Below, piece by piece: positions 1 through 64,000 of a stretch of 64,000 nt of DNA (the first letter of the stretch is position 1; every line of letters begins with the position of its first letter). Source of the stretch: Spirochaetales bacterium (lineage in GTDB: Bacteria; Spirochaetota; Spirochaetia; SZUA-6; JAFGRV01); contig JAFGKU010000056.1 of the NCBI GenBank assembly GCA_016928415.1, forward strand, positions 1 through 64,000, written 5' to 3'. Both the position numbers and the translations under genes were made by a program. Below the pieces are notes generated by a model. The model had not been told where the DNA came from. It worked only from the letters and a program-made list of their open reading frames with translations, and made no database searches.

Positions 1-354
1 CTTCAAGGAACGCTATTCTCGTATGTATTTCTCTTTTCTTTTACCGGTAGTTTTTCAAGCGGCTTATTCATGATTTTTTTGAATAAATTTTTAAAAACAA
101 GATTGTCTTTGGTCGGGATCAGCATAGCCGGTGCCTTTGTGTTTAACTGTGCCCAGCTGTTATTATCATGGTTTTTATTATTCGGCCGGGCAAGCCTTCT
201 CATCGCGCCGCCCTTGCTGGGGATCGGGCTTGTTTCCTCCATAATTTTGGGAATTTTCGCCCGGGAATTTTGCAGAAGGTCTGTCTGGATAAAACGGGTT
301 AAAAGTGAAATAATGAAAATAGAGGAGGCAGTGAATGAAAGCCATGTTTTATGA
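1..354 (+). CDS. Partial membrane protein, C-terminus of a Gx transporter / heptaprenyl diphosphate synthase component I-like protein
   Basis: Frame is open from base 1 (LQGTLFSYVFLFSFTGSFSSGLFMIFLNKF...), hydrophobic, with pattern resembling the Hpre_diP_synt_I family; 5' end lies outside the window. Confidence 0.6.
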   Translation, partial: LQGTLFSYVFLFSFTGSFSSGLFMIFLNKFLKTRLSLVGISIAGAFVFNCAQLLLSWFLLFGRASLLIAPPLLGIGLVSSIILGIFAREFCRRSVWIKRVKSEIMKIEEAVNESHVL

Positions 355-1318
355 AAAAAGAGACGACGGCAGGGTTAAATGCCGCCTTTGTCCCCATAAC
401 TGCCTTATTACGGAAGGCCACGCCGGGATTTGCGGTGCGCGGCGGAACAGCAATCATGACATGGAAATTCCGTATTTCGGCCGGCTTTCGTCACTCGCGG
501 TGGACCCCATAGAAAAAAAACCGTTATACCATTTTTATCCGGCCAGTACCGTGCTGTCCGCGGGATTCTGGGGCTGTTCGTTCAGATGCCCTTTTTGCCA
601 GAATTACTCCATCAGCCAGAACCATGATCTCCACAGCGATTATTTCAGTCCGGAAGAGCTTGTACAACTGGCCGTGCGGAAAAAATCGTTCGGCATTGCC
701 TATACGTATTCCGAGCCCCTGATTCATTTCGAATACATCCTGGAAACGGGCAAAATCGCCCGGAAAAAGGGAATTAAAAATATCCTGGTGTCAAACGGTT
801 ACATCAATCCTGAACCGGCCGATGAACTGCTTGAATACCTGGATGCGGCCAATATAGATCTGAAAACATTTAATTCCGATTTTTACCGCTCTGAAATCGG
901 GGGCAAACTTGAGGATGTTAAACGGTTCATCCGGCAGGCGGCACCCAGGGTGTCCCTTGAAGTGACCACGCTTATCATACCCTCAAAAAATGATACAGAT
1001 GAAGAAATCAGCGAACTGGCCGGGTTTCTTGCCGGCATCAGTAAAGATATCCCCCTCCACCTGTCCTGCTATTATCCCACGTATAAGTATGTCATACCGC
1101 CCACATCGCCCGAACTCGTTGAACGGCTGGGCGAAACAGCCAAAAAGCACCTGAATTACGTTTACCTGGGAAACGTGGGACTGCGTGAAACAAATACGTA
1201 CTGCCCGGGCTGCGGAGAATGCCTTATCAGGCGTTCGGGATACAGCGTTTCATTAAAGGGGCTTGAAGGAAATTCCTGTAAAAAATGCGGTACAAAAGTG
1301 CCGGTTGTGGGAATTTAA
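335..1318 (+). CDS. amrS: AmmeMemoRadiSam system radical SAM enzyme
   Basis: CRLCPHNC N-terminus, FWGCSFRCPFCQNYSIS (CxxxCxxC), C-terminal CPGCGE and CKKCG. Confidence 0.85.
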   Translation: MKAMFYEKRDDGRVKCRLCPHNCLITEGHAGICGARRNSNHDMEIPYFGRLSSLAVDPIEKKPLYHFYPASTVLSAGFWGCSFRCPFCQNYSISQNHDLHSDYFSPEELVQLAVRKKSFGIAYTYSEPLIHFEYILETGKIARKKGIKNILVSNGYINPEPADELLEYLDAANIDLKTFNSDFYRSEIGGKLEDVKRFIRQAAPRVSLEVTTLIIPSKNDTDEEISELAGFLAGISKDIPLHLSCYYPTYKYVIPPTSPELVERLGETAKKHLNYVYLGNVGLRETNTYCPGCGECLIRRSGYSVSLKGLEGNSCKKCGTKVPVVGI

Positions 1319-1340
1319 AAAACCTGTTGTTACCGCCAAA

Positions 1341-1628
1341 CTAAAAACCTGAAACGGCATCGGGATCTGCGGCGACCGCTTCCATCACTTCCTTTTCCCG
1401 GTCCGGGTCGAGGATTCCCCTCCCGATGTCATCATAGAAATCCGGACAGCCGGCATACATCATAAGCGTTCCTTCAGGAGTAAGTGCATCCTTGAGCGCA
1501 AGGTGGATTTGATCCGGTCCGCCGGCAATCTCACCGACGGTACGCACAGAAGCGTGCACCATCACAGTATCGCCGGGAATTATACCCAGTTTTTTAAATC
1601 CTTCAGCCAGTTCGTGACGTGAAAACAT
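1341..1628 (-). pseudogene. N-terminal fragment of aminoglycoside N3-acetyltransferase-like protein
   Basis: GIIPGDTVMVHASVRTVGEIAGGPDQIHLALKDALTPEGTLMM resembles the AAC(3) N-terminus but stops after 95 aa. Confidence 0.65.
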
Positions 1629-1729
1629 GGTTTATATTAGGATTTTGGACGGAATGGTTCAAGTCTCGGTTTCCGACATTTTTGTAATTTTTTGAACGGA
1701 ATTTTAACATTTAATCTGTTTAAATTCAT

Positions 1730-1756
1730 CAAAATTTTACCTTTCAGAGCCGAAAA
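1730..1756 (+). promoter_or_regulatory. Candidate sigma-28 promoter upstream of flgN
   Basis: CAAA-N15-GCCGAAAA versus consensus TAAA-N15-GCCGATAA, 35-60 nt before the flgN start. Confidence 0.45.
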
Positions 1757-1790
1757 TAAAAAGAGACTCTTTTTATTTGACGAGGTGTTT

Positions 1791-2282
1791 ATGGATAGGA
1801 AAAACGAATTAAAGGATTGTTTGAACAAGGAAATCGGGTTGTTTAGCGAATTTAACGGGCTTGTTGAAAATTTGAAGTCTTCCGTGATGGACAGGAACTG
1901 GGTGAAACTGGAGCAGGAAATCAAGGGATTGAATCAAACAGCGGCTAAAATTGATAAAATTGAGCAAAAACGGCATACATGCGTCAGGGAATTGAAGCAG
2001 GTCCTGGGTATTCCGGAAAAAGAATCTGTCCAGAAGGTCTTTTCAAGCCTGGAATCCAAAGATAAAAACGAGATCGTCCAGCTCAATACCCAACTGAAAA
2101 TGGAAATTATTCGGGTAAGGTCCACGTCAAATGGCCTGAACCATTTTCTCAGAAATGTCTCCCTGCTATTACAAAGCATTATCGGGGCTGTACTCCCTTA
2201 TACAAAGGGCAAGCTTTATTCCAGAAAAGGCAAGGTTACTGAAAATTCACCTGATTCCGTGATGATCAACAAGCAGTTGTAG
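1791..2282 (+). CDS. flgN: FlgN-like flagellar export chaperone
   Basis: Helical ~163 aa protein (MDRKNELKDCLNKEIGLFSEF...) directly upstream of flgK; SD-like gaggtg before the ATG. Confidence 0.65.
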   Translation: MDRKNELKDCLNKEIGLFSEFNGLVENLKSSVMDRNWVKLEQEIKGLNQTAAKIDKIEQKRHTCVRELKQVLGIPEKESVQKVFSSLESKDKNEIVQLNTQLKMEIIRVRSTSNGLNHFLRNVSLLLQSIIGAVLPYTKGKLYSRKGKVTENSPDSVMINKQL

Positions 2283-2336
2283 GCCGTCACGGGAGTAAGA
2301 AATCAATCTGGATGTCGAGTCTGAAAGGAGCAATCA

Positions 2337-4208
2337 GTGTTATCAAGCTTTACAGGCATTGAAATAGGCAAAAGAAGCCTGGTTACGCATAACCAGAGCA
2401 TCAATACGGTCGGCCACAATATAAGTAATGCAAGCGTTGAGGGATATTCCAGGCAGCGTGTGGAAATGACCGCTTTCCCGCCGTTGTATTTTCCCGGGCT
2501 AAACAGGGAAGAAACACCCGGCCAGATAGGCCAGGGAGTCACTGTGGAAAGGATTAAACGGATTAAGGATATGATTTTAGAGGAAAGAATAGTATCAGAA
2601 ACAAATGAACAGGGATACTGGTCATCCCGTGACAAATACATACTCATGCTGGAACAGATTTACAACGAACCGACGGACCTCTCCGTCCGTTCGTTGCTCG
2701 ACAATTACTGGCAGGCATGGCAGGAACTGTCCCTGCATCCTTCCGAAATGGCTGCACGAAAGGTCGTCCTGAAAAGGGGAGAAACCCTTGTAGACGGAAT
2801 CCATGACCGGTATACCCGGTTAAAGGGCGTCCGTGACATGCTGGAGGAGGATATCAAGGCCACCGTCACTGAAGTGAACGAGATGCTGCGGGAAATAGCC
2901 GCATTGAATGAGCAAATCATCAAGGTAAAGGCCATGGATGACGACCCGAATGACCTTATGGACAGGCGGGACCTGATTGTAAACAGGCTTTCAAGCCTGG
3001 CCGACATTTCCATGAGCACACAGGACCCCGACGAACATACCGTCGTTTATGTGGGCGGTATGCACGTGGTACAGGGCCGCCATTTTGAACCCCTGGAAAC
3101 GGTATCGGACCCGAATAACGAAGGTTATTCGAATATTGTCTGGAAGGGTACGGACCAGCAGGTTTTTTTACGCGGGGGAAAACTGGCGGCGCTTCTGGAG
3201 ATGAGGGATTCCGATGCAAGGAATGAAATACAAAAGCTGGACATGATGGCCGTCAATTTCATGGATATGGTAAATGAAATCCACAGGAAAGGCTTCGGCA
3301 TGAACAATGCCACGAACAATGATTTCTTCGTTGAGTATCCCTACATCAACAATGTCCTGGGGAATTATGACCGGAACGGGGACGGTGCGTATGATTCGAC
3401 GTACGTTTTCCGGATTGACGGGACAAACAAGCTTGTGCCCAAAGACCAGATTGGTTTGAGAGGCACGCTCACGCTGTCTGGTCCCCTGGAAAATGTTACA
3501 ATCGAGTATTACCCCACAGATACGGTGGAGGACCTTATAGAAAGAATCAATCTTTCCGGTTCTGAGGTTGTCGCCCGTCTCAACCAGGACGGGCAGCTTT
3601 CATTGAAAGGCACCCCGGCGGCTAACACGGCCAACCCCGAGTTTGTCATCCGGCATGTTGAGGATTCGGGCCAGTTCCTGGTGGGTTACGCCGGCATCCT
3701 CCCTCAACCGGGAGCGGCAGGCGCCTATGACTGGGCGCAGGCGGACGCTGTCAATATCCTGCGGGCGGATGCAACGTATGCCGTGGCGCCCTTGACCCAT
3801 CCGTCGGGCTGGATTACCATCAACCAGGAAATAAGGAATGACCCGGGAAGTATCGTGAACACGTTTGACCCGGTACAGGGAGGGGCGGGAGACGGTTCGG
3901 CCGCCCTGGCCATAGCCCGGCTCAGAACGGAACCTGTCATGATCGGTCAAATTACAACGTTCGATGATTATTTTGCCAGCGTGGTCACCGAGATCGGTTT
4001 GAAAGGTGAACAGGCGGAAAGCGCCGTCGAAACGTCAAATCTCGTTTTAAAGGAACTGAATAATTTAAAGGAATCCATTTCAGGCGTGAACATGGATGAA
4101 GAACTGGCCAATATGATCAAATTCCAGCACGGGTACAATGCCGCCGCAAGATTCGTCTCGGAAGTGGATAAAATGCTGGATGTGATCATCAATAGAATGG
4201 GAGTATAA
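2337..4208 (+). CDS. flgK: Flagellar hook-associated protein 1
   Basis: GIEIGKRSLVTHNQSINTVGHNISNASVEGYSRQRVEM and C-terminal SGVNMDEELANMIKFQHGYNAAARFVSEVDKMLDVIINRMG; GTG start. Confidence 0.93.
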   Translation: MLSSFTGIEIGKRSLVTHNQSINTVGHNISNASVEGYSRQRVEMTAFPPLYFPGLNREETPGQIGQGVTVERIKRIKDMILEERIVSETNEQGYWSSRDKYILMLEQIYNEPTDLSVRSLLDNYWQAWQELSLHPSEMAARKVVLKRGETLVDGIHDRYTRLKGVRDMLEEDIKATVTEVNEMLREIAALNEQIIKVKAMDDDPNDLMDRRDLIVNRLSSLADISMSTQDPDEHTVVYVGGMHVVQGRHFEPLETVSDPNNEGYSNIVWKGTDQQVFLRGGKLAALLEMRDSDARNEIQKLDMMAVNFMDMVNEIHRKGFGMNNATNNDFFVEYPYINNVLGNYDRNGDGAYDSTYVFRIDGTNKLVPKDQIGLRGTLTLSGPLENVTIEYYPTDTVEDLIERINLSGSEVVARLNQDGQLSLKGTPAANTANPEFVIRHVEDSGQFLVGYAGILPQPGAAGAYDWAQADAVNILRADATYAVAPLTHPSGWITINQEIRNDPGSIVNTFDPVQGGAGDGSAALAIARLRTEPVMIGQITTFDDYFASVVTEIGLKGEQAESAVETSNLVLKELNNLKESISGVNMDEELANMIKFQHGYNAAARFVSEVDKMLDVIINRMGV

Positions 4209-4219
4209 GGGGAAAATAA

Positions 4220-5464
4220 ATGAGAAGAATCAGCACAAACATGCCGAATGACGACATGCAATACCATTTGCGGATACGCGAATGGAAGATGAATGAACTC
4301 AACAACAAGATGGCGTCCCAGACACGGATCAAGGATTTGAGGAACGATCCTGTGGCAGCGGGAAAGGCCGTCAAATTCCAGTCCCTCCTTACCCGGCTGA
4401 ACCAGTTTTCAAAAAATATTGAAACCATGCAGGGTACGAACGCCATTGCCGAAGGATACATGAACGAAAGCATGAACATACTCCAGCGTGTCAGGGAGCT
4501 GGCCGTACAGGGCGGGAACGCCGTTTATACGAAAGAACAGCTTGGATACATGGGAGAGGAAGTTGACAGGTACTTGAACGAGTTTGTGTCGATAGCCAAC
4601 GCCCGGCACGGCGACGGAACAACCCTTTTTTCAGGATACAGGACACGGCTTGAACCTTTCATGGTGGATATGGGCCACGTTACCGGCGGGACCGGTCAGA
4701 AAATAACGAATGTCACCTACATCGGCAATACGGGACGGAACCAGGCCGAGATTTCGGACGGCACGTTTGAGCAGGTCAATTATCCCGGTAATTATGTTTT
4801 CTGGGCGGAGAATCAGAGCATCTATTCCACGATAGATTCCACCAATTACCAGGTGCAGCAGGATTCGATCATCAGGATAGATGACAAGCAAATAGAATTG
4901 AAGGCGGGCGACAACCTTTTCGCCATTGCCGGTAAAATAAACGATGCCGATGTGGCGATCAAGGCCCAGGTTGATCCTGTCCAGAATTCACTGATACTTA
5001 AATCGACAATTCCCCATGAAATCTGGGTAAATGATGAGAAGGGAACTGTCCTGACAGACCTTGGCATCGTAGCTGCAGGCGGGCGGACACCGCCCCTGAA
5101 TGTCGAAAAAAGCGCGACGGTTTTCGGGGCTTCCGTATTCGATGTTTTAATACGCCTGAGGGATTCATTTTTCAACGGGGATATCAAGCAGATCGGAGGC
5201 GCCGGTCTGCGCGGCATCGATGACGCCATCACAAACATGTCTTCCCACCTGGCCGAGATAGGCAGCAGGAGTAACAGGCTTGACGCGACATATAAGAGGC
5301 TTATGGACGAAATTCCCGACATAACGGAATTAAGTTCAAAGGAAACAGACCTGGACCTTACGCAGGCCATTACCGACCTGAAGATGCTTGAATACACACA
5401 AAAAGCGGCGCTTGAAACGGCCGCAAGGATCATCAAACCTACTTTGTTGGACTATCTGAGGTAA
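4220..5464 (+). CDS. flgL: Flagellar hook-associated protein 3
   Basis: MRRISTNMPNDDMQYHLRIREWKMNELNNKMASQTRIKDLRNDPVAAGKAVKFQS; follows flgK. Confidence 0.92.
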   Translation: MRRISTNMPNDDMQYHLRIREWKMNELNNKMASQTRIKDLRNDPVAAGKAVKFQSLLTRLNQFSKNIETMQGTNAIAEGYMNESMNILQRVRELAVQGGNAVYTKEQLGYMGEEVDRYLNEFVSIANARHGDGTTLFSGYRTRLEPFMVDMGHVTGGTGQKITNVTYIGNTGRNQAEISDGTFEQVNYPGNYVFWAENQSIYSTIDSTNYQVQQDSIIRIDDKQIELKAGDNLFAIAGKINDADVAIKAQVDPVQNSLILKSTIPHEIWVNDEKGTVLTDLGIVAAGGRTPPLNVEKSATVFGASVFDVLIRLRDSFFNGDIKQIGGAGLRGIDDAITNMSSHLAEIGSRSNRLDATYKRLMDEIPDITELSSKETDLDLTQAITDLKMLEYTQKAALETAARIIKPTLLDYLR

Positions 5465-5469
5465 AATAT

Positions 5470-5919
5470 ATGAAAGTCAAGACCAAAGCGTATGGCGTGA
5501 TTGATGTCGATGAAAGGCAGAAACTGTTTTTCCCTTTCGGGCTTTTCGGCTTTGAAAATTTAAAAAACTTTGTTCTGTTCGATGCAACTCAAAAGCCATT
5601 TTTCTGGCTGCAGTCCCTTGATGTAACAGAGATAGCTTTTGTACTCATCAATCCCCGTGTTTTCAGGCAGGATTATACGCTTGAGGTGACTGAAGAAGAA
5701 CTTGCAGAAATCGGCATAGAATCCCCGGAGGAAATACTCGATTTTGCCATAGTGACTATTCCCGAAAATACGATGAAAATGACGGCAAACCTGCAGGGAC
5801 CTGTCGTTATAAACAAGCGAACCAAGATGGGCAGGCAATGTATTTCGTCAAACCCGGCATGGAAGATACGTCACCCCATTCTTGAAGAACTGGCGGGCAT
5901 GGAGAAAAAAACATGCTGA
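5470..5919 (+). CDS. fliW: Flagellar assembly factor FliW
   Basis: 149 aa, [22 protein letters not shown]...; overlaps csrA. Confidence 0.92.
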
Positions 5920-6152
5920 TTTTAACCCGCAAAGTGGATGAAGCCATCATGATCGGTGATAAAATCGAGGTCTCCGTTGTCGATATTAAAGGCGACCAGG
6001 TTAAACTCGGCATCAAGGCACCCAGGGAAGTGAAGGTTTACAGGCAGGAAGTGTACCTTGCCATCCAGAAGGAAAATATTGAAGCATCGCAGATTGCCCC
6101 GGACAAGCTGCCTGACCTGAATGATGTGTTCGGCAAAAAGGAAAAAGAATAG
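5913..6152 (+). CDS. csrA: Carbon storage/translation regulator CsrA
   Basis: [48 protein letters not shown]. Confidence 0.97.
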
Positions 6153-6235
6153 ATTCCCGAAATATGTTTATTTAATACCCTGTTCTTGGCATAAATCCTC
6201 ATAATTGTTATTATTGACAAAATAAGGAGTAATGA

Positions 6236-7534
6236 ATGCGTACCCGTATCGTTCATGAAGGTGTAAAACACCTGGAATATGAAATCAGAAAAATCGTTGA
6301 AATAGGCCTGCAGATGGAAACCCTCGGCGTGGATATGCGCTGGGAGAACATAGGCGACCCCGTGGCCATGGGCGAAAAAATAGAGCCCTGGATAGCCGAG
6401 ATCATTCATGAGCTGGTCAACCAGGATAAATCCTGGGCGTATTGTCCCAGCAAAGGCGTTAATGAAACGCGTGAATTCATAGCCTCCGAAGTGAATAAAA
6501 GGGGCGGTGCACAGGTCTGTGCGGATGATATTCTTTTTTTCAACGGCATCGCCGATGCCGTTGACAAGGTATACGATCTTGTGCACAAGGACAACCGGAT
6601 CATCATGGCCTCTCCCTCTTACCCGACCCATTCCTCCAACGAGGCCAAGCGGGGGGATTACCCGAGAGTGTATTTCCGGCTTGATCCCCGGAATAACTGG
6701 CAGCCGGATCTGGAGGAGCTTGAGAACAAGGTTAAATACAATCCGCAGATAATCGGTATCGGCCTTGTTCATCCCGACAATCCCACAGGCATGGTATATT
6801 CCAAAGACGCATTGACGGAAATAGTGAGGATTGCGAGAGAACACAACCTTTTCGTTATATGTGACGAAATTTACGCCCATATAACATTTAACGGTGCGCC
6901 CGTACTGCATTTATCCACCGTCATCGAAGATGTTCCGGCGCTTTCCCTGAGGGGCATATCCAAGGAATACCCGTGGCCCGGCTCCCGGTGCGGCTGGATT
7001 GAAATGCTGAACCGGCATAAGGACCCGGATTTTTCGGAATACTGCCGTGCCCTGGTCAATGCCAAGATGATGGAGGTGTGTTCAACGACGCTGCCGCAGA
7101 TGTCCATTCCGCTTGTCATGGGCAATCCCCTTTATCCGGAGCACTTGAAAACACGTGCCGCGATTTTTGAAAAAAGGGCGCAGGAAACGTATGACGCCTT
7201 TAAAGACATACCGGGTGTCATTGTCAATAGAACCAGCGGCGCCTTTTATTTTTCCCTGGTATTTAAAAAGGGAGCCTTGACGGACAAGCAGACCCTTCCC
7301 ATAAAAAACACCGAGGTAAAAAGCATGGTTGAAAAACTTGTAGAAGGGGTTCCGAACGATAAACGTTTTGTGTATTACCTCATGGGTGCCGAGGGTATCT
7401 GTGTCACGCCTCTCTGCGGTTTTTTCACCGATCTGGAAGGTTTCAGGATCACGTATCTCCAGGCCGATGACGGGATAAGAAGAAATACCCTCTCACGGAT
7501 TGCGGATGCGGTAAAGAGGTATCTGGGCAGCTGA
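6236..7534 (+). CDS. Pyridoxal phosphate-dependent aminotransferase class I/II
   Basis: 432 aa; NPTGMVYSKDALTEIVRIAREHNLFVICDEIYAHITF, SLRGISKEYPWPGSRCGW. Confidence 0.88.
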   Translation: MRTRIVHEGVKHLEYEIRKIVEIGLQMETLGVDMRWENIGDPVAMGEKIEPWIAEIIHELVNQDKSWAYCPSKGVNETREFIASEVNKRGGAQVCADDILFFNGIADAVDKVYDLVHKDNRIIMASPSYPTHSSNEAKRGDYPRVYFRLDPRNNWQPDLEELENKVKYNPQIIGIGLVHPDNPTGMVYSKDALTEIVRIAREHNLFVICDEIYAHITFNGAPVLHLSTVIEDVPALSLRGISKEYPWPGSRCGWIEMLNRHKDPDFSEYCRALVNAKMMEVCSTTLPQMSIPLVMGNPLYPEHLKTRAAIFEKRAQETYDAFKDIPGVIVNRTSGAFYFSLVFKKGALTDKQTLPIKNTEVKSMVEKLVEGVPNDKRFVYYLMGAEGICVTPLCGFFTDLEGFRITYLQADDGIRRNTLSRIADAVKRYLGS

Positions 7535-7624
7535 GTCTGACGCTGCATGATTTCCTGCGGAAATGTGTAAAATTCCCGAAAACAGCTGAATTTCGGTCAA
7601 CTTCGGCTATAATAATAACGCATT

Positions 7625-7921
7625 TTATTTATATTTCACTAATACTACGCTATCAACAAAATTCGGTCCAGAAACAGTTTTACTATTCCCAAAGTCATAT
7701 GATTGATTTCCATTAATGAAGCCTGCAGCATAGGTATTACCGCCCGCGTCAACTGCTACCGAGGAAAATTCAGAAAAATGTAATCCTGTAGTGACAGATT
7801 TGGCCCATTGAGCATCACCGGCAGCAATAGCAGTTGTTGTATTTGATGGTGGCGGACATCCAAAGAATAATAAAATAAAACAGAAGACAGAAATAATAAT
7901 GATTCCATTATAATTCTTCAT
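7625..7921 (-). CDS. Short lipoprotein with one SBBP-type repeat, possibly truncated
   Basis: Lipobox-like LLFFGCPPP and a single FSSVAVDAGGNTYAAGFINGNQSYDFGNSKTVSGPNFVDSVVLVKY repeat. Confidence 0.5.
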   Translation of the reverse strand: MKNYNGIIIISVFCFILLFFGCPPPSNTTTAIAAGDAQWAKSVTTGLHFSEFSSVAVDAGGNTYAAGFINGNQSYDFGNSKTVSGPNFVDSVVLVKYK

Positions 7922-7956
7922 TTATTTATCATCCTTTCAAAAAAATAATAACTATA

Positions 7957-7990
7957 GGGTACTTCCAAAAACGATCCTTTTAGAGGTGTC
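7957..7990. repeat. Candidate short interspersed inverted-repeat element, copy A
   Basis: gggtacttccaaaaacgatccttttagaggtgtc; similar in layout to copies near 52501 and 56789. Confidence 0.35.
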
Positions 7991-8058
7991 AACCGCCCCT
8001 TTAAAAAACTGTTTGTAAAGACTCGCTACATTAATTATATTCTGGTTTCTATACTATT

Positions 8059-8484
8059 TTAGCTGTATTTTATAAATCCCGCATTCCATACCTGATTTTG
8101 CGGAAAATACATTTTATCGACTTTATAAACAAACGGTTCGAATATAATTTTATGCTTGTCCTTCAAGTTCATTATCTCGTTTGTTCTACTCAAGCTTACC
8201 CTGAGCGCAAAGAGCACTTTCCCTTTACCCGGGCTTGGTATGAGGAATATAAAATCAAGAAAAATGCGGCCCGGAAGAAAATGGCTATCATGATCGAGGA
8301 CCCCGTTTCGTTTCATGATGACAGAGAGCTGCAAAAAATCAAAGCCGGCATCGACATGCTTTCGGTCATAAGGAAACAGCTTGAAGTGTTCGTCCCCTTT
8401 TAGGAAATTGGACATGATCCTTTCAATATTTTTTTTCTGGATTTTTAGCACGTTTTTTGCTGAGATTTTACCGATTTTTTTCAA
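8059..8484 (-). CDS. Hypothetical protein
   Basis: 141 aa ORF; competes with a weaker + strand ORF 8098..8403; no family recognised. Confidence 0.3.
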   Translation of the reverse strand: MKKIGKISAKNVLKIQKKNIERIMSNFLKGDEHFKLFPYDRKHVDAGFDFLQLSVIMKRNGVLDHDSHFLPGRIFLDFIFLIPSPGKGKVLFALRVSLSRTNEIMNLKDKHKIIFEPFVYKVDKMYFPQNQVWNAGFIKYS

Positions 8485-8587
8485 GTTTTTCCTTCAAAGA
8501 CATATTATAAAAATTCATTTGTAAAATAACCTCATACATGATACACTAAGGGCTAAAAATGTATAATTTAAAAAGGAGGTTTAATTT

Positions 8588-9082
8588 ATGAAATTCAGAC
8601 GGCCTATTTTTTATTTAATTCTTGCCTCTGCATTATTTTTGCTGGCAGGCTACAGTTGCCCCGATCTGATAGATATTTCTCAAAATGATACAACTCCCCC
8701 GGAAGTTAAAATATGTATTGAATATCATGTAAAGGGAACAAGCGAACCCCGGAAACTTTACCTGACTGCCGCTGATGCTTCTACAACCATTAATGCCGAT
8801 GGCAATTATCCAGTATTAGTCACTTATTCTGGAGTAGATTATCAGGGTGTGAAGTTGATTCATATAGATGTAAAAGTGATCAAAGACCTTGGTAACGACA
8901 TTGTCCAGGTGGAATTTTTTAATATAATGCCTGTAGTAACAGAAACTCCGAAAATATTTCTGGAAGATACCTGGACCTTTCAGCAGGACAAAGGCCCCAG
9001 GACCGCAGAAATAAGTGCTCTGGCAGAAAATTGGGCGGAATTAACCACATTTTCAAAAAAGCATACAATAATAATTGAATAA
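8588..9082 (+). CDS. Hypothetical lipoprotein
   Basis: MKFRRPIFYLILASALFLLAGYSCPDL signal/lipobox-like; preceded by aaaaaggaggttt SD. Confidence 0.65.
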   Translation: MKFRRPIFYLILASALFLLAGYSCPDLIDISQNDTTPPEVKICIEYHVKGTSEPRKLYLTAADASTTINADGNYPVLVTYSGVDYQGVKLIHIDVKVIKDLGNDIVQVEFFNIMPVVTETPKIFLEDTWTFQQDKGPRTAEISALAENWAELTTFSKKHTIIIE

Positions 9083-9125
9083 ATCATTGGATTGCACGCG
9101 CTGTTTTATTGAGACTGCCGCAGGT

Positions 9126-10181
9126 TTAGTCTCCCAGGTTGTCGAATATTTTAATGAACTGGCTTTCCAGATCCAGGAACCGGTCTATGAGGAACGGTTC
9201 GAAATAAGATTCCCTGTAGTCTATCAATATGTTTTTTGCCGTTTCATGGGGAAACGGCTCCTTGTAGCTTCGTTTCATTCTTAATGCATCGTAGACGTCT
9301 GCAATGGCGACAATGCGGGCTGACAGGGGTATCATGTTTTCGCGCAGTCCGTATGGATAACCATTGCCGTCCCAGCGTTCATGATGATAAAGGGCAATCT
9401 CTTTGGCCATTATATTGGGATAGGTATTGAGTATGAAGGCGCCGTTGATTGTATGCTCCTTCATGACTTCCATTTCCCATTTATTCAGTTTATCCTGCTT
9501 GTTTAAAATATCGTCCGGAATTCCTATCTTGCCAACATCATGCATGGCAGCGAGAAACCCCACGTTTTCTATGAATTCGATGTCTACCTCGTTGTAGGAC
9601 GGGATTCCCTGGAGGGTTTCAGCTAAAGCCTTCGAGTAAAGATTGACCCTCTGGATATGCCTCCCCGTATCCTTGTCTTTAAGAAGGGATGCCTCCAGAA
9701 GACTTGCAAATGTTATTTTAAGCATTTGCCGGTACTCTTCGGTGATATTGTCAAATATGCAGGCATAGGCGGACGGCAGCTTTATTTCAAGGGGGGAACG
9801 GAATATGGGAAGAATGAGCAGGTTTGAGACCAGTGTAATCTGGTTTTTTCTTTTATGTTCAATACGGCCGTTCCAGGAGTAACCGCATTTGTATGTCCTG
9901 ATATCCTGGGCCATTTTAAGAATCCATTCCCGTTTGAAGGAACGCGGGAAAAATTCCATGAGGGTCAGTCCCTCGTAATTTTCCGATTCGGCGAAAATTT
10001 CCCTGAACCGGTCGTTTCCCCACAATATCTGGAGGCTGTTGTTTATAATTGTCAAAGGAATGGGGCTTGTGGCAAACGTATGTGTCCAAAGCTGGACTCC
10101 CGGCCTGTCCAGGATTTGATACACATCCATTATGTCCATTTCCGGGTCTTCCATTTCCGCCGGTGTTATGTCTTCTTCCAT
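9126..10181 (-). CDS. PAS plus HD-GYP domain protein, putative c-di-GMP phosphodiesterase
   Basis: AAMHDVGKIGIPDDILNKQDKLNKWEMEVMKEHTINGAFIL and YHHERWDGNGYPYGLRENMIPLSARIVAIADVYDAL. Confidence 0.88.
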   Translation of the reverse strand: MEEDITPAEMEDPEMDIMDVYQILDRPGVQLWTHTFATSPIPLTIINNSLQILWGNDRFREIFAESENYEGLTLMEFFPRSFKREWILKMAQDIRTYKCGYSWNGRIEHKRKNQITLVSNLLILPIFRSPLEIKLPSAYACIFDNITEEYRQMLKITFASLLEASLLKDKDTGRHIQRVNLYSKALAETLQGIPSYNEVDIEFIENVGFLAAMHDVGKIGIPDDILNKQDKLNKWEMEVMKEHTINGAFILNTYPNIMAKEIALYHHERWDGNGYPYGLRENMIPLSARIVAIADVYDALRMKRSYKEPFPHETAKNILIDYRESYFEPFLIDRFLDLESQFIKIFDNLGD

Positions 10182-10190
10182 GGCTTCCGT

Positions 10191-10865
10191 TTAATTCCGC
10201 CTGTTCAATTCCGCTTCGCTTTTTCTTAAGTACAGGGGCGAGAGGGAAAGCGGGTCACCTCCTTTCTGTTTGAATTTTTCCAGTCCCAGTTTCAGCAGGG
10301 ACCCGGGATAAGCACAATACCCCTGGGGGTCTGTGTCAAAGGTAAAAGATGTTCCCCTGTTCAGGCAAAATTTCTCAAGTTCAGGCGCTGCCTGCCCCGT
10401 GAAAAGGACGGATTCATAACCTTCCAGCCGGCTCAGGATTTCCTCTGCACCCAGGTCGAGAGGTTCCGTCTGCCGGTTTCCCTGAAGGTAAATGGCCGTA
10501 TAATATCTGTGCTTTTTGGCATCAAACACGGGCACCACCGGACCGGTATGGTATTTCAATGCATAACCGTAGGAATCGAGTGAAGGGATGCCTGCCAGGG
10601 CGCAATCTCCTCCGAACGCCAGTCCTTTCGCGGTTGCCAGCCCGATTCTCAGTCCCGTGAACGAGCCGGGACCGATGGCGCATACGATCAGATCGAGTTC
10701 CCTGGCTGGAATTCCGGCTTTATCGAGAAATTCGTTTATCCAGGGCATGAGCAGGGAGGAATGCTTTAACTCGAAGGCAGAGGATAATTGAAGGGTAATA
10801 CCTCCTTCAATGGACAGGCATAGCCCCAGGGTACTCGTGGATGTGTCAATCGCCAGGATGTTCAA
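10191..10865 (-). CDS. tsaB: tRNA threonylcarbamoyladenosine biosynthesis protein TsaB
   Basis: MNILAIDTSTSTLGLCLS ... VCAIGPGSFTGLRIGLATAKGLAFG. Confidence 0.93.
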   Translation of the reverse strand: MNILAIDTSTSTLGLCLSIEGGITLQLSSAFELKHSSLLMPWINEFLDKAGIPARELDLIVCAIGPGSFTGLRIGLATAKGLAFGGDCALAGIPSLDSYGYALKYHTGPVVPVFDAKKHRYYTAIYLQGNRQTEPLDLGAEEILSRLEGYESVLFTGQAAPELEKFCLNRGTSFTFDTDPQGYCAYPGSLLKLGLEKFKQKGGDPLSLSPLYLRKSEAELNRRN

Positions 10866-11284
10866 ATATCAATACCCTCAAGCAAAATTTCACGTTGATC
10901 TTCCGGAAGTATTTTCAGGTTTATCTTGACGCTTTCCGGGGGAAGCAAGGAACCCAGTTTCTCCGCCCATTCGACAACGGAGATACCGTCGCCGTAAAGA
11001 ACCTCCGTCAGGCCCAGGTCGTGGAGTTCCTCTTCATTTTCTATCCGGTACAGGTCAATGTGGTAAAAATCGCATTTTCCATGATATGTTGAAATCAGTG
11101 TGAATGTGGGACTTGTAATTTCATCACTTATATCCAGAGCCTCGGCAATCCCTTTCGTGAGCAGGGTTTTCCCCGAGCCGAGAGGACCGAACAAACAGAC
11201 TACCGAGCCCTGTGAGAGTTTTTCACCGATTTTTTCACCTGTTTTAAAGGTTTCTTCGCGGTTTAAAGAAATTATGCGTTCCAA
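10862..11284 (-). CDS. tsaE: tRNA threonylcarbamoyladenosine biosynthesis ATPase TsaE
   Basis: VCLFGPLGSGKTLLTKGIAEALDISDEITSPTFTLISTYHGKCDFYHIDLYRI; ATGA overlap with tsaB. Confidence 0.95.
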   Translation of the reverse strand: MERIISLNREETFKTGEKIGEKLSQGSVVCLFGPLGSGKTLLTKGIAEALDISDEITSPTFTLISTYHGKCDFYHIDLYRIENEEELHDLGLTEVLYGDGISVVEWAEKLGSLLPPESVKINLKILPEDQREILLEGIDI

Positions 11285-11461
11285 CTTTATTCCTTCCGTT
11301 ATATGTTACTTCAAATACCGGCCCCGGTCAAGTATTCCGTTTCCTGATCTCTGATGCTTTTGTTAATATACCTCCTTGATTTTTTGGTGAAATTAGATTA
11401 ATTTCAATAAACATTAATGAGGAATGGAATCGAATATATTCAGCTTTATGGGTAGTCTTGA

Positions 11462-14400
11462 ATGAAAAAAATAATTGAATACTTTTCAAGCAAACATATT
11501 TTAACCAATTTTGTGGTAATCGGGGTTTTTATCGGGGCGGTTTTCCTCTGGGATGCCACGGGCAAGGAGGAAACGCCCAATATAACCTTTGACATGGTTT
11601 TTATTTCCGCTTATTATCCCGGGGCAACAGCGGAGGAAGTGGAATCCCTTGTAACAAAACCGATAGAGGATTCCATTTCCGGAATAGACGGCATTAATGC
11701 GGTAAACAGTTCCTCCGCTCAAGGGTCCTGTTCCTTGAGGGTTGAACTGGAAGATAATAACCCTAACAGGGATGAGGTAATCCAGGAAATAAAAGACGCG
11801 GTAGCAGCGCTCAGGTTTCCCGCAGATATGGAGAATGCCCCGTCGGTCAGGGAGATGAAACCTTCCAGAAGATCGGTCATTGATTTTGTTTTTGTCTACA
11901 AGGATGCCGATATGATGACACCAAAGCAGAGAACACTGGTGCAATCCTATGCGGATACCCTGGAGGACAGACTACTGAGACTCCCCCAGGTCAGTGAGGT
12001 CAATCTATCGGGTTATTATGAGCAATACATAGAAATCCAGTTAAACCAGGCCAGGCTCCTGGAATATAATTTATCCATGTCAGAGATCATTTCCGCCCTG
12101 CGCAAAAACAACCTTAAACAACCGGTCGGTTCCCTGAGCGATGAATTGACAACTAAAATCAGGCTGGACGCGGAACTGGATGACACGGAAAAAATAAAAA
12201 ACGTGATTATCCAGGCCAGTTTTGAAGGAAATATATTACGGATAGCGGATGTGGCGAAAGTCGTCTATGTAACGGATGAAGAAAAGCGGATTGTCAAGGT
12301 AAACGGCATGGAAGCGGTCAGGCTCACCGTTACCAAAACGTCCAGCACGGGTATACTGGAAGCGATTGACAGGGTAAAAGAAGTAGCGGATGAATTTTCA
12401 GAAGCGGTTTTAAAAGGCACGGAAGTGGACTTGATTCTGACAGACGATGAATCCCGCGATGTGAGGAACCGTTTGTCCCTGATTTCATATAACGGGCTGT
12501 TCGGATTCGTGCTTATTATCATCATTCTTTTTATTTTTTTAAATGCCCGAAGCGGTATCTGGGTTGCCATGGGCATCCCGTTCAGTCTCGGTTTCACCAT
12601 GATCTTGTCCTATCTTTTTGGTTTTACGGTTAATAACATTACCCTTGCCGCCGTCATCATTGTTCTGGGAATGGTCGTGGACGATGCCATCGTCGTGGCG
12701 GAAAATGTCGGCCGTCTTTTACACGAAGGGGTGCCCCTTAAGGAGGCGGTTGCCCGGGGAACGGTGGCCGTGTTCCTCCCCATCCTGGCCAGCATCACGA
12801 CGACTTGTGTCGCATTTATTCCCATTTTCTTTTTCAAGGGCCATTTTTCCCTGATGATCAAATTCATACCCCCGATAATTTTTTTCATGCTCGGCGGGAG
12901 TCTTTTTGAATCGCTGTTTATCCTGCCGGCCCATTTGAGATACAGGTTCCCAAGATGGATCAAGGTGGTTTTTTCCCTGGGGCTGTTGATTCCCGTTGAA
13001 AAGTATTTTGCCAATAAAAAAGACAATGAAAAAAAACGGTCCATGAATCATTCCCATTGGTTCATCGCCGTTGAAAATGCATTCGGCAGGTTCCTGAAGG
13101 CAGCCCTGCGCATTAAATGGGTTTTTTTCATCGTTTTCGTTTTATTGCTCATTTATTCAGGCTGGATATTCGCCACACAAATGAAATATTCATTGTTTCC
13201 CCGGGAGGAGACCACATCCCTTTTCCTTTCAGGAAGGGCGCCGGAAGGCACATTACGCCTGGAGACGGAAAAAATGGTCCGTCCTTTAGAAAGCCTGTTC
13301 AAACCTCTCCTGGGCAAAGAAGTTGTCAGTATAATGACCAATATAGCGAGGGGCTGGCGCGGCAGCGCTGTAAGGGAAAATGAATTCTCCATTTCCATAG
13401 AAATTGTCCCCAAGGATATGCGGAAGAAATCGGCCAATGAACTTATTGCCGAGTGGGAAGAAATGATAAAGAATATCAAGGGTTTCGAATACCTCCGCTT
13501 TGCCAAATCGCGATGGGGGCAGTCAAGCGGAAGTGCCATTGATATCATTGTCAAGGAAAATGACAATAACGAGAGGGTTGCCGTTGTGGACGAACTGCTG
13601 GAAAATCTCAAACGGGTGCCCTCCCTGAAGAATCCCGAACAGGAAGTGCAGCTCAGCGACCCCGAATACAGGATCATCCTTGACCGGGACCTTGCCACAA
13701 GGCTCGGGATTTCGGCGGACACGATAAGCACTACCCTGAGGACGATTCTTCAAGGCAACACTGTCTATACCATATCCCGGGGGGGGAAAGATATCGACGT
13801 CAGGATCACGGTGCCTCCCGATGAAAAGGCCACCATTAATGAACTGCTCAATACCAAGGTTCCGAACAGCAGCCGTTATCTGGTTCCCTTGAACAAGGTT
13901 GTGCGTGTAGAGAAGGTTGTTTCCCCGAGTACCATTGTCCGTCTTGACGGTAAAAGGGTTCAGCATGTTTACGCGGAACTGAATGAAGCGGATAAAACCG
14001 ATGCTGAAAAGGAAAATAATGGAACCAGGAATCAGCCTCAGCCTCAGCCTGAAGAAAAAAAAGATAATTCGGACGGCAATAATTCAGGTTCTGTACGGTC
14101 CGGAAAAAGCAGCGGAGGTGACGGGAATACGGAAAAAAAATGGGGTAAAAAACCGGATGAGAAAACATCCGGGAAACCTTCGGCACCCCCCTTTGATTTA
14201 CCGGCCATTATGACGCCCCTTGAAGTAGCCGATTTTCTCGAGGCCGAGGTTTTCCCGGGCATAATGCACAGGCATCCCTCCACCGAGCTGACGTTTGGCG
14301 GTGAAATCGCCGATACGAGGGAATCAGGACAGGAATTCATTTTTGCCATCATTATGGTCATTTTCCTGATTTATGTTATCCTTGCCTTAACCCTTAATTC

Positions 14401-14857
14401 ACTTGTTAAGCCTTTTATAATCATGCTTTCCATACCGTTCGGGTGCGTGGGAATAATACTGGCGCTTCAGGCTCACGGGATGATGGTGTACGGATTTTTT
14501 TCCATTATAGGTGCCTTGGGGCTTGCTGGTGTTGTCGTGAACGATTCGATTGTGCTTCTTGCCAAGCTTGAGAAGGATTATCACAAGGAAGAAACGGGAA
14601 AAACACCTGGGGAAAAGGTAGCCAACATCTCCAAGACTAGACTCCGTGCCGTTCTCCTTACCACAATCACGACCGTGGCGGGGCTTCTGCCAACCGCCTA
14701 TGGTGTGTTTGGATACGATTCAATGCTTGCCGAAATGATGCTGACCCTGGCATGGGGACTCATGTTCGGGACTTTTATCACCCTGCTTCTAGTTCCTTCC
14801 CTTTACTGCACGATGAAGGAAATCAGCGGCTTTTTCAGAAGGAGGGCTGTAAAATGA
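11462..14857 (+). CDS. RND-family efflux permease
   Basis: 1131 aa; VLGMVVDDAIVVAENV, VVNDSIVLLAKLEKDY; AcrB/HAE-type; charged low-complexity insert near residues 840-910. Confidence 0.92.
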   Translation: MKKIIEYFSSKHILTNFVVIGVFIGAVFLWDATGKEETPNITFDMVFISAYYPGATAEEVESLVTKPIEDSISGIDGINAVNSSSAQGSCSLRVELEDNNPNRDEVIQEIKDAVAALRFPADMENAPSVREMKPSRRSVIDFVFVYKDADMMTPKQRTLVQSYADTLEDRLLRLPQVSEVNLSGYYEQYIEIQLNQARLLEYNLSMSEIISALRKNNLKQPVGSLSDELTTKIRLDAELDDTEKIKNVIIQASFEGNILRIADVAKVVYVTDEEKRIVKVNGMEAVRLTVTKTSSTGILEAIDRVKEVADEFSEAVLKGTEVDLILTDDESRDVRNRLSLISYNGLFGFVLIIIILFIFLNARSGIWVAMGIPFSLGFTMILSYLFGFTVNNITLAAVIIVLGMVVDDAIVVAENVGRLLHEGVPLKEAVARGTVAVFLPILASITTTCVAFIPIFFFKGHFSLMIKFIPPIIFFMLGGSLFESLFILPAHLRYRFPRWIKVVFSLGLLIPVEKYFANKKDNEKKRSMNHSHWFIAVENAFGRFLKAALRIKWVFFIVFVLLLIYSGWIFATQMKYSLFPREETTSLFLSGRAPEGTLRLETEKMVRPLESLFKPLLGKEVVSIMTNIARGWRGSAVRENEFSISIEIVPKDMRKKSANELIAEWEEMIKNIKGFEYLRFAKSRWGQSSGSAIDIIVKENDNNERVAVVDELLENLKRVPSLKNPEQEVQLSDPEYRIILDRDLATRLGISADTISTTLRTILQGNTVYTISRGGKDIDVRITVPPDEKATINELLNTKVPNSSRYLVPLNKVVRVEKVVSPSTIVRLDGKRVQHVYAELNEADKTDAEKENNGTRNQPQPQPEEKKDNSDGNNSGSVRSGKSSGGDGNTEKKWGKKPDEKTSGKPSAPPFDLPAIMTPLEVADFLEAEVFPGIMHRHPSTELTFGGEIADTRESGQEFIFAIIMVIFLIYVILALTLNSLVKPFIIMLSIPFGCVGIILALQAHGMMVYGFFSIIGALGLAGVVVNDSIVLLAKLEKDYHKEETGKTPGEKVANISKTRLRAVLLTTITTVAGLLPTAYGVFGYDSMLAEMMLTLAWGLMFGTFITLLLVPSLYCTMKEISGFFRRRAVK

Positions 14858-16275
14858 GACGTTCCCTGTTTCTAATTGTATTGCTTGTCTCCGGTGTATT
14901 GTTCACGTTATCTGCCGAGGAATCCAAAACGGTTAAAATCCCCTTGAAAACTTTTATTGAAAAGGCCTGCAGCAACAGCCACTTCCAGGAAATTCTGATA
15001 AAAGAATTGAGCCTCGTGTATAAAGAGTCTTTGAAAACAACGGCCGAGGATCTTGTCCTTTCATTGAATGCCGAATACGGTCTGGAATACAGTGACGATT
15101 TAACACATCAATTCAGCGGAAGCGTATCCCTCTCAAAATTATTCCAGCAATGGGGGACTAAAATTTCCGGCGGGTATTCATTTACGCCTTCCATGGGTGC
15201 TTCTGTCAGTTCCAAACTTAATTTCAAGATAGAGCAGGACCTTGTGCGTAATGCCTTTGGAAGAGTAACAGAGGTGGAGCGGATGATCGCAGGCTATGAA
15301 ACTGAAATAGCCCGTATTCAGATTGTGGAAGCGTACGAAGAGTACCTCGCATCACTTATAAGTCTCTACCTTGACTGGTATTCTGCATATGAAAATTTAC
15401 AGAATGCCGAAAAATCCCTGCAGAACAACAACAGGCTTCTAACGGTCACCAAAAACAAACTCAAGTACAATATAGCATTACCCGTCGACCAGGATAAGGT
15501 TGAATTACAGGTGGTTAGCAAACAGGAGCAGGTGCTGAACCTGACATCGGCCTATAACCTCCTGCAGTTCCGTGTTAAAGCAGCGATGGGCTGTGATGAT
15601 GAATGCCCGGATGAATGGGCCCCGGTATGGGCACCTCTTATTTCGGATAATCCTTCGGGATATACGAAAGATCTTGAGAATTTTACCAAAGACAGCAGGA
15701 CGTCGGCCCTGATCCGCCTTTTAAACAGGAACAGGCAGCTTTCCATCGACATTGCCGCTGATGCCCTTCTGCCTTCCGTAAAGCTCTACGGTGGATACGA
15801 CTTAAGCGGTGACGGTTATTTTTTCAACTCTGATATAACTCATGCAGGGTATATAGGCGTCACACTGGGCGTTCCCCTGGTCCAGACCTATTCACAAACG
15901 GATTATGAAATTAAAAAACTCGACCTTAAGGAGACCGAATTAACAAATAAAAACAAACTTGAATCGGTCAAGAGTGATCTCTTTCAGCTTTCCGAAAGAA
16001 TTGCCAATGAAAATAGAATGCTTGAACTGGCTGACCGCAAGATTGCCTTGTCCGAAGCCATCATGAAAGACGAACTAAAGGGATATGACCAGGGTCGTTC
16101 ATCGCTTAACGACCTGATATCGGCGTATAATACAATGGACACGAATGAACTGTCCAAAACCACCCATCTAGTATTAGTGAACAAGCTTTTCGTTGAGTGG
16201 ATGCGCTTGACCGACACCCTCGTCGTCAAAAGGGAAGGGGAGGAAAAACCGGCCATACAGCCCGCCCTGGAGTGA
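14854..16275 (+). CDS. TolC-family outer membrane efflux protein
   Basis: Signal peptide MRRSLFLIVLLVSGVLFTLSAEES, coiled-coil OEP-like body; ATGA overlap with the RND gene. Confidence 0.85.
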   Translation: MRRSLFLIVLLVSGVLFTLSAEESKTVKIPLKTFIEKACSNSHFQEILIKELSLVYKESLKTTAEDLVLSLNAEYGLEYSDDLTHQFSGSVSLSKLFQQWGTKISGGYSFTPSMGASVSSKLNFKIEQDLVRNAFGRVTEVERMIAGYETEIARIQIVEAYEEYLASLISLYLDWYSAYENLQNAEKSLQNNNRLLTVTKNKLKYNIALPVDQDKVELQVVSKQEQVLNLTSAYNLLQFRVKAAMGCDDECPDEWAPVWAPLISDNPSGYTKDLENFTKDSRTSALIRLLNRNRQLSIDIAADALLPSVKLYGGYDLSGDGYFFNSDITHAGYIGVTLGVPLVQTYSQTDYEIKKLDLKETELTNKNKLESVKSDLFQLSERIANENRMLELADRKIALSEAIMKDELKGYDQGRSSLNDLISAYNTMDTNELSKTTHLVLVNKLFVEWMRLTDTLVVKREGEEKPAIQPALE

Positions 16276-16288
16276 TGTAACGAGGCAT

Positions 16289-17548
16289 TTAATCTACGTG
16301 AGCCGAACCCATGGCTTTGGCGATGACGATTTTCGATGCGCGCATTGCCGGAATGATGCTGCCGACAACAGCCGAAATTCCGCCAAGCACCGCGCCCAGT
16401 ATAAAATCGTAGAACCGGAAATCCGCCTTGAACGTCTTGCCAAACGGGATGGGTATGTTTTCCGGCATGAAGCTGGCAAAATCAAAACCGACCAACTGAA
16501 GAAAAGCGCCCAGGATTCCGGCGATGATCATGGCTGCCCCGATGGAAACGACGGCTATACCGATGCCTTCGTAGACGAGGAGCTTGATTACACCGTTCTT
16601 TCTCATGCCAATAGCCCGGAGCGTTCCTATTTCCTGGGTTCGTTCATGAACGGACATGGACATGGAATTCAAAATACCGAGAATGATGAAAATGTAAATG
16701 ATGAACGCCATCAGCCAGGCCATGGAGCTGTCCGCCCGGACTGCAGAGATCAGCACTTCCGCGAAACGTTTCCAGTCATAGGCCGTGTGGTCGGCCGTTC
16801 CGAAAGAACGGTTCAGATCAGCGGTGACCTGTTCATCGTCGTAGCCGTCCTTCAGCTTTATGACAAGCCTGTTGACTTCCCCGCCCATGCTGAGCAGCCT
16901 GTCCGCCGTATCGATGCTGCAGAATATGATATTGTCATCCATCACCGGATAACCGAAATTGAAAATTCCCGTTATTTTTTCATCCAGAATATTTTCGACC
17001 GAGTATTTATCATAGGCGGTGATGAAGACGGGGTCGTTCAATTTCAGGTCAAGTTTTTCGGCCAGGGATTTGCCGATGACAAGACCCTTCCCCGTATTGA
17101 AAAATGTTTTATCGGCGCAATGCTCTTCTATGACGGTGACCTTCGGTTCCTGGACCGGGTCAATGGCACGGCCCAAAACCCATACCGATTCCCGGCCATT
17201 ACTTATCCTTAAAGGAAAATTAATGCGGGGCGTTACCGCCTGAACGCGCGGGTCCTTTCTTAGCTTCTCCGCCAGTGCATTGTAATTTGACAGGTTGATA
17301 TCAAGCGGTAACCGGTCCGAGTTGGCCATGTAGTCACTGTTTAATACCTGGATGTGGCCCGTTTCAAAATTGATGATGGCATTGTAGAGGCCGGTGAAAT
17401 ATCCGCGAATCCACCCTGTGAAAATGATCATGATTGTTATTCCGATTGTCAAAGCTATGGCATTCAGGATGGTCCGGCGTTTGTTTCTAAAAATATTTCT
17501 TAATCCAATTAAAAATAATTCCATGTCTCCTCCTAAATCTTCACTCAC
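16289..17548 (-). CDS. ABC transporter permease, FtsX/MacB/LolE-like
   Basis: GLRNIFRNKRRTILNAIALTIGITIMIIF, C-terminal MSVHERTQEIGTLRAIGMRKNGVIKLLVYEG. Confidence 0.88.
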   Translation of the reverse strand: MSEDLGGDMELFLIGLRNIFRNKRRTILNAIALTIGITIMIIFTGWIRGYFTGLYNAIINFETGHIQVLNSDYMANSDRLPLDINLSNYNALAEKLRKDPRVQAVTPRINFPLRISNGRESVWVLGRAIDPVQEPKVTVIEEHCADKTFFNTGKGLVIGKSLAEKLDLKLNDPVFITAYDKYSVENILDEKITGIFNFGYPVMDDNIIFCSIDTADRLLSMGGEVNRLVIKLKDGYDDEQVTADLNRSFGTADHTAYDWKRFAEVLISAVRADSSMAWLMAFIIYIFIILGILNSMSMSVHERTQEIGTLRAIGMRKNGVIKLLVYEGIGIAVVSIGAAMIIAGILGAFLQLVGFDFASFMPENIPIPFGKTFKADFRFYDFILGAVLGGISAVVGSIIPAMRASKIVIAKAMGSAHVD

Positions 17549-18756
17549 ACAAATCGCAATGAATCAATCAGTTTCATTTTTGCACACGTGCCGGCGGCGT
17601 AAAGTGAACCGGTAACGGCCACCAGGATACCGGAGATAAAACAGGTGAGGGCATTCTTTACCGTAAGGGCAAAGTGAAAATTGCTGCCCATGCGGAATTC
17701 CTCCATGATTTTCCCCATGTTCAGTCCGTTCTGCTGGAAATAGAGAACCAGTAATATGCCAAGGAGAAGGCCGAAGACACTTCCCATGGCGCCTTCAAAA
17801 GAACCTTCTGACAGGATGAGCGAAAACAGCTGGTGTTTTTTAAGCCCGATAGCCCTCATGGTACCGAATTCACGTATCCTTTCAAACTGGTTCATTAATA
17901 TGGCATTGGTGATAACGGTACCCCCGACGATAATGACGAATATATTGATGAAGTAAATGAAAAAATCAAACGCCTTGATGAGAACGACAAAACTGCCGAA
18001 TATTTCCTCCCAGGTTGAAGCCGTGCCTTTATGTTTTTTTACTATGGGTTCTATCCGCGTTTTGATGGTTTGCGACAAGTCCGCGTCCTTTAAATTAAGC
18101 CTTACCTCAATGGTCCTGTTATCCAGGTTGAGGAGGGTCTCGGCGTTTGCATGGCTCAGGAAAAATAAGCCCGTGTCTATCCCGCTTTCACCCGTGCCGA
18201 AAAAACCCTTGACCCGGTAATCGAGGTAATAAGGCGCCCCGTCGGCGTCTTCTACGATTATGGCCGCATAATCTTCTAACTTTAAATCAAGCATTTCCGC
18301 CGTTTTTCTGGAAATCACCAGGCCGTCGCCCGACAAGTCAAACTCGCCCGCCGTGATGTTGTTCCTTGCATGGGAAAAGTAGGTTGTTGACGGACTGATG
18401 CCGACACCCTGAAGAGCCATGTTTTTGCCGTTGTGGACAACAAGGCCGCCGAAAGGGATAATCTTTTCCGCCGATTCCACGCCGTCGACTTTTTTTAGTT
18501 CTTCTATCAGGCTGTCGGGATCCGACAGTTGGTATTTCAGTGAGAAGGGGTTAAGCCTTTTACCGTAGCCTTCCGCGTGCACCTGGATGTGTCCGCTGTC
18601 TTCATACAGGCTTTTGTAAAAATTGACGCGCATCCCGTCCATCATTCCGCCCATGAACATCATAAGCACAACGGACACCATGACAACGAACATGATAAGA
18701 AGGCTGCGCCGCGCGTGTTTCCTGATGTTCAGAAATGCAATCTTGAGAAAAATCAT
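17545..18756 (-). CDS. ABC transporter permease, FtsX/MacB/LolC-like
   Basis: AFLNIRKHARRSLLIMFVVMVSVVLMMFMGGMMDGM; FERIREFGTMRAIGLKKHQLFSLILSEG. Confidence 0.88.
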   Translation of the reverse strand: MIFLKIAFLNIRKHARRSLLIMFVVMVSVVLMMFMGGMMDGMRVNFYKSLYEDSGHIQVHAEGYGKRLNPFSLKYQLSDPDSLIEELKKVDGVESAEKIIPFGGLVVHNGKNMALQGVGISPSTTYFSHARNNITAGEFDLSGDGLVISRKTAEMLDLKLEDYAAIIVEDADGAPYYLDYRVKGFFGTGESGIDTGLFFLSHANAETLLNLDNRTIEVRLNLKDADLSQTIKTRIEPIVKKHKGTASTWEEIFGSFVVLIKAFDFFIYFINIFVIIVGGTVITNAILMNQFERIREFGTMRAIGLKKHQLFSLILSEGSFEGAMGSVFGLLLGILLVLYFQQNGLNMGKIMEEFRMGSNFHFALTVKNALTCFISGILVAVTGSLYAAGTCAKMKLIDSLRFV

Positions 18757-18758
18757 CG

Positions 18759-19448
18759 TTAGGCCCCCCGTTTTTCGAAATCGGATATCACCCCGTCACG
18801 AAGATGGACTACGCGGGTTGCATACTGCATCACCTCGGGATTATGCGTTGAAAAAATAAACGTTACCTTCTCTTCCTCGTTCAGTTTCTTCATGACTTCA
18901 AGGATGGACTTGCCAGTTTCACTGTCAAGGTTGGCCGTCGGTTCGTCGGCGATAATGACGCTGGGATTGTTTACAAGCGACCTTGCTATGGCAACCCTTT
19001 GCCTTTGACCGCCGGAAAGTTCATCAGGCTTGTGCTTGACGAATTCACTTAATCCCACAATGTCGATGAGGTGATCAACCCGCTCTTTTCTTTTCCGCTT
19101 TGCTGTCTTGTTGAGTATGAGCGGGAATTCGATATTTTCAAAGATATCCAGTACCGGTATGAGATTGAATGACTGGAATATAAAGCCGATTTTACCGAGG
19201 CGAAGATCAGCTTCGGCATTATCCGACATGTTGGCAAGGTCGGCTTCCTGGAACTTGAGAACACCGGATGTGGGTTTGTCTATGCATCCCATGAGGTTCA
19301 GCATCGTTGTTTTTCCGCAGCCGGAAGGCCCTACGATTGACAGGAACTCGCCCTTCTCGACCTTCAGGTTAATGTTTTTCAATGCATGGATAACCGCCTT
19401 TCCCAACTGGTAATCCTTTGAAACGTTTTCCATTTGCAGTAATGGCAT
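18759..19448 (-). CDS. ABC transporter ATP-binding protein, LolD/MacB-like
   Basis: Walker A GPSGCGKTT, signature LSGGQRQRVAIARSLVNNPSVIIADEPTANLDS. Confidence 0.95.
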   Translation of the reverse strand: MPLLQMENVSKDYQLGKAVIHALKNINLKVEKGEFLSIVGPSGCGKTTMLNLMGCIDKPTSGVLKFQEADLANMSDNAEADLRLGKIGFIFQSFNLIPVLDIFENIEFPLILNKTAKRKRKERVDHLIDIVGLSEFVKHKPDELSGGQRQRVAIARSLVNNPSVIIADEPTANLDSETGKSILEVMKKLNEEEKVTFIFSTHNPEVMQYATRVVHLRDGVISDFEKRGA

Positions 19449-19459
19449 ATAAACCTCCT

Positions 19460-20692
19460 TTAGAAATGCAGGACAGCTCCCGCATAAACAGATAAATTTG
19501 CTGGTAAAAAATCAAATTCAACATGGGCCTGTCCCTTGTAAGTCCATCTTACCCTGGCGTACAGGTCTATGCCTTCTAAAATCATGAGAGTGAGGGAATG
19601 TTCCGCAAGAAAACTCGCGTTTATAATATTTATCAGGATGTTGTTCCCGAACGATAACACCCCTGTTATTTCCAAACCGGCCGTGCAGACCAGGTAATGC
19701 TGTCCCGTAAAATCGGGAAAGATGAGCGATTGCAATGTAACCGGGTCATTATTGACAAGGTAGTCCACCGATTGAAGAAAGAGAGACGTCTGGTTAGCAC
19801 CATAGCCGGCGCTGTTGTACAGGTATTCGACCAGGAATTGAATGGCGAATCCCTCTCCCGAAAAGATTTTTTCGATACCCCCTTCCACTGAGAAATATGG
19901 CTGGCCGGCAGGCTGCTGCGTCCAGGTGACCGCAGAAATGGGTGCGCCTACCGCCTTGTCCGGATAATAAATTCTATTGGACAGCTCGATAGAGGCATCC
20001 ATATTAAGGATGATACCGGCCAGATCGAATGAAAACCCGAAACCGGGACGAAGGACTTCATCCTGCTGGTATATGAAACCGGTAAAAAGGTCCAGTTCAC
20101 CCAATAATAGAGAGGCATATACCGCGTACCTGAAATCCGTCCAGAAATTACTTGTCAAGTGATTGAAGTCCTGGTTGGTATTAAGGCACGCTGTAAGGGT
20201 GAAGTCGGCCGAGGGATTGTAGGTGGCCGTTATTCCGGTAAATCCTCCATGCCGGCCGGTTTGGGATATATCGAAAAAATCATCCGTCGGATTTATTTTG
20301 TCCGAAGGGGAAAACAGGTATCCCGTACCCCAGTTCAGTCTTTGCTTTCCCGCGCAGAGCGTCAGCCCGTCAACGGGACGGAACAGAAAATACGCCTGGT
20401 ATAAATTCTGCGTGAATTCGGCGTTTTTATTTACGGAGACACCGTAATGGGCGAATACCTCGGTTTTATCCATGGTAAACCTGTGCTGTGTTGAAAGTAT
20501 AAACGCGGATGTCAGCCAGTTATTAAAACCCGTTAAAGGATCGGAAGGATCGAGTATATTTTTATATCCCGTTTCGGACCAATGAAATGTGTTTTCGAAA
20601 GTCAGGTCCCCGATCAATCTGTACTCCTGCGCCAGAAGAATGACAATATGCAGGGCGAAAAATAATACGGCCGTGCAGGCAATCTTCTTCAT
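19460..20692 (-). CDS. Putative outer membrane beta-barrel protein of the export cluster
   Basis: Signal peptide, alternating aromatic beta pattern, terminal aromatic VYAGAVLHF. Confidence 0.65.
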   Translation of the reverse strand: MKKIACTAVLFFALHIVILLAQEYRLIGDLTFENTFHWSETGYKNILDPSDPLTGFNNWLTSAFILSTQHRFTMDKTEVFAHYGVSVNKNAEFTQNLYQAYFLFRPVDGLTLCAGKQRLNWGTGYLFSPSDKINPTDDFFDISQTGRHGGFTGITATYNPSADFTLTACLNTNQDFNHLTSNFWTDFRYAVYASLLLGELDLFTGFIYQQDEVLRPGFGFSFDLAGIILNMDASIELSNRIYYPDKAVGAPISAVTWTQQPAGQPYFSVEGGIEKIFSGEGFAIQFLVEYLYNSAGYGANQTSLFLQSVDYLVNNDPVTLQSLIFPDFTGQHYLVCTAGLEITGVLSFGNNILINIINASFLAEHSLTLMILEGIDLYARVRWTYKGQAHVEFDFLPANLSVYAGAVLHF

Positions 20693-20695
20693 CTT

Positions 20696-21448
20696 TTACC
20701 TCGTTAAAGCCGTTTCGGTAAACAGGCTGTCCGGGATGCTGTTTCTGACTTCCATTTTTTCCATTTCAACTATGGATACGGTATCCTTGTTTTCAAGAGA
20801 TGTCATCGTAATCAATGACGGCCTCAACCTGCCTGCCATTTTTTTATATCCCGCCAGCGTCATTACCTTGAACGGCAGTCCCGACTTGGCATAATATACC
20901 ATCTTCAGGGGAAGAAGGCCCTCCTTCCGTACCCACATCCTGATTTCACCGTAAGGGACTTCCTCGTTTTTGGCCGTTGCTTTAATCACATAACAGGGGG
21001 CATCCTTGAAATCGGGATGGTCCAGAACGGTCTCCGGTTCCAGTACCGTTGTATAATCATCCGAGTAGTCAGGGTCGCCTATGTCGTTGTTCGAGAACAC
21101 GCTTCCCTCGAACGATCCTTTGGGAGATAAACGGATGGCCTTTTTCAGGCTTGACTTGGGATTATACATCCAGAGGGTTTTGTCTTTTTGCAGGAATTTA
21201 ATTCCCTTGGACCTTGAAGGCTTCAGGATTTCCATGAGTGATCCCGTATCCTTCTTATGCAGTGTTTCAATGACAGTAACCTTTTTTTCTCCGTCCGGTT
21301 TTTCTGTGGTAAGCGACAGACGCAGGAAAAAATTTTCGGGATACATTGCCTCCTCGGCTTTTTTCAATAAATCCTGGGGATCGGTTATTTCAGGGAAGAT
21401 CTGTGTTGATACCAGGGAAAATAATAAAAATACCATTATTTTTTTCAT
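20696..21448 (-). CDS. Outer membrane lipoprotein-sorting (LolA-like) protein
   Basis: SLTTEKPDGEKKVTVIETLHKKDTGSLMEILKPSRSKGIKFLQKDKTLWMYNPKSSLKKAIRLS. Confidence 0.78.
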   Translation of the reverse strand: MKKIMVFLLFSLVSTQIFPEITDPQDLLKKAEEAMYPENFFLRLSLTTEKPDGEKKVTVIETLHKKDTGSLMEILKPSRSKGIKFLQKDKTLWMYNPKSSLKKAIRLSPKGSFEGSVFSNNDIGDPDYSDDYTTVLEPETVLDHPDFKDAPCYVIKATAKNEEVPYGEIRMWVRKEGLLPLKMVYYAKSGLPFKVMTLAGYKKMAGRLRPSLITMTSLENKDTVSIVEMEKMEVRNSIPDSLFTETALTR

Positions 21449-21765
21449 TTCGTTTCCTCCTCCTTTTTTCTGACCAGGATTGTTTCAAGGAAGCCCAGAT
21501 ACTTCTGGAACATCTTTTTACCCTGGCCCGTGAGCGTATAAACGGTTTGCACAGAGTCGCTGGCTATTTCCTTTTTTGATTTGATGTACCCGCCGTCTAT
21601 CAGTTTTTTCAGGTGTGTGTATATGGCTCCATCCGATCCGCCGATCACGTTTTTAAAGCGGTTGAAGGAAACCTTTTCCTCCCTGTATAGAATGGTAATC
21701 ATGGAAAGACGCGTTTTTTCAAAAAACGTGCTGTCAAATTGTGTGTAGAGATCGTCACCGCTCAT
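21445..21765 (-). CDS. Winged-helix transcriptional regulator
   Basis: MSGDDLYTQFDSTFFEKTRLSMITILYREEKVSFNRFKNVIGGSDGAIYTHLKKLIDGGYIKSKKE; start trimmed from the longer ORF. Confidence 0.78.
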   Translation of the reverse strand: MSGDDLYTQFDSTFFEKTRLSMITILYREEKVSFNRFKNVIGGSDGAIYTHLKKLIDGGYIKSKKEIASDSVQTVYTLTGQGKKMFQKYLGFLETILVRKKEEETK

Positions 21766-22370
21766 TTTTTTCCTTGTTTTCCAATTACCGTTATGCCCGC
21801 GAATATAAAAGAAATACCGGTAAGAACAATCACCAATGCCAGGATGAAAGGATTGTGTACGTTTATAAAGAACAGAATGAGTGCCAGGGCGTACATGAGA
21901 ATGGCCTGGATATAAAGCACCTTGTATGAGCTGTGGGCATAAAACGTAAAATACGTGGCCATAAACAGCGCAACGATGACGGGTATGAATTCCGGCGCAT
22001 TCAGGGTATGGAGTATGCTCAGAAAAATGGCAAAAGTGATGCAGGCCCCGATCAATCCTACGAAAAGCTTGAAAACCCTCCTTGAAAGAAGGGGAATTGA
22101 TTCCTTTTGAAAAATTCTGAAAAACGCAATGGCCTCGATGGTCCCGGTCAAGATTAAAAGGGGAATCCAGACCTTGAAGAAAAGATCGGTTAAAGTGAAT
22201 TTCAGGTAAACATCGGCAATATAGTGAAAAATCCCGGCAACCATGAAAAGCGCTCCCCAGACAAAGAAAGCCCATGATTCTACCAGGGGTTGTTCTTCCA
22301 CTTCAAGCAGTAAATCTTTGATGGTACGGATATCATCGAGGTATTTATCAAGGTTGTTGCCATTTTCCAT
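21762..22370 (-). CDS. Multi-span membrane protein of the export operon
   Basis: 202 aa with several hydrophobic segments; ATGA overlap with the regulator. Confidence 0.7.
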   Translation of the reverse strand: MENGNNLDKYLDDIRTIKDLLLEVEEQPLVESWAFFVWGALFMVAGIFHYIADVYLKFTLTDLFFKVWIPLLILTGTIEAIAFFRIFQKESIPLLSRRVFKLFVGLIGACITFAIFLSILHTLNAPEFIPVIVALFMATYFTFYAHSSYKVLYIQAILMYALALILFFINVHNPFILALVIVLTGISFIFAGITVIGKQGKK

Positions 22371-22391
22371 TTTTATACTCCTTTATTCTGT

Positions 22392-22420
22392 AAAGTAACT
22401 TTGTGATGCAAAGTTACTTT
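22392..22420. promoter_or_regulatory. Perfect inverted repeat, candidate operator of the export operon
   Basis: AAAGTAACTTTG-tgatg-CAAAGTTACTTT, 12-bp arms and 5-nt spacer, 22 bp upstream of the operon start. Confidence 0.6.
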
Positions 22421-22495
22421 CAAGTTAAAAGTAATATTTTAAAAGAAAATTGTCAAGTATCCGGAATAAAAAAACCGAGGGTATGGCTGCCGTTT

Positions 22496-23398
22496 TTATT
22501 TTTCAAAACGGTTCAGCAGTTTTTTATTGATTACCGTGAATACCAGTATGACGATAAATAAAATCCAGGCAACGGCGCTTCCCCTGTCAATGCGGTGGGT
22601 TTGTTGCAGGAGCCAGATGATGTATACCGTTAACGGACGACCGAGGTCACTTCGTCCTACGATCATGTTCAGCGTACCGCCGTATAGAATATACGGTTCG
22701 TCGAAAATCTGCATCCCGTTGACTATGCTCAGGGTTATGGTGAAAAAGAAAATCGGGATCATGTATGGAAGCGTTATAAACCTGTGCTTGGTCATGTTCG
22801 AGGCGCCCTCTATATCCGCAGCTTCATAAAGGGCCTCCGGAATGGCACTGAGTCCGGCCTGGTAAAGGATCAGGTTCCAGCCTATATTCCGCCAATTGAT
22901 GGCGGCGGACATCACCATGAGAAACGAACCGGCATCGTCATTGAACCTGGGTATGATAGGTAAACCGAAGATATTTAACAGATAATTGATAACCCCCGAT
23001 TTTTCGGAGAACATGGACATAAAGAGGAGGGATACGGCAACGGCGCTCAGGATGTAGGGCATGAAAAATACCAGCCTGAAAAAATTTTTTCCCCTTATAA
23101 ACTTGTTGTTCAGCAGAAGGGCCAGGGGTAAAGCAATCAGGTGCTGGGGAAGCACACCGAAAAGGAGTATCATGAGGGTAGCGAAAGTCCCTTTCCTGAA
23201 GTAGGAGTCCTCCGTGAGCAGAAACTTGTAGGTTTCTATGCCTGTGAATTCGCTTTTTTTTGTACCGAAATCCTTGAACAGGGAAATGATGAACGAAATA
23301 ATAAAGGGAACCAGATTGAATACCACGAAAATAAGGATTATCGGAAGGAGAAGACTGAGGATTTCCCGGTTTGTTTTTTTTACTCGTCTCAAAATCAT
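22496..23398 (-). CDS. Carbohydrate ABC transporter permease, MalF-like
   Basis: 300 aa; EALYEAADIEGASNMTKHRFITLPYMIPIFFF (EAA loop). Confidence 0.88.
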   Translation of the reverse strand: MILRRVKKTNREILSLLLPIILIFVVFNLVPFIISFIISLFKDFGTKKSEFTGIETYKFLLTEDSYFRKGTFATLMILLFGVLPQHLIALPLALLLNNKFIRGKNFFRLVFFMPYILSAVAVSLLFMSMFSEKSGVINYLLNIFGLPIIPRFNDDAGSFLMVMSAAINWRNIGWNLILYQAGLSAIPEALYEAADIEGASNMTKHRFITLPYMIPIFFFTITLSIVNGMQIFDEPYILYGGTLNMIVGRSDLGRPLTVYIIWLLQQTHRIDRGSAVAWILFIVILVFTVINKKLLNRFEK

Positions 23399-23406
23399 GT
23401 TGCCCC

Positions 23407-24249
23407 CTAACTCTTTATGCTTCCCGCCAGTATGTTTCCGATAATCTGTTTCGATGCAAACAGGAAAACAACGATGATCGGCAGCTGGGTGACCAGAATC
23501 GCCATCATGAGTTCCCCGTGCGTTCCGGAGCTTCCAAGATTCAAAAGCATATGCTGAAGTACGATGGGAATGGTGAAAGCATCCTTGTTCGGAAGCATGA
23601 CGAGTGCCGTCATATAATCATTCCAGGTAGTGATGAAGCCCAGGGTGGCCAGAACAGCGACGGCTGGTTTGAGGACGGGGAATACGACGTAAAAAAGTAT
23701 CTGGTAGATGCTCAAACCATCTATACGGCCTGCATCGAGCATTTCGTCAGGAAGGCCGCGTTCCATAAACTGCTTCATGAGAAATATACCCATCGGATTT
23801 CCGATGGAAACGGCAATGAACGGCAGGTAAGTGTTGATCCATTTAAGAAAAAGCATCATTTGGTAAAGGGGAATGAGTTTGACGAATGTGGGTATCATCA
23901 TCGTGGCTATAATGATATTGAATAGGGCGTTTCTGAATTTAAACTTGTATTTGGTCAGGATGAAACCGACGATGGTGCAGGAGATGACCTGCGCCACCGT
24001 TGAAAGAACGGCGATGGCAATGCTGTTGATTATGGACCGGATAAATGCAAAGTCATAGAACAGCTTGTTCAGGTTGTTCAGAAAGTCATTACTGTATATC
24101 AGGGGCGAGGACTTAAGATAGTCCGGAGGCGATTTTTGTGAGGCGAAAATTGTCATCATGTAAATGGGAAAAAGGAAAATAATCGTTAAAATGATGAGGA
24201 TAACGGCGGCCGCAATGAGAAAAATCGTTCTTTTGGTTTTTTTATGCAT
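23407..24249 (-). CDS. Carbohydrate ABC transporter permease, MalG-like
   Basis: 280 aa; DEMLDAGRIDGLSIYQILFYVVFPVLKPAVAVLATLGFITTWND. Confidence 0.88.
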   Translation of the reverse strand: MHKKTKRTIFLIAAAVILIILTIIFLFPIYMMTIFASQKSPPDYLKSSPLIYSNDFLNNLNKLFYDFAFIRSIINSIAIAVLSTVAQVISCTIVGFILTKYKFKFRNALFNIIIATMMIPTFVKLIPLYQMMLFLKWINTYLPFIAVSIGNPMGIFLMKQFMERGLPDEMLDAGRIDGLSIYQILFYVVFPVLKPAVAVLATLGFITTWNDYMTALVMLPNKDAFTIPIVLQHMLLNLGSSGTHGELMMAILVTQLPIIVVFLFASKQIIGNILAGSIKS

Positions 24250-24276
24250 CTGAATTCCTTTGCTTCACATCTTAAA

Positions 24277-25131
24277 TTATAGGGATGAATGATCTAAATT
24301 CAAGAAAATAGTTTTTAAATAAAATTTTCCAGGAGCCCATGGAAGAATAGTGGAAACATCAGCAATATTTAGAACGAGCGAGGTAACGCCGCTTTGAGGA
24401 TCAAACAGATAAAGGCCGTCTTTTTTATCATTTTCCCAGTAATCCCACTTTGCCAGGATTATTTGACCGTTTATTATTGAAAGATCGTATGCATTGAAGT
24501 CCTCTGGCAGGTACCAGGCTTCCGATTGGCCGGTAAGCGGATTATAGCGTGGAATCATCCTTGAATGATCGGTACGCGTGCTGTTCCAGGTGGGATTATG
24601 ATAGGTAAAGAGTGTATCTTTTACAAATACTCCCCAAAGTGGCGAGGGAGCAACCGCTATCCCTTCAATGATGGGTGGCGTGCCGGGCGTGATGATAATT
24701 ATATCGTCAGATTCCTTGTGGGTACTGGCGGCATTAAGCAGGTAAAATTTGCCCCGGAAAGGCAGAATCTGCCAAGTATCCGTATCGGGGCCCGTAATTA
24801 TATTTTTAAGTAATTTCCCGGAAGGTGAATAAACCTGGACCAGGTTATCGTTCTTTTTCATGTTTCCTGAATACCCTATCCATATATTTCCCGCAGGGTC
24901 TCTTTTAAAGTTTTTTGCCCATGATCGGGGCAGAGGAATGGTTTTTACCACCATCATCGTTTTGGTATCGATGATGGTAAGCGCGTCGTGCGTAAACCCG
25001 TCATTTACATTATGGCCGGAGAGGACATATTCATATCTGTTATTGTTTCCTTTGGTGAAGACCTGGCCGGGTCCGCACCTGGATAAAAGAAGGCCCAAAA
25101 AACTTATCGACAAAAGAATTTTTTTTATCAT
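24277..25131 (-). CDS. Lipoprotein with beta-propeller-like repeats
   Basis: MIKKILLSISFLGLLLSRCGPG lipobox-like; ALTIIDTKTMMVVKTIPLP, IWIGYSGN. Confidence 0.6.
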   Translation of the reverse strand: MIKKILLSISFLGLLLSRCGPGQVFTKGNNNRYEYVLSGHNVNDGFTHDALTIIDTKTMMVVKTIPLPRSWAKNFKRDPAGNIWIGYSGNMKKNDNLVQVYSPSGKLLKNIITGPDTDTWQILPFRGKFYLLNAASTHKESDDIIIITPGTPPIIEGIAVAPSPLWGVFVKDTLFTYHNPTWNSTRTDHSRMIPRYNPLTGQSEAWYLPEDFNAYDLSIINGQIILAKWDYWENDKKDGLYLFDPQSGVTSLVLNIADVSTILPWAPGKFYLKTIFLNLDHSSL

Positions 25132-25165
25132 TTTTTTAATCTAATAAGGAGAGGAGACTTTTTTT

Positions 25166-25351
25166 TCACTTCTCTCCTTGACATGAAACGGCCATTTTAT
25201 CACTGCTTTCGGCAACTACTGAAATTTCTGTTTTAAGCGATTCAACTATATTCCCACCTGATTCATTTTGTCCGGTCGAACATGCGGCCATGAAACAAAG
25301 AAGAAATGCGATACACGTAATAAAAATAATGTTATACGATATCTTTTTAAT
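25166..25351 (-). CDS. Putative small lipoprotein with non-canonical ATT start, or remnant
   Basis: Frame reads (ATT)KKISYNIIFITCIAFLLCFMAACSTGQNESGGNIVESLKTEISVVAESSDKMAVSCQGEK*; no in-frame ATG/GTG/TTG before the signal segment. Confidence 0.35.
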   Translation of the reverse strand: MKKISYNIIFITCIAFLLCFMAACSTGQNESGGNIVESLKTEISVVAESSDKMAVSCQGEK

Positions 25352-25563
25352 TTATCAAACATTTTTAGCTCCTTCATCAATAAAATTTTTGGTACCATAT
25401 ATCGACTAATCTGTAAATTATTTTCAGCGTAACTTTGATATAATAAAAGGCAACTGATGTTACCTTGTCAATTTACCTCTTATGAATGGCTTTTAACAAA
25501 AAATTAATTATTGACAATATGTAAATAAAAGGTATAATACAGGGAAGTAAAAAGGTTGATAAT

Positions 25564-26217
25564 GTGAAAAATGCAATGGCTCTGGCAATATTCAGTTTTC
25601 TTAGTCTTTTATTTTTTTCCGGTGTGGCAGACGATGAAAAGGATATTCTCTTCAAATGGGCCTGTATAATAAAGGAAGCCGGGCAGAGTGAGGATATTCT
25701 GACCAATAAAAATGATATTTTTCTGACACCGACAATGACCTTCAAATTCATCTTCCAACCGGCAAAAGACACTTACCTGTATTTCTATCACTTTACGCGC
25801 CATTCGGGTATAACACTCATTTTCCCTTACAATGAGTCTTTTTCAATAAAAAAGAATTCCCGTAATGAATGGTTTGACGTTCCCAGGGGAAGCCTGTACT
25901 GGATGCAGCTTGACCCTGAACAGCAGGAAGAAGAAAAATTTTACTTGATTGCATCAAAAATCCAGCTTAAGGAACTTGAGAAACTTACACTTAATCTTCA
26001 GAATTCCGAAGACGATACCAGGAATGCCCAGAAAAAACTTCTTGACGGAATTATGTACCTGATGAAGAAGAATGTTAACAACCTGAGTATTGTTGAAAAA
26101 CCGGTTCCGATAGCAGGAATTATCAAGGGTAAAGATAATCTCGTATATGCGGTGGAAGATATGGAACTATACACCAAATCCATCACGATTTCATTGAAAA
26201 AACAGGAATTGGAGTGA
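25564..26217 (+). CDS. DUF4384-like secreted protein
   Basis: FKFIFQPAKDTYLYFYHFTRHSGITLIFPYNES...VPRGSLYWMQLDPEQQEEEKFYLIAS. Confidence 0.65.
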   Translation: MKNAMALAIFSFLSLLFFSGVADDEKDILFKWACIIKEAGQSEDILTNKNDIFLTPTMTFKFIFQPAKDTYLYFYHFTRHSGITLIFPYNESFSIKKNSRNEWFDVPRGSLYWMQLDPEQQEEEKFYLIASKIQLKELEKLTLNLQNSEDDTRNAQKKLLDGIMYLMKKNVNNLSIVEKPVPIAGIIKGKDNLVYAVEDMELYTKSITISLKKQELE

Positions 26218-26255
26218 TACGCCGGTACGCTTAAGATACTACGATAATAAGACAG

Positions 26256-29093
26256 ATGAAAAAAATAAACCAGAAGGTATTCGATAGAAATAAGCTTATA
26301 TTTTTATTTATACTCTTTATAATACTGTTATCATTCCTGTTAGTCTCCAATATATTTTCGCTTTTTAATCCATGGGACAGGCAAATAAACGACAGTCTGT
26401 TAAAGATTCGGCACGCATTAAACTGGCAGGACGGAACACAGCCGCATTGCATCAATATCGTGATTGATGACATGTTTGTTGACAAATATAATTTGTCCTA
26501 TTGGAACAGGAAGGCCTATGGCGATGTAATCGCCGCCGTTCGCAATCATGGACCGAACCTCATTGCCTGTGATATAATTTTCAAGGACGCTTTGCCTGCA
26601 CCGCTGGCCGGTGACCAGAACGCGGGTTTTATCAATGCGGTATCCGAATCAGGTAAAATATATTTTCCAGCCGTTCTTCTAAAATCAGGCCCGTCCACGG
26701 CGAAACCCGTTCCCCGGCGTTTTTTATGGAACTTGGATGAAAAAAATAAGGGTTCACCACCTGTATTTGATTCCGCCTTATTGCCGTTCGACGAATTATT
26801 GGATAATTCAAGCGGAATAGGCAGTATTAATCTGAATCCCGACCCTGACGGAATGACGCGGAAATACCCTCTTCTTTTCGGATATGAAAACGCTTATATC
26901 CCTTCCTATGCCCTTCTTTTGCTCTGCGCCTATACCGGCGTTGTCCCGGTTTCCATTGAGGTTGAATGGGGAAGCCATATGCTCCTGCGTGATGCGAAAT
27001 TTTACGGTGACCTGAAAAAGGATGTGAGGATCCCCATAGACGCCTCGGGATGCATAAACGTAAATTACAGGGGGCCCTGGCGTGAAAGCAACGCGGTGAT
27101 AAATGCCGGGGCGCTTTTGGATCCGGGTAATGATTCCGTGAACAAGGATATGCTTCATGCTGCCATTAATGACTCCATCGCAATCGTTTCCGATTTGTCG
27201 ACGGGAAACAGGGATTATACTCCCGGTATATTTGAAGCGGTTTTCCCTTCTGTGGGGACCATAACTGCTGTAATCGATTCAATAATGTCGGAAAATTTTT
27301 TATATGATTTCTCTATCATCGATACCGCCGTTATTTTTATCATGATTATGGCCGTACTCTGCTTTATTGCTCTGCGGCGCCGGAAAATTGATTTCATCCT
27401 CGGGAGTCTTGCCGGTATTTTTTTATTTTTTATCTATTGCGCCTTCCTCTTTTTCATTTTTAATAAAATACTTCTTGTCTCCGGCCACGCTTTTATATTA
27501 TTTGCCGGTATAATCTGTATTATGGTATACCGTCGTCTTGAAGAGGGGAGCCGGAGAGTGACAATTCTCGAACAGAAGGTTTCTGAAAGGACCCATGAAC
27601 TTGAAACGGTAAATTCCCGGCTGGAAGATTCAAATGCACAGCTTTCCTCGGCAATCCATGAAATGACCGATGCCATTGAACAAAAAACGATTTTTTTTCA
27701 TAACCTTGCCCATGAAACGAAGACCCCGCTTACCCTGATCCGTAACTACATGGAACAATACGTAAAGAAAGAAAAATTAACCCCCGAACTGGAAATAATA
27801 CAGGACAATATCAGTCAATTGTGTGAAGATATGAACAACTGCTTTGACATAGAAAAATTCGAAAGGGGGGAAGCTTTCTATCACCATGACCAGCTTGCGG
27901 ATTTTTCTTCGCTCCTGAGAAATAAGATTGCCCTATTCAAGCAATCCTCCAAAAAAAAATCCGTGAGTATCCAGGCCTCTATTACTCACGATCTGTTTAC
28001 CCGGGCGGACCCCCTTTCCATGAGTCGCATCATTGTTAATCTGCTTGATAATGCGGTTAAGTATGCGCCGGATAATTCCGTAATCAAAGTATCACTCGAG
28101 AAAGTTGCAAAGACAATGGTATTTAATATCTACAACGAAGGGCCCAAAATTACCGACGAACAGAAAGTAAATATTTTTAAGCCTTATTATCAGCTTTCCC
28201 ATGAAAAACGGGGTGTCCAGGGAATGGGTCTGGGCTTACCCATTGTTAAAAAAATTATTACCGAAGTTGGCGGAACAATCGAAGTTATTAACCAGCCGGA
28301 AGAGGGGGTGAATTTTGCGGTATCACTTCTGCTGGTCGAAAAAACCAGTGTAACGCAGGTTGACCCAAGGTTTGATGCATCTGTTCATTCGACTGTCACA
28401 AAAGCGGCAATGCCGGAAGACCTGTATATGGAAAGCAGGCAGGGTATAATGCTGGTAGAGGACAATCTGCAGCTTCTTGGATTTCTCAGGGATATTTTCG
28501 CTAATGAATATAATGTCATCTGTGCGCGCAATGGAAAAGCAGCTTTGTCAAAACTTGAAGTTGTTCAAAAACCCGATATTATTATTTCCGATATTGTTAT
28601 GGACGAAATGAACGGTTATGACCTTATAAAGGAGCTTTCCCTTTCAGAGAAATACAGCGATGTTCCGTTCATTTTTCTGTCTGCCCGGACATCAAAAAAT
28701 GAAAAATTGGAAGGATTGTCGAGGGGAGCCGTCGATTTTATAAGCAAACCTTTTTCTGCGGAAGAACTTCTGGCAAAAGTGAAATCAATTCTGCAGTTTA
28801 ACATCACTCAGAAGGAAATTAATATCAATGAACTCAAAACAAAGGTAGTGAAAGCCATGAGGAATAATCCTGAAAAGGACGTGACCTGCCTGCTTGAATC
28901 ATACAGCCTGACGAAAAAGGAGAAAGAAGTCATTAAGCTTCTGTACCAGGGGCTCCAGTATAAAGAGATAAGTGATATGGCGCATATTTCTCTGGCGGCC
29001 GTAAGAAAACGAATCCACAATATTTATCAAAAATTCAATGTACAGAACAGGACCGAGTTGTTCCTGGCCATGGAAAAGAAAAAGGCCGAGTAG
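26256..29093 (+). CDS. CHASE2-like sensor histidine kinase / receiver / LuxR-HTH one-piece hybrid
   Basis: CHASE2-like extracytoplasmic part, three TM helices, HETKTPLTLIRNYMEQY H-box, NLLDNAVKYAPDNS N-box, receiver MLVEDNLQLLGFL...DIVMDEMNGYDL, C-terminal LTKKEKEVIKLLYQGLQYKEISDMAHISLAAVRKRIHNIYQKFNVQNR. Confidence 0.88.
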   Translation: MKKINQKVFDRNKLIFLFILFIILLSFLLVSNIFSLFNPWDRQINDSLLKIRHALNWQDGTQPHCINIVIDDMFVDKYNLSYWNRKAYGDVIAAVRNHGPNLIACDIIFKDALPAPLAGDQNAGFINAVSESGKIYFPAVLLKSGPSTAKPVPRRFLWNLDEKNKGSPPVFDSALLPFDELLDNSSGIGSINLNPDPDGMTRKYPLLFGYENAYIPSYALLLLCAYTGVVPVSIEVEWGSHMLLRDAKFYGDLKKDVRIPIDASGCINVNYRGPWRESNAVINAGALLDPGNDSVNKDMLHAAINDSIAIVSDLSTGNRDYTPGIFEAVFPSVGTITAVIDSIMSENFLYDFSIIDTAVIFIMIMAVLCFIALRRRKIDFILGSLAGIFLFFIYCAFLFFIFNKILLVSGHAFILFAGIICIMVYRRLEEGSRRVTILEQKVSERTHELETVNSRLEDSNAQLSSAIHEMTDAIEQKTIFFHNLAHETKTPLTLIRNYMEQYVKKEKLTPELEIIQDNISQLCEDMNNCFDIEKFERGEAFYHHDQLADFSSLLRNKIALFKQSSKKKSVSIQASITHDLFTRADPLSMSRIIVNLLDNAVKYAPDNSVIKVSLEKVAKTMVFNIYNEGPKITDEQKVNIFKPYYQLSHEKRGVQGMGLGLPIVKKIITEVGGTIEVINQPEEGVNFAVSLLLVEKTSVTQVDPRFDASVHSTVTKAAMPEDLYMESRQGIMLVEDNLQLLGFLRDIFANEYNVICARNGKAALSKLEVVQKPDIIISDIVMDEMNGYDLIKELSLSEKYSDVPFIFLSARTSKNEKLEGLSRGAVDFISKPFSAEELLAKVKSILQFNITQKEININELKTKVVKAMRNNPEKDVTCLLESYSLTKKEKEVIKLLYQGLQYKEISDMAHISLAAVRKRIHNIYQKFNVQNRTELFLAMEKKKAE

Positions 29094-29177
29094 CGGATAT
29101 TCGGCCCCAATGCTGCATCGGTATTCATGCCGGCTGCTTCCCTTGACACATCTTTCCCGATACCTTAATGTTCATTC

Positions 29178-30554
29178 ATGGGTATACGCCTTCTTCTCAT
29201 CAATACGAATACGATGAAGCCGCCTATTGCGCCGATCGGACTGGAATACGTTGGTGAATACCTCGCCTCAGAAGGTATCGATGTGCGTACCTTTGATTTT
29301 TCATTCGAGGACGACCTCGAGGAAAAAATCGCCCTGATCAAACCGGACTTCGTCGGTCTCGGAATCAGGAACACGGATGACTGCACTTTTCCCGCTGCTT
29401 CGTTTTTTCTGCCGGAAATCCGCCGTATTATCGATAGAATCAAAAGGTCCACAAATGTACCGATCGTCTGCGGCGGTGTCGGGTTTTCCGTGATGCCGGA
29501 AGGGGTGCTTGATTTTCTGGACCTTAAATACGGGATACACGGTGACGGTGAAGAGAACCTTCTCGCCTTCATCCGAAACTATCCGGATGTGAAAGACATA
29601 CCGAATCTGGTCCGCCGGGAAGATGGCGGAATCGTCAATAATGAAACAAAATATTTTGACCTGGACAAGCTTGCGCCCCGGAGGAAACTCTTCAGGAACA
29701 GGGACTATTATGAACAGGGCGGCATGGGTTCCGTTGAAACCAAGCGGGGATGCGTCATGCAGTGCGTGTATTGCGCCGACCCATTAAGCAAGGGGCGCAA
29801 AATCCGGTTGAGACCTCCTGAAAGTGTGGCGGATGAAGTGTTAAGCCTGTCCGCGCAGGGCATTAATAAGCTTCATTTCTGCGACAGTGAATTCAACCTT
29901 CCCCGGGAGCACGCGGTGGCCGTGTGTAGAAAATTCATCAAAAAGGGTATACAGGCCAAAGCGGGATGGTATACCTATTGTTCTCCAAAGGGGTTTGACG
30001 GGGATCTTTCCGGTTTATTTAAAAAGGCGGGATGTCTGGGTATTAATTTCGGCGTGGACAGCGGCTCTGACCGGATTTTAAAGGCGCTTGGAAGGGATTA
30101 CACACGGGGGGAACTTTTATCAACGGGGAAAGCCTGCCGGGATGCGGGGCTCCCGTTCATGTTCGATCTCATGTTCGGAAGTCCCGGCGAGGATGAGAAG
30201 AGCATCACCGAAACCATGGAAACTATGAAAGAGATCCGGCCCGATGTGGTCGGATGCGCCGTTGGGGTAAGGATTTACCCGGGTACGGTTATTCATGATT
30301 TGATCAGAAAAAAATCGCCGGAGCTGTTCGTCGGCAATGATTCCTGTATTAAACCGGTTTTCTACCTGGAGCCGGGTGTCAAGGATACGGTTTTTCCCCT
30401 TATCAAGGATCTGGCCGCAGGGGATAAACGGTTCATTCTTTCCGCGGCCGTGGATGAACACAACTACAACTACAACCAGAACCAGGTACTGATCGATGAG
30501 ATTCGCACCGGTAAACGCGGAGCCTACTGGGACATACTCAGGCAGATTATGTAA
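29178..30554 (+). CDS. B12-binding domain radical SAM protein
   Basis: APIGLEYVGEYLASEGIDVRTFDF B12-type N-terminus; ETKRGCVMQCVYCADP CxxxCxxC. Confidence 0.88.
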   Translation: MGIRLLLINTNTMKPPIAPIGLEYVGEYLASEGIDVRTFDFSFEDDLEEKIALIKPDFVGLGIRNTDDCTFPAASFFLPEIRRIIDRIKRSTNVPIVCGGVGFSVMPEGVLDFLDLKYGIHGDGEENLLAFIRNYPDVKDIPNLVRREDGGIVNNETKYFDLDKLAPRRKLFRNRDYYEQGGMGSVETKRGCVMQCVYCADPLSKGRKIRLRPPESVADEVLSLSAQGINKLHFCDSEFNLPREHAVAVCRKFIKKGIQAKAGWYTYCSPKGFDGDLSGLFKKAGCLGINFGVDSGSDRILKALGRDYTRGELLSTGKACRDAGLPFMFDLMFGSPGEDEKSITETMETMKEIRPDVVGCAVGVRIYPGTVIHDLIRKKSPELFVGNDSCIKPVFYLEPGVKDTVFPLIKDLAAGDKRFILSAAVDEHNYNYNQNQVLIDEIRTGKRGAYWDILRQIM

Positions 30555-30643
30555 GGTTAGGGAAGGGACACATTCCGAAAGCGTTGTATAATTCCTCCTT
30601 TGTCCAGCTTGCTGTGAATAAGGTAATTTGTTAGTATGCAGGC

Positions 30644-31867
30644 ATGAACAGGAAAAACAGGATTATTTATGTCCTATGGATAATCGCCGTGACGGCTATT
30701 CTTTTCACAGGTCTTTACTTTCTGCCTTTTGAAGATGATAAATTAGGTTTCTGGGAATCCCTTTACGGCACTCTGCGGATGTTCGTTTTTGAGCGGGACC
30801 TTTCCATTTTTCCGAAATCCTGGCCTGTTATTCTCATATACTTTGCCGCCCCTTTATTGACTCTTTCCATCCTGGGTAAACTTGTATCTTACCTTTTCCG
30901 GCTGACGCCTTCTATCTGGTCGCGGTGGATGAAAAATCATGTCATTATTTGCGGGGCGGGCCGGTTGGGAAAAGTCATGGCACTGACAATAAAAAGACAC
31001 AAAGTGCCTGTTACGGTGATTGACAAAAATTATAACGATGATCTTGAAAACTGGGTGCATAAGTACCGCATACCCATAGTAAGCGGGGATTTTAATCTGC
31101 CTTCCGTCCTGAAAAGAGCCGGAATGCATAATGCACGGGCTTTGGTTTTTACCACGTCCGAGGACCTGGTAAACATAGATGCCGCTTTTTCGGCCTACGG
31201 ATCATTTAAAACACTGAAAGGCGAAATCCGGCTGTTCTGGACCCACATTTCGGACAACGCTTTAGCCAATACCCTGCGCAATACCGTGGAGACGGAGGGA
31301 AAAATCGGTATACGATTTTTCGATACATACCATATTGCCGCCAAACAGATCGTAAGAAAATATTTTGATGAAAAAATAAAAAACAGAATAAAGGAAATAG
31401 TTCTTGTCGGGTACGGCAAGCTCGGTACAGACCTCCTGGTACACTTGGCCCTTTCGTTAAAAGGCAGGAAACGTTACGTCATCCGCGTAATCGATAAACA
31501 GGACGTTTCATCCGAACTCAAGCGCCAGGCCGGGATGCTGGGAATATCCCGGCGCGTGGTTTTTCACAGGCAGGATATTCGCGACCTGGTACTGGATAAA
31601 AAAATGCCCAGGATTTTCTTCCTTTGCACGGACAGTGATCTGGGTAACCTGTCTCTTGCGCTTAATCTCTCTGAAACCTGTCCGGGAGACGATATTATCG
31701 TACGCATGGGACATTGGCCCATGCAGTCCGTTTCCGAATACCTGGGAGGGGACAAAGGTCTGGTTTTTGTCAATATTAATGATATCATTACGCAATGCCT
31801 TGAAGAAATACCCGGAATCCTGAATCCCGCCTCGGATAAAGATTTAAAACGTGTAAAAAAGACATGA
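30644..31867 (+). CDS. Membrane protein with two TrkA-N/RCK-like NAD-binding domains
   Basis: TM segments then [30 protein letters not shown] and [35 protein letters not shown]. Confidence 0.8.
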
Positions 31868-34800
31868 AAATCAAAATCACCGGTGCTTCTGAACATAACC
31901 TCAAAAACATCGATGTTGAAATCAATGACGGGCTTACCGTTGTGACGGGCGTTTCGGGATCCGGGAAATCTTCCCTGGTTTTCGATACACTCTATCATGA
32001 ATCGAGACGCCAATTTACGGATATTTTCTCTCCCTCTAAAACTGATTCAAGAATGCAGCCGGCAAGGGTCGAATCCATAACAGGCGCTCCCGTTGCTTTG
32101 GCCGTCGGGCAGAACCTGTTGAACCGGAATCCCAATTCAACGGTGGCGACTGCATCCGGCCTTCACCCGTTTCTAAGACTGCTCTATTCCCGTTTTGGAG
32201 AACAGTCCTGTACTGTATGCGGTTCGACGCTAAGGAAAAGACCGAAGGATGAAATAATCCAGTCCATTGTTGCCATATCAAAAAATCATCCTGTTTCGAT
32301 TTTTATACGCCTGCTTGACCGTGTGCCTGGAAGCCATACAACACTGCTGTCCTCCCTCGTTGAAGAATTTCCCGTAAGAAATATCCGTGTAGACGGTAAA
32401 CAATTAAAAAGCAATAAAATTTCCCCTTTATCACCGGGAGAAGAACATACAATAGATATTTTTCTTTTTAAAAAGCAAAGGAATATAACAGCCGTGTTTG
32501 TCCGGAAACATTTAGAGACGGCACAATCTCTCGGAATGTATTCCCTGTATGTGAGCATCGCCTCGGGTGAGGAAGCCTATACTTGGGCCGATGCTTGTGT
32601 AAACTGCGGAACATGGTATCATCCGGTCAGCAGTACGGATTTTAATCAGCATTGCCCCCATTGCTCCGGAAATGGATGCGTGAACTGCCGTCAAACCGGG
32701 TTATTGCCTCGGGCGGCGTCGGTGAAATGGTTTGATAAGGATTTCAAGGATATACAGGAATTGTCCGTCGCGTCCTTTTCACGCTTTATGAAAAAGCATC
32801 CTTTGTCGGCCATGGCTTCTCGATTAGGCATGGAAATCAACAAAAGGGTCGCCGCTTTATGCAGCGTTGGCCTGGGATACGTGGATTTGAACAGGCCGGT
32901 TCCGTCCCTGTCCCGCGGGGAAGCGCAGCGTTTGAGAATCGCCGTGATCCTGACAGGCAACCTCGAAGATATGCTCCACATACTGGATGAACCTTCCATC
33001 GGTCAGCATCCTGAAAACATGGGGAATCTTATAAAGGTATTTCGAAGTTTGAAGGGACCGACCGTTTTTGTTGAACATGACCGAATAGCGGCATCCCTGG
33101 CCGACAGGGCCCTGGATATGGGTCCGGGTGCCGGTAAAGAGGGGGGCAGATTGTTGTCAGCCGCACCGCCGGAATCATTATGGAAGGCGGATTCGTTGAC
33201 CGGAAAATATTTCAGTTATCGTACCTCCGTTTCAATACCAGGGTACAGGCAGGCACCGGAAAAATTTCTCGAGTTCAGGGGAATAAAGGCGCGCAATCTA
33301 AAGAATATCGATATTCACATTCCCCTGGGAAGGATAACGGTAATTACAGGTGTCTCCGGCTCTGGAAAGAGCACACTTTTAGAGGAAGTGATCATTCCCA
33401 CGCTTGAACAAAATAAGCCGGTTTACTGCCGGCAATTCAGGGGAAAGGCCTCCAAACCCCTGTTTGTCGATCAAAGCCCGATCGGCAGAAATCCCCGTTC
33501 CACGCCCCTCACATACACGGGCCTGGCCGGAACGATCCGCGATTTTTTTTCCCTGAAAACGGGATTAACTCCGTCCCTGTTTTCACCCAATACACGGGAA
33601 GGCGGCTGTCCCGTCTGCAAGGGACTGGGCGCCCTGGAGGTTAAAATGCATTATCTCCCGCCGGAATGGGTGGAATGCGAAGATTGCGGCGGGAAGAAAT
33701 TTTCTTCAGCTGCTCTCAAGGCGCGTGTCCGGCTGGGTGATGGTGATTTCTCGATTGCCGATGTGTATGCCTGGAGCGTCGCAAAAGCCTGGCAAATTTT
33801 TATTGAAAAAAAGGCCTTGCCTGATAAATTGCGGAAAAAGGCATTACCTGTGCTCCGCGCCCTGCTTGATATAGGTCTGGGATACCTGGAACTGGGGCAA
33901 ACATCACCGACATTATCGGGTGGTGAAGCGCAGAGAATAAAGCTTTCAAAATTCCTGGGCTCTTTGAAAATTTCCTCACAGCTGCTTACTAATGATGAGC
34001 TGTATCTCATCATTGACGAACCGTCTTCCGGGCTCCATCCCGCGGATATCTCCGGCCTGCTTGTTATCCTTGACCGGATGGTGAGAAAAGGGGTGACGGT
34101 TATCATTGTTGAACATGATACGGATATAATCAGGGCGGCTGACTGGGTGGTTGACCTGGGGCCGGGCGCCGGTGAAGAAGGCGGACAACTGATTTATGAA
34201 GGCCCTTTCGCGGGACTCATGGACAATAAAAAATCCTTGACCGGGTCAGCAATCAGGAATGAAAAGCAAATCAAGCCGAAGGGGAAGAGAACTGGAAAGA
34301 ATGTATTTAAATCTTCCCATCATATTGAAATAAAAAAAGCTTATGCCAATAACCTGAAAAACATAACCGTTAACCTTCAGAAAGGGGGCTTAACGGTGAT
34401 AACCGGCGTGTCCGGTTCCGGCAAATCTTCATTGGTTCGTGATATCCTGGAAACGGAGGCCAGGAAAAGATTCTATGAATCTTTGTCCATGTACGAGCGT
34501 CAAGGAGTCAAGGAAGGACCGGAAATATCGGCTGAAGAAGTCAGGGGAATCGGTGTCACCTTTTCGCTTATTCCTTCCAGGGCCAGGTTCAACAGGAGAC
34601 TGGATGTGGGAAAGGCAACCGGGATCATCTACCACCTGGCAAACCTTTTTGCCGTTAACGGAATCCGGCACTGCGTGGAATGCGGCAGCAGAATGTCCAG
34701 GGGGGAGGATTGGGTCTGCCCCAAATGCCATGCTCATCTTCCCGTCCTCAGGCCGGAAAATTTTCACCCCACAAATTACGAAGCTGCCTGCCCCCGCTGC

Positions 34801-36798
34801 CATGGAATCGGTTCTCTCCAGGTCCCCGCCCCGGAGAAACTGATCATCAGCCCGGAAAAACCCTTGTGCGGCGGCGCCATGTATTCACCGGGATTTTTCC
34901 CTTACGGTTATCTATGTAAACCGTATAACGGCGGATACGACGTGTTGCAGGGACTTGCCCGAAAATACGGATTTGATCCTCATGAAACGGGATGGAACGA
35001 TATGCCTGAAAAAGCCAGGAAGGCCTTTCTATTCGGCGACTCCGAACCGTTTGACGTTGTATTCAGGAATAAAAAAGGCCAGGAACGCAAGGTAAAAATA
35101 AAGTACAAGGGTTTTTATGAACAATACCTTGGCCAATGGGATGTCGGGGGTACTTTTACCGATACCAGTCCCTGCCCTGTATGCAAGGGGTCTCGTCTTA
35201 GGAAAGAATACGATATTGTTACGTTATACGGCACCACCCTGTTTCAAATGCGCCTGATGCCTGTGGGCGGCCTGGGAACCCTGGTCAGCCCGGTTAACAG
35301 CGGCCCCGGCCCGGGCCGTCCGCTGGGTTTCCATAGTGCCGGTGCGGAAAGGTCAGCCGAAACAATCAGGCGGAAAGCCGAATTCCTGGAAAACGTCGGC
35401 CTGGGTTACCTGCACATGGACAGGGTCTTTTCTACTTTGTCCGCCGGCGAATCCCAGCGGATCAGCCTTTCCGGGCTTTTGGGCAACGAGTTGACATCCC
35501 TTACCATTCTCATGGATGAACCTTCCCGGGGGCTCCATCCATCCGAAGTGACCGCTCTTGCTTCCGTTCTAAAGGGTATCGCTTCCCGCGGCAACACGGT
35601 AATATGTGTGGAGCATGACCGGGAAATAATCAGGAAAGCAGATTATATATACGAGATGGGTCCCGGGTCCGGATCAAAAGGCGGAAAAGTTGTCGCAAAG
35701 GGAACCATTGATAAAATAAAACAATCCCTGACACCAACGGGGAAATACTTCAGGAATGAAATAAATTGCCATCCGAAGAAAAAATACAGAAAAGCTGCCG
35801 GATTTTTAAGATTGGAGGGGGCCTGCGAAAATAATTTAAAAAACATCAATATCGATATTCCATTAGGAATTTTGACGGGAATTTGCGGTAAATCCGGTTC
35901 AGGAAAGAGTACGCTGATAATAGATACTTTAGGACGTATTTTATGTCCGAAAAAACATACCACTTCTGTCGCCTTTGAACCGATCGAACCCGGAAGTTAT
36001 TCAAGATTATCCGTTCCGCGCCCCAAAACAATCATTGTCGACCAATCGAAGGCCGGCATCAGCAGCCCATACAAATTTCTTGCACTCGACCAGGTGTTTC
36101 ATTCCATTTATGCTGAATCCGGGGACGCGGCGGCCCTCGGCCTGGATAAAAAAGATATAGAGCGGGGCTGCCAGGCATGCAGGGGCAGGGGATTTACCAC
36201 GATAAATATGGGGTTTCTTCCAGATGTCCACAATATATGCGAAGCCTGCGATGGCAGCGGTTATTCTGTTGAAATGCATTCCGTCAAGTTGCGGGCTTTA
36301 TCCATTCCATCACTTCTTCGCTTGACACTGGATGAAGTAGCCGGCATTTGGGCGGATGAACCTGAAATAATGCGGGTTTTAGAAATGCCCCTTCTTTTAG
36401 GCCTGGGTTACCTCGTATTAAACCAGCCGTGGTACAGCCTGTCAGGCGGAGAGTGTCAAAGACTTAAAATGGCATTGGAGCTGAATAAGAAGAAAGATGA
36501 TTCCGTATTGTTCATACTTGACGAACCGACCTATGGCCTCCATGCACGGGATGTATCGGTTCTTGTAAAAGCGCTCAACGCCCTTGTGGATTCCGGTAAT
36601 TCCGTCATCGCCGTGGAGCATAACCCCTTTCTCCTGTGTGCCTGTGACTGGCTTATCGAATTAGGTCCCGGCGGCGGCCCCGAAGGAGGGAAAGTGATTG
36701 CCACGGGTACACCGGCTGAAGTGGCAGGACTTCAAACTCCGATATCGTCCTATCTTGCTGAAGCGCTTTCCCTGAGAAAAAAGGGGGGCAGGAGATGA
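31864..36798 (+). CDS. Four-ATPase-module (duplicated, fused) UvrA-like ABC protein
   Basis: Four Walker A motifs ([36 protein letters not shown]), four signature motifs ([32 protein letters not shown]), multiple CxxC zinc motifs; 1644 aa. Confidence 0.9.
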
Positions 36799-37841
36799 AT
36801 CCGGATGTATTTCTTCTGGCGGACAAATCCGCCTGTCTCCGCTATCTTGTACTGAAGACATTTTTTAATAAACCTGATTCCGACCCTGAGGTAAAAAAAT
36901 TAAAATCGTTGAGAAGAAATGATTCTATTTTTTACGAATTGACGGTGAATATCTTTGAAAAGAAAGATCCGCCCGGTAAAAGCAGGACCGTTAAAAAAAC
37001 CGGATCCAGTCTGTATGATACTTCGATTGCGCTTGCAAGATTAGGCTACCTGGGATTCGATAAATCGGAGCCGGAGGTACAGGCACTGGCCGGCCGCCTT
37101 TTTTCACGCCAGGAGAAGGACGGTACCTGGAAGCGTGACAGGGATTTGACGGATAAAATGGAAAATGAGGAGAAAACAAAAGGTAAAAAGAACAGTTCCC
37201 TGACAATATCCTTACCATTAAGGGGTCTTGCTGCCTGCGGGTATGCAACGGATCCCCGGTGCGAGAAAGCGTTTGACACCCTGTTGGGCTTACAGCTTGA
37301 AGACGGGGCATGGCCTGTTTACACTGTTAATGGTGTTAACGGATATATTGCCGGATACAGGAAAATGCCGCAATCCCGCTGGGGATGCCGTACCAATACG
37401 ACATTCGCTCTCCTTTGCCTTTCATTGCATCCTGAAAGACGTAAATCTTCTGAAGTGAAGAAGGCGCTTGATCTTTTATTGGGAAGGGAAACTAACGACC
37501 GCTATGCGCTTGGCGAGGAAACGGCCCGCATGATAGGTATTGAGCCTGCCCGCGGATTCTTGACTTATTTTGCCCGTTTCGATCTCTCCGTTGTTTTGAG
37601 ATTATGCGCCCGTATCGGCGCATCGCTCGATGATGCGCGTGTTAAAAAACAGGTGGACTTCCTGAATTCTCTGAGATCCGGCCATGGATTCTGGCAGAAC
37701 GATAAATATCCGCATGCTTCGCATTGGCTTACATATGACTTGAAAAAATCCTTGAACCGGATTGAGCAGAACAGGGACTGGATGCCACTGAGACCGAGAA
37801 CACCTTTTCAGGCTTATCCGAAGGTGGAAAAACGCTTTTGA
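36795..37841 (+). CDS. Prenyltransferase/terpene-cyclase-like alpha/alpha-toroid repeat protein
   Basis: LAGRLFSRQEKDGTWKR, LLGLQLEDGAWPVY, FLNSLRSGHGFWQ repeats; ATGA overlap with the UvrA-like gene. Confidence 0.65.
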   Translation: MNPDVFLLADKSACLRYLVLKTFFNKPDSDPEVKKLKSLRRNDSIFYELTVNIFEKKDPPGKSRTVKKTGSSLYDTSIALARLGYLGFDKSEPEVQALAGRLFSRQEKDGTWKRDRDLTDKMENEEKTKGKKNSSLTISLPLRGLAACGYATDPRCEKAFDTLLGLQLEDGAWPVYTVNGVNGYIAGYRKMPQSRWGCRTNTTFALLCLSLHPERRKSSEVKKALDLLLGRETNDRYALGEETARMIGIEPARGFLTYFARFDLSVVLRLCARIGASLDDARVKKQVDFLNSLRSGHGFWQNDKYPHASHWLTYDLKKSLNRIEQNRDWMPLRPRTPFQAYPKVEKRF

Positions 37842-37847
37842 ATATCC

Positions 37848-38954
37848 TTATATATAATTGAATACGTATGAATAAATATGGTTCAGATTTTTCTTTGAAA
37901 TTTTCTTGAAAACAATATGCATGGCTACCCCTTCCTGGGATTCCCGTTTGGCGCCCTGGACTTTGCCGATTGCCGTTATCGAGGTTTTCATCATGATATC
38001 GAATTCGAGTTTTATATAACTGCCTTTATTGTAATTCGTTTTGCTTATGATCCTGCAGCCACCCGCCGAGATATCCGAGACAACCCCTAAATGACGCCGT
38101 TCATCGTGCACGACTATCCGCTTCCTGGTATCGCGCTTGTTCTCGCTGGGTAATAACTCTACAGGGTAAAAAAAGCACGAATTGCCCAAGGGTTTCCTGT
38201 TAAAACGGCGCTGCTGAACCCGGTTCAGTTTCCGGGCATGCTGCAGACTGACCGTTGGCAGGCCCTGCGAATTTTCTGAACTTAAAACATGGGTGCGGAA
38301 TGAATAACCCGAATCATTGTCACGCCAGAAAAATACCTTGATATCCTGACCCCGGTGCACCAATGCGTTGAGGGTTGAGGTGGTGGGAAAGGAGCAAATA
38401 ATTCCATCACTCCTGTTCGTTATCACCTTTGAATGTACTTTCAATCCTTCTTTACTGGTTATAATTAATATCTGGCCCGTTTTTAAAAAATGTGTGGACC
38501 GGATTCCAATACCTCTTTTAAAATGCCGGTCTATGGTCTGCTTTATCTCGAAGACGGCATTAATGTAGTCTTCTTTGTATTTGTCTGTGGAGGACAGGTC
38601 CTGTTCAATGGAATAGATTCCGCTTTTAAGCATGTCATCAAGCGCCCGGGTATTCGAGAATATAAGCAGCGGGTGTTTGACTTTCGTCATGGATATTAAT
38701 TTTTCCAGAAGCTTTATTTGCTGTAACGAAAAACCGTAATTCACGGCCATCTTTTTAAACATGCTTTTATTGAATTTATTCCTGGAAGCCGCAGTGTTCG
38801 GCACGTTTCTGTTTTTTTGCAGACGGGTTGCAATAATTACAAACAGAATTAACCCAACAAGTATGGAAACGGTAATAATAATGGAAGTAGGATCAGGTTC
38901 GTTGATAAATCTGTATTGCGTTTGAAGGCAAATGCCCAAAACATTTTTAACCAT
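37848..38954 (-). CDS. PilZ domain protein with N-terminal TM, YcgR-like
   Basis: RKRIVVHDERRHLGVVSDISAGGCRIISKTNYNKGSYIKLEFD; start set at MVKNVLG, which removes the overlap with the neighbour. Confidence 0.75.
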   Translation of the reverse strand: MVKNVLGICLQTQYRFINEPDPTSIIITVSILVGLILFVIIATRLQKNRNVPNTAASRNKFNKSMFKKMAVNYGFSLQQIKLLEKLISMTKVKHPLLIFSNTRALDDMLKSGIYSIEQDLSSTDKYKEDYINAVFEIKQTIDRHFKRGIGIRSTHFLKTGQILIITSKEGLKVHSKVITNRSDGIICSFPTTSTLNALVHRGQDIKVFFWRDNDSGYSFRTHVLSSENSQGLPTVSLQHARKLNRVQQRRFNRKPLGNSCFFYPVELLPSENKRDTRKRIVVHDERRHLGVVSDISAGGCRIISKTNYNKGSYIKLEFDIMMKTSITAIGKVQGAKRESQEGVAMHIVFKKISKKNLNHIYSYVFNYI

Positions 38955-38973
38955 TTTTAAACAAATTCCCCTT

Positions 38974-39906
38974 TCAGGAACCCTCCTTGACTTTATTGAC
39001 GAAATTGCTTTCATAACTCAGGATAAACTCATTAAGTTTTGGAGCAATTTCATATTCCATCAGGTCACCGATCAGAACATAATCATTATTGTTGAAGGCT
39101 TCCACAAGCTGATTCAATATCAGATTAAGGCCGTTATAAAATTCGTTAAACGGCACGTCGGATATCTTCCATTCCTTTAAATCAATGGCTCCTGCTTTTT
39201 CAAGTTTGATCAAAACGGGCAGCAGTTCCTGCAGGTTATCGGAAAAGGCACTGATTGTTTCCATGGCCATCTTGTCCTTTCCCGTCTGCAGCTGAATGGA
39301 AACCTCCGTTATATTCTTCAGGGATGACTTTATTTTCGAGACAATATTGGCGAAAGCCCGGTATGGGTCCTGGGATTTTTCCAGTTCCAGGGTAATAAAA
39401 TCGATGATACCTTCAAGATATTCATTACCTTTCCTGAATTGTTCATCGTTCCATCTACTCAACATGTCAGGGGGCAACCCGTTAAAAAGATTTTTCACTT
39501 CCGCGGTAAGATTTATAAATTCGTCCTGGGGAAAATTTTTGGATATAAGGTCAAGACTTTGAATCATGAATGGATAGCCGCTGCTTAATTCGGACAGCTG
39601 GTTTTTGTCCTTTTCGGCAAGGCATTTTTTAAGGAGGGAGCAATAATTGATGACGGTTTCCATATTGTTTAAAAAAAGTTCGTTTGAAGGTTTTGTCGTA
39701 ACCTGGAGACTGTGAATCTCTTTGACGGGAATACTGTGCCATGACTCCAGCGGTTCCAGGAACAGGTCCTTTTCACCGAGTTTAAGTGAAGTTATTATAT
39801 GATCGGACAGGGAAATCCAGTTTTCAATACCGCGTATGACATCACCCAGAGATTTTTCGTTTTCCAGCGTGAATTCCAGCTTTTCATTATTCAATAATAT
39901 TTCCAT
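38974..39906 (-). CDS. Conserved-position protein of the fliD operon, function unknown
   Basis: 310 aa intact ORF directly downstream of fliD; mostly helical. Confidence 0.65.
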   Translation of the reverse strand: MEILLNNEKLEFTLENEKSLGDVIRGIENWISLSDHIITSLKLGEKDLFLEPLESWHSIPVKEIHSLQVTTKPSNELFLNNMETVINYCSLLKKCLAEKDKNQLSELSSGYPFMIQSLDLISKNFPQDEFINLTAEVKNLFNGLPPDMLSRWNDEQFRKGNEYLEGIIDFITLELEKSQDPYRAFANIVSKIKSSLKNITEVSIQLQTGKDKMAMETISAFSDNLQELLPVLIKLEKAGAIDLKEWKISDVPFNEFYNGLNLILNQLVEAFNNNDYVLIGDLMEYEIAPKLNEFILSYESNFVNKVKEGS

Positions 39907-39985
39907 AGGAAAAAAATCCTCCTCATATTATATTTCGGTCATAAATTAAAATTCTTAAGGCAAGCTTTTCCGCGCGGTGGTGTGC

Positions 39986-42010
39986 CTATTTATTGTTGGC
40001 GTTGCTGAAATTCTGCAATGCCTGTGAATTTTTCTCCAGCTCGCCCAAGAGGCCTTCCATAGTCATATATTTTGACTTTAGCCTTCTTTCATAGTCTTTT
40101 AAATATTCTGTGTAATCCGTTATCTGTTTGTTTCTCTCGGTAATTTTAGTGTCAAGTGTTGAATTTTTTATGGAAAGAATTCCGCCTGTGGTAATATACG
40201 GCTTAATCATATTCCCCAGCGTGAAAGCCAGGCCTGAGTCAACAATAAAGTCTTTATCCGTGTCGTATCCGAACAGCTGTTTTATTTTATCCCCATTTTT
40301 TATTATGGCATCCTGAAGCTTGTCCTCGTCAATTTCCAGGTAGCCGCGAAGCCGGGTCTTGTCGAGACTCGTGCTTACTCCCGGTTTACCTGTATTCGTG
40401 GAAATCCCTATCTGTGCAAGCAGGCGGATTTCGTTATCAGTATCGCTTTTATACGGATTCATCATGATGGTCTGCGCCGAACTTTTCAAGTGCAGCAGGG
40501 TCATTTCTCCCTGCAGGGAGCCAAGTTCTTTGAATGCTTTCTCCCTTTCCTCGTCCGTGAGGTAATCAATGCTGTTGACAACATTTTCGTCTTTTCTTGA
40601 GAGGACATCAATTTTTGTGAGAAGCTGGTTGTAATGACCGACAAAGGTTATGATTGTATTTTTTATGGACTCCACGTCCTTTTCAATAGAAAGATTAATG
40701 GGTTTGTCATTGGTATCATGAAGATTGAGAACAACACCCTGGATAAGGTCATCGATTTCGTTTTTCCCCCGGGTAACCTTCACTCCGTCCAGTTCCATAA
40801 CGGCATCATTTGACTCGGAAAGGGGATTCACCACCTTGTAGTCCCCCCGCACCGAAGGGTCGTATATTTTTATATCACTGATCGTGATTTTCTTATACGT
40901 ATTTCTGTTTCTCAGGTAAAGACCGTCTATTGACTCGGATAACTGGCCTATATTGACGGTGATTTTTTGAGGACCGCTTTTATCCTGAATCGGTGCCAAA
41001 GGAATGATTTTTCCCTTGGCCCCCATGTGAACCACCTGCATGTCCACGATTTTTTCAGGCGGGGGCGGTTCCTCCCAGTCAGGAGCAATTATTCTGGTTT
41101 TTTCATTGTGGATAACAATGCCTTCCAGTTCTATTTTTCCCGCATCCGGGGCGTCGGGTCCTGTCGGCCGCGTTACCGCGGTTATCTCCTCTTCGGGGAC
41201 ATTTTCAACGGAAAGCTGGTATTCCAGAACCATATTCCTGTTCAAGCTCAGAGTAGGGCTTATGGGGATTTTCAATTCATTTCCCGGATTGATGGTCAAT
41301 GCTTTATCAGTAACCGAGAAGGCGTTTTTATCGAGGTTTTTATCCCATTTCTGTATCTGGCCGGAATTAAGATTCACTTCGCGGGTGGTAGAGTATGTAC
41401 TCTCGATTATACCCGCTTTCATTCCGAAATCTATTGATTTATCCAAAAAAGACAGCTTGTTTTTTGAACCTGTCTCTTTGGCCTCAATAATAATTACCTG
41501 GCTTGATTTTGTGTCATTGATTACCTGAGCCTTCAGTATTTTATCCGCTTTTTTATTAATGGTTTCCACGAAATTTTTAAGCGTCCCGCCTGAATACCGG
41601 AATTTTACTTCCTCATCACCCACCTTAAAACCATACGTGCCGGCTTCCACCTTGAAATCTTTATCGAGGGATTTTGAAATAAACCGGTCGGCAGTGGCCA
41701 ATTGCCTTACAATTACTTTTTTTACGTCTTCCGTGGCTTCCCGTGTCGCTGTCGCGGTCAAAACCGTTTCATCGGAGGACTTGGCTATCCTGTTGTTGAA
41801 GGGGTTCTGGTAATCAAACAGCTTCTTGGCGGAATCAGATAGCTGGCTTAATTTCAAATTCAATTCATGCCATATTTCCTTCGTATCCTTGAATTCTTCA
41901 ACATCTTTTTTCATGTTTTCCAGGGGAACGCGTTTTACATCCATCAAGGCTTTGATGATTTTTTGTGTGTCGTATTTGCTGTTAAGTCCGGGTATGTTCA
42001 GGTCTGACAT
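39986..42010 (-). CDS. fliD: Flagellar filament capping protein FliD
   Basis: LNIPGLNSKYDTQKIIKALMDVKRVPLENM ... C-terminal TERNKQITDYTEYLKDYERRLKSKYMTMEGLLGELEKNSQALQNF. Confidence 0.92.
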   Translation of the reverse strand: MSDLNIPGLNSKYDTQKIIKALMDVKRVPLENMKKDVEEFKDTKEIWHELNLKLSQLSDSAKKLFDYQNPFNNRIAKSSDETVLTATATREATEDVKKVIVRQLATADRFISKSLDKDFKVEAGTYGFKVGDEEVKFRYSGGTLKNFVETINKKADKILKAQVINDTKSSQVIIIEAKETGSKNKLSFLDKSIDFGMKAGIIESTYSTTREVNLNSGQIQKWDKNLDKNAFSVTDKALTINPGNELKIPISPTLSLNRNMVLEYQLSVENVPEEEITAVTRPTGPDAPDAGKIELEGIVIHNEKTRIIAPDWEEPPPPEKIVDMQVVHMGAKGKIIPLAPIQDKSGPQKITVNIGQLSESIDGLYLRNRNTYKKITISDIKIYDPSVRGDYKVVNPLSESNDAVMELDGVKVTRGKNEIDDLIQGVVLNLHDTNDKPINLSIEKDVESIKNTIITFVGHYNQLLTKIDVLSRKDENVVNSIDYLTDEEREKAFKELGSLQGEMTLLHLKSSAQTIMMNPYKSDTDNEIRLLAQIGISTNTGKPGVSTSLDKTRLRGYLEIDEDKLQDAIIKNGDKIKQLFGYDTDKDFIVDSGLAFTLGNMIKPYITTGGILSIKNSTLDTKITERNKQITDYTEYLKDYERRLKSKYMTMEGLLGELEKNSQALQNFSNANNK

Positions 42011-42168
42011 GTTACCGCTAATATCCTCCCTTTATTATCGATAAATTGACACTTTTTCATAAGGACACCTTTAAAAACTATCCTGAAAACCATCCAATTT
42101 ATCGCAATTTATTCAATTAATCACGATTTTGTTCTGGTTTTCGAGTTTACCTTTATGAATATAATATA

Positions 42169-42519
42169 TTAAATTTTTTTGTCAAAAAGAATACCGATCG
42201 TCTCTTTTATTCGGGCGATCAGTTTTTGGATTTCAACTTCCGGTATCTCCCGGATCACTTCATTGGTTTCCCCGTCAATCACCTTGACAATGATCCTGTT
42301 GATTTCCTTGTTGACGTTGAATTTGAGTCTGCGGTTCGCCATTCGGATTTCTTTTTCCAGTGTGTCGAGCATTTTTCGCAAATCGCTTTCTGTCCAGAGC
42401 GAATTGCCGGCGTCGTTTTCTTTTACGACATTCGGTCGTGAAGGTAAAACTATCTTATCCGTGTACTGTTTATCCTGAGAAGATCCGGCTATGATGTTTA
42501 AAGGTATCTCTATACTCAT
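42169..42519 (-). CDS. flaG: FlaG family protein
   Basis: RRLKFNVNKEINRIIVKVIDGETNEVIREIPEVEIQKLIARIKETIGILFDKKI; start trimmed to MSIEIPLN. Confidence 0.85.
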   Translation of the reverse strand: MSIEIPLNIIAGSSQDKQYTDKIVLPSRPNVVKENDAGNSLWTESDLRKMLDTLEKEIRMANRRLKFNVNKEINRIIVKVIDGETNEVIREIPEVEIQKLIARIKETIGILFDKKI

Positions 42520-42589
42520 GAGCCTTCCTTTTCTGCGGTTATCAAGGCTGGTCGATTTATTGATTATATGCCTGAATAACCACATCATT

Positions 42590-42621
42590 TAAAAAAAGAG
42601 GGAAAGGCGCGTCTTTCCCTC
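42590..42621 (-). terminator. Rho-independent terminator after flaB (first copy)
   Basis: Minus-strand GAGGGAAAGacgcgcCTTTCCCTC followed by T7. Confidence 0.85.
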
Positions 42622-42694
42622 TCCTGATTTATAAAGAGGTGACATCCAGAAACCTCTTTACGGTTTATTGGGAACGGTTTAAAAAAATAAAAAG

Positions 42695-43552
42695 TTAACC
42701 GAGTAATTGAAGTGTGGATTGAGATTTCGTATTGGCCTGGGCCAGCATCGCCGTTCCTGCCTGTAACAAAATCTGGTTTTTCACAAATTCAACCATTTCA
42801 GATGCCATGTTCGTGTCCCTGATAACGGACTCCGAAGCCTGCATGTTTTCAGCCGCGATATCCACACCTTTAACCGCCATTTCAAAGCGGTTCTGGTATG
42901 CGCCAAGGTCTGCCCTTTGTTTGGAAATTTTTTGCAGAGCACCGTCGACATCACCGAGGAGCCTGTTGGCTTCATCAGGAGACGCGATTGTTTTCGGTGT
43001 ATTCTGGTCGGTTTCCATATTCAGTGCGGCGGCGGTCATGGTCCCTATGTAGACTCTTTCCCTCTGGTCCATATTGGCTCCAACCTGGAACCACATGGAA
43101 GCGGTAGCTGTTCCGCCCTCAACGTTCCTGGCAAAGGCGCCTTTTAACAGGTCCATGCCATTGAACTGGGCGTGGGAGGCGACACGGTTGAGTTCGTCCA
43201 CGAGCTGGGACACTTCAACCTGTATCTGCATCCTGTCCTCATCGGAATAAACGCCGTTTATGCTCTGGACCGCCAGTTCCCTGATCCTGTGAAGTACGTC
43301 CTGCGATTCCTGCAGGTATCCTTCCGTTGTCTGAATCAAAGAAATACCATTAGAAATATTTTTGCTTGCCTGGTTGAGACCCCTGATCTGAGCCCTCAAT
43401 TTTTCGGAAACAGCCAATCCCGATGCATCATCACCGGCCCGGTTAATTCTCATACCGGATGACAGTTTCTCCATATTTTTGGTAAGATCAATGTCTCTTG
43501 TTTTTAAAACCCTGTCCGCATACATTGCGCTCAAGTTATGATTTATTATCAC
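42695..43552 (-). CDS. flaB: Flagellin FlaB, paralogue 1
   Basis: [64 protein letters not shown] start. Confidence 0.95.
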
Positions 43553-43559
43553 TATAGCC

Positions 43560-43594
43560 CTCCTTGATAATTAATTAAGGCATCCATGCCTTAA
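43560..43594 (-). promoter_or_regulatory. Candidate dual CsrA-binding region in the flaB paralogue 1 leader
   Basis: Minus strand TTAAGGC-ATGGAT-GCCTTAA hairpin (ANGGAN hexaloop) 22 nt upstream of the AAGGAGG SD GGA. Confidence 0.6.
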
Positions 43595-43704
43595 ATTGGC
43601 GTTTTGAATCATCAAAACACCCTAAAGTGAAATAAGGTAAAATCTGAAAGAAGCTTCCGCGCTTTCTTCTTTCTCCGTTCCCGTTTTACCCGAAATTATT
43701 AAAG

Positions 43705-43736
43705 CTCCCCGGTCCATCCTGCGACGGACCGGAGAG
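43705..43736 (-). other. Strong hairpin between the flagellin genes with AGGAT in its loop
   Basis: Minus strand CTCTCCGGTCC-gtcgcaggat-GGACCGGGGAG; weak T-tract. Confidence 0.55.
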
Positions 43737-43808
43737 GTTTTAAACGGTTTAATCCACCCAAGGAGGGGATTATTTCAAAGATCGATAGTCAGTATATAGT
43801 CTACTCCT

Positions 43809-44669
43809 TTATCTCAAAAGCTGCAATACTGATTGTGTCTTCGTGTTGGCCTGGGCCAACATAGCCGTAGACGACTGGATCAGGATGTTGTTCCTGACAT
43901 GATCAACCATTGTTGCCGCCATGTCAGTATCCCTGATCCTGGATTCCGAGGCCTGGAGATTTTCCGCCCCGTTCATAACGCCTTGTACAAGCAATTCCAG
44001 CCTGTTCTGGTAAGCACCGAGATCGGCCCGCTGTTTGTTTATCCTTTTCAAAGCATCATCAATCTGGCCGATACTTTGGTTGGCGCCGGCAGCCGTTCCA
44101 TAGTTGATGAATTCCTTGCTGGCAACGTCTCTTATGCCCAAGGCTTCACTTGTCATTGTACCGATGAAAACCTGTTTTCTCTGGTCCATGTTGGCACCGA
44201 TATGGAACCACATTGATCCGGTAACGGTGTTTTCATTGGTTTGTCTGGCAAACCGCCCCGTAAGCAGGTTCATGGTGTTGAATTGCGCATGGGAGGCGAC
44301 CCTGTCGAGTTCATCCACAAGCTGGGATACTTCGACCTGGATCTGCATCCTGTCTTCATCCGAATAGATACCGTTCGATGCCTGGATGGCCAGTTCCCTT
44401 AATCTCTGAAGAACATCACTTGATTCCTGAAGGTATCCTTCTGTTGTCTGAATCAGGGATATGCCGTTTTCGGCATTCTTGGCCGCCTGGTTCAAACCCC
44501 TGATCTGGGCCCGCATCTTTTCAGACACCGCGAGTCCGGAAGCATCGTCGCCTGCCCGGTTGATTCTCATACCCGAGGCAAGTTTTTCCATCGATTTGTC
44601 CAGCGAGAGATTGTTTACTTTAAGTTGACGGCTGGCAAAAAGCGCGCTTAAATTGTGATTGATTATCAT
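43809..44669 (-). CDS. flaB: Flagellin FlaB, paralogue 2
   Basis: [62 protein letters not shown]. Confidence 0.95.
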
Positions 44670-44671
44670 GG

Positions 44672-44711
44672 TGTTTCCTCCTTGAAACATCTAAAGAGCA
44701 TCCTTGCTCTT
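44672..44711 (-). promoter_or_regulatory. Candidate dual CsrA-binding hairpins in the flaB paralogue 2 leader
   Basis: Minus strand AAGAGC-AAGGAT-GCTCTT-taga-TGTTTC-AAGGAG-GAAACA-cc-ATG; two ANGGAN hexaloops, the second includes the SD. Confidence 0.7.
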
Positions 44712-45054
44712 CGTTATAAATTCCCGACCATACGGTCAGGTTAGATCAAAAATGGTTGGTATTATATATGAGACTGGTTATCACCTCCCTGTATCCAATG
44801 ATCCCCATATCCTCCAGAAATACAGACATAAGCCGATAATTGAGGATAAGGAGGGAAAGTCTACTGCTCCATCCGTGGATTCGAAACTATCCCTAATCTA
44901 CAAATCGGATCATTATATTTCAAACATAATACAAAATTCACGATTAGTCAAATTTTTTTTATTTTTTTAGCGGGTTTTATATGGAGAATTTATCAATTTT
45001 TATGGTAATATGCCTGGACAAAGTACACGATAAAACACAAACCGGAGTAAATTC

Positions 45055-46107
45055 ATGCTTGTTGACAAAAAATATTCCGTTTTCGGGATATGTAATCCTT
45101 TAATGGATTATATAGTAAATGAAGATTTCAGTTTTTTAGAAAATCATAATCTCAAGGCAGGTACAATGTCGCTGATTTCTGAGAAAGAGAAGGACAGGGT
45201 TCTTGCCAGTATAAAGTCTTTTAAAAACACTCCCGGTGGAAGCTGCGCCAATACGCTTCGCGGGGTGGCATTCCTTTCCCAGAGGTATCCTGTCGACCAG
45301 TCCGTTTATACGGGAGTTGTGGGTACCGACAGTATCGGGAAGAAATATATTCATCTAATGGAGAAGGATTTCGGTATAAAAACCCTTATTCCTCAAAAAG
45401 AAGGGGCTACAGGATGCTCCATTGCCATTGTTACTCCTGATTACGAAAGAACCATGCTCACCTACCTGGGGGCATCAGGTGAATTATATGAAAACGATAT
45501 CGATTATGAAGTTCTTAAGCAGTCCCGGTACCTGCATATTGCCGGTTACATGTGGGGGACATCCAACCAGCGAAAGGCGGTTATGAAAGCAGTGGAATAC
45601 GCCAGGACCAACCATGTGCTGGTTTCGTTTGATGTTGCCGACCCTTTTGTCGTTTCCAACAACAGGGATGAGTTCCTGAAATGGATACCGGAAAATGTGG
45701 ATATACTCTTCGGTAACAGGGACGAAATGGTACTCCTGACAGGTGTGGACGAGGAAGAAGAACAAATTATCGCGGAAGCCAGCTCAATGGCATCTGTCGT
45801 GGTCATGAAAACCGGTGCCAAAGGGTGCTATATCTCGAAAAGGGGTGAAATTATCTTTTCAGAGGGGAAAAAAGTGAAGGCAATCGATACGGTGGGTGCC
45901 GGTGATTCTTTCGCCGCCGGGTTTTTATACGGACTTACCCTGGGCAGGTCTGTGAAAGATTCCGCTGTTCTGGCAAACAGCCTGGCTGCCGGTATTGTAG
46001 GCGTCGAAGGATGTAATTACACGAAATTAAATCATAGTGAAATATTTGATGACGTAAACGGACTTGAAACAGCGAGCCGCCCGGGAAAGACTCCCGGTCA
46101 AATTTGA
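45055..46107 (+). CDS. PfkB-family carbohydrate/adenosine kinase
   Basis: PGGSCANTLRGVAFLSQ, KVKAIDTVGAGDSFAAGFLYGLTLG. Confidence 0.9.
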   Translation: MLVDKKYSVFGICNPLMDYIVNEDFSFLENHNLKAGTMSLISEKEKDRVLASIKSFKNTPGGSCANTLRGVAFLSQRYPVDQSVYTGVVGTDSIGKKYIHLMEKDFGIKTLIPQKEGATGCSIAIVTPDYERTMLTYLGASGELYENDIDYEVLKQSRYLHIAGYMWGTSNQRKAVMKAVEYARTNHVLVSFDVADPFVVSNNRDEFLKWIPENVDILFGNRDEMVLLTGVDEEEEQIIAEASSMASVVVMKTGAKGCYISKRGEIIFSEGKKVKAIDTVGAGDSFAAGFLYGLTLGRSVKDSAVLANSLAAGIVGVEGCNYTKLNHSEIFDDVNGLETASRPGKTPGQI

Positions 46108-46126
46108 TTATACGGAAGAGAAACTG

Positions 46127-47893
46127 ATGGAATTAAATGAACAAAGACGGAAATTACGAGGCCTTTCTCTCTTTTCATATTTTTTAAAACTGCTTTTTAT
46201 TGCACTGCCAATCATATTTATTCTTGTTGGTTATAATGCCTCTCCCATGTATTATTTTGGAATTTTGTCGGCCGCTATACCCATACTGGGAGTGTGGTTC
46301 CTGAGAAAGTCCATAAACCAGCTTAAAAAAGACGTTTTTATCAAACGGCATTGGGGCGGCGATTATGTTGACGAGAATTTCGGCCATGACAGGGGACGCT
46401 GTTATTTTGATCATAACCGACATTCCTTTCGGTCAGTCATCGATGAACAGACATGTAATGACCTGAATCTGCACAAACTGTACGAGGAAATGAACCTGGC
46501 CTTAACCGTGCCCGGGAAAAATATGCTCTACTCGCTTTTGAGGACACCATTGGTAGACATAGATGAGCTGCGGGAAAGGGACAATTTGATCGGGAAATTT
46601 CAGAATGATGTCCCTTTCCGGGAAAGAATCCTGTCCATCCTGCTTGATGCGTATGAAATAAAAAACGATTATATCACGAATTTCCTCTGGAATAAAACAC
46701 CGCCCAGGGACCCCATGTTCCTCTGGTACAAGTCGCTTGCTTTTATTTCGATTTGTACCCTTTTCACGCCTTTTCTTTTAGGGCCTTTTACTGGAATTGT
46801 TATGATAATTCTCATGTTTATAATAAACCTTGTACTCCATACAAGGAAAAGCAAGTCCCTGGACTCGTATTTACCGGCTTTTTCTTATTTAAGGAAATTT
46901 CTGAAGAGTGCCAGACAGCTTGCCCGGGACCCTGAGATCGCCGGAATAAAAGGGTTTGAATCTCTTGCCGATGAAACGGGGCATACCGACCGAATTATAA
47001 AATCATCCCGGTTATTCAGTTTTTCACCCGGAATGGCTACCGATATGCTTGAGCAGATCTTTATTTATGTAAGGATATTTTTTCTGATCGATCTCAACAA
47101 TTACAATAACTGCATAGCCGAAATAGATCTGCAGAAAGAACATATCAGGAAAATCTATGAAATCTATGGATATCTGGATGCCGTTCAAACAATAGCCTCT
47201 TTCAGGGATTATATAAAAAAATATGCCAGGCCGGTTTTCATCAAAGGGAGCCGGCGCATCGAGTCGAAAGACATGTATTACCCATTGCTCACGGACCCCG
47301 TTTCCAATTCCGTCCTTATTGAAAACCACGGCATGATTGTCACCGGTACAAATATGGCGGGTAAATCCACCTTCCTGCGCACGGTCGGCTTAAACTGCCT
47401 TCTTGCCCAGACCTGCCTGATGTGTTTTGCCGCCAGTTATGAGAGCGGGGTATTTTTTATCATGTCCTCGATTGATAAAAGGGATGATGTGACGGCGGGG
47501 GTGAGTTTTTACTATCATGAGGCCAAGCGTATCTTCGACATGCTGACGGCCAACACGGGCGACGTCCCGCTGCTCTGCCTTATCGACGAACTTCTTTCGG
47601 GTACCAATTCCCTGGAGAGGGTGAGTGCATCCATTGCCATCCTCAAGTACCTGAAGATGCATAATGCATTGGTTATAGCGGCAACGCATGACGTCAAGAT
47701 AGCTTCCCTGCTTACAGAGGATTACCTGCCCTGCTTTTTTACCGACACGGTGGAAGACAAGGGCCTGACATTCAATTACAAACTCAACCCCGGCATAGTC
47801 GAAACAACCAATGCCATACGACTGCTGGAGCATATAGGCTATCCGGATTCCATCATCAGGCAGGCATTGGAACTGAAGAAGGAATCAGAATAA
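46127..47893 (+). CDS. MutS-family ATPase with N-terminal TM segments
   Basis: NHGMIVTGTNMAGKSTFLRTVGLNCLLAQ, DELLSGTNSLERVSASIAIL; hydrophobic pairs near residues 15-60 and 210-250. Confidence 0.85.
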   Translation: MELNEQRRKLRGLSLFSYFLKLLFIALPIIFILVGYNASPMYYFGILSAAIPILGVWFLRKSINQLKKDVFIKRHWGGDYVDENFGHDRGRCYFDHNRHSFRSVIDEQTCNDLNLHKLYEEMNLALTVPGKNMLYSLLRTPLVDIDELRERDNLIGKFQNDVPFRERILSILLDAYEIKNDYITNFLWNKTPPRDPMFLWYKSLAFISICTLFTPFLLGPFTGIVMIILMFIINLVLHTRKSKSLDSYLPAFSYLRKFLKSARQLARDPEIAGIKGFESLADETGHTDRIIKSSRLFSFSPGMATDMLEQIFIYVRIFFLIDLNNYNNCIAEIDLQKEHIRKIYEIYGYLDAVQTIASFRDYIKKYARPVFIKGSRRIESKDMYYPLLTDPVSNSVLIENHGMIVTGTNMAGKSTFLRTVGLNCLLAQTCLMCFAASYESGVFFIMSSIDKRDDVTAGVSFYYHEAKRIFDMLTANTGDVPLLCLIDELLSGTNSLERVSASIAILKYLKMHNALVIAATHDVKIASLLTEDYLPCFFTDTVEDKGLTFNYKLNPGIVETTNAIRLLEHIGYPDSIIRQALELKKESE

Positions 47894-47968
47894 TTTTGAG
47901 GTGCCTTAAAAAAAGGCCGCCTTTCCGCTGTTCAGCATCCGGGCGACCAAAAACCTGACTGGTTAATC

Positions 47969-50098
47969 TTATCTGGTTATCGGTACAAGAATGGTTTGTA
48001 CCGCGTTTGCCTCGATATTTATATCGGCATATTGGGTGCCAATCTGGAGTTTAAAATCAATAGGATCCTTGGTTGTATTCAATAGGGCCACTTTTACCTC
48101 GCCCTTATCACTCATTACCGCACATGCATGGATCGCGTCTTTATCCAGGCCTTCTTTAAACACATTCACCTGCAGGACCTTGTCACCGGGACGGATCAAC
48201 CTGCTGAATTGTGCCAATACATAGTACACGGGAGTGTAGTAAATGTCTTCCGTCTCCGTGTCTATCATGACCGGCGCGCCGCAGTAGTTTTTCACGTGGT
48301 TCGGCCCGCCGTTTTTGTCCAGGACGGCATTCCAGTCAATCCAGCCTGTCATCCAGAAATTCAAGCCTTCAATGATGTCACGGGCATACCGGTGAACGGC
48401 GGCGTATAGGGGGTGGTCGGCCTTCCTTGCCCATGAAACGGCATAACCCCAGTCAGAGGCCTTGTTGTTCCACCAGAAACCGTCATTTTTAAAGAAGTCC
48501 GTTTCCGTGAATCCTTCCGGGTCGGAGCATCCGCCCGGCGCGGGACAGCCCAGATTATCTATGCAGGCTTCCGTATTGATAATCGTTTTATCCGGAAAAA
48601 GCTGATGTGTTTTTTCAAGCTCCTTTTCAAACACTTTCACCGTATCGGCGTACCAGTGTACGGCGCTTCCGTAAACGTATTTGGCGCATTCTTCGTCGGA
48701 GAGAATGGAGGAGGCCCAGTTCTCGAGCGATTCCCTGTTCTGATCGTATATGATTATCCTGACATCTTTGAATCCGTCTTTTTCAAACTGCGGACCAATG
48801 TATTTTTTAACTAGATTCGTTTCGACCTGTTCCGATAAATGCATGCTTTCCCATTGCCCGTAATTTCCCATGGGTTCGTTCACCGGTGTTATACCCCAGA
48901 TATTAATGCCTTCCGATTTACAGGCTGCGATATATTTTGACAAATACCGGGCATAGGTATCATAATGCTCGGGCAAAAGGATTCCCCCGCCGGTTTGTCC
49001 TACCTGGTACCATTTGTTCGGTTTTTTCATCCATTTGGGAGCGGTCCACGGCGAGGCGATGATTTTAATGTCCTTGTTGATGGCCAGGGCATCCTTGATC
49101 ATCGGCAGAAGGTCGTACGATTCATCCTTGATACCGGGATACTCCGATTTTGAGAATCCCTCCCTGTCCGGCTGTAATGAAAAATGCTCGAGGGCCGCAT
49201 CGTCTTCCACATCGTCGTAGGAGTATTTCCCCTTGACGCTGAAATCACAGGCGCCGATATGGGTCCTTGTCAGGGTATAAGCCGCGCCCTTTTTACCATA
49301 GAGGGCTTCCATAACGCTCTTTCTTTTGGCTTTTGACAGGTGTGCCAGTACAAAGGCCGCGGATTCGGTAAAGGAACTTCCAATACCGTCTATTGTCTGT
49401 TTGGTAATATCGGGCCTTACAAGAACAACCGTGCCGGAGGCCTGCCCTTCCTTGAAGGCAATGTTTTCTTTCTTCGCAAGCTTGTCACCTTTTTCTGATG
49501 TTAATATTACTTCCCTTGTTTTTTTTATTGAATAGTTTATATCGGAATATTCTGGTTTGGGAGTCGGCTTGATCGATAAACGGGGTGTTGTTTCGGGCTC
49601 GATGTCAGTCTGGTAGATTTCCATTTCATATAGGGAATACCCCCAGTTCGTGGCCCTCTCCATTCCTTCTAATTTTACATACCGGGCTCCAACAGGAGGA
49701 AAACTCACCGCGTAATCCGTTTTCCATCCCTCCTTCACTTCCTTGACCGTCTGCCAGTTGTCGCCGTTCATTGAAACCTGGATTGAGTAATCTTTTCCGC
49801 AGGCCGTTTCCCATCTGAGTACCACCTGTTTGATTGTATATGTGCCTTGCAGGTCTACTATGATGGATTGAGGATCGTTAAATTCGGAGGACCAGCGGGT
49901 TTTTATATCACCATCTACCGCATTGGGGCCCGATAATTCTTCGTTTTCATTGCTGGAAGTGATGACCGGCTTATTGAGGGCCAGATTTGCTGTCTCGGGT
50001 ACCGGTCCCGCCGTTGATACACAGCTGAAACTCATGATTAATAACACGCTGATGAGCAGGGTAATTGCCGCAAGAGCGGGCATCCATTTGTACTTCAT
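47969..50098 (-). CDS. GH30-like glycoside hydrolase with N-terminal F5/8 type C (CBM32-like) domain, secreted lipoprotein
   Basis: GIGSSFTESAAFVLAHLSK, INIWGITPVNEPMGNYGQWESMHLS; N-terminal LNKPVITSSNENEELSGPNAVDGDIKTRWSSEFNDPQSIIVDL. Confidence 0.88.
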   Translation of the reverse strand: MKYKWMPALAAITLLISVLLIMSFSCVSTAGPVPETANLALNKPVITSSNENEELSGPNAVDGDIKTRWSSEFNDPQSIIVDLQGTYTIKQVVLRWETACGKDYSIQVSMNGDNWQTVKEVKEGWKTDYAVSFPPVGARYVKLEGMERATNWGYSLYEMEIYQTDIEPETTPRLSIKPTPKPEYSDINYSIKKTREVILTSEKGDKLAKKENIAFKEGQASGTVVLVRPDITKQTIDGIGSSFTESAAFVLAHLSKAKRKSVMEALYGKKGAAYTLTRTHIGACDFSVKGKYSYDDVEDDAALEHFSLQPDREGFSKSEYPGIKDESYDLLPMIKDALAINKDIKIIASPWTAPKWMKKPNKWYQVGQTGGGILLPEHYDTYARYLSKYIAACKSEGINIWGITPVNEPMGNYGQWESMHLSEQVETNLVKKYIGPQFEKDGFKDVRIIIYDQNRESLENWASSILSDEECAKYVYGSAVHWYADTVKVFEKELEKTHQLFPDKTIINTEACIDNLGCPAPGGCSDPEGFTETDFFKNDGFWWNNKASDWGYAVSWARKADHPLYAAVHRYARDIIEGLNFWMTGWIDWNAVLDKNGGPNHVKNYCGAPVMIDTETEDIYYTPVYYVLAQFSRLIRPGDKVLQVNVFKEGLDKDAIHACAVMSDKGEVKVALLNTTKDPIDFKLQIGTQYADINIEANAVQTILVPITR

Positions 50099-50242
50099 AC
50101 ATTTCTCCTTTTTTGTATGATATAATTAGCTTATTTTTTACCCTACCACCTGATGCTTGATTATATCATGGAATAAGCATATGAATCTTTGATTTCGTGT
50201 GATATATCTTTAAAATTTTGCGAATAAAGCCGTTATTTGATA

Positions 50243-50818
50243 TCATTCCTCCTCAGCCATCCACAATCCCGTTTTCTCTTCTTTTGCCCGGTATTCCAGC
50301 AGAACAAATTCCTTGATGAACTGAAAGGAAAACCAGACATACGCATAGGCGTATCCCTCCCTGATGGCTGCGGCATTGAAACAATCTCCGTTACCGGTAT
50401 ACAGGTAGCAGAGGAGTCTTTTATATTTATCACGCAGGGTTCTGTCAAAGGCAAGCCAGACTTCCCGGTTTGAGAGGCTTTTTTCCGCGTAATGCAGGGA
50501 TTCTTCGGCATAGTACTCCTTTTTTTGAAGTTCAGGTGCATCGATCCCGATGAGCCTTAATGTTTCATTTGATTTGATTTTTTGCGGCGGATTATCGATG
50601 ATCACTTCAACCGTATCTCCGTCAAGGACGTGAATTACCCTGGCTTTGAGCAGCATGTTCATTTTTACCTGTTTATAACTTTTTACTTTATGCCGGTCTA
50701 CATAAAAGAGTTCGTTCTGGTCTTCGGCCTGGAGGGTTATGGATGTGATAGTAAAGATCAGGATTGCAAGGAAAAAAAGAGAGGTTCCATACCTGTCGGT
50801 GTGAAATCGTAATTTCAT
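50243..50818 (-). CDS. Thermonuclease (SNase)-family protein
   Basis: ARVIHVLDGDTVEVII, LRLIGIDAPELQKKEYYAEESLHYAEKSLSNREVWLAFD. Confidence 0.88.
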   Translation of the reverse strand: MKLRFHTDRYGTSLFFLAILIFTITSITLQAEDQNELFYVDRHKVKSYKQVKMNMLLKARVIHVLDGDTVEVIIDNPPQKIKSNETLRLIGIDAPELQKKEYYAEESLHYAEKSLSNREVWLAFDRTLRDKYKRLLCYLYTGNGDCFNAAAIREGYAYAYVWFSFQFIKEFVLLEYRAKEEKTGLWMAEEE

Positions 50819-50981
50819 TATATCAAAAAGTCTATGCCATGGTAAATATTAAGTCAACAACGGAAAAACCGGTTATTTAAAAGGTAATTCATGGTATAAT
50901 AATAATGTAGAAGTATCAAATTTTATGTGAAAATTCCTTGTAAAATTTGATTGTACTGGTATATTTTATACAGGGGGATTT

Positions 50982-51575
50982 ATGAAGAAAATACTTCTTG
51001 TTGTGTGTGCTTTGATTATACTTGCAGGTCCTCTCAATGCCCAGATCCTGTTGGGTACGGAGATCGGTTATGATCTTGAATTCAGTAACTGGACCATGGC
51101 CAGTACGCAAGACCATGTAATGAATAATCTGGTTTTCGGGCTGTTTTTTGACGCGATTTATGCCAGGATTTCGGCTGACTACCGGATGTTTTTTGCAGGA
51201 ACCAGCTCTGATGGGACGACAACGAGCAAATTCGTCGACACTATTGTCAGTTATGCCGACCTTACGCTTCTTTTAAAATACCCGTTTGATTTTGGCGGCT
51301 GGAAGTTTTGGCCGGCAGTAGGCGCAAGATATGCCATATCATTACAGTATACAAGCTTTGGAACGGATTACCTTTCTTCCACTGATTACAGTATGCATGA
51401 TTTATTTATAATCGGCGGTTTCGGCTTTGATTTTAAAGTGGGTACGATTATGCTTTCACCGAGTGCCACTTTTGCCTATAATTTTTTTGCCAGCCCATAT
51501 GCAGAGGAAACTTCAGGATGGACCTTTACGGATTTCGATGTAGAGGTCAAACTCGGCATAGCCTTTCCTTTCTGA
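50982..51575 (+). CDS. Small outer membrane beta-barrel-like protein
   Basis: Signal peptide MKKILLVVCALIILAGPLNAQ, beta-rich, terminal VEVKLGIAFPF. Confidence 0.7.
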   Translation: MKKILLVVCALIILAGPLNAQILLGTEIGYDLEFSNWTMASTQDHVMNNLVFGLFFDAIYARISADYRMFFAGTSSDGTTTSKFVDTIVSYADLTLLLKYPFDFGGWKFWPAVGARYAISLQYTSFGTDYLSSTDYSMHDLFIIGGFGFDFKVGTIMLSPSATFAYNFFASPYAEETSGWTFTDFDVEVKLGIAFPF

Positions 51576-51624
51576 ATTAATAGTAACTTTTTTTGCACAT
51601 ATAAACATCGAAAAGCAATTAAAG

Positions 51625-51927
51625 TTGCTTCCGTATGATTACTATATGAAAATTATTTTTTTTTCCCCTGACTTGCCTATAGATGCCGGTCTGCAGTATG
51701 GAAGACTTACAGGAGACGGAAACATGGTCCACATCAATGATTTGACGGCAAAATTATTCGGATTCAGGAAGCCTTTCATTCAGGGGTATTGTACGGCAAA
51801 TCTCGTCATGAAACACTTAAGTCAGAAATGCCGGGGGGGGGTTATTATACAATCACCTCGATATTCAGAAATACATCGCGCAATCCTATACCTTCCAAAG
51901 ACACCTTGGCCGTTAAACCTGATGTAA
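51625..51927 (+). pseudogene. MaoC-like hot-dog domain fragment
   Basis: YGRLTGDGNMVHINDLTAKLFGFRKPFIQGYCTANLVMKHL matches the MaoC core pattern, then degenerates at a 9-G tract into antisense of the next gene. Confidence 0.55.
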
Positions 51928-52483
51928 CATGGGGGGGGACATGAAGTGAAAACGACCGTTTGTTATGCAAATTCCCCAAACCACTGCACGTTGAGCAGAT
52001 GAACCGGTCTATATATCCTCTCCCTGAACAGGCAATACACTCTTCGACAACCGGGACTTCTATAGGAAAGTCACCTCCGTTTCTTGCTTCATCTGGTGAC
52101 AGTATAAGTTCAAGATACAATTCTTTATTACCGGAAAAATCATCATCAAAAAAGCCTGATACAAATCCTTCAAAGAAATCATCAAGCAAGCCAGAAAATT
52201 TTTCAATTAAACGGTTTCTGTTTTTTTTACCTTCCCAAAAACTATTATTCATAAAATTAACAGGTATTTGATTGTGAGGTTTATTCAAGCTCTGATCATA
52301 GATTCTCCTTTTTTCCTTATCAGAGAGAGTCTCATACGCTTCCTGGATTTTCAGAAAATTATTTTTCTGTTCGTCAGAAGCGAGGTCGGGATGGAATTTT
52401 TTACAATATAACCTGTAGGCGTGTTTAATTTTTCCAAGGTCGGCGTCTTTATCCACGCCAAGAACTATATAGTAATTACTCAT
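51845..52483 (-). CDS. DnaJ-like J-domain protein with reduced zinc-finger region
   Basis: MSNYYIVLGVDKDADLGKIKHAYRLYCKKFHPDLASDEQKNNFLKIQEAYETLSDKEKRRIYD; CIACSGRGYIDRFICSTCSGLG. Confidence 0.85.
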   Translation of the reverse strand: MSNYYIVLGVDKDADLGKIKHAYRLYCKKFHPDLASDEQKNNFLKIQEAYETLSDKEKRRIYDQSLNKPHNQIPVNFMNNSFWEGKKNRNRLIEKFSGLLDDFFEGFVSGFFDDDFSGNKELYLELILSPDEARNGGDFPIEVPVVEECIACSGRGYIDRFICSTCSGLGNLHNKRSFSLHVPPHVTSGLTAKVSLEGIGLRDVFLNIEVIV

Positions 52484-52500
52484 GCCTTTTACCTCCCTAA

Positions 52501-52578
52501 AGGCACCTTGAAAAATCATCTTTGAAGGGGAGCCTTCTGATTAAAAACGTATCCATTACCGTACTTTTTCAAGGTACC
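52501..52578. repeat. Candidate short interspersed inverted-repeat element, copy B
   Basis: aggcaccttgaaaaa ... tttttcaaggtacc (13/14 bp arms). Confidence 0.45.
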
Positions 52579-52736
52579 AGTGATAACAAACAGGTTTTTA
52601 ACATATCCTGTATAAAATCTAAATAAAAATCGATTTGATGTAAAGAAGGGATTCAAAAATAATTATAATTTGTTTGAATAACAGGAGTTAGCCTGTGTTT
52701 CATTTTGGTATATATCCGCCGCTAATTTTTTTTATT

Positions 52737-52785
52737 TGTTTCAATTTGACACACAACATTTTAAGAGATGTTGCATTTTGAAACA
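52737..52785. promoter_or_regulatory. Nested palindrome, candidate upstream activator site for hsp20
   Basis: Outer TGTTTCAA...TTGAAACA and inner CAACAT...ATGTTG. Confidence 0.5.
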
Positions 52786-52868
52786 ATATAATAAATATTT
52801 AATTGAGAAAATATATAAATCGGATATTTATCTCTTTGTAATATAAAGAATTATATATATGAAATATC

Positions 52869-52887
52869 TTGGCATAATTTTTGCAAA
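52869..52887 (+). promoter_or_regulatory. Candidate sigma-54 (-24/-12) promoter for hsp20
   Basis: TTGGCATAATTTTTGCAAA with exact GG-N10-GC spacing. Confidence 0.7.
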
Positions 52888-52928
52888 TAAATTTTTAAGA
52901 AAACAAAATAATTATTGGAGGTGTTGCT

Positions 52929-53387
52929 ATGGCAATAGTAAGATGGAAAAACAGAGATCTGTATGATCCCTGGGCAGACTTCAAGAGTCTTCAGGATGAG
53001 ATCAATGACCTTTTTGACATTGATCGTTTTCCTTCAACCACCGGATTGTTTGACCGGAGTGTTTCTCCTGCCATCGATGTCATAGAAGGCGAACACGAGT
53101 TCACTGTTAAATGTGAACTCCCAGGTATGGAGCAGAAGGACATAGATGTCAGTATTGCTTCCAACATCCTGACAATCAAGGGGCAAAAGAAAAATGAGGT
53201 TGAAGAGAAAAAGGGAAAATACTACAAAAAAGAGTCCTGGGCGGGAAATTTCCAGCGAACCCTTTCATTACCTTCTTCCGTTGCCGCCGATAAAATCAGT
53301 GCGGAATTAAAGGACGGTATTCTTACAATTGCTCTTCCCAAAAAGGAAGAGGCAAAACCGAAACAGATTGAAGTGAATATAAAATAA
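52929..53387 (+). CDS. Hsp20/alpha-crystallin small heat shock protein
   Basis: SPAIDVIEGEHEFTVKCELPGMEQKDIDVSIASNILTIKGQKK ... LKDGILTIALPKKEEAKPKQIEVNIK. Confidence 0.95.
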   Translation: MAIVRWKNRDLYDPWADFKSLQDEINDLFDIDRFPSTTGLFDRSVSPAIDVIEGEHEFTVKCELPGMEQKDIDVSIASNILTIKGQKKNEVEEKKGKYYKKESWAGNFQRTLSLPSSVAADKISAELKDGILTIALPKKEEAKPKQIEVNIK

Positions 53388-53399
53388 TCAAGGGAGGTT

Positions 53400-53765
53400 A
53401 TGAACATGGCGGATAAGAAAGAATTGGAAACAAAAAAAAGAACCCTGCCGGCTGCCTGTGATATTTACGAGGAAAACGGAAAGGTAGTCTGCAGAATGGA
53501 AATGCCGGGCGTTTTAAAAGAGGACCTTGATATCAGGGTCGACGGAAACCGTCTCGTCATTAATGGAAAGAAGAAAGCTGAAAATACCAAAGGTGATTAC
53601 AGAATCCGGGAAATCAGGGACGGCGATTATTACCATGAATTTACACTTGATGATACGATCGACCGGAGCAGGATCGACGCGGCAATTAAAAACGGTATTG
53701 TTACATTGACATTGAATATCAAGGAAGCGGAAAAGCCCAGGAAAATCAATATCGTAGCTAAATAA
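53400..53765 (+). CDS. Hsp20/alpha-crystallin small heat shock protein, second copy
   Basis: CDIYEENGKVVCRMEMPGVLKEDLDIRVDGNRLVINGKKKAE ... IKNGIVTLTLNIKEAEKPRKINI. Confidence 0.93.
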   Translation: MNMADKKELETKKRTLPAACDIYEENGKVVCRMEMPGVLKEDLDIRVDGNRLVINGKKKAENTKGDYRIREIRDGDYYHEFTLDDTIDRSRIDAAIKNGIVTLTLNIKEAEKPRKINIVAK

Positions 53766-53777
53766 AAGGCAGGTTAA

Positions 53778-53798
53778 AGGCCGGCAAAATGCCGGCCT
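53778..53798 (+). terminator. Hairpin after the hsp20 pair
   Basis: AGGCCGGCaaaatGCCGGCCT, weak T-rich tail. Confidence 0.6.
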
Positions 53799-53806
53799 GA
53801 TTGTGT

Positions 53807-54493
53807 TTATAATTTCCTGTTTTTCACCATATCCAGATAAAATTTTCTGACCTTCTCGCTAACGACAAGTATGATTAGAGTCCCGAGTCCGGCCAGGAAA
53901 ATTATCAGGACAATGAGAGCATAACTTCCAGCCGCCCACAAAAAACTGTCAAGTAATTTCCTGAAGAATAAAAATGCATCGGCATCGATTTCTTCGTATA
54001 ATTTCAGTTGAACGGTGCAGAATTCATTTTCCACGTCGAATTCGCCCAGGCTGACGCCATAATCCTTGATTTGCTTTTCAAATTCCAGTATTTTGTATTC
54101 AAGTTCCACCATTTCCTCGATTTTACCCGGCCGTGATTTTAAGGCAATCAGTGCATCGCGGGTTTTCTCCAGACTCAATTTGCCGGCCTTGAGGTTTTTA
54201 TATTCCGAGGTTTTGTCTCTTTTTTCGATATCCATCTTGATTATTGATATTTTTCCTTCAAGTTCTTCGATAAAGACATCAAAATTCGCCGGATGTACGC
54301 CGATTGTGAGATTCAATGTTCTTAATTCGGAAACCATGGAACTGCTTTCCATCTGGATTACGGCATTTGATTTTTCGATCAGTTCCATTATATTCTTCTT
54401 ATCATCCGCGAAATTTCTTGTATTAGCAGAAATGTCCGCAATCATCTCGTATTTCTGATCGAACATATAACCTCCCGTAACCGCCTGTTCCAT
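53807..54493 (-). CDS. DUF4349-like membrane protein
   Basis: LRTLNLTIGVHPANFDVFIEELEG...LEYKILEFEKQIKDYG and a C-terminal TM; N-terminus uncertain. Confidence 0.6.
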   Translation of the reverse strand: MEQAVTGGYMFDQKYEMIADISANTRNFADDKKNIMELIEKSNAVIQMESSSMVSELRTLNLTIGVHPANFDVFIEELEGKISIIKMDIEKRDKTSEYKNLKAGKLSLEKTRDALIALKSRPGKIEEMVELEYKILEFEKQIKDYGVSLGEFDVENEFCTVQLKLYEEIDADAFLFFRKLLDSFLWAAGSYALIVLIIFLAGLGTLIILVVSEKVRKFYLDMVKNRKL

Positions 54494-54749
54494 GTAGTAT
54501 TGGGAGCTTGCATAGTTGCGGATACTTTTTTTGTCATAATTTCACTTCCTCTCCATTATGTCATGATTACGTATCATCATACCTGGCTACCGTCCACGGG
54601 TTGTCATGAACCTGTAAAATCAATGTAAAAAAAATGTAAACAGTAAATATATACTGTTCTTGACATCAAGACTCAGAGATGCCAGTATAAAATGGTTACT
54701 GATCATAAACGGTACCGGGTTTACGGGATGTCAGGGAAAAGAGGTGAAT

Positions 54750-55331
54750 ATGGAAAAAATAGATAATTCCTTTGAGGAAAGCGTCATCAACCTGTTCCGG
54801 AAAATTCATCCCCTGGAACGTATTGAGCGTGCCGGTTATGTACTGCGCGGCGTGGTCCATCCGGAAACGGTGGCCGCACACAGTCATTTTCTTGCACTGC
54901 TTGTCTTAATGGTGACTGAACAATATCCCGGTTATTTTATAAAAGACCGGGCGGTGGCCATGGCGCTATTTCATGACCTTCCCGAAGCGATGCTAATGGA
55001 CATCCCGATGCCCGTCAGCCAGAAATATTTTAAAGAGGAAAAACAGAAGACAGAGCAGACTATCTTTAATGAATTATTCCAGGATTTCCCCGCAAAGTAC
55101 GGGGAACTGCATGCCGAATTCCTGGAAGGCAAAACCGATGAAGCCAAACTTGTTGCAGGGCTGGACAAGGTCCAAATGATGATTAAGGTATGTTGTTATG
55201 AAAGGGAGCAAAGGGGTTGTCTTGACGAGTTCTGGGAGAATCCCGCCAATTTCCGTGACCATGGAATAGAGGCAGTCTCCAGGCTTTTTGATGCTGTTTG
55301 CAGAAGGGCCGGGCGTGCAAGGCCTGAATAA
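54750..55331 (+). CDS. HD-domain protein, YfbR-like nucleotidase/hydrolase
   Basis: VHPETVAAHSHFLALLVLMV, MALFHDLPEAMLMDIPMPVSQKYF. Confidence 0.8.
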   Translation: MEKIDNSFEESVINLFRKIHPLERIERAGYVLRGVVHPETVAAHSHFLALLVLMVTEQYPGYFIKDRAVAMALFHDLPEAMLMDIPMPVSQKYFKEEKQKTEQTIFNELFQDFPAKYGELHAEFLEGKTDEAKLVAGLDKVQMMIKVCCYEREQRGCLDEFWENPANFRDHGIEAVSRLFDAVCRRAGRARPE

Positions 55332-55349
55332 TTAACGCAAACGAAGGCC

Positions 55350-55790
55350 CTATTGCGCCGCGTACTTCTTTGCTTTTTTCAATAGCACTCGCCATAAAAT
55401 CAGGCCGAACGCGATCAGGAAACAACCCAGTATCAGCAGAAAAATCTGGGCGACGTTCCTTTCCCAGAAAGCGTTAATTTTAGCGTCGGTCGGGTCGTCC
55501 TTGTTGTATATCACTTCCACTTCCTGCCCGATTTCGTAGCCGAAGAAATCAACATTCACGTCCAATGGACTGAGAAAGGTGAATGTGCGGTTGTCTTTTG
55601 TTTTGAAACGCACTATCGGGGAACGGTAAATGTCCTTCTTGTTGATATCGATAACCGTACCCTTTACAATGACACCGTTCTCATCCAGCGAATTTTCCCC
55701 GGAAATGAATGAAAATCCATAAATGGTTATGCCTATCCCGGCAAGCATTAATACAATACCAACGATGGATGCGTTTTTATATGCATTCAT
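55350..55790 (-). CDS. DUF3592-like membrane protein
   Basis: Two TM segments flanking VKGTVIDINKKDIYRSPIVRFKTKDNRTFTFLSP...GQEVEVIYNKDDPTDAKI. Confidence 0.75.
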   Translation of the reverse strand: MNAYKNASIVGIVLMLAGIGITIYGFSFISGENSLDENGVIVKGTVIDINKKDIYRSPIVRFKTKDNRTFTFLSPLDVNVDFFGYEIGQEVEVIYNKDDPTDAKINAFWERNVAQIFLLILGCFLIAFGLILWRVLLKKAKKYAAQ

Positions 55791-55904
55791 ACAGACCTCC
55801 TTTTCCCACTACGCTTTCTTTAAATATTAAATGATGTGTTGTGGAAAAACAAGTTGTTAATTTTTCCATGATTTCGGGAAAAAAGAACCTATAAATATTT
55901 TTTT

Positions 55905-56000
55905 ATCTCTGCCTCCACAGCGAGACCTCAGCAACTCTGCGTTTTCGAACTTATCACATAAGGTAATTCAAAGCAGAGAGCGCAGAGTTCGCTGAGACAA
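55905..56000. repeat. Intergenic inverted repeat of CTCTGCG-rich type
   Basis: gacctcagcaactctgcg ... cgcagagttcgctgagac. Confidence 0.5.
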
Positions 56001-56150
56001 TAAATATCAATTATCTATGTTAAAGCAAATTACACAGATTACAATGCAATTCAATGATAGATCTTGATTCTGAATTTAAAGCGTATATACTTTATATAAA
56101 GGAATTTAGGTTTATCGGGATGTTGAGTAATGCGGATCAAGGGGGATCAA

Positions 56151-56783
56151 ATGAAAGTAAAATATTTTGGATTTTTCCTTCTCATTTTCCTGGTCATTTC
56201 CTGCAGCAATTCAGCGAACAAATCAATGGCCGGTAAAGCGATGCAGGATTTAAGTAAACAGGGGGGCGGGGCTGTGCGTAAAATCAACCTTTCAGACCAG
56301 AATGTACAGGCGTATATCAAGGCTGTAAAAAAACTGGGAGAAACCTCTCCGGAACTGCTGGAAAAAGTACAGGCGCAGGTGCCTGTTGATCTTACCGAAA
56401 GTTCAGACCTGATTGTTAACAGCGGGTTTAAGGACCTGGAGGATTTCAACAAGGCAAGCCTTGTCATTTCCATCTGTATGAGTGTCATCCTCTCCGCGGA
56501 AAACATGGATAAAATTCAGAGCAAGACTAAACAGGATTACAAGGATGAGTTCCTGGAGGATATAGGCGACGAGGACGAATTCGACAAATTATTCCGGGAA
56601 AAAGCGGAGGAACAGATGGAGGAGACATTGTCGGAACTGGAAGAAGAGGGGTTGATCGGGCAAAACACCAATTCGGTGGCAACCTTCACACGACTGCTTA
56701 AAGAAAAGGTTGGAGAGGATAACACCAGGCTGGTTTTAAAATATTATGATGACCTTAAAAACGTCTGGGCATTGAAATTTTAA
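56151..56783 (+). CDS. Hypothetical lipoprotein
   Basis: MKVKYFGFFLLIFLVISCSNSANKS lipobox. Confidence 0.75.
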   Translation: MKVKYFGFFLLIFLVISCSNSANKSMAGKAMQDLSKQGGGAVRKINLSDQNVQAYIKAVKKLGETSPELLEKVQAQVPVDLTESSDLIVNSGFKDLEDFNKASLVISICMSVILSAENMDKIQSKTKQDYKDEFLEDIGDEDEFDKLFREKAEEQMEETLSELEEEGLIGQNTNSVATFTRLLKEKVGEDNTRLVLKYYDDLKNVWALKF

Positions 56784-56788
56784 AGTGA

Positions 56789-56863
56789 GCACCTCTAAAA
56801 ACCACCTTTTTTAACAGTCTACCGAAAAGAAACCATTAAAAATCGGGGTTTTTAGAGGTTGCC
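56789..56863. repeat. Candidate short interspersed inverted-repeat element, copy C
   Basis: gcacctctaaaaacc ... ggtttttagaggttgcc. Confidence 0.5.
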
Positions 56864-57128
56864 AAGTATAAATCAATAGTTAATAGAGGTGCCCATACCT
56901 TTTTCCGGTTGTGTTTAATCAAAATGATAATCACAAATATTGTAATTGCATATGAATTGTATTGATCTGATGTGAGGAATTCAAAACATGTTTGTTCTTT
57001 ATTTTCTTATATAATAAACACTTAGAAAGAAATAAATCATCTGAAAAGCTGTCGTAACTCATGTTGATTGCCCGTTGATAAATGTGTAAAATCAAAAGAT
57101 AAATTACACCGTGCAATGTATTGTTTAA

Positions 57129-58439
57129 ATGAAAGGTGGTTCTATGGATGACAGGGCCCTTGTTATGGGAATGGTTGCCTTTATTGAAAAAAACCTTGTG
57201 AACGCGCTTGATAGTAATGCGTTGGTCGTCAAATCAGGATATTCATTGAACAGGCTCAGACAGAAATTTTTCAACATACTGGGTGACACACCAAGCGGAT
57301 ACATCCGGAAGAGGAGGTTGACGGAAGCATCGAAGGAAATACTTGCCGGCACTTCGATTGTGGATATCGCCCTCAAGTACGGTTATAGTTCACAGGACAA
57401 TTTTACGACGGCATTCCGTTCCTATTTCGGCCTTACACCCAAGGAGCTATACCACCTTGAAAACAAATACAAGAAGTTTCTGGGAAAACTTCGGGAGGTG
57501 TATAATATCATGGAATTAACCGAATTAAAACAACCGTCTTTATGCAGTACATTGATGGGGTGCATTAAGGGTTCCGCGGATTATTTTGACCTGGACCTTT
57601 CCGTCCCGATGCTGTACGGCCTTTCAGGACATGCTTTTATGATAAACATTCATAAGGAGCTGTGTCCCAGCGGTCCGTACGTTTGGAAAAAAGACAGGTT
57701 TTACCAATTATTGAACAGGATTGGTATAAAACAAAAAGAGGAGTATTGGATATCACGCGATTCATCGAAAAGCGAAAAAGCAAAAATAGAAGATGATTTA
57801 AAGAAAAGTTTGAATGAGGGGAACCTGGGTATCTTGAATTTTCTCGAGCACCAGCTGATAGGTGGATACGATGAACAGGGGTTTGTTTTTTTACAGCCCT
57901 GGAGTGGCGCGGGGGAATCGGAACTGAAGAAGCTGACGTTCAATACATGGGATGAATGTCTTTCCAGGGAGCCTTGGGTCGGTTTCCAAATTATCGGACG
58001 GTCTGAAAACTCCGACAGGTTGCTGGATGTAGCCGCAGATGCATTAAAGTATGTGCTGGAGATATACAGGACGCCGGAAAAATTCCAGGAGAAAGATTAC
58101 CGGGTGGGGTACGGTGCTTATGAATATTGGATCGATTGTATAAACAGGGGAATGGGTAACAGCCATGGGAATTGGTGGAACGGCAAGGTCTGGACTGAAT
58201 GCCGACAGTTTGCCGCATTATTTTTCGGTGAGCTTCGGGAAATTGTGGGTGATGAATCGGCGATGAAAAAATGTGAAACACTTAAGCAGACGTATGATGA
58301 CATAGCCGTACGAATGAACAAGGCGTCTGATAAAAATCTCGATGATGCTAAGAAGATCGAATTGCTGCGGGAATGTATTGAACTGGAAAAGACGGCCGAA
58401 AAGGGTATCGATACATTGCTTAAGGTCCTTCTAAAATAA
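57129..58439 (+). CDS. AraC-type HTH fused to a C-terminal domain of uncertain family (BtrH/C39-like suggestion)
   Basis: N-terminal LVVKSGYSLNRLRQKFFNILGDTPSGYIRKRRLTEASKEILAGTSIVDIALKYGYSSQDNFTTAFRSYFGLTPKELY; long C-terminal domain. Confidence 0.78.
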   Translation: MKGGSMDDRALVMGMVAFIEKNLVNALDSNALVVKSGYSLNRLRQKFFNILGDTPSGYIRKRRLTEASKEILAGTSIVDIALKYGYSSQDNFTTAFRSYFGLTPKELYHLENKYKKFLGKLREVYNIMELTELKQPSLCSTLMGCIKGSADYFDLDLSVPMLYGLSGHAFMINIHKELCPSGPYVWKKDRFYQLLNRIGIKQKEEYWISRDSSKSEKAKIEDDLKKSLNEGNLGILNFLEHQLIGGYDEQGFVFLQPWSGAGESELKKLTFNTWDECLSREPWVGFQIIGRSENSDRLLDVAADALKYVLEIYRTPEKFQEKDYRVGYGAYEYWIDCINRGMGNSHGNWWNGKVWTECRQFAALFFGELREIVGDESAMKKCETLKQTYDDIAVRMNKASDKNLDDAKKIELLRECIELEKTAEKGIDTLLKVLLK

Positions 58440-58497
58440 AGCACTTGACGTTTTTTCCGGCTGTGAGTAGCTTGTTGTAAAGAGAGGAGGGATTATT

Positions 58498-58665
58498 ATG
58501 GTAATACCTTCAATAAACCTGGCCAACATCAATGAGCACAGGGCTCCTCTCAGACCAAACAGCATCAGGGTATGGGAGCATCAGGATAATGTCTGGGAGA
58601 ATGCAGCTAAATTGAAAACGGAGAATCCGGCAGGCCTGGGTACCAAAATTGATATACTGGCTTGA
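58498..58665 (+). CDS. Small 55-aa ORF downstream of the AraC-fusion gene
   Basis: MVIPSINLANINEHRAPLRPNSIRVWEHQDNVWENAAKLKTENPAGLGTKIDILA; strong SD agaggagg before the ATG, terminator after. Confidence 0.5.
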   Translation: MVIPSINLANINEHRAPLRPNSIRVWEHQDNVWENAAKLKTENPAGLGTKIDILA

Positions 58666-58709
58666 TTTCAACACGGTTATGAGTCCGTACCGGATATGGA
58701 AAAGTCAAT

Positions 58710-58752
58710 AAAACCGCATCAAAAGAAGATTTTCTACTGGTGCGGTTTTTTT
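58710..58752 (+). terminator. Rho-independent terminator
   Basis: aaaaccgca ... tgcggtttttttat. Confidence 0.75.
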
Positions 58753-58921
58753 ATATAGATGATTCGAATCACATTCCTTGACGTTTAACGGCTATTGAAA
58801 CATCCTATAACAAGAACTAAATTGCCTTCTGCAAAAGATAATTATTTTCAGGATTTTAATAAGTAGTTGTACAGATTTTTAACTTAGGCTATTATTTATA
58901 CCATAAATATGGAGAAATAAT

Positions 58922-59812
58922 ATGCTTGCTGTTTTTTTTGCCTTTTTAACAATTTTTGGTTGGGGAACATGGCTTGCTCCAAGTCAAAATGTTCCGGTTA
59001 AAAATGAACACATAAGAATTTTTTATTTGGCTTCGGCAAATCTGATTATTGCTTTTTTTGTGGGTTTATCGCAGGGATTCGACAATTTGAATCTGCAGAC
59101 CTTCTGGCTTCCCTGTATTGGAGGAGCTATCTGGGCTATCAGCGGATATTTTGGATTTATTGCAACAAAAAAAATCGGAATTGCAAAGGCCGTAGGTATC
59201 TGGGGCCCCATGAACCTCATTGTTTCAATTGCATGGGGGATAATATTATTCAGAGAATTCGTGGACGCGGGAATGCAGATTATCCTTCTGGCTGCCGGCT
59301 CGGTGGCAGTCATTATTATAGGTATTTTAATTATTGTCTTATCCGGCTCTGAAAAAGAAAAGGAACAGGGAGATAAAAAAAGACTGGCGGGTTATATCGG
59401 AGCAATCATTGCCGGATTTCTCTGGGGAAGCTACTTCATACCCATAAGGATCAGCGAAACATCCATGTGGGTCGCTGCCTTTCCGATGTCGGTTGGCATT
59501 TTCCTGACAAGCCTTATCCTGGTGCTGATTACAAGAAAATCAATCATTTTGGAAAAACCGAAACATTATTTATTTGTCAGCCTGACGGGCATTTTATGGG
59601 CAGTCGGCAATTATGCGTCCTTAAGGCTCATGGAACTGGTGGGAACCGGCAAAGGTTTCACTTTGGCGCAACTCAATGTTGCGGTGAATGCCTTGATTGG
59701 AATTTTTATTTTTAAAAGACCGGAGCCTAAATCAAAAGCGGCCGTTTTTACTTTTATCGGGATTGCCATAGCCATGACCGGGGCAATATTTCTTGGTAAC
59801 TTAAAGGGATAA
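58922..59812 (+). CDS. GRP/RhaT-like sugar transporter (DMT superfamily)
   Basis: FLTIFGWGTWLAPSQNVPVKN; multiple TM; GFLWGSYFIPIRISE. Confidence 0.8.
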   Translation: MLAVFFAFLTIFGWGTWLAPSQNVPVKNEHIRIFYLASANLIIAFFVGLSQGFDNLNLQTFWLPCIGGAIWAISGYFGFIATKKIGIAKAVGIWGPMNLIVSIAWGIILFREFVDAGMQIILLAAGSVAVIIIGILIIVLSGSEKEKEQGDKKRLAGYIGAIIAGFLWGSYFIPIRISETSMWVAAFPMSVGIFLTSLILVLITRKSIILEKPKHYLFVSLTGILWAVGNYASLRLMELVGTGKGFTLAQLNVAVNALIGIFIFKRPEPKSKAAVFTFIGIAIAMTGAIFLGNLKG

Positions 59813-59815
59813 AAA

Positions 59816-59855
59816 TGCGCCTCAAGAATTTTCGTTCTTGAGGCGTTTCTTTTTA
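59816..59855. terminator. Terminator between convergent genes
   Basis: CGCCTCAAGAAttttcgTTCTTGAGGCG followed by tttcttttt. Confidence 0.85.
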
Positions 59856-61376
59856 CATGTCTTTAGTCGTCTGAAAGCGGATTTTTTCTTTTGCACAGAT
59901 AAGCTGGATAGCGTCCCTTCCCGTTTTTGCGGCTGTAGGTACACCGCCGGGGGGCATGACCCACATTCCGGCCATGTAAAAATTCTGAAGGCCAGGCAGC
60001 ATTTTGCCTATTCTTTGCAGTTCCTCATGATTCCCCGGAGTTCCCACCCAGCTCATGAAATTTCCCCGCCAGTTTTGCGTATAACGCATGTAAGTCATCG
60101 GTGTGGATACATCGGTAACTTCCACTTTATCGCTGATGCCCGGATAATAACATTCCAGGTTTTTCAGCGTCATATCAAGAATTCGGCTTTTTTCAGATCT
60201 ATATGATTCTTTGTCCTTATGGAGCTTTTCCCAATAATCAAAATCATCCGTCATGTAGAGGGCAACGGCACTCGTTTTTCCCTGTGGTGCCATGGTAGGG
60301 TCCATGGAATATGTTCTGAATCCAAAATAAGTAACAGGATTTTCACCGATGGAAAAGGGGACCTTAACGGGATAATGCAATCCCACGCAATCCTCTTTTT
60401 CTCCGAAAGTCATGTTTATGCCCAGTGAAACCTGTATGCAGGTATTATATGTCTGGGTATGATTGAAAAGCGTATTGTGTATGGGTTCCGTGTATTTCCC
60501 GTCAAGAAACTTGTACAGGGTGGCGTGCATATCGGCGGCGCTTATTATATAGTCGCCTTTTATTTCCTGTCCTCCTTCAAGCCGGATGCCTACAGCCATA
60601 TCATTTTCGACGAGAATTTTTTCTACGGGTGAACGGAAGTGAATTTTACCGCCAAGGGAAAGATAGCGGGATTCGATTGCTTTCGCGAATTCCAGCGAAC
60701 CTCCGATTGGAAAGCCGCCGGATTTACTATGAAGTGTTGACAATGTCATCACTGCCGCCATGAGCTGAACGTTTTTATTGAAAACAATATTTTCAAGTGC
60801 ATCCCTTAAGCCGGGATCTTTAAATTTCGAAGCAAATTCCGCTATTGACTGTGTTGTCAACTGCTTAAATAACTTTCCGTATGGGAGCATTGTAATAATT
60901 ATTTTTACAATATCCCAGAATTTAAACAACTCAAAAGGTTTTTCCATAGGCATTTTCATTTTTGCGGTTTTTTTAATATAAGAACAAAATTCCCTGATTA
61001 CTTTGGCATCCTCTGGTGATGTTTCTGTCCAGTGCTGCCTTAGTCTGTCGGCATCGGAGTAAAAGGAGATTAGCCTGCCGTCTTTTGTCATATAACGATA
61101 AAAACAGTCGGGGTCATAAATTTTCCTTTTTTTTAGGGCTCCCAGTTCATTCCAGAATTTGTAGAAAGCCTGTCCCGGTCCTCGACCAGGCCCGGAGCCG
61201 GTCAGCCAATGGATGCATCCGTCAAACGTATATTCCCCGCGTTTCCATGCCGTACAGAGCCCTCCGGCCCGGTTGTGCGATTCGTATATTTCCGTCTCGA
61301 ATCCGTTCATCCTTGCGTAGCATCCTGCGGCAAGCCCTGTAAGGCCTCCCCCGATAATTATAATCTTTTTATTCAT
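59853..61376 (-). CDS. FAD-dependent oxidoreductase, phytoene desaturase/retinol saturase-like
   Basis: IIIIGGGLTGLAAGCYARMNGFETEIYESHNRAGGLCTAWKRGEYTFDGCIHWLTG. Confidence 0.88.
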   Translation of the reverse strand: MNKKIIIIGGGLTGLAAGCYARMNGFETEIYESHNRAGGLCTAWKRGEYTFDGCIHWLTGSGPGRGPGQAFYKFWNELGALKKRKIYDPDCFYRYMTKDGRLISFYSDADRLRQHWTETSPEDAKVIREFCSYIKKTAKMKMPMEKPFELFKFWDIVKIIITMLPYGKLFKQLTTQSIAEFASKFKDPGLRDALENIVFNKNVQLMAAVMTLSTLHSKSGGFPIGGSLEFAKAIESRYLSLGGKIHFRSPVEKILVENDMAVGIRLEGGQEIKGDYIISAADMHATLYKFLDGKYTEPIHNTLFNHTQTYNTCIQVSLGINMTFGEKEDCVGLHYPVKVPFSIGENPVTYFGFRTYSMDPTMAPQGKTSAVALYMTDDFDYWEKLHKDKESYRSEKSRILDMTLKNLECYYPGISDKVEVTDVSTPMTYMRYTQNWRGNFMSWVGTPGNHEELQRIGKMLPGLQNFYMAGMWVMPPGGVPTAAKTGRDAIQLICAKEKIRFQTTKDM

Positions 61377-61387
61377 TTCAATCTCCT

Positions 61388-62206
61388 TTATTTTTCAAGG
61401 GAAAGATAGTAGGCGACAAGGTCCTCCATCCTTCCGGAAATATATTTATACATTACCCTGGACAATTCCGGGGCCGGATAATCCTCCGGTATAAGGCTTT
61501 GGTGCAGGGGAACATCGTTTGTAAAACTGAACGCGTGATACACGGGGCCGAGATAAAAACAACGGCGGCCGAAATCAATGGCGTCACCTGCCGATTCAAT
61601 GAAACCTTCCATATCCTTTAAAAAAATATTTATATTTTTCGCAAGCTTCTTTATTTCAAAAATTTGTGATATTTTTTTAATCATATCAGTTGAAGAAAAA
61701 TCCGGACATGAAAAAAGGTATAAATGGTCATTCAGTCCTTGTTCTTTAGCCGAATTTTCAATTCGTTCCAAATCCATGGCTCCCGTTATATAAACATTTT
61801 GCGTCAACATTTTAAACCCGTACCAGATAAGCATTTGCCGCAATGCGGACCTCTTTTTTTCCTCCTGCGTTTTAAAAGAGAAAACGGCTATTGAAAGGCC
61901 CGGTTTTCTGTTCTGATGTTCGACCACGGAAAGGCTTATGTCCTGCTGAAGCTTCGACATTTTATACCGTACCTTGCCGGATTTGTCGCGAAAAACGGCG
62001 ATATCGCCGGTAGCTGTTGCCCGTGAAAGGGCTGTACGGAAAGCCCCGTAGGTAAAACCGGCAAAAAAAGCTAAATCCTTCAAATGATTCACTCCCGGCC
62101 AGGGCAACCCCAGCTTAATCAGGGTATTGCCACGCCAGATAATCGGGGTTGCTATAATTTCCCGCAGGCTTAAAGGATATTTTTTGATAAAGCTTTCCGC
62201 CATCAT
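61388..62206 (-). CDS. PaaX-like transcriptional regulator
   Basis: YGAFRTALSRATATGDIAVFRDKSGKVRYKMS, LIWYGFKMLTQNVYI. Confidence 0.6.
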   Translation of the reverse strand: MMAESFIKKYPLSLREIIATPIIWRGNTLIKLGLPWPGVNHLKDLAFFAGFTYGAFRTALSRATATGDIAVFRDKSGKVRYKMSKLQQDISLSVVEHQNRKPGLSIAVFSFKTQEEKKRSALRQMLIWYGFKMLTQNVYITGAMDLERIENSAKEQGLNDHLYLFSCPDFSSTDMIKKISQIFEIKKLAKNINIFLKDMEGFIESAGDAIDFGRRCFYLGPVYHAFSFTNDVPLHQSLIPEDYPAPELSRVMYKYISGRMEDLVAYYLSLEK

Positions 62207-62223
62207 GTTACATAATATAACAT
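62205..62223. promoter_or_regulatory. Palindrome at the regulator start, candidate operator
   Basis: ATGTTA-cataata-TAACAT. Confidence 0.4.
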
Positions 62224-62305
62224 ATATTTTAGAAAAATGTAACACTTTTTGATAAAAAAAATTCCAGAAAAATATTCGAGAGGGCGGGAATTGAAAAAAA
62301 AGATA

Positions 62306-63325
62306 TTATTCAGTCTGTTCTTTCAGCGCTTTCAAATCTTTGGCAGCATCACGGAGACGCTTTAATTCCAGTGCAATTCGCTCATTAGACGTTATAACAA
62401 CGGCTTCCTCCAGGAATTTAACGGCGTCGGGGAGTTTGCCCGTGGCTTCCAGCATTATGGCGCTGTTCACAGCCGCCGCGGGATTTCTTGACTGTTCCCA
62501 TACATCTTTAAAAATGTTGAATGCGATATCATACAATCCCTTTTTTACCAAGTCATCCGCTTCCGCCATTTTGGGATTCTTTGTTTCATCATTCATCAGG
62601 GAACGGTATTCCGTGACTTCATAAGGCGCAATCTGGTGCGCAATCCGCGGTAGGATTTTATTGATCATATCCCTGAAAATATCTTCAATTTGCGGCAGGG
62701 TGTCTTCGTCTTCCTTGGCAACTTCTTTACTGTATGTATCGATAAACGATTTCGTTGCCATTATAAAACCAGTAGAGGTGTTTATTATCCGATAGGTAAA
62801 ATCAAGTGAGGCTTCTTTTTTCTTCAGGTATTCAATTTTTGTGACCGTTTCACCCGTTTCCAGGTCGAAGACTTCAAATTGCCTGGGTATATCCTGGTCT
62901 ATGTATGAAATAGTCGCCGAACCTGTTAAAATGGCTTTCGCTCCTACTAATATGCCGATTTGAACCGGGTTCGGCGAGGTAGTAATCATCCCTGAAAGTG
63001 CTTTGCCCACATCCCTGGGCAGGATAAGGGTAAAATATTTTGTATCGTAGAGGGTCGAGATCAATGATTGAGTGGTATAATTGGAAAGGCGTTGTTCAAG
63101 CGTGTCGGCTTTTTCAATTCCGTAAGCTTTGGTGATTACCTGTTCCCAAATCTGATCAATGGTCAGCATTTCCGAAGTATTGGCAACTACAAAATCCATT
63201 ACTGCTAAAGTACGGGCTCCGGCCATGTTGACTTCAGCAGGTTTTGTTACCTTGATATTGATTGTTGTGGCACAGCCTGAAATAACCATAAGCAATAGGA
63301 TGAATAAAAGCAGTATTTTTTTCAT
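62306..63325 (-). CDS. Lipoprotein, CsgG/DUF6340-like with C-terminal TPR-like region
   Basis: MKKILLLFILLLMVISGCATT; ARTLAVMDFVV; DIAFNIFKDVWEQSRNPAAAVNSAIMLEATGKLPDAVKFLEEAV. Confidence 0.65.
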   Translation of the reverse strand: MKKILLLFILLLMVISGCATTINIKVTKPAEVNMAGARTLAVMDFVVANTSEMLTIDQIWEQVITKAYGIEKADTLEQRLSNYTTQSLISTLYDTKYFTLILPRDVGKALSGMITTSPNPVQIGILVGAKAILTGSATISYIDQDIPRQFEVFDLETGETVTKIEYLKKKEASLDFTYRIINTSTGFIMATKSFIDTYSKEVAKEDEDTLPQIEDIFRDMINKILPRIAHQIAPYEVTEYRSLMNDETKNPKMAEADDLVKKGLYDIAFNIFKDVWEQSRNPAAAVNSAIMLEATGKLPDAVKFLEEAVVITSNERIALELKRLRDAAKDLKALKEQTE

Positions 63326-63411
63326 ATCCGAAAAACCTCCTTTCAGATACGGCGTGTTTAAACTATATTGTTATTGATGATCGTACAGGAAAATTTAATT
63401 TTAGGGAACCA

Positions 63412-64000
63412 TTAATGTTTTTTTCCAAGCTTCTTCTTAAGGTTCTTGAAAATAGAAAGGTCCGCCGCCGGTTCTCCATTTCCTTTTGAGAGAAATTTGA
63501 CGGCTTCGTCTTCGGGAACCGGCCTGCTTAAGAGGAAGCCCTGTATAACTTCACAGTTCAGGCCGTATAATATTTCCAGTTGTTCTTCCGTTTCAACCCC
63601 TTCTGCAATTATTCCCAGCTCGAGGCTTTTTGCCACGGCAATGATCGCCTTGATTATGGATATTTCCTTGTGTGAACCGGCCGCTAAATCCTTAATAAAG
63701 GAGCGGTCTATTTTTAGAATATTAATGGGGAATTCCTTCAAGTAGGCAAAGGACGAATAACCGGTTCCAAAATCATCCATTGAAAGCTGAACACCCAGTT
63801 TCGCTATTGACTGCAGGAGATTCATGATTTTTTGTTCATTATGCATGACAATGCTTTCTGTTATTTCCAGTTCAAAAAATTTGCTGCTGTAATTTGTGTT
63901 CTCAAGGGTATTATTGATGTTATCCAGTAAGTCATGGTCGTTGAATTGTTTTTTTGACAAATTGATGCAGATTTTAATGGGATTGTATCCCTTTTCCTGC
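63412..64000 (-). CDS. EAL domain (c-di-GMP phosphodiesterase) C-terminal part, continues beyond the window
   Basis: FELEITESIVMHNEQKIMNLLQSIAKLGVQLSMDDFGTGYSSFAYLKEFPINILKIDRSFIKDL; frame open to the window end (GYNPIKICINLSKKQF). Confidence 0.92.
   Translation of the reverse strand, partial: QEKGYNPIKICINLSKKQFNDHDLLDNINNTLENTNYSSKFFELEITESIVMHNEQKIMNLLQSIAKLGVQLSMDDFGTGYSSFAYLKEFPINILKIDRSFIKDLAAGSHKEISIIKAIIAVAKSLELGIIAEGVETEEQLEILYGLNCEVIQGFLLSRPVPEDEAVKFLSKGNGEPAADLSIFKNLKKKLGKKH

Follow-up and report, generated by a model that had tools for sequence, protein, structure and literature searches.

The closest described counterpart of the leader considered here is that of Campylobacter jejuni flaA, where the same arrangement of two stem-loops has been established by footprinting, gel shifts and mutants (Dugar et al. 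2016, PMC4894983). The C. jejuni flaA 5'UTR and the spirochaete leaders are alike in presenting two ANGGA stem-loops (SL1 and SL2 in C. jejuni), the second lying over the ribosome-binding site, in showing covariation (within the genus in that case), and in the presence of csrA and fliW, which are lost together with flagella (PMC4894983). They differ in that C. jejuni belongs to another phylum and its leader was shown by experiment, whereas in spirochaetes several paralogous leaders are found per genome and across most of the phylum. Bacillus subtilis hag is likewise similar by published description, with two CsrA sites, one of which lies over the Shine-Dalgarno (SD) sequence, and with FliW acting as antagonist (PMC7652899).

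In spirochaetes, Borrelia burgdorferi flaB is described as being repressed by CsrA, with multiple CsrA sites near the SD (Sze et al. 2011; PMC4066749). The Borrelia-like genomes considered here similarly carry GACGAATGGATTTGTC plus an SD stem-loop, although with approximately twice the spacing and with shorter, AT-rich stems, and are missed by the covariance model employed below (R1). Leptospira CsrA binds the SD hairpin of flaB3, containing a GGA hexaloop, in vitro, with binding being lost upon replacement of GGA by AAA; unlike the present case, those passages of the report that address the flaB3 and flaB4 SD hairpins describe tests of the SD hairpin alone and report no upstream hairpin (PMC8668096). 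For Treponema denticola, CsrA sites near the SD of flaB1 and flaB2 are mentioned in the discussion of a report that also presents a flgN-flgK-flgL-fliW-csrA cluster, a statement made there without structure or comparison across the phylum (PMC9481697).

A literature search found no paper describing a dual hairpin across spirochaetes. Given that the architecture is already known from Campylobacter and the link between CsrA and flagellin from Borrelia and Leptospira, and that neither an Rfam family nor a spirochaete-wide description was found, the leader is taken to be a new case, spread phylum-wide, of an already known type of CsrA-flagellin control. Scattered CsrA reports on single genes would in this manner give way to a phylum-wide, structure-defined candidate operator, absent from Rfam, that can be sought with a covariance model.

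The leader of the first tandem flaB gene

The window, i.e., the entire 64,000-nucleotide stretch of Spirochaetales DNA analyzed here, contains a tandem pair of flaB genes on the minus strand. The sequence-only reading of this DNA had proposed two hairpins upstream of the first gene of the pair, and the minus strand from 44711 to 44672 indeed spells both, base for base. The features concerned are as follows:

44694..44711, minus strand: hairpin 1 (H1), AAGAGC-AAGGAT-GCTCTT, 5' of the ribosome-binding site; a predicted high-affinity CsrA site
44711-44706, 44705-44700 and 44699-44694, minus strand: AAGAGC, AAGGAT and GCTCTT of H1, respectively, from the sequence
44672..44689, minus strand: hairpin 2 (H2), TGTTTC-AAGGAG-GAAACA, including the SD; a predicted second CsrA site
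44689-44684, 44683-44678 and 44677-44672, minus strand: TGTTTC, AAGGAG and GAAACA of H2, respectively, from the sequence
43809..44669, minus strand: flaB, 286 amino acids, MIINHNLSA..., first of the tandem pair, from the ORF and the starts of its homologues

On the minus strand, TAGA links H1 to H2, and CC separates H2 from the ATG at 44669. As had been claimed, H2 encloses the SD, and the two GGA triplets lie 22 nt apart from start to start (19 nt between them). The helices of H1 and H2 were both predicted by RNAfold, which assigned the 47-nt core of the leader an energy of -14.1 kcal/mol (z -3.4), with none of 200 shuffled sequences being equally stable. The description of the two loops as ANGGAN hexaloops on 6-bp stems agrees with the sequence and with the RNAfold helices, but energy rules also pair the A and U at the ends of the H1 loop, leaving an AGGA tetraloop. 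In 70 H1 sequences from relatives, the loop-end position is T in 48, C in 10, A in 9 and G in 3, in each case facing an invariant A. Because the loop-end base varies opposite that invariant A, the hexaloop is the conserved reading of H1.

The ORF finder had placed the start of flaB at an ATG at 44690. As the homologues begin with MIINHN directly 3' of the SD hairpin, this start was ruled out and the longer ORF is not considered real.

For the focal gene, the reading of H1 or H2 as an intrinsic terminator found no support, with no terminator-like site (a G+C-rich hairpin followed by a T run) being seen at either hairpin. No convincing promoter was found near the focal H1, which is assumed to be part of the flaB mRNA. 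An exact GCCGATAA at 44832-44839 on the plus strand, considered as a sigma-28 promoter for the focal flaB, was discarded, as it lies on the strand opposite to that gene and such matches occur at chance frequency. In relatives, the leaders of lone flaB genes often present a sigma-28-like -10 box shortly 5' of H1. This box (TAAA-N15-CCGA) ends some 15-21 nt ahead of the H1 GGA (e.g., L059, L060, L043 and L082), a placement that would make H1 the extreme 5' end of the mRNA.

CsrA, FliW and the proposed control of flaB translation

The genes encoding the presumed regulators are found in the same window, at the position given for them in the sequence-only reading (5470-6152), where the two ORFs overlap by 7 bp:

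5470..5919, plus strand: fliW, CsrA antagonist, matching the FliW chain of PDB 5dmb (E 7e-21)
5913..6152, plus strand: csrA, 79 amino acids, most similar in the PDB to 5dmb_D, the CsrA chain of the FliW-CsrA complex

No second csrA was found in the 5.1 Mb assembly. The 79-residue CsrA retains L4 and R44, which belong to its RNA-binding face, and bears a C-terminal extension. The ribosome site of csrA lies within GGGC-ATGGAG at the end of fliW (5895-5919, plus strand), such that autoregulation of csrA via this sequence is possible.

It is very likely that flaB translation is blocked by a CsrA dimer reaching from H1 across to the SD hairpin, and that FliW lifts this block. According to this proposal, the flaB leader would serve as a two-site CsrA operator in RNA, with one subunit of the dimer taking the ANGGA loop of H1 and the dimer then spanning to the ANGGA loop of H2, thereby clamping the SD so that ribosomes could not start flaB. 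FliW, when not occupied by unexported flagellin, would inhibit CsrA, and flagellin would be made only during its export, a homeostatic loop as in B. subtilis and C. jejuni. We infer binding by CsrA, repression and the feedback of flagellin via FliW from C. jejuni flaA, Leptospira flaB and B. subtilis hag; bridging, too, is inferred. One published observation counts against repression, namely that overexpression of csrA in Leptospira interrogans is reported to have raised, rather than lowered, flaB mRNA (PMC8668096).

Occurrence of the dual hairpin in relatives

Matches to flaB were found in 49 of 61 related genomes, from which 130 leaders of genes with an intact N-terminus, representing about 47 genomes, were taken. 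H1 was scored when an ANGGA loop on a stem of at least 4 bp (two of them G-C) was present approximately 25 to 80 nt upstream, and H2 when the SD lay in a hairpin of at least 3 bp. By these definitions, H1 was present in 108 leaders, H2 in 100 and both in 87. Dinucleotide shuffles of the same 130 leaders yielded, on average, 1.0 H1, 2.2 H2 and no leader with both, while 516 displaced upstream windows contained no H1, five H2 and no instance of both. The dual-hairpin feature is thus far above chance. In a second set of 79 leaders from named genomes, overlapping the first in part, H1 was seen in 68, H2 in 59 and both in 55.

The distance between the two GGA triplets in relatives has a median of 24 nt and falls within 18-32 nt in 98 of 108 leaders. 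Bridging by Escherichia coli CsrA occurs over a range of 10-63 nt, with an optimum above 18 nt (PMC7652899). Lying within that range and beside the median of the relatives, the 22-nt spacing of the focal leader suits bridging by a CsrA dimer, as had been suggested from the sequence.

Stem covariation and loop conservation

Comparison of the stems among relatives, proposed earlier as a check on the two hairpins, revealed that both covary; when given 50 full leaders, RNAalifold, unaided, recovered exactly the H1 and H2 helices. The H1 alignment, comprising 70 distinct H1 sequences from first-of-tandem, lone and unclassified flaB genes and restricted to leaders with a stem, has 81.6% of its cells paired. 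Its covariation score was 0.652, as compared to 0.247 upon shuffling, with none of 500 shuffles reaching that score and slid controls giving at most 0.234; two-sided changes were seen in seven of the eight pairs. For H2, 62 sequences were aligned without pairing serving as a criterion for inclusion, giving a score of 0.359 versus 0.171 upon shuffling (0/500) and two-sided changes in five of six pairs.

When a single sequence per family and paralogue was retained, H1 still scored 0.736 versus 0.273 upon shuffling (shuffle maximum 0.365), and the pooled H2 score, 0.356 versus 0.260, was still significant. Within single paralogue groups, H2 covariation was modest (group A: 0.214 versus 0.153, sd 0.033; group C: 0.258 versus 0.148, sd 0.034). 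The pooled H2 covariation is partly a signal between paralogues.

In both hairpins, the loop A, the GGA and the closing C-G pair show little or no variation, while all four bases (A, G, C and T) occur at the N of A-N-GGA. The GGA of H1 is not explained by pairing with rRNA. A conserved A-N-GGA and C-G closing pair combined with a free N is what CsrA, and not the ribosome, requires.

Covariance-model searches and alternative explanations

A covariance model, R1, was built from the flaB leader. When the 5.1 Mb assembly was searched, the top four matches were the four flaB leaders (E 6e-10, 4e-8, 5e-4 and 0.036), the next match having an E value of 0.49. Across the 61 genomes, 90 matches were obtained at E<=1e-3, of which 86 lie at listed flaB starts; the other four correspond to two truncated flaB copies, one flaB leader relic and one unrelated gene. 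Beyond flaB copies and the relic, the search for further dual-motif targets in these genomes returned few weak matches at unrelated genes. Phylum-wide, R1 found a match in 151 of 198 genomes, and the 39 matches inspected in genomes not used for training all lie in front of a flagellin start. These distributions suggest that the role of CsrA in flagellin control is ancestral in Spirochaetota and that the dual-site regulon is almost only flagellin. Rfam 15 returned no family for the window at gathering or loose thresholds, and none for the loci of 18 relatives.

The relic (L106; G001:C121:16603-16650, minus strand) is a seemingly intact dual-hairpin leader 5' of the second tandem flaB that is followed by a short non-flagellin frame, and is apparently the remnant of a deleted or decayed flaB.

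An R1 match was present in 43 of the 49 genomes containing csrA and in none of the 12 genomes lacking it (Fisher p 1e-8). As those same 12 genomes also lack fliW and flaB, the association is with the system as a whole rather than with CsrA alone. The six csrA-containing genomes with no R1 match comprise two incomplete assemblies, in which an intact flaB was not found, and four with diverged leaders. In the Borrelia-like genomes and in a Treponema-like group, both missed by R1, one flaB or more is still preceded by an upstream ANGGA hairpin and an SD hairpin, the stems or the spacing being different.

The lone flaB of five Treponema-like genomes (G127, G137, G166, G200 and G243; leaders L252-L256) has neither ANGGA hairpin and presents a plain AAGGAGA-type SD, while the first tandem flaB in these genomes retains both hairpins. 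This points to an apparent paralogue-specific loss of CsrA control.

Both hairpins are short, stable and situated by the SD, and H2 alone can limit access to the latter, such that H2 could simply be a ribosome-site hairpin, acting as a thermometer or as an intrinsic throttle on translation, and H1 a hairpin that stabilizes the 5' end, with no part for CsrA. This is considered improbable, since it leaves unexplained the invariant A-N-GGA with its free N in H1, where it has no ribosomal role, the narrow spacing of the GGA triplets, and the absence of the motif from genomes without csrA, even if these also lack flagellins. That the leaders chiefly titrate CsrA, as an RNA sponge, rather than being chiefly repressed targets, would be in keeping with the three to four sites per genome carried by abundant flagellar mRNAs and with the C. 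jejuni flaA leader, which acts in part in this way, titrating CsrA from flaG (PMC4894983). Yet, H2 covers the SD, so that binding should repress in cis, and the R1 searches, which address dual hairpins only, found no second class of target for the dual motif, making a chiefly titrating function very improbable. Finally, recognition of the loops by a small RNA, or by an RNA-binding protein other than CsrA, is hardly credible, given that the loop and closing pair agree with the central part of the consensus obtained for CsrA by SELEX, RUACARGGAUGU (PMC7652899), and that the co-occurring regulator is csrA-fliW. Control of flagellin by CsrA and FliW, as proposed above, is probably phylum-wide in spirochaetes and aimed almost only at flagellin.

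A CsrB-like sponge was also sought; the sole close pair of SELEX-like sites among the matches listed (contig C73) falls inside a coding gene and was rejected.

Other flaB paralogues of the source genome

A FlaB search revealed the flaB complement of the 5.1 Mb assembly to consist of one tandem pair and two single genes. An upstream ANGGA hairpin similar to the focal H1 also precedes two more of these genes, the first being the second member of the tandem pair:

43575..43594, minus strand: H1 of the second tandem flaB, TTAAGGC-ATGGAT-GCCTTAA, with its GGA 22 nt from the SD GGA (covariance model E 5e-4)
42695..43552, minus strand: second tandem flaB, GTG start, from the ORF

The SD hairpin of this gene comprises only about 2 bp. 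The other is the lone flaB on contig C37, where H1 reads AAACGGAC-AAGGAA-GTCCGTTT and the SD site is 25 nt away. The flaB on contig C67 has a strong SD hairpin and an upstream region without a GGA loop. In all five genomes of the source's family, an 855-bp flaB paralogue keeps the SD hairpin and lacks the standard upstream ANGGA hairpin (leaders L003, 5' of flaB at G000:C67:23133 on the minus strand, L011, L013, L019 and L023); some of these leaders place the GGA in a bigger hairpin loop.

It is conceivable, if rather doubtful, that CsrA in Spirochaetota is in essence devoted to regulating flagellin and that the strength of H1, H2 and their spacing across the three to four flaB paralogues per genome sets both the order and the ratio of flagellins in a composite filament. 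Were this so, strongly clamped paralogues (the focal flaB and the lone flaB on C37) would answer FliW release first, and weakly clamped ones (the second tandem flaB and the flaB on C67) would obey other rules. Differing clamp strength among paralogues is offered as a testable idea and not as a result; with it, the manner by which spirochaetes fix the flagellin ratio in one filament becomes directly testable.

An element between the tandem flaB genes

Between the two tandem genes, at 43682-43646 on the minus strand, lies a further element that reads GGGAACGGA-GAAAGAAG-AAAGCGCGGAAG-CTTCTTTC. In about 30 relatives, GGGAACGG followed by a hairpin with a GCGCG loop is found at the same place, some 60-130 nt 5' of the second flaB. 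No Rfam family was found for the element in the loci of 18 relatives, and a loose pattern for it occurred at background level in GC-rich genomes. The stems of the GCGCG hairpin differ in a compensating manner, with a mean longest stem of 6.97 as compared to 5.37 (sd 0.20) when arms of different species were swapped; the signal of a possible outer stem was weaker (6.47 versus 5.95, sd 0.20). The element may be an undescribed structured RNA that affects either the second flaB or the processing of both genes.
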